Under the pieces are notes generated by a model. It worked only from the letters and a program-made list of their open reading frames with translations. It was not told the DNA's origin and made no database searches. Shown in pieces: positions 1 to 50,188 of a stretch of 50,188 bases of DNA. The stretch is from the NCBI GenBank assembly GCA_029547745.1, contig JAKPOQ010000014.1:1-50188 (forward strand). The letters are read 5' to 3'. Source of the stretch: Actinomycetes bacterium (GTDB lineage Bacteria > Actinomycetota > Thermoleophilia > UBA2241). Both the position numbers and the translations under genes were made by a program. The stretch's first letter is position 1; each line of letters begins with the position of its first letter.

Positions 1-788
1 TCCCGCTGTTCGCCAGCCAGTACATGTTCAAGCTCCTGGCCAACGAGAAGCGACATGTCGCGCGGCAGAAAGAACTCAGCGACCAGTACCTTGAGATGAA
101 CATCGGTCTTGCTGCCGCGATGGTCGAACTCCTTGACGGCAAGGACGAGTACACCGCTCAACACTCGGCGGCGGTCGCCATGTACTGCCGCGACATGGCC
201 GCAGCACTTGATCTCCCGGAAGAGGATGCCGAAGCACTGCATCTCGCGGGGCTCCTTCATGACCTTGGCAAGGTAGGAACTCCGGACGCTGTTCTCAGCA
301 AGGAGACCACCCTGGACGAGGACGACTGGGCGTATGTCCGCCAGCATCCGAGCAAAGGCGCCGAGGTCCTGTCACACCTTGCCGCGTATCAGGACGTGGC
401 CGATATCGTGCAGTACCATCACGAGCGGCTGGACGGGAGCGGGTATCCGGACGGCGTGACGGCCGATGGGATCCCGGAGCTCAGCAAGATCCTCGCCGTT
501 GCGGACTCTTACCACGCGATGACATCGGACCGTCCGTACCGTTTCGCGCGCAGCTCGTTCGACGCCCTCAAGGAGCTTCGAAAGGCGGCCGGCGTTACGC
601 TGGACGCGCACTACGTCGAGGTCTTCGCCCGGATGCTGCGGGACAAGGACCTCGCGTACCGTGAGGGGACCTCCACTGACTTCATGGGCGAGTACGAGCG
701 CGGCCGCATCAACCTGCGGCTGCACGGCAAGGCCGCTGCCGAACTCAGCGGTGTCGCTGAGTCGCGAGAAGACCCAGCCGTGGGTTGA
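1..788 (+). CDS. HD-GYP domain phosphohydrolase, 5' end cut by window edge
   Basis: The reading frame is open from base 3, so the gene begins upstream; the Met at 24 is probably internal. The visible part carries a complete HD-GYP domain: an H at the start of the domain (HSAAVAMYCRDMA), the HD pair in LLHDLGKVGTPD, HHERLDGSGYP containing the GYP signature, and AVADSYHAMTSDRPYR. HD-GYP proteins hydrolyse cyclic-di-GMP or related nucleotides. The first visible residues (PLFASQYMFKLLANEK) look like the end of a membrane segment followed by a linker helix, as in actinobacterial membrane-anchored HD-GYP proteins; that topology is inference. Its 3' end overlaps convergent bioY by 44 bp. Confidence 0.85.
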   Translation, partial: PLFASQYMFKLLANEKRHVARQKELSDQYLEMNIGLAAAMVELLDGKDEYTAQHSAAVAMYCRDMAAALDLPEEDAEALHLAGLLHDLGKVGTPDAVLSKETTLDEDDWAYVRQHPSKGAEVLSHLAAYQDVADIVQYHHERLDGSGYPDGVTADGIPELSKILAVADSYHAMTSDRPYRFARSSFDALKELRKAAGVTLDAHYVEVFARMLRDKDLAYREGTSTDFMGEYERGRINLRLHGKAAAELSGVAESREDPAVG

Positions 789-1293
789 CCAGACTCCAGG
801 CCACAGCCGCCGCCAGTCCCGCCTTCAACAGATCCACCGGCATGAAGGAGGCCAGCCCCGCTTTCATGGCCGCGCTTACGGTCATGCCACCCTGAGTGGC
901 GAGCCAAGCTGGGCCAAGCGCGTAGATCGGGGCCAGCCCCGCGACGGCAGACAGTAGGAGCCGCCCAAAGCTTCGATCGTGACGGTGTGCGACCCATCCG
1001 GCTATCGTCGTGGCGGGCGCGAACGCGATGAGATAGCCCCCGGTGGGGCCGAACAGCACGCCGACACCCAAGGCGCCTCCGGCGTAGACTGGAGCGACGA
1101 GTCCGAGCGCAAGGTAGACCGTGACGCTGAGAAGAGCGAGCCGCGGTCCCAGCATCATGCCGGCGAGGAGCACGAAGAAGACTTGGAGAGTGACAGGCAC
1201 GGGGCCTATCGGGATGGTCACGAAGGCCCCGGCGGCCATGAGACTGGCGAAGACGGCGCACCGCGCGATGTCGTGTGCTGTCAGACTCGACAA
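745..1293 (-). CDS. bioY: Biotin transporter BioY (ECF S-component)
   Basis: A 182-residue, strongly hydrophobic protein of normal BioY length with about six membrane segments. It has the family's conserved N-terminal run (IPIGPVPVTLQVFFVLLAG) and the GPTGGYLIAF motif. BioY binds biotin in the membrane and imports it, usually with ECF module EcfA/EcfA'/EcfT. The start is TTG at 1293: a stop lies directly upstream in frame and GAGGGTG lies 6 nt before it. No BioM/BioN-type genes adjoin it, so it probably uses a shared ECF module; a fused ECF ATPase lies at the other end of this window. birA, the presumed biotin sensor, is immediately upstream on the same strand. Regulation is described under the palindrome at 1293-1328. 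Confidence 0.93.
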   Translation of the reverse strand: MSSLTAHDIARCAVFASLMAAGAFVTIPIGPVPVTLQVFFVLLAGMMLGPRLALLSVTVYLALGLVAPVYAGGALGVGVLFGPTGGYLIAFAPATTIAGWVAHRHDRSFGRLLLSAVAGLAPIYALGPAWLATQGGMTVSAAMKAGLASFMPVDLLKAGLAAAVAWSLVNPRLGLLATQRHR

Positions 1294-1328
1294 TTGTCAC
1301 CCTCGCTGAGCACAGCGAGGGTGACAAT
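1293..1328 (-). promoter_or_regulatory. Probable BirA (biotin) operator of bioY
   Basis: A perfect 36-bp palindrome: 16-bp arms at 1293-1308 and 1313-1328 around a 4-base centre. The outer half sites TTGTCACCC and GGGTGACAA, separated by 16 bp, resemble the known TTGTnnACC...GGTnnACAA BirA pattern. The operator covers the -10 of the predicted bioY promoter, the Shine-Dalgarno GAGGGTG and the first base of the TTG start. An adjacent birA with an N-terminal HTH supports the assignment. As RNA, a transcript containing both arms could also hide the ribosome binding site. Confidence 0.75.
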
Positions 1329-1354
1329 GTATAGGGCGCCCGGGTGAAGGTCAA
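1326..1354 (-). promoter_or_regulatory. Predicted bioY promoter
   Basis: On the minus strand, TTGACC (1354-1349) and TACATT (1331-1326) are separated by 17 bp. The -10 lies in the distal arm of the BirA-like palindrome, so a bound repressor would block polymerase. The -35 sits inside the hairpin at 1334-1374. Confidence 0.55.
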
Positions 1355-1374
1355 TCTTGACCACCCGGGCGCCC
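1334..1374 (-). terminator. Strong inverted repeat between birA and bioY
   Basis: 12-bp arms GGGCGCCCGGGT (1334-1345) and its complement (1363-1374) enclose a second inverted repeat, GGTCAA/TTGACC (1349-1354 and 1357-1362). On the minus strand it follows birA by about 30 nt, so it probably ends birA transcription, but the sequence after it (TATACATTGT) is only moderately T-rich. It also contains the -35 of the predicted bioY promoter. Confidence 0.5.
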
Positions 1375-1401
1375 TCCCCCCCGACTCCCAAGGGCGGCTC
1401 T

Positions 1402-2430
1402 TCAGCGGAGCGTCACGTCGCCGCTGTGGAACCGCTGGACATGGCGGTGCGGCAACTGAACGAGCAAGGCGCCTTTCTCGTCGACGCCCAGCGCCACGCC
1501 GGTGACCGGGCCGCGCCGTGTCTGGACGCTGATGCTCCGGCGGGCCAGGTAGTCACGGGCGCGGAAGTCGGTGAGTACGCGATCGAATCCGTTGCGCACC
1601 GCGTCCATGTAGCGCTCTTCCAGCGAGAGGAGGAGGCGGGCGAGCAGCTCGCTGCGGTCGACGGGTTTGCCTGAGGCTGTCTTGAGGGAAACAGCCGTAC
1701 GCCGGAGCGCCACCGGCAGCTCGTTGTACTCGGTGTTCACATTGAGTCCGATGCCGACGACGACCCAGTCGATGGCGTCTTGTTCACCGGCCGCCTCGAG
1801 CAGGATGCCGCCGACCTTGCGGTCGTCGATGAGGAGATCGTTCGGCCACTTGATGCGCACCGAGACGTCCGTAAGCGATTCGATCGCATCGCAGGCAGCT
1901 ATCGCGGCGGCGATCGTCAGCAGGTGGACGTCGGCCATGTCGACCGGGGGGCGCAACACGACCGAGAAGAGCAGGCCCTTGCCCGCCGGCGATGTCCATC
2001 TCCTTCCCAGGCGGCCCCGTCCGGCCGATTGTTGCTCGGCGACGACGACCGTGCCCTCTGGCGCCCCTGCTGCGGCGAGGTTCTTGGCCTCGACATTGGT
2101 CGACTCGATCTCGTCGTAGTAGCGGAACGACCGGCCAAGCAGACTGTGGCGCGTGCGGTCTGCGACGAACGGCATGGCGAGGGTGGCCGGCTCGTCCTCG
2201 AGCTTGTACCCGCGCCGCGACACGCCCACGATGTCGTAGCCGCGTTTGCGCAGCGACTTCACGTGCTTGTGCACCGCGTTGCGTGACACCCCGAGTGTCT
2301 GGCTGATCGCCTCGCCTGAGACGAAGCCTGGGTTCTCGCGCAGTATGTCGATCACTGTGCGCTTGCTGTGGTGCATCTTCTTCGTCTCAACATAGACGAT
2401 CGGTGCGCCGGATTCCATGACCACCCCCAC
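1402..2430 (-). CDS. birA: Bifunctional biotin-protein ligase / biotin operon repressor BirA
   Basis: A 342-residue two-domain BirA. The N-terminal winged HTH spans about residues 25-75 (SGEAISQTLGVSRNAVHKHV, then RRGYKL). The ligase domain follows, with the biotinoyl-AMP loop GRGRLGRRW, KGLLFSVVLRP, IKWPNDLL and GGILLEAAGE, and a small C-terminal SH3-like domain. It makes biotinoyl-AMP, attaches biotin to acceptor lysines and, when holo-acceptor is saturated, binds DNA. The GTG at 2430 is the longest start; ATG at 2418, preceded by GGGGGTGG, is equally likely. The HTH domain makes it the obvious regulator of the downstream bioY. Confidence 0.93.
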   Translation of the reverse strand: MGVVMESGAPIVYVETKKMHHSKRTVIDILRENPGFVSGEAISQTLGVSRNAVHKHVKSLRKRGYDIVGVSRRGYKLEDEPATLAMPFVADRTRHSLLGRSFRYYDEIESTNVEAKNLAAAGAPEGTVVVAEQQSAGRGRLGRRWTSPAGKGLLFSVVLRPPVDMADVHLLTIAAAIAACDAIESLTDVSVRIKWPNDLLIDDRKVGGILLEAAGEQDAIDWVVVGIGLNVNTEYNELPVALRRTAVSLKTASGKPVDRSELLARLLLSLEERYMDAVRNGFDRVLTDFRARDYLARRSISVQTRRGPVTGVALGVDEKGALLVQLPHRHVQRFHSGDVTLR

Positions 2431-2484
2431 GAACGCCTCATCCGCTGTCGCGGGGGATGGTAGTCAGGGAATCGCCCTTGAGAA

Positions 2485-5376
2485 TCAACCTATGGTTGTA
2501 TCTTGCCGTCCTGAGTGTGGCCGCCGCATGCCTGTCTCATCGTGTGCCGGGTCCAGGGTGAACGCCTTGCGGTAGGCGATCGCAGCCTGCAGCCGGTCTC
2601 GCACGCCGAGCTTGGAGAAGATGTGGTTCACGTGCGTCTTCACGGTCGCCGGCGAGAGCACGAGCATCTGTGCGATCTCCGCATTGGTCGCCCCGTCGGC
2701 GATCATCGCCAGGATCTGTGACTCGCGAGGCGTCAAGTCGAGCGCGACTGTCGTTCCGTGGCCGTCTCCGCCTCGGCGTCGGCGACGAAGACGCGAGGCC
2801 GTGCGGCGGACCTCCGGATAAGGGTTTCGGGCGGCCTTGGTCAGCACCGAGGACGCTTCCGCGTCGCTGCGGTGAGCGACCGCAGCTTCCACTGCGGCGC
2901 AGCCCGCGCAGGGTCCGACCGCGAGGCATCTCACCAGCAGCTCGAGACTGTTCCAGTGACGAGCGATCGCGTCGAGCAAAGCATGGACGGTCTGCTGGTC
3001 CTCAAGCGCTGTGACCACGTCAACCGCCATCTCGGGCTGAAGGACGAGCTCTTGGGAAAGGAAGTTCAGGTGTCCGAGCTCGAGTTGCTCGGGAACGCAG
3101 CGAAGCAGCGTTTCGATGGCCTCCGTCCGTTTGCCCGACCGGTAGGAGAGAGCTGCAGCGAAGTACTCGGCCTTCAAGGCGATGAACAGTAGGTCGAGGT
3201 CGCGGGCCTCTTCAGCAATGGCGTGAAGCTCGACCGATGAGGTCTTCCCCAAGAGACTCTTCGAGTAAATGAGATTGACGAGCACATTGAGATAGGCGTC
3301 GCGAGCGCTCGTGTCGTGGGCAATCTCTGCCGCATGCGCGAAGTAGGCGACAGCCTCTTGCTCATTGCCCGAACGCCGTGCAGCCGTGCCGGCGTGGCAG
3401 ACCGCCATGGAGAGGCAGTAGCGATCATCAGCGATCGATGGCGCCTGCATCGCAAGCCGGCGCAGGCTGTCGGTACGAGCGGAGTCGCCAGTGCACGAGT
3501 CTAGATGCACTTCAACATCATCTACCAACGGCTGAAGGTACGTGAATCCATATCGCGTCCCCAGGTCTCTGACCTCACCCAGCTTCCGTCGAGCCTCTGA
3601 CCAGTCCGCCATGAACAGGCAGTTGGTGCTCACTAGGTTCAGGAAGGTCATGCGCAGGCTCGGGGAGCCGAATGCCAACAGCGTGTCTGTGGCACCGTCC
3701 GCCGCTCTCGCGGCATCTCGGTAGCGGCCGGTGTTGTAAGCAATGAAGACGGTGTACGCTGCCAGCCGTGCCTGCTCGGCGGGGAATGCGCCGGCCGCCA
3801 GGCGCCGCGCGGAACTCAGCGCCTCGGTCGCTTCACCCCACTTGCATTCGGCGTTGAGGGCTGCTCCCAGACTGACGAGCGCGTGCACCTTCTGTTCCGT
3901 GTCGTCAGCCACCTCCAGCGCTTGGCGGCAGGTCTCGGCAGCCCCTGTCGTGTCTCCCTTCCAGAACAGCGTGCGCTCCTTGGCGGACAGGGCGCGATAG
4001 AGGTCCCGTCTGCTGCCGTCTGCGGCGAACCCTGCGACCGCACTGTCGATGTGCTGCAAGGCGGCGTCGAAGTGCCCGGCCCTCATGTCGGCCTCGCCGG
4101 CGACAAGGTGCGCCCACGGCTCACGGCGGCGGACATCGTCGGGCAGCCGTTCGACCCACCTCTCGAGAGTGTCTGAGCGGAACGCGTCGAGGTCCATGGC
4201 CCCCACCCGCGAGATGATCTCCAAGCCACGCTGAGGTTCGTTGGCTGCCAGGCAGAGGTCGACCGCTCGTTCGATGTCGCCGTGGGCCTCGAGTGCGTCG
4301 GCCGTGGTCAGTTGCAGCTTGTGAAAGCGGTCGGGGCCGTCTTCCTGGATGGCCCTGCGTCGCAGGAACTCACGGAACAGGCTGTGGTAGCGGAACGTAC
4401 CTTCCTGAGCTGTCGCGAAGGTGAAGACGCCGTTGGCGCGGAGATGCGCGAGGATGCGGTGCGCGCGGCGCGGAGCGCCGACGCGTCTGGCGAGATCGAC
4501 CGACAGGTAGTCGAGACAGCACGTTCGGCGCAGGAAGGCCCTGACCTCCTCTGATTGGCGCGAGTACACCTGTTCCGCCAGGTACGAGAAGACATCCTGC
4601 TTCAGGCGCGGATCAGACAATGCGCTCTCGAGGCTCTCCACCCCTACCCAGTGAGAGGCCAGCGCAGCAAGGACGACGCTCGCCGGCCAGCCCTCAGTGA
4701 GGTCGGCGAGAGCCGCGGCGCGGTCGGGCGAAAGGCTGACCCCGGTGCGTTGAGCGACGACCTCGAGGACCTCATCAGCACCGAAGCGCAGCTCGTCCAC
4801 CCCGACGAATGCCAGTTGCCCGTCAAGGCGGAGTCTGCCCACTTCGAACGCGGGCTCGTACCGACTCAGGACGACGAAGCGCATCGTCGCCGGCAGGTTC
4901 GTGATCAGGTAGTCGAGCGTCGCGTTGAGACTCCGTGAGTCGGCGGCCTCGTGGTAGTCATCGAGCACGAGCAGGAGATCGTCGGCGACCGTCGTCGTCA
5001 TCTCGGCCACGAACTCGGCGACCATCTCCTCGATTGCGTAAGGGACCTCGTACGCGTTCGCCAGACGGTCACGGATCGTCTGGCCGAAGCCTTGGTGTGA
5101 CATGGCAAGGGCCTCGACGAGAGAAGCGATGAATGCGACCGGGTCCTGGTCGAGGACATCGAGCTTGTACCAGATGTGGCGGAGACTGAGGCGACGCAGC
5201 GCCTCGAGCACGACCGTCGTCTTGCCGTAGCCTGCGGGCGCGCAGACCACCGTGGCCCGGCGCTGGAACGACTGTCCGAGGAGCTTGAGCGTGCCGGGGC
5301 GCAGGCAGGCAGGACCCGCGTCCGGTGGCGAAAGCTTGGCCTTGACGAGCGGCGGCAGTGCTCCCCCGTGCCCCAC
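2485..5376 (-). CDS. MalT-like LuxR-family transcriptional regulator (signal-transduction ATPase with TPRs)
   Basis: A large LAL/MalT-type regulator of about 963 residues. Near the N-terminus is the P-loop APAGYGKTT, then Walker B LLLVLDDYHE, then a long helical TPR-like middle region, and a C-terminal LuxR HTH in the last 90 residues (LTPRESQILAMIADGATNAE, SPATVKTHVNHIFSKLGVRDR). Such proteins are ATP-dependent activators responding to a small inducer; the ligand and targets cannot be read here. I prefer GTG at 5376, preceded by GCGAGGACGAAC, because the family normally starts just before the PPLVKAKLSPP segment and because an upstream TTG at 5442 lies inside a TATAGT -10-like element. Its base composition is less GC-rich than the ribosomal genes. 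It ends 54 bp before birA; whether they share a transcript is unclear. Confidence 0.9.
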   Translation of the reverse strand: MGHGGALPPLVKAKLSPPDAGPACLRPGTLKLLGQSFQRRATVVCAPAGYGKTTVVLEALRRLSLRHIWYKLDVLDQDPVAFIASLVEALAMSHQGFGQTIRDRLANAYEVPYAIEEMVAEFVAEMTTTVADDLLLVLDDYHEAADSRSLNATLDYLITNLPATMRFVVLSRYEPAFEVGRLRLDGQLAFVGVDELRFGADEVLEVVAQRTGVSLSPDRAAALADLTEGWPASVVLAALASHWVGVESLESALSDPRLKQDVFSYLAEQVYSRQSEEVRAFLRRTCCLDYLSVDLARRVGAPRRAHRILAHLRANGVFTFATAQEGTFRYHSLFREFLRRRAIQEDGPDRFHKLQLTTADALEAHGDIERAVDLCLAANEPQRGLEIISRVGAMDLDAFRSDTLERWVERLPDDVRRREPWAHLVAGEADMRAGHFDAALQHIDSAVAGFAADGSRRDLYRALSAKERTLFWKGDTTGAAETCRQALEVADDTEQKVHALVSLGAALNAECKWGEATEALSSARRLAAGAFPAEQARLAAYTVFIAYNTGRYRDAARAADGATDTLLAFGSPSLRMTFLNLVSTNCLFMADWSEARRKLGEVRDLGTRYGFTYLQPLVDDVEVHLDSCTGDSARTDSLRRLAMQAPSIADDRYCLSMAVCHAGTAARRSGNEQEAVAYFAHAAEIAHDTSARDAYLNVLVNLIYSKSLLGKTSSVELHAIAEEARDLDLLFIALKAEYFAAALSYRSGKRTEAIETLLRCVPEQLELGHLNFLSQELVLQPEMAVDVVTALEDQQTVHALLDAIARHWNSLELLVRCLAVGPCAGCAAVEAAVAHRSDAEASSVLTKAARNPYPEVRRTASRLRRRRRGGDGHGTTVALDLTPRESQILAMIADGATNAEIAQMLVLSPATVKTHVNHIFSKLGVRDRLQAAIAYRKAFTLDPAHDETGMRRPHSGRQDTTIG

Positions 5377-5441
5377 GTTCGTCCTCGCTTGATGAGTGAA
5401 AGGGCGCACCTCGGGCGCGCGGCCACGTCGGTGCGTGCCCA

Positions 5442-5447
5442 ACTATA
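5442..5447 (-). promoter_or_regulatory. Possible -10 element for the MalT-like regulator
   Basis: TATAGT on the minus strand, about 65 bp before the preferred GTG start. No good -35 is visible 16-19 bp upstream, so this is weak and may depend on an activator. Confidence 0.3.
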
Positions 5448-5559
5448 ACAGCGGTACGGCTCCTCGCATCGCCTGAGGGGCGGGCGCAAGGTTGACATTG
5501 CCGGGCGTAGGCCGGCATGTCCGGTCGTCGCTGGTGCCTTTGGGGCAGCGTCCGGACGG

Positions 5560-6177
5560 TCAGAGCGCAGGAAGGGCGAGCCGGACGGCCTCGGCGGGCG
5601 TGTGCGCCCGCAGCAGGCCGTCGGGCTCGCCCTTGAGTGATTCGCGCTCTACGGGTCCGCCGGCCGCGGTCACCGCGCCGGGCGCGCCGGGCGGCCGCAC
5701 CGTCCAACTGTCGAGCAGGACGACGGTGCGGCCGAGGTTGCGCGCCAGGGCGATCTCGCTGAGCGTGCCCCAGGCGCCGCCGACGGCGATCACGACGTCG
5801 CCGCTCGCCACCACGCTGAGGTTGCGGGCGTAGCCCATGGCGCTGCAGACAGAGTAGGTCAGGTCGTGATTGGCGCGGCTGCGGTCGGCTTCCGGCAGGA
5901 TGCCGATGGAGACGCCTCCTTTCGCCTTGACCCCGCGCGCGACGGCGGCCATGACGCCGTCGCGCCCGCCGCAGACGACGATGCAGCCGGCTTCGGCGAG
6001 AAGTGCACCGAGTTCCTCCGCCTTGGCGGCGAGCTCCGGGGAGGCGACGCTCGCGCCGATCACACTGACGTACGTCGGCGCGCCCTTCGCACGACGGGTG
6101 TCGTCGTGGTCTGCGCCGCCGGGACGGCGGGCGTCGTCGTGGTCTGCGCCGCCGGGGCGGTGGTCGACCGCGGTCAC
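5560..6177 (-). CDS. LOG-like / TIGR00725-family Rossmann protein
   Basis: A 205-residue Rossmann-fold protein with YVSVIGAS, IVVCGGRDGVMAAVARG, IGILP and the LOG-type loop VGGAWGTLSEIALA. LOG-family enzymes release bases from nucleoside 5'-monophosphates; the TIGR00725 subgroup has no firm assigned substrate, so function is open. The frame is open further upstream, but GTG at 6177 fits best: it follows the stop of the preceding GNAT gene by 1 nt (TGAcGTG) with GAGGAG upstream, indicating translational coupling. The first 30 residues are a low-complexity leader containing a duplicated 11-residue unit (RPGGADHDDAR / RPGGADHDDTR) not seen in ordinary LOG proteins. It is the last gene of the helicase-GNAT-GNAT-LOG operon. 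Confidence 0.8.
   Translation of the reverse strand: MTAVDHRPGGADHDDARRPGGADHDDTRRAKGAPTYVSVIGASVASPELAAKAEELGALLAEAGCIVVCGGRDGVMAAVARGVKAKGGVSIGILPEADRSRANHDLTYSVCSAMGYARNLSVVASGDVVIAVGGAWGTLSEIALARNLGRTVVLLDSWTVRPPGAPGAVTAAGGPVERESLKGEPDGLLRAHTPAEAVRLALPAL
6095..6160. repeat. Two tandem 33-bp units in the LOG-like gene
   Basis: Units at 6095-6127 and 6128-6160 match at 31 of 33 bases and encode an 11-residue His/Asp-rich repeat near the protein's N-terminus. The in-frame period and near identity suggest recent slippage. Confidence 0.9.
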
Positions 6178-6178
6178 G

Positions 6179-6727
6179 TCACTTCTCCTCGAGTCGGCGG
6201 TAGTTGATGTGGACGAACGGGGTGAACCCCCGGCGCTCGTAGAACCGCTGCGCGGCGTCGTTGCCGTGCATCGTGGCGACGAGGACGTCACGGATGCCGG
6301 CGACGCGGAGAAGCCGCTCGGCCTCGTCCATCAAGGCGCTGCCGATGCCCACGCCGCGCTTCCCCGGCAAAACGGCCAGGGTCTCGATCTCGGCCTGACG
6401 CTCGCCCATCATGTACGTCTCGTCGGCCTCCTGCGTCGCGACGAGGAGATAGCCGAGGAGCTGGTTGCCGCGGCGGGCCACGAGGATGAACGATCCGGGC
6501 TCTGCCAGCCACTTCAGATACTGAGCCCGGCGCCGCGGCCACGAGTCTTCATGCGAGCGCATGGGCACGCGCTCCCACGCCTCGCGGTGTCGGTCCATGA
6601 GGGAGTTCCAGAGAGGCTGCAGCGGCCCCAGATCGGCGGCGGTGAAGGTGACTCCGTCCGCCGGCACGAAGGGCTCGACCGTCCACTCGGACGCGCTGTC
6701 CGCGGGATGGTGTGTTCGGGCGGCCAT
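6179..6727 (-). CDS. GNAT-family N-acetyltransferase (second of a tandem pair)
   Basis: 182 residues from ATG 6727. The acetyl-CoA site is in LAVLPGKRGVGIGSALMDEA (Q/RxxGxG/A motif) and the C-terminal GNAT strand in RFYERRGFTPFVHINY. The open frame extends 34 codons upstream into the end of the preceding gene, but those codons are Arg/Pro-rich and out of family character; ATG 6727, 20 bp after the neighbour's stop, is preferred. It shares layout with the gene upstream (PLW...L.D, RRG near the P-loop, RFYERRG) and is probably its paralogue. The substrate (protein N-terminus, amine or antibiotic) cannot be deduced. Confidence 0.85.
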   Translation of the reverse strand: MAARTHHPADSASEWTVEPFVPADGVTFTAADLGPLQPLWNSLMDRHREAWERVPMRSHEDSWPRRRAQYLKWLAEPGSFILVARRGNQLLGYLLVATQEADETYMMGERQAEIETLAVLPGKRGVGIGSALMDEAERLLRVAGIRDVLVATMHGNDAAQRFYERRGFTPFVHINYRRLEEK

Positions 6728-6747
6728 GGGGGGATCCACGGTGGCGG

Positions 6748-7323
6748 TCAGCGGGCGGGCGGGCCGGGCGACGCGAAGCGGCCGCGCCCGGCCCGCCTGT
6801 CTTCTTCTTCGCGCCGGAGGCAGGCCCACGGCTTCATCCCCGGTGATCCATAGAAGATGTGGAAGTCGTGCCGGTAACCGCGGCGCTCGTAGAAACGGAC
6901 TGCATCGTGGTTGGCGGTGTCGACGCCGATCTCGACGTCCTCCACGCCGCGACGCTCGAGCTCGGCGTCCATGGCCTCCATCAGGGCCGTGCCGACGCCG
7001 GCTCCGCGCGCGCCGTCGGCGACGCTCAAGTGCACGAGCTCGGCACGGGCGTCGCCGGTGTACCAGACCGGATCGGGGCCCTCGACGACCACGTACGCGT
7101 AGCCGACCGGTGTCCCGTCCCGTCGCGCGACGAGCAGGAACGCGTCACCCTGCAGTGCCTCCAGCATCTCGGCGCGCTCCAGAGGCCACGACTGCTCGAA
7201 CGGCCGGATCGGCACGATGGCGTCGGGCAGTGCGGCGATGTGGTCGAGGAGAGCCTTCCACAATGGAGCGATGACGTCGATGTCTTCCGGCGCGAGCTTC
7301 TTGATCGTGATCCCGTCGGGCAT
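6748..7323 (-). CDS. GNAT-family N-acetyltransferase (first of a tandem pair)
   Basis: 191 residues from ATG 7323 with GAGGAG upstream. GNAT features: LSVADGARGAGVGTALMEAM (acetyl-CoA P-loop), then DTANHDAVRFYERRGYRHDF. It begins 14 bp after the helicase stop, so it is in that operon. The last 20 residues are Arg/Gly-rich and lie past the normal GNAT fold. The similarity to the next gene points to tandem duplication. Substrate unknown. Confidence 0.87.
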   Translation of the reverse strand: MPDGITIKKLAPEDIDVIAPLWKALLDHIAALPDAIVPIRPFEQSWPLERAEMLEALQGDAFLLVARRDGTPVGYAYVVVEGPDPVWYTGDARAELVHLSVADGARGAGVGTALMEAMDAELERRGVEDVEIGVDTANHDAVRFYERRGYRHDFHIFYGSPGMKPWACLRREEEDRRAGRGRFASPGPPAR

Positions 7324-7337
7324 GCTTGGTCTCCTCG

Positions 7338-9827
7338 TCAGGCAGGTGGGAGGATCGCCCTCAGCAGCCGGACCGCACCGGCTTTGCTCAGCGGCTCGTT
7401 GAGGTTACCGCACTTCGGACTTTGCACGCATGAGGGGCAGCCGCTCTCGCAGGGGCAGGCGGCGATGAGACGGAGGGTGTCGCCGGCGAGATCCTCGAAC
7501 GCCTCGAAGCCGCGCTTGCTCAGGCCGATGCCACCCGGGTAGCCGTCGTAGATGAACACGGTGGCACGGTCGGTCTGCCAGTGCCAGGGAGTGGAAAGGC
7601 CGCCGATGTCCCAGCGGTCGCACATCGCGTAGAGGGGGAGGAGGGCGATCAGGCCGTGCTCGGCGGCGTGGAGGGCGCCGGCGAGCTCGGGTTCGATCTG
7701 GGCGTCAGTGCCTGACGGCGGCGCGACGCGGGCGACGACCTCGGGGCCGAGCGTGAACCACAGCGCCTCGGTCGTGAACGTCTGCTCGGGCAGGTCGAGG
7801 TTCACGGTGTCGATCACGCGGCCGTCGACGAGGTCGCGCTTCTGGTAGGCGATGACCTGCTCGGTGACCTCGATCTCGCCAAAGAAGAGAGCGGCGCCGG
7901 CCAGCGGCCGCATGGCGGCCTGGCCGGCGATGGCCACGTCCTTGTCGATCTTGGCCTGCGTGTAGAACGTCCCGTCGTGCTCGGCGACGATGACCGTGCG
8001 CCCGTCGAGGTCGAGGTCCGTGACGAGGTAGCTGCGCCCGAGGTGCAGGTAGACGGCGCCGCGGTGGGCGACGCGGAAGACGCGTTCCTCCTCGATCGTG
8101 CCGAGTATCTCGCCGCCCTGCGTCTCGACGATGACGAAGGTCTCGGCCGAGGCGGAGCGCAGGGAGACCTCGGCGGCGGGCGAGTGCGGCCTGGCCCAGG
8201 CCAGGCCGCCGCCCCGCCGCCTCAGCTTGCCCGCCTGCGCCAGTGCCTCGGCGCGCAGTATGCCCCGCTCGCCGAAGAAGCGTTCGTCATCCGGGACGAG
8301 CGGACGCTCGTACGCCGCGGCCTGCAGGTGGGCGTCCGAGATATGCGGGTTGTCGAGGTCGATGATCGCCTCCTCCACCTGCCGGTCGAGCAGGCGGTCG
8401 GGCTCACGCATGAAGTACTGGTCGAGGGCGTCCTGGCCGGCGACGAGCACGGCCCAGCCGTGCCCGGCCCGGCCGGCCCGCCCCCAGCGCTGGCGCAGGC
8501 TGGTGACCGTGCCGGGGAAGCCGGTGACGAGCGCCAGGTCGAGGCTGCCGACGTCGATGCCCAGCTCGAGGGCGCTCGTCGTGATGACTGCGTCGAGCTC
8601 ATGCCCGAACAGGCGACGCTCGATGTCACGACGCTGCTCCGGCGTGTAGCCGGCGCGGTAGGGCTGGACGCGCTCTCCCGCGCCGCCGGGATCGCGGTCC
8701 TGGAGGCGGCGGCGGACGTGGTCGAAGACCAGCTCCGCCGCCTTGCGCGTGGGCGCGAAGGCGATGACGCGGGCCCCTGCGAGCACCGCCTCGCTGACGA
8801 TGTAGCTCGACTCGGCCAGGCTGCTGCGCCGCGTCCCCAGGTCCGGGTCTTCCAGCGGGGGGTTCCAGAAGACGATGGTCCGCTCGGGGTGCGGCGCACC
8901 GTCCTGTTCAATGGCTTCGAAGGGCAGCCCGACCAGCCGTTCGGCGAACCCCCGCGGCTCGGCGATGGTGGCCGAGGTGAGGATGAACTGCGGCGCCGAG
9001 CCATACACTTCGCAGAGGCGCCGCAGCCGGCGTACGACCTGAGCCACGTGCGAGCCGAACACGCCGCGGTACACGTGCGCCTCGTCCAGCACGACGTACT
9101 TCAGGTGATGGAGGAACTCCGCCCAGCGCTCGTGCGCCGGCAGGATGCCGACGTGCACCATGTCGGGGTTCGAAAGGACGATGGTGGCGTTGCGGCGGAT
9201 CGCGGCGCGCTGGTCCTGGGGCGTGTCACCGTCGTAGATCGCCGGGACGACGGCGCGCAGGGCTTCAGCGGAGTCGGCGCTCGTCGCCGCGCGGGCGGCC
9301 TCTGTCGCCTCGCGAGCTTCGGCGCCGGGGCGGCCCCGGACTTTCCCTCGCTCTGTCCGCTGCCCCGGCAGCGCGTCCGCACGCAGCGCGGCGAGGTTGC
9401 GGGCCTGGTCCTGGGCCAGCGCTTTGGTCGGGTAGAGGTACAGCGCGCGCGCCTGCGGGTCGCGCGCCGCGGCGTCGAGCGTCGGGATGACGAAGCAGAG
9501 CGACTTCCCGCTCGCCGTCCCCGTCGCCACGACGACGTTCCTGCCCTCGGCGAGCAGGTCGTACGTCTCGCGTTGGTGCGACCAGAGCCGCTCGACGCCC
9601 GCGGCCGCGAGGGCGGAGGCGACGCCCGGGTGGAGGCCGCCCGGAAGGGGCGCGTAGCGCGCCGACCGGGCGGCCTCGTGGGCCACGGCCACGACCTGTT
9701 CGTGGTCGCCGCTCGTGAACAGGGCCCTCAGGCGTTCATGGACGCCCGCGGATGCGTGACCACCCCTCGGTGCAAGGTCTTCCCCGCCACTGACGTCGGC
9801 GTAAGTGCTCTCTGTCCCGCGCGCCAT
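7338..9827 (-). CDS. DEAD/DEAH helicase with C-terminal DUF1998 (MrfA/Hrq1-like)
   Basis: 829 residues with all superfamily-2 helicase parts in order: ATGTASGKS (Walker A, about residue 103), LYPTKALAQDQ, LSNPDMVH, DEAH in VVLDEAHVYRG, TSATI, then the second RecA domain with SALELGIDVGSLDLALVTGF and QRWGRAGRAG. The C-terminus is a DUF1998-type region ending in a five-cysteine cluster (CPCESGCPSCVQSPKC) likely to bind zinc. Relatives include the 3'-5' helicases Hrq1 and Bacillus MrfA (YprA), the latter acting in mitomycin-damage repair; repair function here is by homology. A low-complexity insertion lies between motifs Ia and Ib (about residues 155-190). ATG 9827 has AGGAG 6 nt upstream. It heads an operon with two GNATs and a LOG-like gene. 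Confidence 0.92.
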   Translation of the reverse strand: MARGTESTYADVSGGEDLAPRGGHASAGVHERLRALFTSGDHEQVVAVAHEAARSARYAPLPGGLHPGVASALAAAGVERLWSHQRETYDLLAEGRNVVVATGTASGKSLCFVIPTLDAAARDPQARALYLYPTKALAQDQARNLAALRADALPGQRTERGKVRGRPGAEAREATEAARAATSADSAEALRAVVPAIYDGDTPQDQRAAIRRNATIVLSNPDMVHVGILPAHERWAEFLHHLKYVVLDEAHVYRGVFGSHVAQVVRRLRRLCEVYGSAPQFILTSATIAEPRGFAERLVGLPFEAIEQDGAPHPERTIVFWNPPLEDPDLGTRRSSLAESSYIVSEAVLAGARVIAFAPTRKAAELVFDHVRRRLQDRDPGGAGERVQPYRAGYTPEQRRDIERRLFGHELDAVITTSALELGIDVGSLDLALVTGFPGTVTSLRQRWGRAGRAGHGWAVLVAGQDALDQYFMREPDRLLDRQVEEAIIDLDNPHISDAHLQAAAYERPLVPDDERFFGERGILRAEALAQAGKLRRRGGGLAWARPHSPAAEVSLRSASAETFVIVETQGGEILGTIEEERVFRVAHRGAVYLHLGRSYLVTDLDLDGRTVIVAEHDGTFYTQAKIDKDVAIAGQAAMRPLAGAALFFGEIEVTEQVIAYQKRDLVDGRVIDTVNLDLPEQTFTTEALWFTLGPEVVARVAPPSGTDAQIEPELAGALHAAEHGLIALLPLYAMCDRWDIGGLSTPWHWQTDRATVFIYDGYPGGIGLSKRGFEAFEDLAGDTLRLIAACPCESGCPSCVQSPKCGNLNEPLSKAGAVRLLRAILPPA

Positions 9828-9850
9828 ATGCGACTCCTGTCGCGGACGGT

Positions 9851-9878
9851 CGTTCCGGAACGGACGCTTCGGAGTCTA
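9851..9878 (-). promoter_or_regulatory. Possible helicase-operon -10 and adjacent 12-bp palindrome
   Basis: On the minus strand TAGACT (9878-9873) could be a -10; the expected start falls just before a perfect palindrome CGTTCCGGAACG (9851-9862), 24 bp before the ATG. No clear -35 is visible. The palindrome is a candidate operator, but it does not match the usual GAACnnnnGTTC LexA box. Confidence 0.35.
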
Positions 9879-9941
9879 CCGCGCGGGCGTGCGGCAGGGA
9901 CGGGCGTCGCCGAGCGCTCCGCCGTGGGGAGGGGACGCTGA

Positions 9942-9994
9942 GGGGCGCCCTGCGGCGCCCCAGGAGATACAGAAGGGGCGCCCTGCGGCGCCCC
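9942..9994 (-). terminator. Duplicated hairpin downstream of the CAP-domain gene
   Basis: Two identical 20-bp hairpins, GGGGCGCC-4 nt-GGCGCCCC, at 9942-9961 and 9975-9994, 33 bp apart in register. On the minus strand the first is met about 27 nt after the CAP stop and is followed by TTCTGTAT, a fair intrinsic-terminator tail. The copy is probably a backup terminator produced by local duplication. Confidence 0.65.
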
Positions 9995-10021
9995 GTCGTT
10001 CGACCTCTGTGTCGTCTGCGC

Positions 10022-10546
10022 TCAGTCGATCCGGCGGCCAAGGTCGAGCGTGAAGAAGGTCACTGGGTCGGTGCAGCCGCCATAGCCTTCGTCGCACACC
10101 TTCACGCCGACCCCGATGTTGCGGAAGCGTTTGGTCAGAATCACGGCGCGGTGCGGCTTGGAGTGCATCCAGCCGTCGAAGATGACCTCAGGGGCGGAGT
10201 AGAGGCCGGAGCCCCAGGCGATGTCCTCGCCGACTTTCCAGAAGCTGTAGCCGGCGCGCTTGTAGCCGAACTTGATGAGGCGGCGGGCGAACGAGTCGCC
10301 GCTGAAGGAGTCGTGGTCGAAGTACTGTTCGCCGCCCATCTCGGCGGAATGGGCACGGGCGGCGCGTACGAGGCACGGCTTGACGTACAGCTTATGGAGG
10401 CCGCGCTCGGTGCGCGCCTTGTTGACCAGGGAGACGATCTTCTTCTCTGTGGGCGTCAGGGTGATCGCGGCAGAGGCGGTAGCCGGAAGGGCGACGAGTG
10501 TCGTGAGGATGGCCACCGCGAGGAACAGCGCAAGCTTGGACTTCAT
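10022..10546 (-). CDS. Secreted CAP-domain (SCP/PR1-like) protein
   Basis: 174 residues beginning with a clear Sec signal peptide (MKSKLALFLAVAILTTLVAL, then ATASA cleavage region). The mature part is a CAP domain: VNKARTERGL, an AHSAEM block giving the first His, the GEDIAWG motif and GWMHSKPHRAVIL, typical of bacterial YkwD-type proteins. Two cysteines in VCDEGYGGC could form a disulphide outside the cell. Bacterial CAP proteins are exported, often cell-wall associated and of uncertain activity. ATG 10546 is preceded by GGGGGTGAG. The gene is transcribed alone, divergent from the M23-like gene and ended by a duplicated hairpin. Confidence 0.9.
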   Translation of the reverse strand: MKSKLALFLAVAILTTLVALPATASAAITLTPTEKKIVSLVNKARTERGLHKLYVKPCLVRAARAHSAEMGGEQYFDHDSFSGDSFARRLIKFGYKRAGYSFWKVGEDIAWGSGLYSAPEVIFDGWMHSKPHRAVILTKRFRNIGVGVKVCDEGYGGCTDPVTFFTLDLGRRID

Positions 10547-10723
10547 GGCTCACCCCCGAGCCGAACTCTGCCATACGGACTGAAGACCCCCGCCTGCTGC
10601 GGGCTGCCTCTACTGGCTGGTATCGGCCGCCCGGGGCGCGAGTTGAGGATGATGGACGCGCATCTTTCGTCTGGCCAGACAACGTCGCCCCGGAACGGCC
10701 GGCAGGGGGTCAACGGCGGCTGC

Positions 10724-10753
10724 TTGCCCGTCACGACGGCGGCGGTGTATCGT
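10724..10753 (+). promoter_or_regulatory. Predicted promoter of the M23-like/phosphorylase pair
   Basis: TTGCCC (10724-10729) and TATCGT (10748-10753) are 18 bp apart. The start site would fall near 10760, only a few bases before the ATG at 10764, so the message could be leaderless. Confidence 0.45.
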
Positions 10754-10763
10754 CGCGCCATCC

Positions 10764-11537
10764 ATGCACGGCCTGACCCCTGACCGGCGGCTGCGGTCTG
10801 ACCGCCGCCGCAAGCAGATCAGGCGCCGGCGCGCGGGCGCGCTGGTCATCGTCGCGACCCTCTCTGTCCTCGCAGTCCGGCTCGCGTACGCTCTGCCCGC
10901 GGACACGCCGGCGCGTGTCCCCGCGGCCGCGGCGCAGCCGACGTTCGTCGAGAGGGCGTCCGTCGATCGCCGCGTCATCGTCGCGACGGCGGGCGACGTC
11001 GACATCATGCTGCCGGTGGCCGTCGACGAGATCACCGCTATCGGCTATCACGGAGCCGAGAGCCCGGACAGCGTTCCTTTCGCGCCGCAGGGCGAGTGCG
11101 CGAGCGGTGGCGGCCTCACGGAGAAGCTGACCGACCTGTTCGCCGCCGGCGGCATGGCCTACTGCCTTATGGGCGAGGGCGCCGACGCCTCCGCGACGGG
11201 CGCGCTCGACATCGGCGCGGATCCAGGGGCGGAGGTGTTCGCACCTGTGGACGGGAAGGTCGTCGGCGTCGAGCACGTGCTGATCTCCGGCAGGTACAAG
11301 GACGTCGAGATCCAGATCCAGGTGGCGGACGACCCCACGCTCGTCCTCGTGCTCTCGCACGTGGCTGAGCCCGCCGTCGGGCTGGGGGACGGCGTCACTC
11401 AGGGTGAGACGCTTCTCGGCCGTGTTCGCGCCTACCCCGCCGGAGTCACCCAGGAACTGAGCCGGTTCACGTCTGACGCCGGCGACCACGTGCAACTCGT
11501 CGCGTTGCGGGTCACGCCCGACATCGCGGGCCCATGA
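10764..11537 (+). CDS. Exported M23/LytM-fold protein, probably catalytically inactive
   Basis: 257 residues. A basic N-terminus is followed by one membrane or signal segment (ALVIVATLSVLAVRLAYAL) and then an extracytoplasmic domain. Residues about 148-190 (GALDIGADPGAEVFAPVDGK) match the M23 peptidase core, normally HxGxD followed by PxGTPVYA; here the Asp remains but the first zinc-ligand His is replaced (TGAL before D). A later LSHV could match the usual HLS strand. Loss of a ligand suggests a binding or regulatory rather than hydrolytic role, as in EnvC/NlpD-type LytM factors; this is inference. No convincing Shine-Dalgarno precedes the ATG. The stop overlaps the next start as ATGA. Confidence 0.75.
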   Translation: MHGLTPDRRLRSDRRRKQIRRRRAGALVIVATLSVLAVRLAYALPADTPARVPAAAAQPTFVERASVDRRVIVATAGDVDIMLPVAVDEITAIGYHGAESPDSVPFAPQGECASGGGLTEKLTDLFAAGGMAYCLMGEGADASATGALDIGADPGAEVFAPVDGKVVGVEHVLISGRYKDVEIQIQVADDPTLVLVLSHVAEPAVGLGDGVTQGETLLGRVRAYPAGVTQELSRFTSDAGDHVQLVALRVTPDIAGP

Positions 11538-12379
11538 TGGCGCCTGCGGCCCCGTCGGCTGGGGCAGCCGTCCCCGAAGCCGGTTTCGCCGTCATCGGCG
11601 GGTCCGGCTCGTTCGCCGCTGACTTTCCGGCCGGCCTCGACCCGGCGGTTCGCGTCCTCGGCGAAGGTCTCGTGTTCGACACGCCGTGGGGCGTCAGTCC
11701 GCCGTTCGCACTCTTCGAGCGCGAGGGACGACGCGTGCTGCACGTGCGCATGCACGGGTGGCGCGCCGGCGTCTCGCGCGGACGCGCCTCACGCCAGGTG
11801 TTCAGCGTGCTGCACCGCGCCGGCGTCAAGCGCATCCTCTCGGACGCCGGCGTCGGCAGCCTCGACCGCCTGCTCGACCCCGGCGACCTCGTCGTACCCG
11901 ACGACTTCGTCGACATGACCACCGACCGCGACGGTCTGGGGACGATCGTCGGCGACCACCTCCTCATCATGCGCGATGCGGTGTGCGCGACCGGGCGCGA
12001 GGCGCTGATCGCTGCCGCGCGGCGCCTCGCGCCCGGCCGGCGCCTGTTCACGCGCGGCACTTACGTCGTGACCGAGGGGCCACGGTTCGAGTCGCCCGCC
12101 GAGGTACGCGTCCTGCAGACCATGGGCGACATCATCGGGCAGAGCTTCTCGCCCGAAGTGTGGCTGGCCCGTGACATCGGCGCCTGCTACGCGGGCGTGT
12201 ACATCGTCGTGAACTACGGCGAGGGCGTCGTCCGCGACTGGGAGCACGCCGAACTCAAGCGGATCTTCAGTGCTGACGCCGACCTCATGGGGCGGATCCT
12301 CCTCGAGGCGCTCGCGGCGCTACCCGACGACGCCTCCTGCCGTTGCCGCGAGCTGCGCAAGCCGACGTTGCTCAAGTAG
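11534..12379 (+). CDS. MTA phosphorylase / purine nucleoside phosphorylase family
   Basis: 281 residues of the PNP/MTAP (phosphorylase family 2) type: phosphate loop VIGGSGSF at the N-terminus, GVKRILSDAGVGSLDRLLDPGDLVVPDDFVD in the middle and the signature YVVTEGPRFESPAEVR, then VVNYGEGV. These enzymes split 5'-methylthioadenosine, methylthioinosine or purine nucleosides with phosphate in purine and methionine salvage. I cannot decide between MTA, MTI or inosine/guanosine as substrate: the base-site NY rather than DY leans away from classical MTAP. The start overlaps the M23-like stop (ATGA), with a second ATG at 11537. No methionine-salvage genes adjoin. Confidence 0.83.
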   Translation: MMAPAAPSAGAAVPEAGFAVIGGSGSFAADFPAGLDPAVRVLGEGLVFDTPWGVSPPFALFEREGRRVLHVRMHGWRAGVSRGRASRQVFSVLHRAGVKRILSDAGVGSLDRLLDPGDLVVPDDFVDMTTDRDGLGTIVGDHLLIMRDAVCATGREALIAAARRLAPGRRLFTRGTYVVTEGPRFESPAEVRVLQTMGDIIGQSFSPEVWLARDIGACYAGVYIVVNYGEGVVRDWEHAELKRIFSADADLMGRILLEALAALPDDASCRCRELRKPTLLK

Positions 12380-12449
12380 GCATGGGGCCCGCAGGGCGGC
12401 GCTGCGGCGGCGGTCCTGCGCCGCTCCGCCGTCCCGTCCCGGCCGTCGG

Positions 12450-13418
12450 TCACGTCGTCAGCGCCCATGCCAGGACCGAGACGGCGTTGAAGACCGCGTG
12501 CAGCGTGATGCTGGTCCACAATGAGCCGGTGTGGCGATAGACCCACGCAAGCCCGAAGCCGAGCGCGAACAGAGGGAAGAACAGCGTCAACTGCGTATGG
12601 GCGAGGCTGAACACCGTCGCCGACACGACGGCTCCCCAGCCCCACCCCCATGAGTTGGCGAAGCCTGTGAACAGGAACCCGCGGAAGTAGAGTTCCTCGG
12701 CCAGGGGCGCCATGACGACGGCGACGATGGCGAACAAAGCGATCCCCCCGGTCGTCGGCGGGAACGCCTGGACTATGTCCTGCTCCTCGGGATGGAAGAC
12801 GATCTCGTTCACATAGCTCACGCTGTACGTGGCGAAGAGCGTGACCGGGATGACCCAGAAGAACGCCGCGGTCGGCTTGCGGAACCCCCAGGCGCGCCAC
12901 TTGTCGCGCACGAGCCGACCCGAGAAGAACCATGCCGCGAAGTAGTCCCAGCCGTAGCTGATCGCGCTTGAGACGAGGAGCAGGATGCCACTGGTCACCG
13001 TCACCTGGGCGTCTGCGCCGGTGGTCTCGTCGCCCGGTGAGTACGTGAGCCCGTAGAGCAAAGCTGTCGGTCCCAGGCCGAGGACGAGGCCCCAGAAGGC
13101 CTGGACCCAGCCCCAGCCCTGCTCGGTCGGCGTTTGCCCGAGGGCGTGGAGCGGCGGGGCCGCCGGCGGCGGAGTCCCCGCCGGCGGCCCCGCCGCCGGC
13201 GCCGTCCAGACGTCGCCCGCGGGTGGGCGGTACCCTGGCACCGCGCCTCCGGGCGCCGGGGGCTCCGTCACCTCCGGGCGGTCGGCCGCGTCGCCCGCCG
13301 AGTCCTGGCCGCCCACGTCCGCATCGCTGCCCGCGACGGCGGCATCGCCCGCCCCCGCGTCGCCGGAGCGTAGCGGATGCGTCGGTATGGCGTCTTGCAC
13401 GTGTGCGTCGAGTGTCAC
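12450..13418 (-). CDS. CPBP-family intramembrane metalloprotease
   Basis: 322 residues. The first 100 are soluble and rich in Ala, Asp, Gly and Pro, likely disordered; about seven membrane segments follow. The CPBP (Abi) motifs are present: EELYFRG (EExxxR), FSLAH (FxxxH) and HAVFN (HxxxN). These are glutamate/histidine metal-dependent membrane proteases related to Rce1 and to bacteriocin self-immunity proteins; target unknown. The start is GTG 13418 with GGGGTGA upstream. It converges with the phosphorylase gene; the 70-bp gap (12380-12449) is GC-rich with only imperfect inverted repeats, so no clear terminator is assigned. Confidence 0.88.
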   Translation of the reverse strand: MTLDAHVQDAIPTHPLRSGDAGAGDAAVAGSDADVGGQDSAGDAADRPEVTEPPAPGGAVPGYRPPAGDVWTAPAAGPPAGTPPPAAPPLHALGQTPTEQGWGWVQAFWGLVLGLGPTALLYGLTYSPGDETTGADAQVTVTSGILLLVSSAISYGWDYFAAWFFSGRLVRDKWRAWGFRKPTAAFFWVIPVTLFATYSVSYVNEIVFHPEEQDIVQAFPPTTGGIALFAIVAVVMAPLAEELYFRGFLFTGFANSWGWGWGAVVSATVFSLAHTQLTLFFPLFALGFGLAWVYRHTGSLWTSITLHAVFNAVSVLAWALTT

Positions 13419-13473
13419 CCGTCACCCCGGGGTCGCGTGTCTGCCTGCAGCATACCGTGTCGGGCGGGTCGCT

Positions 13474-13503
13474 TTGCCCGCTCGCCGGGCGGTCTGGTAT
13501 ACT
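13474..13503 (+). promoter_or_regulatory. Predicted promoter P1 of rpmG-secE-nusG
   Basis: TTGCCC (13474-13479), 18 bp, TATACT (13498-13503), with a TG one base before the -10 (extended -10). It lies 112 bp before rpmG and matches the TTGCCn/TATACT design seen before rplJ and tuf. Confidence 0.65.
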
Positions 13504-13558
13504 GCGCGGCCTGGCCGGCGTGGCCTCCGACTCGCGCCTGCCCGGCCGTGCCGTCGCG

Positions 13559-13588
13559 TTGACCCTCGCGAGCGGTGCGCGGTATCCT
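13559..13588 (+). promoter_or_regulatory. Predicted promoter P2 of rpmG-secE-nusG
   Basis: TTGACC (13559-13564), 18 bp, TATCCT (13583-13588). The start site would be near 13595, giving a leader of about 20 nt to the rpmG GTG. Tandem with P1. Confidence 0.6.
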
Positions 13589-13615
13589 TACGTGCTTTCG
13601 TTGAAAGGGTGAGAC

Positions 13616-13765
13616 GTGCGCCAATTGGTCACGCTCGCTTGCCAGCAATGCAAGCGTCGCAACTATCACACGACCAAGAACAAGAAGAACGACCCCGACC
13701 GCATCGAGCTGAAGAAGTACTGTCGCTGGTGCGGCACGCATACGGTCCACAAGGAGACGCGCTAA
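13616..13765 (+). CDS. rpmG: 50S ribosomal protein L33 (zinc form)
   Basis: A 49-residue protein starting [17 protein letters not shown]. Two CxxC pairs (C9/C12 and C36/C39) show the zinc-binding C+ form. GTG 13616 follows AAGGGTGAG at good spacing. L33 sits near the ribosomal E site. The order L33, tRNA-Trp, SecE, NusG is common in many bacteria, and these genes are probably co-transcribed from the two promoters upstream. Confidence 0.95.
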
Positions 13766-13783
13766 GCGTCCGTATCGTCTCGT

Positions 13784-13859
13784 AGGGCTGTAGCTCAATT
13801 GGTAGAGCACCGGTCTCCAAAACCGGGGGTCGGGGGTTCGAGTCCCTCCAGCCCTGCCA
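13784..13859 (+). tRNA. trnW: tRNA-Trp (CCA anticodon)
   Basis: A full cloverleaf of 76 nt: acceptor AGGGCTG (13784-13790) pairs with CAGCCCT (13849-13855); D arm GCTC...GAGC; anticodon stem CCGGT/ACCGG with loop CTCCAAA, anticodon CCA; T loop TTCGAGT. Discriminator G is followed by an encoded CCA. It lies between rpmG and secE, 20 nt before secE, so it must be processed from their transcript. Confidence 0.97.
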
Positions 13860-13879
13860 CCATGATCTGGAGCGGTTGA

Positions 13880-14224
13880 GTGGCCAAGGCCGTCAAGAAC
13901 ACGAGCAAGCCGCAGAAGGGCGCGCGCGGCGCGACCGACAAGGGCAAGACGCGCGGCAAGGCGCCGGCCAAGCAGGGTCGCGCTTCGGCGCGCGCCCGCG
14001 CGGCTCAGGCTCGGCCGGCGGCCAAGGGCGAGAAGAGGGGCGTCACCAAGTTCTTCCGCGATGTCCGCGTCGAGATGGGCAAGGTCACCTGGCCGACGCG
14101 GCAGGACCTTCTCCAGTCGACTGTCGTCGTCCTCGTCGCCCTCGCCATCGCCGCCGCCTTCACGGGGTTGTGCGACCTCGTGTTCTCGCAGTTCGTCGAG
14201 CAGATCCTCAACCTCATCACCTGA
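13880..14224 (+). CDS. secE: Preprotein translocase subunit SecE
   Basis: 114 residues, of which about the last 60 are the SecE core: the amphipathic KFFRDVRVEMGKVTWPTR helix, then one membrane segment (STVVVLVALAIAAAFTGLCD). SecE clamps SecY in the translocon. The first 53 residues are an added Lys/Ala/Arg-rich tail, like those on L4 and S17 in this window. GTG start with GGAG upstream; nusG follows after 12 nt. Confidence 0.94.
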   Translation: MAKAVKNTSKPQKGARGATDKGKTRGKAPAKQGRASARARAAQARPAAKGEKRGVTKFFRDVRVEMGKVTWPTRQDLLQSTVVVLVALAIAAAFTGLCDLVFSQFVEQILNLIT

Positions 14225-14236
14225 GCGGAGCCGACA

Positions 14237-14761
14237 TTGTTCCAGTGGTATGTCGTCAACACGTATTCCGGCCATGAGAACAAGGTCAAGGCCAACCTTG
14301 AGCATCGGCGGCAGTCGATGAACCAGGAGGACCGCATCCACCAGATCGTGGTCCCCACCGAGCAGGTCGTCGAGACGAAGGACGGCCAGAAGGTCACCAG
14401 CGAGCGCCGTGTCTTCCCCGGCTACGTGCTCGTCCAGATGGAACTGACCGACGACACGTGGTCGCTGGTGAAGAACACGCCGGGTGTCACGGGGTTCGTC
14501 GGCGCGCAGAACAAGCCCGTCGCTCTGTCTCGCGCCGAGGTCGACCGTATCCTTCACACGGCCACCGTCGAGCGGCCCAAGCAGAAGGCCGAGTTCAGCG
14601 TCGGCGACGTCGTGCGTGTGACGTCGGGTCCGCTCTCCGATTTCTCAGGTGAGGTCGTCGACGTCAACCTCGATCAGAGCCGCCTCAAGGTCATGGTCTC
14701 GATCTTCGGCCGCGAGACGCCGGTCGAGCTCGGCTTCGACCAGGTGAAGAAGACGTCCTGA
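14237..14761 (+). CDS. nusG: Transcription termination/antitermination protein NusG
   Basis: 174 residues with an N-terminal NGN domain ([42 protein letters not shown]) and a C-terminal KOW domain ([20 protein letters not shown]). NusG binds the RNA polymerase clamp and couples transcription to ribosomes or Rho. TTG start at 14237 with GGAG 6-7 nt upstream. rplK follows after 37 nt. Confidence 0.97.
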
Positions 14762-14798
14762 CGACGGCTCAGCCAGCCGCGAGCGAAGCGAGGAAGCA

Positions 14799-15224
14799 GT
14801 GGCCAAGAAGGTCCTGACAACGATCAAACTCCAGATTCCGGCCGGTCAGGCCAATCCGGCGCCGCCGGTGGGCCCGGCCCTGGGCCAGCACGGCGTGAAC
14901 ATCATGGAGTTCTGCAAGGCGTTCAACGCCCAGACGCAGGCCCAGACAGGCACCATCACCCCGGTCGAGATCACCGTCTTCGAGGACCGCTCGTTCACGT
15001 TCGTGACCAAGACCCCGCCGGCGGCGGTACTGCTGCGCGAGGCGCTGGGCGTCGAGAAGGGCTCGGGCGAACCGAACCGCGTCAAAGTCGGCAAGATCTC
15101 ACGCGAAAAGGTCCGTGAGATCGCCGAGCTCAAGATGCCCGACCTGAACGCCAACGACGTCCCCGCCGCGATGAAGATCATCGAGGGCACCGCCCGCAGC
15201 ATGGGTATCGAGGTGGAAGAATAG
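14799..15224 (+). CDS. rplK: 50S ribosomal protein L11
   Basis: 141 residues of normal length, with the Pro-rich N-terminal domain ([20 protein letters not shown]) and the rRNA-binding C-terminal domain ending [17 protein letters not shown]11 forms the GTPase-associated centre with 23S rRNA and the L10/L12 stalk. GTG start with GAGGA upstream. Confidence 0.97.
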
Positions 15225-15306
15225 CCGCCGCAGGTGAGCTGTCGTCGCCGTCGGCGCAGTCGAACGTGCGACAGTAAGACCGAAGGTCGGGCGCCTGGCC
15301 CGGCCG

Positions 15307-15338
15307 CCGATGTGGAAGGCGACGAAGTCGCCGCTCGG
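15307..15338 (+). promoter_or_regulatory. Candidate L1-binding mRNA hairpin before rplA
   Basis: In the unusually long 132-nt gap between rplK and rplA, CCGA/TCGG (15307-15310 and 15335-15338) encloses an asymmetric loop (7 nt against 2) and an inner stem GGCGAC-GAA-GTCGCC (15318-15332). A stem, asymmetric loop and stem is the general plan of L1 autoregulatory sites. It ends 6 nt before the rplA Shine-Dalgarno. Assignment is by position and shape only. Confidence 0.35.
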
Positions 15339-15356
15339 ACCACAGGAGGAATGAGG

Positions 15357-16064
15357 ATGGCGAAGCGCGGCCGTACATACATGCAGGCACGCCGCACGAT
15401 CGACAGGGAGCGTCAGTACAGCCCGCTCGAGGGTATCCGTCTGCTGAAGTCGCTCGAGGGAGCCAAGTTCGACGAGACGGTCGAGGCGCACTTCCGTCTC
15501 GGCGTCGACGTGCGTCACGCCGACCAGATCGTGCGCGGAACGACCGTCCTGCCGCACGGCACGGGCAAGACCGTGAAGGTCGCCGTGTTCGCGCAGGGCG
15601 ACAAGGCGCGCGAGGCCCGGGAGGCCGGCGCCGACATCGTCGGCGCCGACGACTTGGCCGAGCAGGTGCAGAAGGGCATGCTCGACTTCGACGTCGCCAT
15701 CGCCACGCCCGACATGATGGGGACCGTGGGCAAGCTGGGCCGGATCCTCGGCCCTCGCGGCCTCATGCCGAACCCCAAGTCGGGCACCGTGACCTTCGAC
15801 GTCGCCAAGGCCGTGACGGACGCCAAGGGCGGCAAGGTCGAGTATCGCACCGACCGGTCCGGCATCATCCATCTCAGCATCGGCAAGAAGTCGTTCACCG
15901 AGCAGCAGCTTCTTGAGAACTACGGCGCGGTGCTGGAAGAGATCGTCCGCGCCAAGCCGGCGGCGGCGAAGGGCAAGTACATCAAGAGCGTGCACGTGGC
16001 CACGACGATGGGCCCGTCGATCGAGCTGGACCCGACCCGTGTGCGCGACCTCCTCGAGGATTGA
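15357..16064 (+). CDS. rplA: 50S ribosomal protein L1
   Basis: 235 residues with the L1 signatures [15 protein letters not shown], the GTGK-VAVFA block and [20 protein letters not shown]1 forms the mobile stalk at the E site and is often the autorepressor of the L11-L1 operon. ATG 15357 is preferred to ATG 15351 because AGGAGGA ends directly before the latter and lies 7 nt from the former. The frame is open upstream, but those codons belong to the leader. Confidence 0.97.
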
Positions 16065-16162
16065 CCGCCGAAGGCGGGTCAACGTGCGAGCGGCCGTAGG
16101 CCTTCTCGCACACTAGCCGGCGTAGCGGCGCTAACGTGCGGTGTGACGGAGTGTCACCGCAC
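16061..16162 (+). repeat. Array of four consecutive hairpins after rplA
   Basis: Four inverted repeats stand end to end: TTGACCGCC-GAA-GGCGGGTCAA (16061-16082, including the rplA stop), GTGCGAG...CTCGCAC (16084-16111, with an inner GGCC stem), TAGC...GCTA (16114-16133) and GTGCGGTG...CACCGCAC (16136-16162). None has a T-run. They probably end rplKA transcription or protect its 3' end, just before the rplJ promoter. Confidence 0.6.
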
Positions 16163-16185
16163 ACTGACCGCCGCCCCTGTGCCGT

Positions 16186-16214
16186 TTGCCGGCGGTGCGG
16201 CAGCAGGCTATACT
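16186..16214 (+). promoter_or_regulatory. Predicted rplJ promoter
   Basis: TTGCCG (16186-16191), 17 bp, TATACT (16209-16214). The start would be near 16221, giving a leader of about 160 nt. Confidence 0.7.
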
Positions 16215-16220
16215 GCCGCT

Positions 16221-16381
16221 CCGCGGTGTGTGAACGCCGCAGCCGATGACGGCCGGTGCTCTGCAGAGGAGCGCAAGGGACCTCCGGGTCCGCCCGCCCG
16301 AGGCGAGCGAGCAGGTGTCTCTCCGGACGCCCGCTCCCGTCCCGGGAGCGGGCGTCTTTGTTGTCCGACGTCGAGGTCGAG
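16221..16381 (+). promoter_or_regulatory. Probable L10 leader with attenuator
   Basis: A structured 5' leader of about 160 nt before rplJ, the usual place of the L10 autoregulatory leader. It holds small stems GCTC/GAGC (16258-16272) and GGACC-TCCG-GGTCC (16278-16291), a CCGAGGCGAGCGAG segment, and an intrinsic terminator just before the gene. L10 binding to such leaders controls read-through into rplJL; assignment rests on position and structure, not on an alignment. Confidence 0.6.
16326..16364 (+). terminator. Attenuator hairpin in the rplJ leader
   Basis: 13-bp stem GACGCCCGCTCCC / GGGAGCGGGCGTC (16326-16338 and 16344-16356), 5-nt loop, then TTTGTTGT. It ends 18 nt before the rplJ start, so transcripts must read through it to make L10. 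Confidence 0.75.
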
Positions 16382-16912
16382 ATGCTGAGACATGAGAAAG
16401 AAGCGGTGATCGACGAGGTCACCGAGTCGCTCCGCGGCAGTGACACGATGTTCGTCAGCGACTATCGCGGACTGACGGTGGCCCAGCTCTCCGAGCTGCG
16501 CGCCAAGCTTCGCGAGAGCGGCGCTCGGTTCCGCGTCGTGAAGAACACGCTGGCTGGTATCGCCGCAGAACGCGCTGGTCGCACCGAGCTTGCTCCGCTG
16601 CTCAGCGGGCCGACGGCGGTCACGTTCTGCGGCGACGATCCTGTCGCCGCCGCAAAGGTGCTGGCCGAGTTCGCCAAGGCGCACCCCCAGCTCGAGCTGC
16701 GCGGCGGCCTGCTCGAGGCGAGCCTCGTCGACGCCGAAGGCGTCAAGACGCTCGCCAGCCTGCCGCCGCGCGACACCCTGATCGCCCAGGTCGTCGGCAC
16801 CATGGCAGCGCCGATGAGCGGCCTGGTCACCGTGCTCCAGGGCATGGTCAGCGGTCTCGTGCGCGCCCTTGACCAGGTGGCGCAGAAGAAGGCGGCCGCC
16901 GGCGAGGCCTGA
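16382..16912 (+). CDS. rplJ: 50S ribosomal protein L10
   Basis: 176 residues of normal length: N-terminal EKEAVIDEVTESL and FVSDYRGLTVAQLSELRAKL, then FRVVKNTLAGIA, and a C-terminal helix that carries L7/L12 dimers. ATG 16382 is preceded by GAGG 5 nt upstream; the frame is open further upstream, but that region is the attenuator leader. The tail QKKAAAGEA is partly duplicated downstream of the stop (see the repeat at 16887-16952). Confidence 0.96.
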   Translation: MLRHEKEAVIDEVTESLRGSDTMFVSDYRGLTVAQLSELRAKLRESGARFRVVKNTLAGIAAERAGRTELAPLLSGPTAVTFCGDDPVAAAKVLAEFAKAHPQLELRGGLLEASLVDAEGVKTLASLPPRDTLIAQVVGTMAAPMSGLVTVLQGMVSGLVRALDQVAQKKAAAGEA

Positions 16913-16952
16913 CAGTGGTGGTGCAAGAGAAGGCGGCCGCCGGCGAGGCCTG
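16887..16952 (+). repeat. Duplicated 3' end of rplJ
   Basis: A 25-bp sequence ending the rplJ coding region (16887-16911) recurs exactly at 16928-16952, 41 bp downstream. The second copy is in another frame relative to rplJ and belongs to a 22-codon frame starting GTG 16915 (VVVQEKAAAGEAWRLP...) that ends at 16983. It is probably a remnant of duplication and not a gene. Confidence 0.8.
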
Positions 16953-17019
16953 GCGGCTCCCGGCGGCCGAGAACGACGACTGACGACGAAACGAAGCCAG
17001 ACGGCGAGGTGGACGAACG

Positions 17020-17418
17020 ATGGCGGAGAAGACGATGACGAAAGACGACATGATCGCGGCCATCAAGAACATGACCGTGATCGAGCTCTCGGAGCTCGTC
17101 AAGGCTCTCGAGGAGGAGTTCGGTGTGAGCGCCGCGGCGCCCGTAGCCGTGGCCGCGGCTCCGAACGCCGGTGGCGGCGGAGCTGCTGAAGAGGCGGCTG
17201 AAGAGAAGACGTCGTTCGACGTCGTGCTCACCAGCTTCGGCGACCAGAAGATCCAGGTCATCAAGGTCGTGCGTGCGCTGACCGGCCTCGGTCTGAAGGA
17301 GGCCAAGGACGTGGTCGAGAGCGCTCCCAAAGCCATCAAGGAAGGCGTGACCAAGGACGAGGCCGAGGAGGCCAAGAAGCAGCTCGAAGAGGCGGGCGCC
17401 ACAGTCGAGCTCAAGTAG
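17020..17418 (+). CDS. rplL: 50S ribosomal protein L7/L12
   Basis: 132 residues: N-terminal dimerisation helices ([20 protein letters not shown]), an Ala/Gly hinge ([17 protein letters not shown]) and the C-terminal factor-binding domain ([29 protein letters not shown]). It recruits translation GTPases. A strong terminator follows, so the transcript probably stops here and does not run into rpoB. Confidence 0.97.
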
Positions 17419-17472
17419 AGCCGCACCAGCTTGCCGGGGTTGCCCGGGAGTCCTCGCCTTACGTGTTGGAAC

Positions 17473-17512
17473 GACGGGGGGCGGGCCGGCGGTAGCCGGC
17501 CCGCCCCCCGTC
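17473..17512 (+). terminator. Strong hairpin ending rplJL
   Basis: An 18-bp perfect stem (17473-17490 and 17495-17512) with GGTA loop; arms begin GACGGGGGGCGGGCC. The tail (CGTGTTCG) is poor in T. It lies 55 nt after the rplL stop. Confidence 0.7.
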
Positions 17513-17592
17513 CGTGTTCGAGGCTTTCGTCGGCCAAGGGATGGTCGCCACCTACGTTGGGTCTTCTCGCTCGCGGGTAGTGAGCCCGAACG

Positions 17593-17626
17593 TTGACTTC
17601 CGCTTCCCTGGGGGGTAGGGAGTCAA
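17593..17626 (+). promoter_or_regulatory. Possible promoter overlapping an inverted repeat
   Basis: TTGACT (17593-17598), 17 bp, TAGGGA (17616-17621) is a weak promoter candidate for the two exported-protein genes. It coincides with an inverted repeat TTGACTTCC / GGGAGTCAA (17593-17601 and 17618-17626, one G-T pair), which could be an operator or a hairpin. Confidence 0.35.
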
Positions 17627-17695
17627 GTCGCCTTGCAGCACATGTGCGACGCAGGACCGGGTTCGGTTGGTTCCGCAAGAACGGCGGGAGGGCGT

Positions 17696-19027
17696 ATGGA
17701 CGCGAGACGGCGCCGAAGGATCGCGGCCAGGGTGGCCGGAGTGGTGGTCGCGGCCGGGATCGTGCTCGCCGGGTCCTATGTGCTGCTGGGCACCGGCGGG
17801 CATGACGCGACCGGTGACGGGAACGCGGCCACGCAGGGCGACAAGACGGCGGCAGCAGGCTCCGGCGTGGCGAGCACTACGGTTGCCCGTGTGGAGGACA
17901 CACCTGGTTTGGACCCCGAACTCGCCGTCATCGCCGTCCCACTCGGTACCCAGACCGTGACCCCCGAAGTCAGCGGCAAGCTCATTGGCGCTCAAGGTGG
18001 GACACCCGTCCAGCTGGGTCCAAGGGGCAAACCGGGGATGACCCTGGACCCTTTCGGCTCGCGGGCCACCATGCTCACCACCGATGGTCAGAAGCTGGTC
18101 TACCACTTTTGGCGGCATCTGAGGGAGTTTCCCACGGAGGCGCCCGGTGATCCGGTGGTAGCGGAGGGCACTCCCCTCTTCACGCCGACGATCCGCGCAC
18201 TCGACCTTGCCACGGGCGAGGACTCTGTGCTCGTCTCAGGCGCACGTTCGTTCGCCTTGCGGGCCGACGGCATGTTCGCCTATGCCGAAGGGGTCGAACC
18301 GGACTACCGCTACGACATGCCCTACCTGCAGCGAATCGTGGTGCGCAAGGGGCTCGACGGGCCGCCACAGGTGTGGACGACGAAGGAGGACCGCTACACG
18401 GTGCTGCAGTGGGCTCGCGGCTCCCTGTTCGTGCATCGTGAGCCGGTCGGGGGCGAGCCCGAACTCCTCGTGCTGGATGGGCCCGGCAAGGTGAGGCCGG
18501 TTCTCCCACACGGCGAGCAGTTCATCTGTACCAGCTCCGACGGGTCGCGCATCCTCACGTGGACGGGCGGCGCCGGGACACCCGATCCGCTCGTCCTGCA
18601 TCTGGTCGAATGGCAGGGCGGCAAGCACGTGAGTTCTCTGACTCTCGATGGGCTGCACGATCCCTCAACCGGCGAGCTCGATCCGGGCATCGCCATCACG
18701 GACGGCTCGTGGGAGGGCGACAGGGTCGTCGTGAGCCTCAATGTCGGCGGCCTCGCGCTGCTCTCGGCGAAGGGTGATGAGCTGGCGCTTGAGAAGGTCG
18801 TCACCTTCAGCTACCCGCAGGCGGACCTGAGCAGCGTCGCAGATGTCGAGCTGAGCGGCAGCGGGAACCAGGTCTTCGCGGTGACATGGGAAGGCCCCGA
18901 CGTAGACACGCAGGATCATACCGCGGTGCTGACCTACGACCTTGCCGGCGGCGAGTGCAGCCGTTGGATCTCTCCGGGGGCACGAGCCTTGGTCTGCCTC
19001 GTGTCCAATCCCAGTCGGCCGCGGTAG
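17696..19027 (+). CDS. Membrane-anchored extracytoplasmic protein, possibly beta-propeller
   Basis: 443 residues; I do not recognise a named family. A basic start (MDARRRRRIAARVAG) is followed by a single membrane segment (VVVAAGIVLAGSYVLL) and a Gly/Ala/Asp-rich linker, placing the rest outside the cytoplasm. The body has repeated short blocks such as TPTIRALDLATGEDSVLVSG, DGSRILTW and GSGNQVFAVTWEG, which look like TolB/WD-type propeller blades; this is inference. ATG 17696 has GGGAGGG upstream; the frame continues upstream but lacks a good start. It sits between rplL and rpoB, where ribosomal operons normally have no such gene, and is followed after 7 nt by a second exported-protein gene, suggesting a two-gene unit. 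Confidence 0.75.
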   Translation: MDARRRRRIAARVAGVVVAAGIVLAGSYVLLGTGGHDATGDGNAATQGDKTAAAGSGVASTTVARVEDTPGLDPELAVIAVPLGTQTVTPEVSGKLIGAQGGTPVQLGPRGKPGMTLDPFGSRATMLTTDGQKLVYHFWRHLREFPTEAPGDPVVAEGTPLFTPTIRALDLATGEDSVLVSGARSFALRADGMFAYAEGVEPDYRYDMPYLQRIVVRKGLDGPPQVWTTKEDRYTVLQWARGSLFVHREPVGGEPELLVLDGPGKVRPVLPHGEQFICTSSDGSRILTWTGGAGTPDPLVLHLVEWQGGKHVSSLTLDGLHDPSTGELDPGIAITDGSWEGDRVVVSLNVGGLALLSAKGDELALEKVVTFSYPQADLSSVADVELSGSGNQVFAVTWEGPDVDTQDHTAVLTYDLAGGECSRWISPGARALVCLVSNPSRPR

Positions 19028-19034
19028 GGGGTAG

Positions 19035-19615
19035 ATGATGCCAGCACATGGCTTCTTCGCGATGTGCGTCAAGCTTGTCTCCTCATTCGTTCTGGTAGGA
19101 CTGATCGGGCTATTGTCGTCAGCCAGGGCCGAGGCGGCGTACATCGGCTGGTTCGACTACGCGCGAAACGGGACCCTTGGCAACGGGACCTTGACCTGGA
19201 AGTGGACCAAAGACGACTTCCCCCCGGTGTACTCAGCCTCATGGCGGGGGGCTCCGGCAGCTACTACAACGACGATACCAACGGCTACTTGCCCAGCGGC
19301 TGGTACTCCATCACGGGGCATCGGAACCACTTCGACGGCACTATCAATGGTAGGGTCTGGCGGCTCTCCGACAAGTGGGACTCCCAACACTGCTGCCTTC
19401 GCTCGGGCCTCTTCATCCGCAGAGAGGACACGCCCTTGAATGACCAGGGGACCAGAGAGGAGGAACGCTGGGACGTACCATCCGCCTACTTATCGTTCGG
19501 GTGCGTCAAGGTTTCGTACAGCAACATCGGTGCCGTCCACACCCGGTGGACCGACTATGGGGGTTCCACTGCCCATGGCAGTGGCTTGCCCTATCCACTG
19601 TCCAGCAAGCTGTAG
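19035..19615 (+). pseudogene. Frameshifted gene for a small secreted protein with a GCVKV motif
   Basis: The first frame (from ATG 19035, GGGGG upstream) gives a signal peptide (VSSFVLVGLIGLLSS, then ARAEA) and YIGWFDYARNGTLGNGTLTW up to YSASWRG. The continuation, GSYYNDDTNGYLPSGWYSIT, GHRNHFDG, SGLFIRRED, PSAYLSFGCVKVS and IGAVHTRWTDYGGSTAHG, is in the -1 frame and ends at 19615. The switch falls at a run of six G (19246-19251); one more G would give a continuous protein of about 190 residues. GHRNHF plus SFGCVKV resembles the His...S-x-G-C layout of L,D-transpeptidases, and I recall similar small secreted proteins in Streptomyces, but function is unproven. It could be a true pseudogene or a base-calling error. 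By hand count 19261-19380 is about 58% GC, below rpoB. Confidence 0.7.
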
Positions 19616-19700
19616 GCTCACAACTGAAGCGGGTGCGGCAGTCGAAGGTGCCGTCGGGGAAACCGAGTAGCGGCGTCCAGACGGCTCGCGTGAGCTGTTC

Positions 19701-19736
19701 GAGGGGCCGAGGCGCCGTCAGGCGCCTCGGCCCCTC
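19701..19736 (+). terminator. Strong hairpin ending the exported-protein pair
   Basis: A 16-bp perfect stem GAGGGGCCGAGGCGCC (19701-19716) and its complement (19721-19736) around GTCA. The tail GCCGTTCC lacks a T-run. It isolates the rpoB promoter from upstream transcription. Confidence 0.65.
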
Positions 19737-19835
19737 GCCGTTCCACTTCCGCGAGACGCGCCGCCGTTTGTGTCGCTTGGGCTCTCGCGCGCGTAAGAGA
19801 GAGGGAGGGGAGGTGACGCGCGAGCCAGATGCCTC

Positions 19836-19864
19836 TTGCGTCGACGCCGCAAAGAGAGTATTCT
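19836..19864 (+). promoter_or_regulatory. Predicted rpoBC promoter
   Basis: TTGCGT (19836-19841), 17 bp, TATTCT (19859-19864). The start near 19871 leaves a leader of about 85 nt. It gives rpoBC transcription independent of rplJL. Confidence 0.7.
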
Positions 19865-19954
19865 ACGTTTTCGTGCATCACCTGCGGCCATACCAGTCAC
19901 CTGGTCTGGTGAGCTTCTTCGTCCCCCTTGTTCCCACGACTTGAGGAGCCTCGC

Positions 19955-23680
<3,726 letters not shown>

Positions 23681-23707
23681 CCCCGCCCGGGAAGAGGGGA
23701 GCGACCA

Positions 23708-27973
<4,266 letters not shown>

Positions 27974-27981
27974 CGCGAAGG

Positions 27982-28019
27982 GGGGCCGGCGGCCGCATCG
28001 TGTTGCGGCCGCCGGCCCC
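27982..28019 (+). terminator. Hairpin after rpoC
   Basis: 15-bp stem GGGGCCGGCGGCCGC (27982-27996) and complement (28005-28019) with an 8-nt loop, starting 8 nt after the rpoC stop. The tail is GTTCGCTAG, so it is a leaky or factor-assisted terminator at best. Confidence 0.6.
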
Positions 28020-28031
28020 GTTCGCTAGACT
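28003..28031 (+). promoter_or_regulatory. Predicted rpsL promoter, inside the rpoC terminator
   Basis: TTGCGG (28003-28008), 17 bp, TAGACT (28026-28031). The -35 begins in the terminator loop and runs into its 3' arm. The start near 28038 leaves a leader of about 35 nt before rpsL. Confidence 0.55.
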
Positions 28032-28074
28032 ACGCGACTGCTGTTTGCACGGGGCGACTGATCAGAGAGGGTAG

Positions 28075-28452
28075 ATGACGACCATCAGCCAACTTGTCCG
28101 TAAGGGACGCGAGACCAAGGCCAAGCGGGCGAAGACGCCGGCGCTCAAGGGTTCTCCCCAGCGCCGCGGCGTGTGCACGCGCGTCTACACGACGACACCG
28201 AAGAAGCCGAACTCGGCCCTGCGCAAGGTGGCGCGTGTGCGGCTGTCCAACGGGATGGAAGTGACCACATACATCCCAGGCGTAGGCCACAATCTGCAGG
28301 AGCACTCGGTCGTGCTGGTCCGCGGAGGTCGCGTGAGGGACCTTCCGGGCGTGCGCTACAAGGTCGTCCGCGGCTCGCTCGACGCGGCCGGTGTCGCCGA
28401 CCGCAAGAAGGCCCGCTCGCGCTACGGCGCCAAGGGCAAGGGGACGAGGTAA
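28075..28452 (+). CDS. rpsL: 30S ribosomal protein S12
   Basis: 125 residues. [13 protein letters not shown] and [16 protein letters not shown] carry the lysines at the streptomycin-linked positions in wild-type form; the PGVRYK end differs slightly from the common PGVRYH. S12 sits at the decoding centre. First gene of the str operon; ATG 28075 with GAGAGGG upstream. Confidence 0.98.
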
Positions 28453-28455
28453 GCG

Positions 28456-28926
28456 ATGCCGCGCCGAGGAACCGTCACGCGTCGCGAGATCGTCCCAGAC
28501 CCGGTCTGCAACAGCAAGCTCGTGACGCAGGTCATCAACAAGGTCCTCCTGGACGGCAAGAAGTCGACGGCCGAGCAGATCGTCTACGACGCGCTCGAGC
28601 TCGTGCGCGAGAAGACCGGGCGCGAGCCCGTCGACGTGCTCCAGGACGCGATCCAGGCGCTCACGCCGCACCTCGAGGTGCGCAGCCGCCGTGTGGGCGG
28701 CGCGACGTACCAGGTGCCTGTCGAGGTGCCGGGGCGGCGAGGTCGCACGCTCGCCATCCGCTGGCTCGTCAGCTTCGCCCGTCAGCGCCGCGAGAAGACG
28801 ATGAGCGAACGTCTCGCGGCCGAGATGCTCGACGCCATCGCTGGGCAGGGTGGCGCCTTCAAGAAGAAGGACGACATCTTCCGCATGGCGCAGGCCAACA
28901 AGGCCTTCGCCCACTATCGCTGGTAA
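28456..28926 (+). CDS. rpsG: 30S ribosomal protein S7
   Basis: 156 residues of standard length: [12 protein letters not shown] at the N-terminus, [16 protein letters not shown] and the conserved [15 protein letters not shown]7 nucleates assembly of the 30S head. Its Shine-Dalgarno (GAGGTAAG) overlaps the rpsL stop, 3 nt apart. Confidence 0.98.
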
Positions 28927-28993
28927 TCCATCGCGAGCCCCTCACTGACGCTCGTCGGTGGGGGGCTTTCGCATGCACGGGCAGAGACGGCTG

Positions 28994-31069
28994 ATGCGTA
29001 AGTACGCTCTCGAGAACACGCGCAACATCGGCATCATGGCACACATCGATGCCGGCAAGACCACGACGACTGAGCGCATCCTGTACTACACGGGAAAGAC
29101 GCACAAGATCGGCGAGGTCCACGAAGGCGCGGCCGTGATGGACTGGATGGCGCAAGAGCAGGAACGCGGTATCACCATCACGTCGGCCGCGACGACGGTC
29201 TACTGGCGCGACACGCAGATCAACATCATCGATACGCCGGGTCACGTCGATTTCACCGCGGAGGTCGAACGGAGTCTGCGGGTCCTCGATGGCGCGATCG
29301 CCCTGTTCTGCTCTGTCGGAGGCGTCGAGCCGCAGTCCGAGACGGTGTGGCGTCAGGCCGACAAGTACCGCATCCCCCGCATCGCCTACATCAACAAGAT
29401 GGACCGTATCGGGGCCGATTTCTTCCGCGGGATCGAGATGATGGTCGACCGTCTGGGGGCGAACCCGGTCGCGCTCCAGGTGCCGATCGGTCGCGAGAGC
29501 GACTTTCGCGGGGTGGTCGACCTCATCGAGATGAACGCCATCGTCTACGTCGACGAGCTCGGCACTGACTGGGAGGTCGTCGACATCCCGGACGAGGTGC
29601 GCGAGGTCGCTGAGGAGTATCGCCTCAGACTGGTCGAGGCGGTCGCCGACCACGATGACCAGCTCCTCGAAGCGTACCTCGAGGACGGCGAGGTCGCTCC
29701 CGAGCGCCTGCGCGAGGTCGTCCGTCGCGCCACGCTCGACGTCAGCATCACGCCGGTCCTCTGCGGATCGAGTTTCAGGAACAAGGGCGTGCAGCCGCTC
29801 ATGGACGCGATCGTCGACTACCTGCCCTCGCCACTCGACGTCCCCCCGGTCGTGGGCCACCGCGCCGACGGCCGCGAGGTCACGCGCCCGGCCGACGACC
29901 GCGCCCCGTTCGCGGCCCTGGCGTTCAAGGTCGCCGTCGACCCGTACGTCGGCAAGCTCACCTACTTCCGTGTCTACTCCGGCACCCTCAAGGCCGGGTC
30001 GTACGTGCTCAACTCGACGAGGCACAAGCGCGAGCGCATCAGCAGGATCCTGCAGATGCACGCCAACCATCGCGAGGACCGCGACGAGGTCTACGCCGGC
30101 GAGCTCGCCGCTGCCGTCGGCCTCAAGGCGACCGCCACGGGCGACACCCTGTGTGACCAGAACGATCCGGTCATCCTCGAGTCCATGGAGTTCCCCGAGC
30201 CCGTCATCTGGGTGGCGATCGAGCCTAAGACGAAAGCCGACGAGGAGAAGCTCGCGACCGCGTTGCAGAAGCTTGCCGAGGAGGACCCGACGTTCAAGGT
30301 CCGCACCGACGAGGAGACCGGGCAGACCATCATCGCCGGGATGGGTGAGCTGCATCTCGAGATCATCGTCGACCGCCTGACGCGGGAGTTCGGCGTCGAC
30401 GCGAACGTCGGACGCCCGCAGGTGGCCTACCGCGAGACCGTGCGCGGTGGCGCGCACAAGGTCGAGGGGCGGTTCGTGCGCCAGACCGGTGGCCGTGGCC
30501 AATACGGCCACGTCGTCATCGACCTCGAGCCGAACGAGCCTGGCGCGGGTTACGAGTTCGAGAACCGCATCGTCGGCGGTACCATCCCGCGCGAGTACAT
30601 CCCCGCCGTCGACGAGGGCATCCAGGAAGCCATGAACACGGGCGTGCTCGCCGGGTTCCCCATGGTCGACCTCAAGGTCGCGCTCATAGACGGCAGCTAT
30701 CACGAAGTCGACTCATCGGACATGGCGTTCAAGATCGCCGGGTCGTTGGCCTTCAAGGCGGCGGCGCAGAAGGCGCGGCCGATTCTCCTCGAGCCCATGA
30801 TGGCGGTGGAGGTCGTCACCCCCGGCGAGTTCATGGGCGACGTCATCGGCGACCTCAACGCGCGCCGTGGCCGCATCGACGGCATGGAGCCGCGTGGTAA
30901 CGCCCAGGTCATCAGCGCGACCGTGCCGCTGTCGACGATGTTCGGTTACGCCACCGGTCTGCGATCGATGACCCAGGGACGCGCCACCTACACCATGCAG
31001 TTCGACCACTATGCCGAAGTCCCGGCCCAGGTCGCCGAGGAGATCGTCGCCAAGGTGCGCGGCGCGTGA
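28994..31069 (+). CDS. fusA: Translation elongation factor G
   Basis: 691 residues with GTPase motifs [13 protein letters not shown] (G1), RGITITSAA (G2), DTPGHVDFT (G3) and NKMDR (G4), followed by domains II-V ([36 protein letters not shown]). It drives translocation. The frame is open from a GTG at 28958, but ATG 28994 ([15 protein letters not shown]) gives the family's usual N-terminus. Its 155-bp gap to tuf holds a separate promoter. Confidence 0.98.
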
Positions 31070-31115
31070 GGACGAGGCTGGTGGACGGACGTAGCATGGG
31101 GAGCGGACACGACGT

Positions 31116-31145
31116 TTGCCTCTGCCGGCAGGGCTGGGGTATACT
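31116..31145 (+). promoter_or_regulatory. Predicted tuf promoter
   Basis: TTGCCT (31116-31121), 18 bp, TATACT (31140-31145) between fusA and tuf; start near 31152. Same hexamer design as the rpmG P1 and rplJ promoters. Confidence 0.7.
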
Positions 31146-31155
31146 TCGCGTCCTC

Positions 31156-31180
31156 GGTGCGGCCGGGAGCCGCACCGTTT
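31156..31180 (+). terminator. Hairpin with T-run in the tuf leader
   Basis: GGTGCGGC-CGGGA-GCCGCACC (31156-31176) followed by GTTTTC. It is at the very 5' end of the predicted tuf message, so it could be an attenuator, a terminator for fusA read-through, or a stabilising 5' hairpin. Confidence 0.5.
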
Positions 31181-31224
31181 TCGCGTGACTTCAGTCTCCG
31201 GGTTCCGGAAAAGGAGCAGCAGAC

Positions 31225-32433
<1,209 letters not shown>

Positions 32434-32452
32434 GCCGATCCGGGGACGGAGC

Positions 32453-32490
32453 GGGCGTGTCGTGACGCCGTCGGCGCAAGCGACACGCCC
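32453..32490 (+). repeat. Long hairpin between tuf and rpsJ
   Basis: 10-bp arms GGGCGTGTCG (32453-32462) and CGACACGCCC (32481-32490) enclose a further CGCCG-T-CGGCG repeat. No T-run follows. It may partly terminate tuf transcripts or mark a processing site before the S10 operon. Confidence 0.5.
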
Positions 32491-32521
32491 GGCCACGTGA
32501 ACAGGGAGCGAGAGGGCGAGA

Positions 32522-32830
32522 GTGGCTCAGCAGAAGATCCGCATAAGGTTGAAGTCCTACGATCACGAGCTGGTCGACCGCAGCGCTCGATCCATCGTCG
32601 AGACGGCGCAGCGCAGCGGCGCGACCATCTCTGGTCCCGTGCCCCTGCCCACCGAGAAGAACGTGTACTGCGTCATCAAGAGCCCGTTCAAAGACAAGGA
32701 CTCGCGCGAGCACTTCGAGATCCGCACGCATAAGCGGCTCATCGACATCCATCAGCCGACGCCCAAGACGGTCGACCAGCTCATGCGTCTCGACCTTCCC
32801 GCCGGCGTCCACATCGAGATCAAGTTGTGA
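32522..32830 (+). CDS. rpsJ: 30S ribosomal protein S10
   Basis: 102 residues: [34 protein letters not shown] and [15 protein letters not shown] are all family signatures. S10 is also the NusE partner of NusB in antitermination. GTG start. Its stop overlaps the rplC start (GTGA), showing coupled translation. Confidence 0.98.
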
Positions 32831-33453
32831 GCGAAGGCATGGTCGGCATCATCGGGAAGAAGGTCGGGATGACCCAACTGTTCGACGACGACGGCAACGT
32901 CGTCGCCGTGACGGTCATCCAGGCCGGTCCGTGTCCCGTGACGCAGGTGCGCACGCGCGAGAGGGACGGCTACGAGGCCGTGCAGCTCGCCTACGAGGAG
33001 TGCCGCGACAAGCACATCACCAAGGCCGAGCTCGGGCACCTCAAAAAGGCCGGATTGAAGCACGGCTTCCGCCACCTCGTCGAGTTCGACGAGCCGGGCG
33101 AGCTCAAAGTCGGCGACACCGTCACCGTCGAGATGTTCGAGGACGGCCAGGCGGTGAGCGTCATGGGGATGTCGAAGGGCAAGGGCTTCCAGGGGACCGT
33201 GCGGCGCCATCACTTCGGGCGGGGACCCGAATCGCACGGCTCGCACAACATCCGTCAGCCGGGCTCCATCGGCGCTAGCGCATACCCCAGCCGCGTGTTC
33301 AAGGGCGTGCGCATGGGCGGCCACATGGGCTCCGGTCGCGTGACCCAGCAGGGGCTGCGCATCGTGCGCCGCGACGTCGAGAACAACCTGTTGCTCATCA
33401 AGGGCTCCGTCCCCGGCGCCAAGAACTCCGTCGTCGTCGTCAAGGGTAGGTAG
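32827..33453 (+). CDS. rplC: 50S ribosomal protein L3
   Basis: 208 residues: [40 protein letters not shown], and the central loop [14 protein letters not shown] that reaches the peptidyl-transferase centre. GTG start at 32827, overlapping rpsJ by 4 nt. Confidence 0.98.
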
Positions 33454-33455
33454 TC

Positions 33456-34571
33456 GTGACTGCCGACGAGAGCAACAAGAAGATCGAGGAAGTCGCCCCG
33501 GCGACGCCTGGTGCGAACGAGGCTGCGCCCGAGAGCCCCGGGGCGGACGAGGCTGCGCCCAGGGCCGTGAAGGCGGCCAAGCCCCGCGCGGCGAGGCCGA
33601 AGCCGGCTGCGGCGAAGGCCGACAAGTCTGGGAAGGCCCTCAAGGCTGAGAAGCCGGCGGCCGAGAAGCCGGCGAAGCGCGCCGCCGGGGCGACGTCCAA
33701 GCCCCGCCGGACCGCCGCGAAGCCGAAGGCCGCCGAGAAGGCTGCCGAGACCGCCGCGACGAAGGGCGCCGAAGCTGTCGCCGAGAGCGTCGAGGCTGCG
33801 GCGCCGGCGGAGGCCGCGAGGCCGTCACGTCTGCGCCGCTCGCGCGCCGCAAGGAGCAAGGCCGAAGAACCTCAGCAGGCGGCGCCGCGCGCCAAGGCCG
33901 AGCGCCCGCCCAAGCCGAAGGTCGAACGCCCTGTCCACGAGCCGCGTCGCGGAACGCCGGGCAAGGCGACCGTGATCACCGCCGAGGGCGCGGAAGTCGA
34001 GAGCCGCGAACTGCCGGCGGCGCGCTTTGCCGTGCCCGCGGACGTCGCCGTCATGCACCTTGCCGTACGTGCCGAGCAGGCGGCGCGTCGCCGCGGCACG
34101 GCGTCGACCAAGACGCGCGGCGAGATCTCCGGTTCGACGGCGAAGCTGTTCCGCCAGAAGGGCACGGGACGCGCGCGGGCCGGGAGCATCAAGTCACCGG
34201 TGCGCACGGGCGGCGGCACCGTGTTCGGCCCCAAGCCGCGCAGCTACGACATCAAGGTGAACCGCAAGGTCGCGAAGAAGGCGCTCGCCATGGCGCTCTC
34301 GAATCGCGCCGAGAACGGTCACGTGTTCGTGGCCGCCGGGCTCGATCTGAAGACGCCGAGCACGCGGCGCCTCAGCGAGGTGCTGGCCGCGATCGATTGC
34401 GCCGCGCCGGTGCTCGTCGTCACGCACGACGAGCCTGTGATCACGAAGTCCGTGCGCAACCTCTTCTATGCCGAGACGGCTGAGGTGGCTGCGCTGTCGA
34501 CCGAGCAGGTACTGCGCGCCCGGTCGCTGGTCCTTACCGAGAAGGCGTTCGACGCCCTGAACCAGGCGTAA
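33456..34571 (+). CDS. rplD: 50S ribosomal protein L4 with a long basic N-terminal extension
   Basis: 371 residues, against about 205 for ordinary L4. The L4 core occupies roughly residues 171-371 ([53 protein letters not shown]). Residues 1-170 are low complexity, rich in Ala, Lys, Pro, Glu and Arg, resembling histone H1 tails ([20 protein letters not shown]). The frame has no internal stop and GTG 33456 follows the rplC stop by 2 nt; no better start with a Shine-Dalgarno is evident near the core, so the extension is probably translated. Inference: an exposed tail on the ribosome surface binding rRNA or other nucleic acid. Confidence 0.95.
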
Positions 34572-34574
34572 GAC

Positions 34575-34861
34575 ATGGTCGAAGCAGAGAAGATCATCCT
34601 CCGGCCCATCATCTCCGAGAAAAGCTACGCGAACATCGACCACAACAGGTACACGTTCGAGGTCGACCCGCGGGCGCACAAGACGATGATCGCCCAGGCG
34701 GTCGAACAGCTCTTCGACGTCAAGGTCGTCGCCGTGGCGACCGCGACCGTCCGGCCGAAGCCCAAGCGTCGGGGCTGGACGCGGGGTCGCACGGCCGGGT
34801 GGAAGAAGGCCGTCGTGCAACTCGCGCCCGGCGACAAGATCGAGTTCTTCGAGGGCAGGTA

Positions 34862-34862
<1 letters not shown>
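34575..34862 (+). CDS. rplW: 50S ribosomal protein L23
   Basis: 95 residues: [40 protein letters not shown] and [21 protein letters not shown]23 lines the exit tunnel rim and docks trigger factor and SRP. Its TAA stop overlaps the rplB ATG (TAATG). Confidence 0.97.
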
Positions 34863-35701
<839 letters not shown>

Positions 35702-35719
35702 GGCAGGAGGAGACGCCTC

Positions 35720-35998
35720 TTGAGCAGGTCAGCGAAGAAGGGACCGTTCGTGGACGAGCGCCTCATGCAGCGCATCGTCGCGATGAACGCCGCCGGTCAG
35801 AAGAAGATGGTCAAGACCTGGTCACGGGCCTCGACGGTGTTCCCCGAGATGGTGGGCCACACGATCGCCGTTCACGATGGGCGCAAGCACGTGCCCGTGT
35901 TCATCACCGAGTCGATGGTCGGTCACAAGCTCGGCGAGTTCGCTCTCACGCGGACGTTCCGCGGTCACGTCAAGGCCGACCGCTCGGCCAGAAGGTAA
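35720..35998 (+). CDS. rpsS: 30S ribosomal protein S19
   Basis: 92 residues beginning [19 protein letters not shown] and including [23 protein letters not shown] start at 35720 with AGGAGGAG upstream. S19 is in the 30S head near the A-site finger. Confidence 0.98.
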
Positions 35999-36005
35999 GA
36001 AGCTC

Positions 36006-36350
36006 ATGGCAGTCAGGGCACAGGCAAAGTACGTCCGCGTCACGCCGCGCAAGGCGCGCGAGGTCGTCGATCTGATCCGCGGCAAGTCGGTCCCCGATGC
36101 GCGCGACACGCTGTTCTTCGCCAACCGTGGGGCGGCCAAGGTCGTCGCCAAGGTCTTGGACAGCGCGGTCGCCAACGCCGAGAACAACAACGGCCTCTCC
36201 GCCGACGAGCTCGTCGTCAAGGAGGCGCGGGTGGACGAGGGTCCGACCCTCAAGCGTTGGCAGTTCCGTGCCTTGGGCAGGGTCAACCGTATCCGCAAGC
36301 GTACCAGTCACATCACCGTCGCCGTGGAGCAGAGGGAGGTCCGTTCCTAG
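36006..36350 (+). CDS. rplV: 50S ribosomal protein L22
   Basis: 114 residues from ATG 36006 ([20 protein letters not shown]). The frame is open upstream, but those codons overlap rps[16 protein letters not shown] is the beta-hairpin that lines the exit tunnel, the macrolide-linked region. The stop TAG shares its G with the rpsC GTG. Confidence 0.97.
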
Positions 36351-37321
36351 TGGGCCAGAAGGTGCATCCGGGCGGCTTCCGCGTCGGCGTCATCCACGAC
36401 TGGAAGTCACACTGGTATTCGGAGAAGGAGTTCAAGGAGTTCCTCGCGGAGGACGATGAGATCCGCTCCCACATCCTCCGCAAGCTCGCCCACGCGGGTC
36501 TGTCGCGGGTCATCATCCGCAAAGACCAGAACAACGTGACGATCGACATCCATACCGCGCGGCCGGGCATCGTGATCGGCAAGAGCGGGTCCGAGGTCGA
36601 CGCCCTGCGTCGCGAGATCCATGCCATGACCGGCAAGAACGTGCAGGTGAACATCCTCGAGGTCAAGCGCCCCGAGCTCGACGCCGTGCTCGTCGCGCAG
36701 TCCATCGCCGAGCAGCTCGAGAATCGCGTGAGCTTTCGCCGCGCCATGAAGCGCGCCCTGACGAGCGCCATGCGTTCGGGGGCCGCCGGCATGCGCGTGC
36801 GTTGCGGCGGCCGCCTCGGTGGCGCCGAGATGGCGCGCTCCGAGCACTACAGCGAGGGTCGCGTGCCGCTGCACACCCTGCGCGCCGACATCGACTACGG
36901 CTTCAAGGAAGCGCGCACCACGTTCGGCCGCATCGGTGTCAAGGTGTGGATCAACAAGGGCGAGATCCTTCCCGAAGGGTACCCGGTCGACGAGGCACGG
37001 GCGCGCCAGCAGGCCGACGAGGCGCGGCGCGACGACCGGCGCGAGCGCCGGCCGTCGCGCCGCGAGGGCGGTCCCGGGCGCGGTCCCGGCGGTCCCGGGC
37101 GCGGTCCCGGCGGCCCCGGGCGCGGTCCTGGCGGACGTGGCTCGGGCGCTCGCGGTCGCAGCCAGCGGCCGGGCGGGCGTGAGGGCGGCTTCGCTCAGCG
37201 GGCTGGAGCTCAGCTCCCGCCGCGCGACCGGCGGAGCGGCGCCAAGCCGGCGGCCGCCGAAGCTCCGTCGCCCGGCGCGGAGGCGCAGCCGGCGACGTCC
37301 AGCGAAGGCGCCGAGGCCTGA
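36350..37321 (+). CDS. rpsC: 30S ribosomal protein S3 with a Gly/Arg/Pro-rich C-terminal tail
   Basis: 323 residues; S3 is normally 210-250. The core (residues 1-215) has [14 protein letters not shown], the KH-domain loop [18 protein letters not shown] and [21 protein letters not shown]. It is followed by about 105 residues rich in Arg, Gly, Pro and Ala, including three tandem 7-residue units (GPGRGPG) coded by a 21-bp DNA repeat. S3 forms the mRNA entry tunnel and has helicase activity, so the tail is placed where RGG-like sequence could touch mRNA; that role is inference. GTG start overlaps rplV. Confidence 0.97.
37070..37132 (+). repeat. Three tandem 21-bp repeats in rpsC
   Basis: Units at 37070-37090, 37091-37111 and 37112-37132. 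The first two are identical; the third differs at two bases. They code GPGRGPG heptads in the S3 tail, so copy number could vary in frame. Confidence 0.9.
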
Positions 37322-37342
37322 GGCCAAGAGAGCAGGTAGACG

Positions 37343-37768
37343 ATGCTTCTTCCCAAGAGAGTCAAGCACCGCAAGCAGCAGCGCGGGCGCATGACCGGCG
37401 CCGCCAAGGGCGGCACCGACGTCGAGTTCGGCCAGTATGGCCTCAAGGCCCTCGAGCCGGGGTGGATCACGAACCGCCAGATCGAGGCCGCCCGCATCGC
37501 GATGACGCGATACATCAAGCGTGGCGGCAAGGTGTGGATCAACGTGTTCCCGCACAAGCCGGTGACGCGCAAGGCCGCCGAGACTCGCATGGGTGGCGGC
37601 AAGGGCTCGCCTGAGACGTGGGTCGCTGTGGTCAAGCCCGGCAAGGTGATGTTCGAGCTCGCCGGCGTGACAGAGCCCGTCGCCCGCGAAGCGATGCGGC
37701 TGGCGATGCACAAGTTGCCCATCAAGTGCAAGTTCGTGACGAGGGAGGGCGGTGTCGTTGAAGGCTGA
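37343..37768 (+). CDS. rplP: 50S ribosomal protein L16
   Basis: 141 residues: [39 protein letters not shown] and [19 protein letters not shown], containing the arginine-rich region near the A-site tRNA. Its 3' end overlaps the rpmC start by 11 nt. Confidence 0.98.
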
Positions 37769-37967
37769 GCAGCTTCGCGAGCTTTCCGACGAAGAGCTCA
37801 TCACGCGCCTGCGCGACTCGCGCAAGGAGCTCTTCAACCTGCGCTTCCAGCATGCCACAGGACAGCTCGATGACCCGCACAGACTCAACTTGACACGGCG
37901 CGAGATCGCCCGGCTGCTCACCATCCAGGCCGAGCGCGTCCGGGCACGTGCCGCAGGAGAAGGCTGA
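37758..37967 (+). CDS. rpmC: 50S ribosomal protein L29
   Basis: 69 residues ([37 protein letters not shown]). I chose TTG 37758 over GTG 37752: L29 normally starts MKA, and AGGGAGG lies 9 nt before the TTG but only 3 nt before the GTG. L29 is beside L23 at the exit tunnel. The stop overlaps the rpsQ ATG (TGATG). Confidence 0.93.
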
Positions 37968-38413
37968 TGGCGACGACCAGGAAGAGCGAGAGCGGCAAGC
38001 CCGCAGCCAAGCAGACGGCGGCGCGCAAGAGCGCGGCCGGCAAGCCGGCCGCCAAGAGGGCGGCGGCCAAGAAGCCCGCCGCCAAGTCCGCGACGGCCAA
38101 GGCGCCGGCCACGAAGGCCGCCACCAAGGCGAAGGCCAAGCCTGCGCGTCCCGCGCCCGCCAAGGTGCCGGGACGCAAGGAGCGCCGCGGCGTCGTCGTG
38201 AGCGACGCCATGGACAAGACCATCGTCGTGCGCATCGACACGGTGCAGAAGCACGAGCGCTACGGCAAGGTCGTGCGCCGGTCGAGCAAGCTGCATGCGC
38301 ACGATGAGCACAACGCCGCCGGTGTCGGCGACGTCGTACGGATCGTCGAGACGCGCCCGCTGAGCGCCACGAAGCGCTGGCGTCTGCTCGAGATCATCGA
38401 GAAGGCCAGGTAA
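37967..38413 (+). CDS. rpsQ: 30S ribosomal protein S17 with a basic N-terminal extension
   Basis: 148 residues; S17 is usually 80-90. The core starts near residue 65 ([56 protein letters not shown]). Residues 1-62 are a Lys/Ala/Pro-rich tail with [20 protein letters not shown]-type repeats, like that of L4. ATG 37967 overlaps the rpmC stop, so translation of the extension is well supported. S17 is a primary 16S binder; the tail's role is unknown. Confidence 0.96.
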
Positions 38414-38434
38414 GAGGGCGGGCAGAGGGACGGC

Positions 38435-38803
38435 ATGATCCAGGTTGAGTCGAGACTGAGGGTGGCCGACAACACAGGGGCCCGCGAGATCCTCTGTATC
38501 CGGATCCGCGGCGGGTCCAGGCGGCGCTACGCGACCGTCGGCGACATCATCGTCGGCACGGTGAAGCAGGCGACGCCGGGCGGCAGCGTGAAGAAGGGCG
38601 ACGTCGTGCGCGCCGTCGTCGTGCGGACGAAGAAGCAGTTCGGCCGCAAGGACGGCACGTACATCGCTTTCGACGAGAACGCAGCCGTGCTGATCGACAA
38701 CCAGGGGAACCCACGTGGGACCCGCATCTTCGGCCCGGTGGCGCGCGAGCTGCGCGAGAAGAACTTCATGAAGATCGTCTCGCTCGCGCCGGAGGTCCTC
38801 TGA
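38435..38803 (+). CDS. rplN: 50S ribosomal protein L14
   Basis: 122 residues: [40 protein letters not shown] and [23 protein letters not shown] are diagnostic. L14 is at the subunit interface and is the docking site of the silencing factor RsfS. Confidence 0.98.
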
Positions 38804-38834
38804 GCCGCGCGGGCGGCAGGGAGCTGCACGAGAG

Positions 38835-39170
38835 ATGAGCAAGCTGAAGATCCACAAGGGCGACCAGGTGAAGATCCTGAGCGGCAAGGAGGCCGGCAAG
38901 ACCGGTAAGGTGCTGCGTGTCGACGTGGAGAAGGGCAGGGTGTACGTCGAGCGTCTCAACATGCTCAAGCGCCACACCAAGCCCAACCCGAAGAAGAACC
39001 CCCAGGGCGGCGTGATCGAACGCGAGGGTCCGCTGGATGCGTCCAACGTCATGGTCGTGTGCCCCGCCTGCGGGCAGCCCACTCGCGTCGGCTACCGTAT
39101 CCTCGAGGACGGCGGCAAGGTTCGTGTGTGCCGGCGGGCCAACTGCGGCAAGGACATCGACAAGGCGTGA
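38835..39170 (+). CDS. rplX: 50S ribosomal protein L24
   Basis: 111 residues: KOW motif [20 protein letters not shown] and [20 protein letters not shown]. The C-terminus has CPAC and CRRANC, a four-cysteine set that may bind zinc, as in several other L24 proteins. The stop overlaps an alternative GTG start of rplE. Confidence 0.97.
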
Positions 39171-39175
39171 CGACG

Positions 39176-39718
39176 ATGGCGCGACTCAAAGACCAGTATC
39201 TGCAGCAGATCAGACCCGAGCTCATGGGAGAGTTCGGCTACCGCAACGTTATGGAAGTGCCGCGCGTGACCAAGGTGACCGTCAGCATGGGGGTCGGCGA
39301 GGCCAAGACCAACGCGAAGTTGCTTGACGACGCCGTCGAGGAGCTCGCCCTCATCACTGGTCAGCACCCTAGGATCAACAGGGCGCGCAAGTCGATCGCC
39401 GGGTTCAAGGTACGCGAGGGCATGGCCATCGGCTGCAGCGTGACGTTGCGCGGCGAGCGCATGTACGAGATGATCGACCGTCTCGTCTCGATCGCCCTGC
39501 CGCGCATCCGCGACTTCCGCGGCGTGTCGCCCGACCAGTTCGACGGCCGCGGCAACTTCGCCATGGGCGTGCGCGAGCAGACGATCTTCCCGGAGATCGA
39601 CTACGACTCGGTCGCTACGTTCCGGGGCTTGAACATCGTGATCACCACGACCGCGAAGACGGACGAGGAAGGGCGCGCCCTGCTGGCCAAGCTGGGCATG
39701 CCGTTCCGCTCGAACTAG
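39176..39718 (+). CDS. rplE: 50S ribosomal protein L5
   Basis: 180 residues from ATG 39176 ([20 protein letters not shown]); GTG 39167, overlapping the rplX stop, would add 3 residues. Family features: [36 protein letters not shown] and [19 protein letters not shown]5 binds 5S rRNA in the central protuberance. Confidence 0.97.
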
Positions 39719-39731
39719 GAGCATCCAGGGT

Positions 39732-39917
39732 ATGGCGAAGACATCACTCGTCGTGAAGGCCGGCCGCAAGCAGCGCTACTCGACGCGCGAGTATCATCGC
39801 TGCGCCAGATGCGGACGTCCGCGCGCCTACTATCGCAAGTTCGGCCTCTGCCGCATCTGCCTGCGTGAGCTCGCCCATCAGGGCGTGATCCCGGGCCTGA
39901 CCAAGGCCAGTTGGTAA
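39732..39917 (+). CDS. rpsZ: 30S ribosomal protein S14, type Z
   Basis: 61 residues with C24/C27 and C40/C43, the zinc ribbon of the short C+ form of S14 ([23 protein letters not shown]). The short form in the spc operon fits Actinomycetota and Firmicutes. Confidence 0.98.
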
Positions 39918-39930
39918 GGGGGCGAGGACC

Positions 39931-40329
39931 ATGTCGATGACCGATCCTATCGCCGACATGTTGACGCGCGTGCGCAACGCGAGTTCGGCGCGTCACGCGC
40001 AGGTCGAGATCCCGGCCTCGAAGATGAAGCTCGAGATCGCGCGCATCATGGCCGAGCAGGGCTACGTCGCGAAGTACGAGCTCAAGCCGGAAGAGCACGG
40101 CGACGTGATCGTGATCGACCTCAAGTACGGCAAGAACCGGGAACGCGTGATCTCGGGCATCAAGCGCGTGTCCAAGCCGGGGCGTCGCGTCTACGCTCGC
40201 AAGGATACGCTGCCCAAGGTCCTGGGCGGTCTCGGTACGGCGATCATCTCGACCTCCCGCGGCCTCGTGACGAGCGCCGAGGCCGGCAAGCTGGGCCTGG
40301 GCGGCGAGGTCATCTGCTTCATCTGGTAA
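39931..40329 (+). CDS. rpsH: 30S ribosomal protein S8
   Basis: 132 residues: [40 protein letters not shown] and C-terminal [12 protein letters not shown]8 binds the 16S central domain and in many bacteria represses the spc operon; no S8 target is obvious here. Confidence 0.98.
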
Positions 40330-40338
40330 GGAAGTCGA

Positions 40339-40872
40339 ATGTCGAGGATCGGAAGAGCACCAATCCCGCTTCCCGACGGCGTCGAGTTCACCTACGACGC
40401 CGCGGTAGTGACCGTGAAAGGCCCCAAGGGCGAACTGGCCCAGCGCGTGCCCCGCGAGATGCTGGTCGAGGTCAGCGACGGCGCCGTCGAGGTCAAGCGG
40501 CCCACCGACAGCTCCCAGCATCGTTCGTTGCACGGCCTCACGCGGACGCTCATCGCCAACATGGTCGAGGGCGTGACCAGGGGGTTCGAGAAGCGGCTCG
40601 AGATCGTCGGCGTCGGCTACCGCGCCGCTCTCAAGGGAAGGGCGCTGGAGCTGCAGGTCGGCTACAGTCACCCGGTGGTGATCGAGCCCCCGGAGCACGT
40701 CGAGTTCGAGACGCCGCAGACCACCGTCGTGGTCGTGAAGGGCATCGACAAACAGGTCGTGGGTGAGGTCGCGGCAAAGGTGCGCTCCATCCGGCCGCCC
40801 GAGCCCTACAAGGGCAAGGGCATCCGTTACGCCGGCGAGTACGTGCAGCGCAAGGTCGGCAAGCGGGCCTGA
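40339..40872 (+). CDS. rplF: 50S ribosomal protein L6
   Basis: 177 residues: MSRIGRAPIPLPDGVEF, LHGLTRTLIANMVEGVTRGF and the C-terminal PEPYKGKGIRYAGEYVQRKV. L6 lies near the sarcin-ricin loop. Confidence 0.98.
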   Translation: MSRIGRAPIPLPDGVEFTYDAAVVTVKGPKGELAQRVPREMLVEVSDGAVEVKRPTDSSQHRSLHGLTRTLIANMVEGVTRGFEKRLEIVGVGYRAALKGRALELQVGYSHPVVIEPPEHVEFETPQTTVVVVKGIDKQVVGEVAAKVRSIRPPEPYKGKGIRYAGEYVQRKVGKRA

Positions 40873-40906
40873 GCAAGTGAGATGAGGAAGAGGACCGGGT
40901 GAGACG

Positions 40907-41260
40907 ATGAGCGCACTGACCGTCAGAGAGGCGCGCGCCAGGCGCAAGAAGCGCATCCGCGGCAAGGTGAGCGGCACGAGCGCGCGGCCGCGCCTGTCGG
41001 TGTTCCGTTCGAACAAGGCCATTTATGCCCAGATCGTGGACGACACCGAAGGGCGGACGATCGCGGCCGCGCGCTCGGCCGAGGTCGCGGCCGCGGGTCT
41101 CGACAAGACGGCCGTGGCGCGCAAGGTGGGCGAGCTCATCGCTGCGCGGGCCAAAGAGAAGAACGTCGAGCGGGTCGTGTTCGACCGCTCCGGCTACCTG
41201 TACCACGGCCGCGTGAAGGCTCTTGCCGAGGGCGCCCGTGAGGGCGGCCTGGTGTTCTGA
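40907..41260 (+). CDS. rplR: 50S ribosomal protein L18
   Basis: 117 residues: [32 protein letters not shown] and [21 protein letters not shown]18 carries 5S rRNA with L5. The 34-bp gap after rplF is the usual spacing here. Confidence 0.98.
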
Positions 41261-41278
41261 CGAGGAGAAGAGGACCCG

Positions 41279-41833
41279 TTGGCTAGAGGATCATTCAGCG
41301 AAGGCAACGAGCTCAAGGAGCGCGTCGTCGACATCAACCGCGTCGCCAAGGTCGTGAAGGGCGGCCGGCGGTTCTCGTTCACCGCCCTCGTGGTCGTGGG
41401 CGACGAGAACGGGCACGTCGGCGCGGGCTACGGCAAGGCCCGCGAGGTGCCCCTCGCCATCCAGAAGGCGATCGAGGACGCCAAAAAGAACCTGTTCACG
41501 GTGTCGCGCTTCAACACGACCGTCACGCACCAGGTCATCGGCGAGTACGGCGCCGCGCGCGTCCTGCTCAAGCCGGCCGCCCCCGGCACCGGCGTCATCG
41601 CCGCCGGTGGCGTGCGCGCGGTGCTCGAGCTGGCCGGCGTACACGACATCCTCACGAAGTCGCTGGGCACGACCAACCCGATCAACCTCGTGCGCGCGAC
41701 GGTGCAGGGTCTGCAGTCACTGAAGACACCTGAGGGCGTCGCGCGCCTGCGCGGCATCCCGGTCGCCAAGGTCCTCGGCGGCGAACCCCGCGAAACGGTC
41801 GCCGAGACGACGCCGGTGGCGAGGGAGGCCTGA
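41279..41833 (+). CDS. rpsE: 30S ribosomal protein S5
   Basis: 184 residues from TTG 41279: [40 protein letters not shown] and [21 protein letters not shown]5 affects decoding accuracy; the spectinomycin loop region appears ordinary. Confidence 0.98.
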
Positions 41834-41838
41834 GCGTC

Positions 41839-42030
41839 ATGGCCCAGCTTGAGATCACACAGACGAAGAGCGCGATCGGTCGGCTGCCGAAGCACCGCGG
41901 CACGCTGCGCGCTCTCGGCCTCCGGCGGATCGGCCATACCGTGGTGCACGAGGACACCCCCGTGATCCGCGGCATGGTGAATCAGGTCGCGCACCTCGTC
42001 GAGGTGCGCGAAGCGAAGAAGAAGTCGTGA
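41839..42030 (+). CDS. rpmD: 50S ribosomal protein L30
   Basis: 63 residues: [20 protein letters not shown] and [20 protein letters not shown]. It lies 5 nt after rpsE and 1 nt before rplO. Confidence 0.97.
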
Positions 42031-42031
42031 C

Positions 42032-42508
42032 ATGAGCGAGATCGGACTCCATGACCTGCGCCCTAGACAGGGCTCGACGAAGGACGTCAAGCGACTCGGC
42101 CGCGGCAAGGGAAGCGGCCAGGGCAAGACCGCCGGCAGGGGTCACAAAGGCTCCAACGCCCGTTCGGGCGGCGGCGTCCGTCCCGGGTACGAGGGCGGCC
42201 AGATGCCCCTGTACATGCGGCTCGGCAAGCTCCGCGGGCCGCACATGAAGAAGAGCATGCCTATCGGCCCGTTCCGCACGTACGCGGCGCCGGTCAACGT
42301 CGGCCGCCTGGCGAAGGCCTTCGAGGCCGGCGCCGAGGTCACGCCGGAGGCGCTCGTCGAGAAGGGCATCGTGAAGAACACCCGGACGCCCATCAAGATC
42401 CTCGGCGGCGGCGACCTCGACAAGGCGCTCACGGTTCGCATGCACATGTTCTCGCGGACCGCTCAGGCCAAGATCGAGGCCGCCGGCGGCAAGGTCGTCC
42501 TGCTCTGA
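42032..42508 (+). CDS. rplO: 50S ribosomal protein L15
   Basis: 158 residues: LHDLRPRQGSTKDVKRLGRG, the Gly/Lys-rich GSGQGKTAGRGHKGSNARSG and GYEGGQMPLYMRLGKLRG. An early-binding 50S assembly protein. secY follows after 22 nt. Confidence 0.98.
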   Translation: MSEIGLHDLRPRQGSTKDVKRLGRGKGSGQGKTAGRGHKGSNARSGGGVRPGYEGGQMPLYMRLGKLRGPHMKKSMPIGPFRTYAAPVNVGRLAKAFEAGAEVTPEALVEKGIVKNTRTPIKILGGGDLDKALTVRMHMFSRTAQAKIEAAGGKVVLL

Positions 42509-42530
42509 GCGCGAAGCGGGGACCCAGGCC

Positions 42531-43790
42531 GTGAACAACAAGCTCTGGCAGTCGCTCGCCAACTCGTGGAAGGTCCCCGAGCTGCGGGGCAAGCTGCTGT
42601 TCACGGCGGCGATGATCGCCATCTACCGGTTCGGCTGCTACGTCCCCGTGCCCGGCATCGACATCGAGGCGCTCGAGGACTTCTTCGCCAGGGGCGGCGC
42701 CGGAGTCGTCGGCTTCCTCGACTTGTTCTCTGGCGGAGCGCTTGCAAGGGTGGCGGTCTTCGCCCTCGGGATCATGCCGTACATCACGGCCTCGATCATC
42801 CTTCAACTGCTCACGGTGGTGATCCCGAAGCTCGAGGAGCTCGCCAAGGAGGGTGAGCAGGGCCAGAAGGTCATCACAAAGTACACCCGCTGGTTGACGA
42901 TCGTCCTGGCCCTCATCCAGTCCGTGGGCTACGTCTTCCTCTTCGAGAGCTACAACGCGCTTCCCGACCTCAACTGGTGGCGCAGCGTCCTCATCGTGAC
43001 GACGCTGGTCACGGGCGCGGCCGCCGTCATGTGGCTCGGCGAACTCGTGACGGCGCGCGGGATCGGCAACGGCATGTCGATCATGATCTTCATCAGCATC
43101 GTGTCGCGCATCCCGTCGGGGGCGTCGAAGCTGTTCACGCAGAGCGTCGTGTCGATCGTGCTCTTCTTGGGCATCGCCCTGGCCGTCGTGGTCGCCGTCA
43201 TCTGGATCACGACCGGTGAGCGGCGTATCCCTGTGCAGTACGCGAAGCGCGTCGTCGGGCGACGCATGATGGGCGGCCAGAGCACGTTCATCCCGCTCAA
43301 GGTCAACATGGCCGGCGTCATGCCCGTGATCTTCGCCTCGTCCGTCATGGTGATCCCGTCCACGTTCGCCCAGTTCGTCGACACCGGGGTCACCAATTTT
43401 CTGGAGAACGCGTTCAGTCCGAGCAGCTTCGCCTACCTCGTGGGTGAAGCCGTGCTGATCGTCCTGTTCACGTACTTCTACACGGCCGTGACGTTCAACC
43501 CTATCGACCAGGCCGACAACCTCAAGAAGTACGGGGGCTTCGTGCCCGGCGTGCGTCCGGGGCGGCCTACAGCCGAGTATCTCGACCGTATCCTCACCCG
43601 GCTCACGTTCCCGGGGGCGCTGTTCCTCGCCGCCATCGCTGTGCTGCCGTGGTTCTTGTATCGGTTCATGGACGTTCCGTTCTACTTCGGCGGCACGTCG
43701 CTGCTGATCGTCGTCGGCGTGGCGCTCGACACGATGCGCCAGATGGAGGCGCAGTTGCTCATGCGCCACTACGAGGGCTTCCTCAAGTAG
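42531..43790 (+). CDS. secY: Preprotein translocase subunit SecY
   Basis: 419 residues with ten membrane segments. Recognisable parts: plug-region [52 protein letters not shown] on a cytoplasmic loop and [20 protein letters not shown] before segment 9. It forms the Sec channel with SecE. GTG start, in the spc operon as usual. Confidence 0.98.
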
Positions 43791-43821
43791 CTTCGCCGGC
43801 GCTGCGCCAAGGAGGATGATC

Positions 43822-44487
43822 GTGGCACCCGACCAGCTCAACGTCGTTCTGCTGGGCGCACCCGGCGCCGGCAAGGGGACGCAAGCCGAGCGTATCGTGG
43901 CGCGCTATGGGCTGCCCCACATCTCGACGGGCGACATGCTGCGTGCGGCAGTCGCGCAGGGCACCGAGCTGGGGCTTGCGGCGAAGCGCTCCATGGACGC
44001 GGGCGAGCTCGTGCCCGACGAGGTCGTGGTCGGCATCGTGCGTGACCGGTTGGCCGACCCTGACACCGGTCGCGGCTTCCTGCTCGACGGCTTTCCGCGC
44101 ACCTTGGCGCAGGCCGAGCGGCTCGACGCGATGCTCGCCGAGGAGGGCCGTTCCATCACTCACGTGTTGCTGATCGAGGTGCCTGAGGACGAGCTCGTCC
44201 TTCGCATCGCGGGTCGTCGCTCGTGCACCGGGTGCGGCAAGCTCTACAACGTGACCTTCGACCCGCCACGCGAGGAGGGCGTCTGTGACGTCTGTGGCGC
44301 GCCTCTCTTCCAGCGCGCCGACGACAACGAAGAGACGGTCCGCAACCGTCTCGCCGTGTACCGCGACCAGACGGCGCCGCTCATCGACTACTATGACGCG
44401 AAGGGTGTGCTGAGGAAGGTCTCCGGCGGCGGCAAGCTGCCGCATGAGGTCTTCACCCAGGTGGCCGGCGTCCTCGGCGACGCGTGA
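43822..44487 (+). CDS. adk: Adenylate kinase (zinc LID type)
   Basis: 221 residues from GTG 43822, which has AAGGAGG 6 nt upstream; ATG 43816 directly abuts that site and is less likely. [14 protein letters not shown] is the P-loop, [12 protein letters not shown] the AMP site, LLDGFPRT follows, and the LID has C135, C138, C155 and C158 binding zinc. It interconverts ATP, ADP and AMP. Confidence 0.98.
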
Positions 44488-44491
44488 GCGT

Positions 44492-45253
44492 GTGATCATC
44501 CGCAAGTCTCAAGCCGAGGTCGCCCGTATCGCCGCCGCAGGGCGCGTGCTCGCCGACTGCATCGACCTGCTCGCCGACGCCGTCCGTCCGGGGGTGACGA
44601 CCGAAGAACTGGACCGCATCGCCGAGGCGTTCATCCGCGAGCGCGGCGGCGTGCCCACGTTCCTCGGTTACCGCGGCTTCCCGCGTTCTATCTGCGCGTC
44701 GCCCAACGACATGGTCGTGCACGGGATCCCGGGGAAGCACCGCGTGGCCGACGGCGACGTGCTGAGCCTGGACGTCGGCGTGACCATGGACGGGTTCGTC
44801 GCCGACTCGGCGATCTCCGTCCCGGTGGGGGCGGTCGACGCCGAGGCGCGGCGCCTGATGGACGTCACTCGCGAGTCCCTCGAAGCGGGACTCGCGGAGT
44901 GCCGGATCGGGCGCCGCCTTGGCGACGTCTCCCACGCCGTCCAGGAGGTCGTCGAGGCGGCGGGCTTCAGTGTGGTGCGCTCGCTCGTCGGCCACGGCGT
45001 GGGGCGGACGATGCACGAAGACCCGCAGATCCCCAACTACGGCGAACCGGGGCGCGGTCCCCGTCTCGCCGAGGGCATGGTCTTCGCTATCGAGCCCATG
45101 GTGAACGCGGGTGGCCACGAGGTCTACGTCGCCGACGACGGATGGGGCATCTATACGAGCGACGGCTCGCTTTCTGCGCACTTCGAGCACACCGTCGCGG
45201 TGACCCGGAACGGTCCCAAAGTCCTCACGCGGAGGCGTTCCGAGAAGATGTGA
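44492..45253 (+). CDS. map: Methionine aminopeptidase, type I
   Basis: 253 residues from GTG 44492, 4 nt after the adk stop; the frame is open upstream only within adk. Metal ligands are D94, D105, H168, E201 and E232 ([47 protein letters not shown]). It removes initiator Met co-translationally. No N-terminal extension. Confidence 0.97.
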
Positions 45254-45270
45254 CGTCGGCGCCCCCCGGC

Positions 45271-45301
45271 TTGGACTCGGGGTGTGCGCCTGTGGTAACA
45301 T
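45271..45301 (+). promoter_or_regulatory. Possible internal promoter before infA
   Basis: TTGGAC (45271-45276) and TAACAT (45296-45301) with a 19-bp spacer, in the 85-bp gap between map and infA. The spacing is long, so support is modest. Confidence 0.35.
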
Positions 45302-45338
45302 AGCGGGCCGCTGTCCCGTGAACCGCAAGCCAGGGAGT

Positions 45339-45560
45339 ATGGCGAACAAAGAAGAAGCGATCGAGATCGAAGGCGAGGTCGTCGAGGCTCTGCCGAACAC
45401 CATGTTCAGGGTCCACCTCGACAACGACCACGAGGTCCTCGCCCACATCTCGGGCAAGATGCGCATGAACTACATCCGCATCTTGCCCGGTGACCGCGTC
45501 AAGGTCGAACTCTCTCCGTACGACCTCACGCGCGGTCGCATCACATACCGGTTCAAGTAA
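45339..45560 (+). CDS. infA: Translation initiation factor IF-1
   Basis: 73 residues from ATG 45339 ([20 protein letters not shown]), preceded by AGGGAG. The S1-like OB fold is typical: [40 protein letters not shown] and GRITYRFK. Codons open upstream belong to the gap and include the putative promoter. Confidence 0.97.
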
Positions 45561-45628
45561 GAGCGGTCGCCGGTCACCTGTACGAAGGTGTGTCCGACGG
45601 CCGTCGTCGCGCGTGAGCGAGGGCATCC

Positions 45629-45742
45629 ATGAAGGTCAGAGCGTCAGTGAAGCCGATGTGCGAGAAGTGCAAGGTCATCCGCCGGCACGGCACGGTGCAG
45701 GTGATCTGTCCGAACCCGCGGCATCGGCAGAGGCAGGGATAG
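45629..45742 (+). CDS. rpmJ: 50S ribosomal protein L36 (zinc form)
   Basis: 37 residues starting [21 protein letters not shown]11, C14, C27 and H32 form the zinc site of the C+ form. ATG 45629; the gene lies in its usual place between infA and rpsM. Confidence 0.96.
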
Positions 45743-45746
45743 GTCG

Positions 45747-46118
45747 ATGGCACGGATCGCCGGCGTCAACATCCCGCCGCAGAAGCGGGTCGAGATCGGT
45801 CTCACCTACATCTACGGCATCGGCCGCTCGACATCCAACAAGATCCTGTCGACGGTCGGCATCGACCCCGACACCAAGGTGCGTGACCTGACCGAGGAGG
45901 AGATCCTCCGTCTGCGCGAGACCATCGACCGCGAGGTCGAGGTCGAGGGCGATCTGCGTCGCGAGCGTTCGCAGAACATCAAACGCCTCATGGACATCGG
46001 GTGCTACCGTGGCATCCGCCATCGACGCGGTCTGCCGGTCGACGGACAGCGCACGAAGACCAACGCGCGCACGCGCAAGGGACCGAAGAAGACGGTCGGC
46101 GCGAGGCGCAAGAAGTGA
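45747..46118 (+). CDS. rpsM: 30S ribosomal protein S13
   Basis: 123 residues: [34 protein letters not shown] and [21 protein letters not shown]13 forms intersubunit bridges with L5. It is 4 nt after rpmJ. Confidence 0.98.
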
Positions 46119-46156
46119 CGACGGGCGATCGCGAGAAGACGCGCAAGGAGTGACGA

Positions 46157-46555
46157 GTGGCCAAGCCGCAGAGAGCCAAGGGACGTCAGCGCCGCAGGGT
46201 GCGCAAGAACATCGCCGTCGGCCAGGCGCACATCAAGACCTCGTTCAACAACACGCTGGTGACGCTCACCGACAAGGAAGGCAACGTCATCGCGTGGGAA
46301 AGCGCCGGGTCCGTCGGCTTCAAGGGTTCGCGCAAGAGCACCCCGTACGCTGCCCAGGTGACCGCCGAATCTTGTGCCAAGAAGGGCATGGAGCATGGCC
46401 TTCAGAAGGTCGAGGTCTTCGTGCGCGGGCCCGGTGGCGGGCGCGAGACCGCCGTGCGCTCGCTCCAGGCTGCCGGCCTCGAGGTCCTCGGCGTCAAAGA
46501 CGTCACCCCTATCCCGCACAACGGCTGTCGGCCGCGCAAGCGTCGCCGCGTCTAG
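46157..46555 (+). CDS. rpsK: 30S ribosomal protein S11
   Basis: 132 residues: [40 protein letters not shown] and [23 protein letters not shown] start with AAGGAG upstream. S11 lines the E-site platform. Confidence 0.98.
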
Positions 46556-46567
46556 GAAGGTCGAGTC

Positions 46568-47188
46568 GTGGCCAAAGACACCTCAGCACAGTGCAAGCAG
46601 TGCCGCCGTGAGAGCGAGAAGCTGTTCCTCAAAGGCGAGCGCTGCCTCACCGACAAGTGCGCCGTCGAGCGGCGGTCCTATGCTCCGGGCGAACACGGCC
46701 GGGGACGCATCAAGCAGTCCGAGTACCTGCTGCAGCTACGCGAGAAGCAGAAGGCGCGGCGGTACTACCAGTTGCTCGAGAACCAGTTCCACCACTACTA
46801 CGAGACCGCGAGTCGCAAGCAGGGCATCACCGGCGAGAACCTGCTGCGCCTACTCGAGATGAGGCTCGACAACGTCGTGTATCGTCTCGGTTTCGGCGCT
46901 TCGCGCCGACAGGCGCGGCAGTTGGTGCGCCACGCGCATTTCCTCGTGAACGGCAAGAAGGTCGACATACCGTCGTACCAGGTACGTCCCGACGACGTCG
47001 TCTCACTGCGGCCCGACAGCAAGGCGGCCGAGACGGTGCGGGCCGCGACCGACCTCACCTCGTCGGTCGCTCCCTGGCTGCTTGCCGACCACGACAACCT
47101 GACGGGCAAGGTGCTTCGCGCTCCGGAGCGCGACGAGATCGACACGCCCGTGCAGGAACAGCTCATCGTCGAGCTCTACTCCAAGTAG
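46568..47188 (+). CDS. rpsD: 30S ribosomal protein S4 (zinc form)
   Basis: 206 residues. C9, C12, C26 and C31 near the N-terminus show the zinc C+ form; [40 protein letters not shown] (S4 RNA-binding domain) and [20 protein letters not shown] follow. In many bacteria S4 represses the alpha operon. Confidence 0.98.
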
Positions 47189-47234
47189 CTCGCTACTGCG
47201 ACACACCGGCGACGACGACCTGACAGGAGGCCCG

Positions 47235-48182
47235 TTGCTTCAGTTCCAGATGCCCACCATCACGCGCGAGCAGCTCGCCAACAACCGGGCGCGCTTCGAG
47301 GTCGAACCCCTCGACCGCGGCTTCGGGCACACGTTCGGCAACGCGCTGCGGAGGGTCCTGCTCTCGTCGCTCGAGGGTGCGGCCGTCAGCTCGGTGAAGA
47401 TCGAAGGCGTGGCCCACGAGTTCTCGACGGTCAAGGGGGTCAAGGAGGACGTCACCGACATCATCCTGAACCTCAAGGGCCTGGTCTGCCGTCTGCACGG
47501 CGAGATCGACGAGGTGCAGGTGCGGCTGTTCAAGGACAAGCCCGGCAAGGTCGTCGCGGCCGATATCGACATCCCCGCCGAGCTCGAGATCCTCAACCCG
47601 GACCATCAGATCGCGACGCTCTCCGAGGGTGGTGTCCTGGAGATGACGCTGACCATCCGACGCGGCACCGGATACGTGTCGGCCGAGGGCAACAAGACGC
47701 CCGACACGGTCATCGGCGACATCCCGATCGACTCCATCTTCAGCCCCATCAAGCGCGCTGCCTACCACGTCGAGAGCGCGCGTGTCGGGCAGCGTACCGA
47801 CTACGACAAGCTCATCCTCGACATCACGACCAACGGCGCGCTGAACCCGGACGAGGCCCTGCGCCAGGCGGCCGAGATCCTCGTCGACCGGCTGGCGATC
47901 TTCACCGATGCCGACCACACCCGCATGCCCGAGGACTACCTCTTCGAGGGTGTCGAGACGACGCCCGCGTCGGCCGGGGTCGACGAGGTGCTCATCGAGG
48001 ACCTCGAGCTCGGGGTGCGCTCGTACAACTGCCTTAAGCGCGAGGGCATCCAGACGGTCGGCGACCTTGTGTCGAAGACCGAGGCCGAGCTGCTCAACAT
48101 CCCGAACTTCGGCAAGAAGAGCATCGACGAGGTCAAGGAGAAGCTGTCTGCGCGGGGCCTTTCGCTGCGGGGTGAGGACTGA
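47235..48182 (+). CDS. rpoA: RNA polymerase alpha subunit
   Basis: 315 residues from TTG 47235, with AGGAGG 4 nt upstream. The N-terminal dimerisation domain has [20 protein letters not shown] and [11 protein letters not shown]; the C-terminal DNA-binding domain has [20 protein letters not shown] and [19 protein letters not shown]. The stop overlaps the rplQ ATG (TGATG). Confidence 0.98.
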
Positions 48183-48532
48183 TGCGCCACCAGCGTTCGG
48201 GTCGCAAGTTCAACATGGCGTCCAGCCAGCGGCGGGCGCTGCTTTCTGGCCTGGCCTGCCAGTTGCTTGAGCACGAGAAGATCAAGACCGGCGAGGCGCG
48301 CGCCAAAGAAGTGCGCGGCGTCGTCGAACAAGCGATAAGCCTCGGTAAGCGCAACGACCTGCACGCGCGGCGTCAGGCTATTGCGCTGCTGCGCAACAAG
48401 AAGATCGTCTACAAGCTGTTCAACGACGTCGCCCCGCGCTACGAGGCGCGGAGCGGCGGCTACACGCGCATCGTGAAGCTCGGCCCCCGTCAGGGAGACG
48501 GATCCGAACAGGTGTACATCGAGCTCGTGTAA
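48182..48532 (+). CDS. rplQ: 50S ribosomal protein L17
   Basis: 116 residues: [40 protein letters not shown] and [23 protein letters not shown]. Last gene of the alpha operon. Confidence 0.97.
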
Positions 48533-48556
48533 GCGCAGGACGACGCGGCACGTGTC

Positions 48557-48588
48557 GAGGGGCGGGGGCCGTGAGGCCCCCGCCCCTC
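48557..48588 (+). terminator. Terminator of the alpha operon
   Basis: 14-bp stem GAGGGGCGGGGGCC (48557-48570) and complement (48575-48588), GTGA loop, 24 nt after the rplQ stop; the tail is GTGCC, without a T-run. The remaining 203 bp up to 48791 show no gene and no promoter I can support. Confidence 0.65.
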
Positions 48589-48791
48589 GTGCCTTCGCTG
48601 TTGGACCGGCGCGGCAGAGTCCGATGCGTGAGGTGGTGGTCGGACGGGGCGGGACCGCCTTGCAGAGGCGGGATCGACACGAGTGCGAGGGCGACTCTGC
48701 GGTCCCGGGCGTCGCGGCGGGGTCGGCCTGCCGCGTGGCTGTACCATGCGTGCCGCGTGCGCCGGGGGGGCTGCGGTAAGCTTCGTAGGAC

Positions 48792-50188
48792 ATGGCTGCC
48801 GTCAACCTTCAGAACATCCGTTTTCGCTATCCGGGCGCGGAGTGTGACGCGCTGGCCGGTCTGGACCTTACGGTGGGCGAAGGCGAGACGATCGCCGTCG
48901 TGGGCCCGAACGGCTCCGGCAAGTCGACCCTGGCCCGCGTGCTCGGCGGGCTCGCGCCGCTCTCGGCCGGCCGTGAAGCGAGCGTCTGCGGCTGCGACCT
49001 GCTGAGCGAAGCCGGACGGCTGGCCGTGCGGCGCGAGGTCGGGGTCCTCTTCCAGAACCCGGAGAACCAGCTCGTCGCCGAGCATGTCGAAGAGGACGTC
49101 GCGTTCGGCCTCGAGAACCTGGCGTGGCCTTCCGAGAGGATCCGGGCACGCACCGACGAGATGCTGGCGCGGTTCGACCTCGAGAAGCTGCGGCGCAGGG
49201 AGCCGCACCTCCTTTCGGGCGGCCAGAAGCAGCGCACGGCGCTCGCCGGCGTCCTCGCTGTTCCGCGCCGCGTGCTCGTGCTCGACGAGCCGACGGCGAT
49301 GCTCGACGCCGCTGGCCGCGACGACCTGCTCGAGGCCGTCCGCCGGCTCCGGGCCGGCGGCATGACGATCGTCGTCGTCACGCAGGAGATGGACGAGGTC
49401 GACGTCGCCGACCGCGTCGTGGCTCTCGAGCAGGGCAACGTCAGGTTCGACGGTCCGTCGGGGGAGTTCTTCGCCCGCCCGGGGATCGTCCGCCGCCTGC
49501 GCCTCGGTCTGCCCATGGCCGGAGAGGTCGCGCTGGCTCTCGCCGCCCGAGGCCGCGTGTTACGGCGCCTGCCGCTGACGCTCGCCGAGCTCGCCGACGA
49601 GTACGAGTCGGGCGGGGCGGGCGAGGGCGACCGACTGCGGCTCGATCTCGGTGACGAACCGGAGATGCGCCCGATCGCGCTCGCCGCGCGAGAGCCGTCG
49701 ACGTTCTCCAAGGTGTCCGCAGGGATCACCGGCCAGGGCATGAGTCTGCGTTGCGAGGAGGTGTCGTTCGCCTACGACGAGGGCGGGAGGCCGGTGCCGG
49801 CGCTCCGCGACGTGAGCTTCACCGTCGAGGCCGGCGCGTCGGTCGCGCTGCTCGGACCCTCGGGAGCGGGGAAGTCGACGCTGCTGCAGGTGCTCCGGGG
49901 TCTCCTTGAGCCGTCGGCCGGCCGCGTGCTCCTGGACGGCGTCGCGCCGGACGACGCGGAGGCGGCGGCGCGGCAGCGGCAGGTCGGCATCGTCTTCCAG
50001 ACGCCCGAGTTGCAGCTCTTCGCGGCCAGCGCGGCCGAGGACGTGGCCTTCGGGCCGCGGCATCTGGGCTGGTCCGAAGAGGCGGTGGAGGCGGCGGTCG
50101 ACGCCGCCCTGGAGATGGTAGGGATGCCGCGCGCCGAGTTCGGCGTGCGGCATCCCTACTCGCTGTCGGGCGGCGAGCAGCGCCGCCT
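48792..50188 (+). CDS. ecfA: Fused ECF transporter ATPase (EcfA-EcfA'), 3' end cut by window edge
   Basis: An uninterrupted frame from ATG 48792 (a TAG stop lies 6 nt upstream in frame) to the end of the window, at least 465 codons. It holds two ABC ATPase domains in one chain. Domain 1: Walker A VVGPNGSGKSTLARVL, Q-loop LFQNPENQLVAEHVEEDVAF, signature LLSGGQKQR, Walker B VLVLDEPTAMLD, switch His replaced by Gln (VVTQEMDEVD). A linker follows, then domain 2: LLGPSGAGKSTLLQVL, VFQTPELQLFAASAAEDVAF and SLSGGEQRR, cut there. FQNPxxQ is typical of ECF ATPases. EcfT is expected just outside the window. It could energise BioY and other S-components. Confidence 0.92.
   Translation, partial: MAAVNLQNIRFRYPGAECDALAGLDLTVGEGETIAVVGPNGSGKSTLARVLGGLAPLSAGREASVCGCDLLSEAGRLAVRREVGVLFQNPENQLVAEHVEEDVAFGLENLAWPSERIRARTDEMLARFDLEKLRRREPHLLSGGQKQRTALAGVLAVPRRVLVLDEPTAMLDAAGRDDLLEAVRRLRAGGMTIVVVTQEMDEVDVADRVVALEQGNVRFDGPSGEFFARPGIVRRLRLGLPMAGEVALALAARGRVLRRLPLTLAELADEYESGGAGEGDRLRLDLGDEPEMRPIALAAREPSTFSKVSAGITGQGMSLRCEEVSFAYDEGGRPVPALRDVSFTVEAGASVALLGPSGAGKSTLLQVLRGLLEPSAGRVLLDGVAPDDAEAAARQRQVGIVFQTPELQLFAASAAEDVAFGPRHLGWSEEAVEAAVDAALEMVGMPRAEFGVRHPYSLSGGEQRR

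Follow-up and report, generated by a model that had tools for sequence, protein, structure and literature searches.

The spacer between rplL and rpoB in this actinobacterial genome holds two genes, here called A and B, that are missing from the same place in its close relatives. We consider the most probable reading (probability of about 0.78) to be that A and B are a horizontally acquired envelope cassette, inserted in a lineage-specific manner between the terminator of rplJL and an independent promoter of rpoBC, and that B has since decayed. The window analyzed is a 50,188-nucleotide stretch, contig C127 of a 2.27-Mb metagenome-assembled genome (MAG), and the named relatives with which it was compared are Actinobacteria MAGs. 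All features discussed lie on the plus strand: rplJ (L10) at 16382-16912, its ATG at 16382 picked from the conserved start region; rplL (L7/L12) at 17020-17418; A (443 amino acids) at 17696-19027; B at 19035-19615; rpoB at 19955-23680, with a TTG start; and rpoC at 23708-27973. The rplL-rpoB spacer is 2,536 bp long, and 7 bp separate A from B. A preliminary description of this DNA had reported two genes between rplL and rpoB, the second with a lower GC content, and both points hold (0.59 to 0.60 in B versus 0.66 in rpoB).

The arrangement of A immediately upstream of B, on one strand, recurs in the window, in eight genomes that belong to a different family of this class (f3), and in the MAG UBA6100, and to judge from gene order the pair is a conserved operon. 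Across a survey of 299 class genomes, relatives of A occur in 14 and relatives of B in 9 (both counts include the window). In all eight B-bearing f3 genomes, A directly precedes B, and the stop and start of the two genes often overlap. The neighborhoods of these relatives in G036, G226, and UBA6100 are not rplL-rpoB; the pair stands between radA and clpC in G036 (f3 genus g25) and upstream of tig-clpP-clpX in UBA6100. As a separate observation, G037 (L080, 1845-2945) carries an A homolog without B, and a lipoprotein-like gene follows it instead.

Gene A encodes a protein with one transmembrane segment, for which a structure model of moderate confidence (pLDDT, 63; pTM, 0.67) predicts an N-terminal helix and a β-propeller ectodomain. 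Among its best fold matches are propeller domains from S9 peptidases and from TolB, with modest TM-scores. Searches of Pfam, NCBIfam, PHROGs, and PADLOC gave zero matches for A, and a plasmid-origin search gave no match. As modeled, A is a β-propeller protein outside any known family.

Sequence comparison places B with the L,D-transpeptidases by descent. Streptomyces proteins annotated as L,D-transpeptidases match B, one such relative passes the Pfam YkuD model (PF03734; 26.9 bits versus a cutoff of 23.4), and an hhalign comparison of B with that protein gave a probability of 99.3%. The His of an FIH(S/T)E-type motif is catalytic in YkuD-type L,D-transpeptidases, and all six aligned B homologs keep this His followed by S-x-G-C. 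The family thus resembles YkuD enzymes in being exported and in retaining these residues in its intact members, but it differs from them in that neither the window B nor the intact A-linked homologs match PF03734, and in that the window copy is frameshifted and lacks the His.

The window B is broken, as far as can be read from its sequence, both by this frameshift and by the lost His. Its signal peptide and start lie in one frame and the remainder, to 19615, in another, and each half, read in its own frame, matches one intact protein of UBA6100 as well as the f3 homologs. The GC3 peak changes frame between about 19215 and 19250, which together with the homolog comparison sites the frameshift near 19240-19250. 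The earlier account of a membrane-anchored and a secreted protein therefore stands in that both genes are present but fails for B as an intact secreted protein, since its signal peptide is encoded and the frame is then lost. Compared with its homologs, the window B has Arg in place of the FIH(S/T)E His, although S-F-G-C is retained, and it has a shortened and changed His-Cys loop and a clipped C terminus. A structure model of B was unusable (pLDDT, 35). It might be argued that B is functional, a full exported enzyme whose shift of frame is either programmed or an artifact of MAG assembly; GC3 is near 0.8 on either side of the switch, the 3′ part is ∼56% identical to the UBA6100 protein, and the change falls within a short run of G, a context prone to slippage and to errors of this kind. 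Sequencing error may be the source of the frame break alone, but the substituted His, the altered loop, and the clipped C terminus are unexplained by one frame error, the remaining window genes are intact, and we regard a functional B as doubtful. Programmed frameshifting is disfavored by the same additional lesions. Intact copies of B are present in other genomes, and decay of the window copy, which we favor, may have been affordable because three further YkuD genes are found in the same genome.

The insertion itself is evident from close relatives. In all nine family genomes that have rplL and rpoB on one contig, same-genus G001 among them, the spacer measures 179 to 282 bp, and a convincing A was not found anywhere in the other 14 family genomes. 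The preliminary description had proposed a stable or recent insertion into a core locus, a claim that would fall if the same two genes stood at this place across the class; they were not found there, and the lineage-specific insertion stands, with the pair located elsewhere in other lineages, while its stability is put in doubt by the broken B. The occurrence of A-B in several class families does indicate that the module is old, and the pair could in principle be ancestral between rplL and rpoB and have been deleted in the other family members. We consider this quite unlikely, as it would require many parallel clean deletions to leave nine of nine linked family genomes empty, and as the neighborhoods read in the three genomes named above differ from rplL-rpoB. 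A lineage-specific insertion, partly decayed, accounts for these patterns. The spacers have diverged too far for its ends to be placed more than approximately. Between 17419 and 19954 we found no integrase or transposase gene, no terminal repeats, and no target duplication, by which a mobile genomic island would be recognized. Misassembly of the MAG is disfavored, since two false joins, each at a clean intergenic point, would have to fall on a single 50-kb contig. Among other origins considered, B was unmatched in phage records and viral contigs and neither gene matched PHROGs, which speaks against a phage source, and PADLOC gave no match to a defense system. Sequence searches against solved structures returned nothing meaningful.

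The pair probably reached the window lineage by horizontal transfer. In the tree of A, the window groups with G037 (family f4) and UBA6100 with 100/100 support, whereas the window rpoB is ∼70% identical to that of f3 and 48 to 55% identical to that of UBA6100; A was not found in 40 relatives of UBA6100. This conflict between gene tree and core gene similarity, along with the absence of the pair from close relatives, points to horizontal acquisition. A high-identity donor was not found (best match, 49%), so that the transfer may be old or may have passed through unsampled lineages.

Signals conserved in the family flank the island. The hairpin that follows rplL (17473-17512), a putative terminator, is a perfect 18-bp inverted repeat, and the hairpin 3′ of the island (19700-19737), also a candidate terminator, is a perfect 17-bp repeat; both have z-scores of about -8 against shuffled sequences and are as strong as originally described. 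The two do not both belong to the island, since the one on the left corresponds to a hairpin that ordinarily follows rplL in this family: a strong hairpin is present 3′ of rplL in at least 7 of the 9 island-less relatives (z, -5.7 to -9.5) and abuts the rpoB -35 element in some of them. The post-rplL hairpin of G006 is weak, and the hairpin match in G004 overlaps the promoter. The window hairpins have no long T-runs and could pass some transcription. The separate rpoB promoter noted earlier is likewise recovered as a promoter-like TTGCGT-17-TATTCT at 19836-19864; its -35 and -10 elements are conserved in 10/10 family genomes, among which the CTTG and TA...T columns do not vary. Downstream of it, the rpoB 5′ leader (19865-19954) contains a small hairpin around CCATACC...GGT, and changes in this hairpin seem to be coordinated across the window, G001, and genomes of genus g6.

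Because the post-rplL hairpin and the rpoB promoter are also present in relatives that lack the pair, the break between rplJL and rpoBC is, on sequence evidence, older than the island, and the RNA polymerase genes appear to have been uncoupled from rplJL already before the insertion. The family pattern speaks against a single rplJL-rpoBC operon, that is, an ancestor with neither terminator nor promoter between rplL and rpoB. The preliminary description had implied that the insertion uncoupled rpoBC from L10-linked control. The island does sit between rplJL and rpoBC, but the same boundary exists in family members without it, and an L10-type leader with its own putative terminator, which would act before rplJ, is still kept, which together render this reading highly improbable. 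The leader occupies 16216-16381 and has three conserved helices, an invariant CCCGAGGCGA, and a terminator-like hairpin at 16325-16357 just 5′ of rplJ; all 11 family genomes compared retain both leader and hairpin. Upstream is a promoter-like TTGCCG-17-TATACT for rplJL (16186-16214), with TATACT kept in the family. Neither the window nor its relatives gave an Rfam match for the leader, and the only known RNA family in the region was a tRNA, but the position and conserved helices fit an L10 leader, and this is probably an unlisted variant working by attenuation.

These features have parallels in characterized systems. In Bacillus subtilis, L10(L12)4 control acts on rplJL via the leader by attenuation (PMC4538822), and the window shares a structured rplJ leader that closes in a terminator-like hairpin just before the gene, although the window leader lacks an Rfam match. 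In Escherichia coli and Streptomyces coelicolor, rplJ-rplL form an operon that starts upstream of rplJ (PMC2904383). In mycobacteria, rpoBC is served by promoters of its own (PMC6181997), similarly separate from rplJL, whereas the window shows one conserved promoter-like site. In Lactobacillaceae, nrdHEF is inserted between rplL and rsmC within the secE-rpoBC-str cluster (PMC8046335). As in the window, a few unrelated genes follow rplL within a cluster that is highly conserved, and they do so in a limited lineage; the window genes differ in encoding envelope proteins, and a sign of long-distance transfer was not found for nrdHEF (PMC8046335), while the tree of A conflicts with rpoB similarity.

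We propose that a cassette encoding a membrane-tethered β-propeller (A) and an exported L,D-transpeptidase-like enzyme (B) entered the spacer horizontally and came to rest after the rplJL operon terminator and before the independent rpoBC promoter. Since this spacer would already have separated two transcription units, inserting genes there would have been cheap, with both core operons working as in relatives. When intact, A and B would share one mRNA, A would most likely hold or regulate B, and B would cross-link peptidoglycan, or couple other components to it, outside the membrane; with the window B decayed, only A would still be able to act as made. In our reading, the insertion adds one more case of a fairly commonplace event and does not rewire the control of RNA polymerase. 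Even a very conserved string of genes can be broken cheaply if the break has a preexisting terminator on one side and a preexisting promoter on the other, and gene order alone is a poor ground for inferring lost regulation. More speculatively, and only as a tentative possibility, A-B may be an envelope module of Actinobacteria that is as yet undescribed and moves horizontally, its membrane-tethered β-propeller representing a new family and anchoring or controlling the partner L,D-transpeptidase, with the terminator-to-promoter gap before rpoB serving as a recurrent landing site for exported-protein genes in the class. For cell wall research, A-B offers a propeller family that still lacks a name and is linked to a transpeptidase-like enzyme.

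The rplL-rpoB spacer tolerates insertions class-wide. Among the matches listed, rplL and rpoB are paired on one contig in 81 class genomes (families f2 and f4 being thinly sampled), and the spacer is shorter than 500 bp in 49 of these and at least 500 bp in 32, with insertions in six families that reach 21 kb. The contents differ and, as named by sequence features, comprise secreted subtilases, a β-helix protein, a sensor kinase pair, an ion channel, and small secreted proteins. Within f2, the rplL-rpoB spacers L054 and L059 each carry two tandem secreted subtilase-like genes, and the spacer L063 carries at least one.
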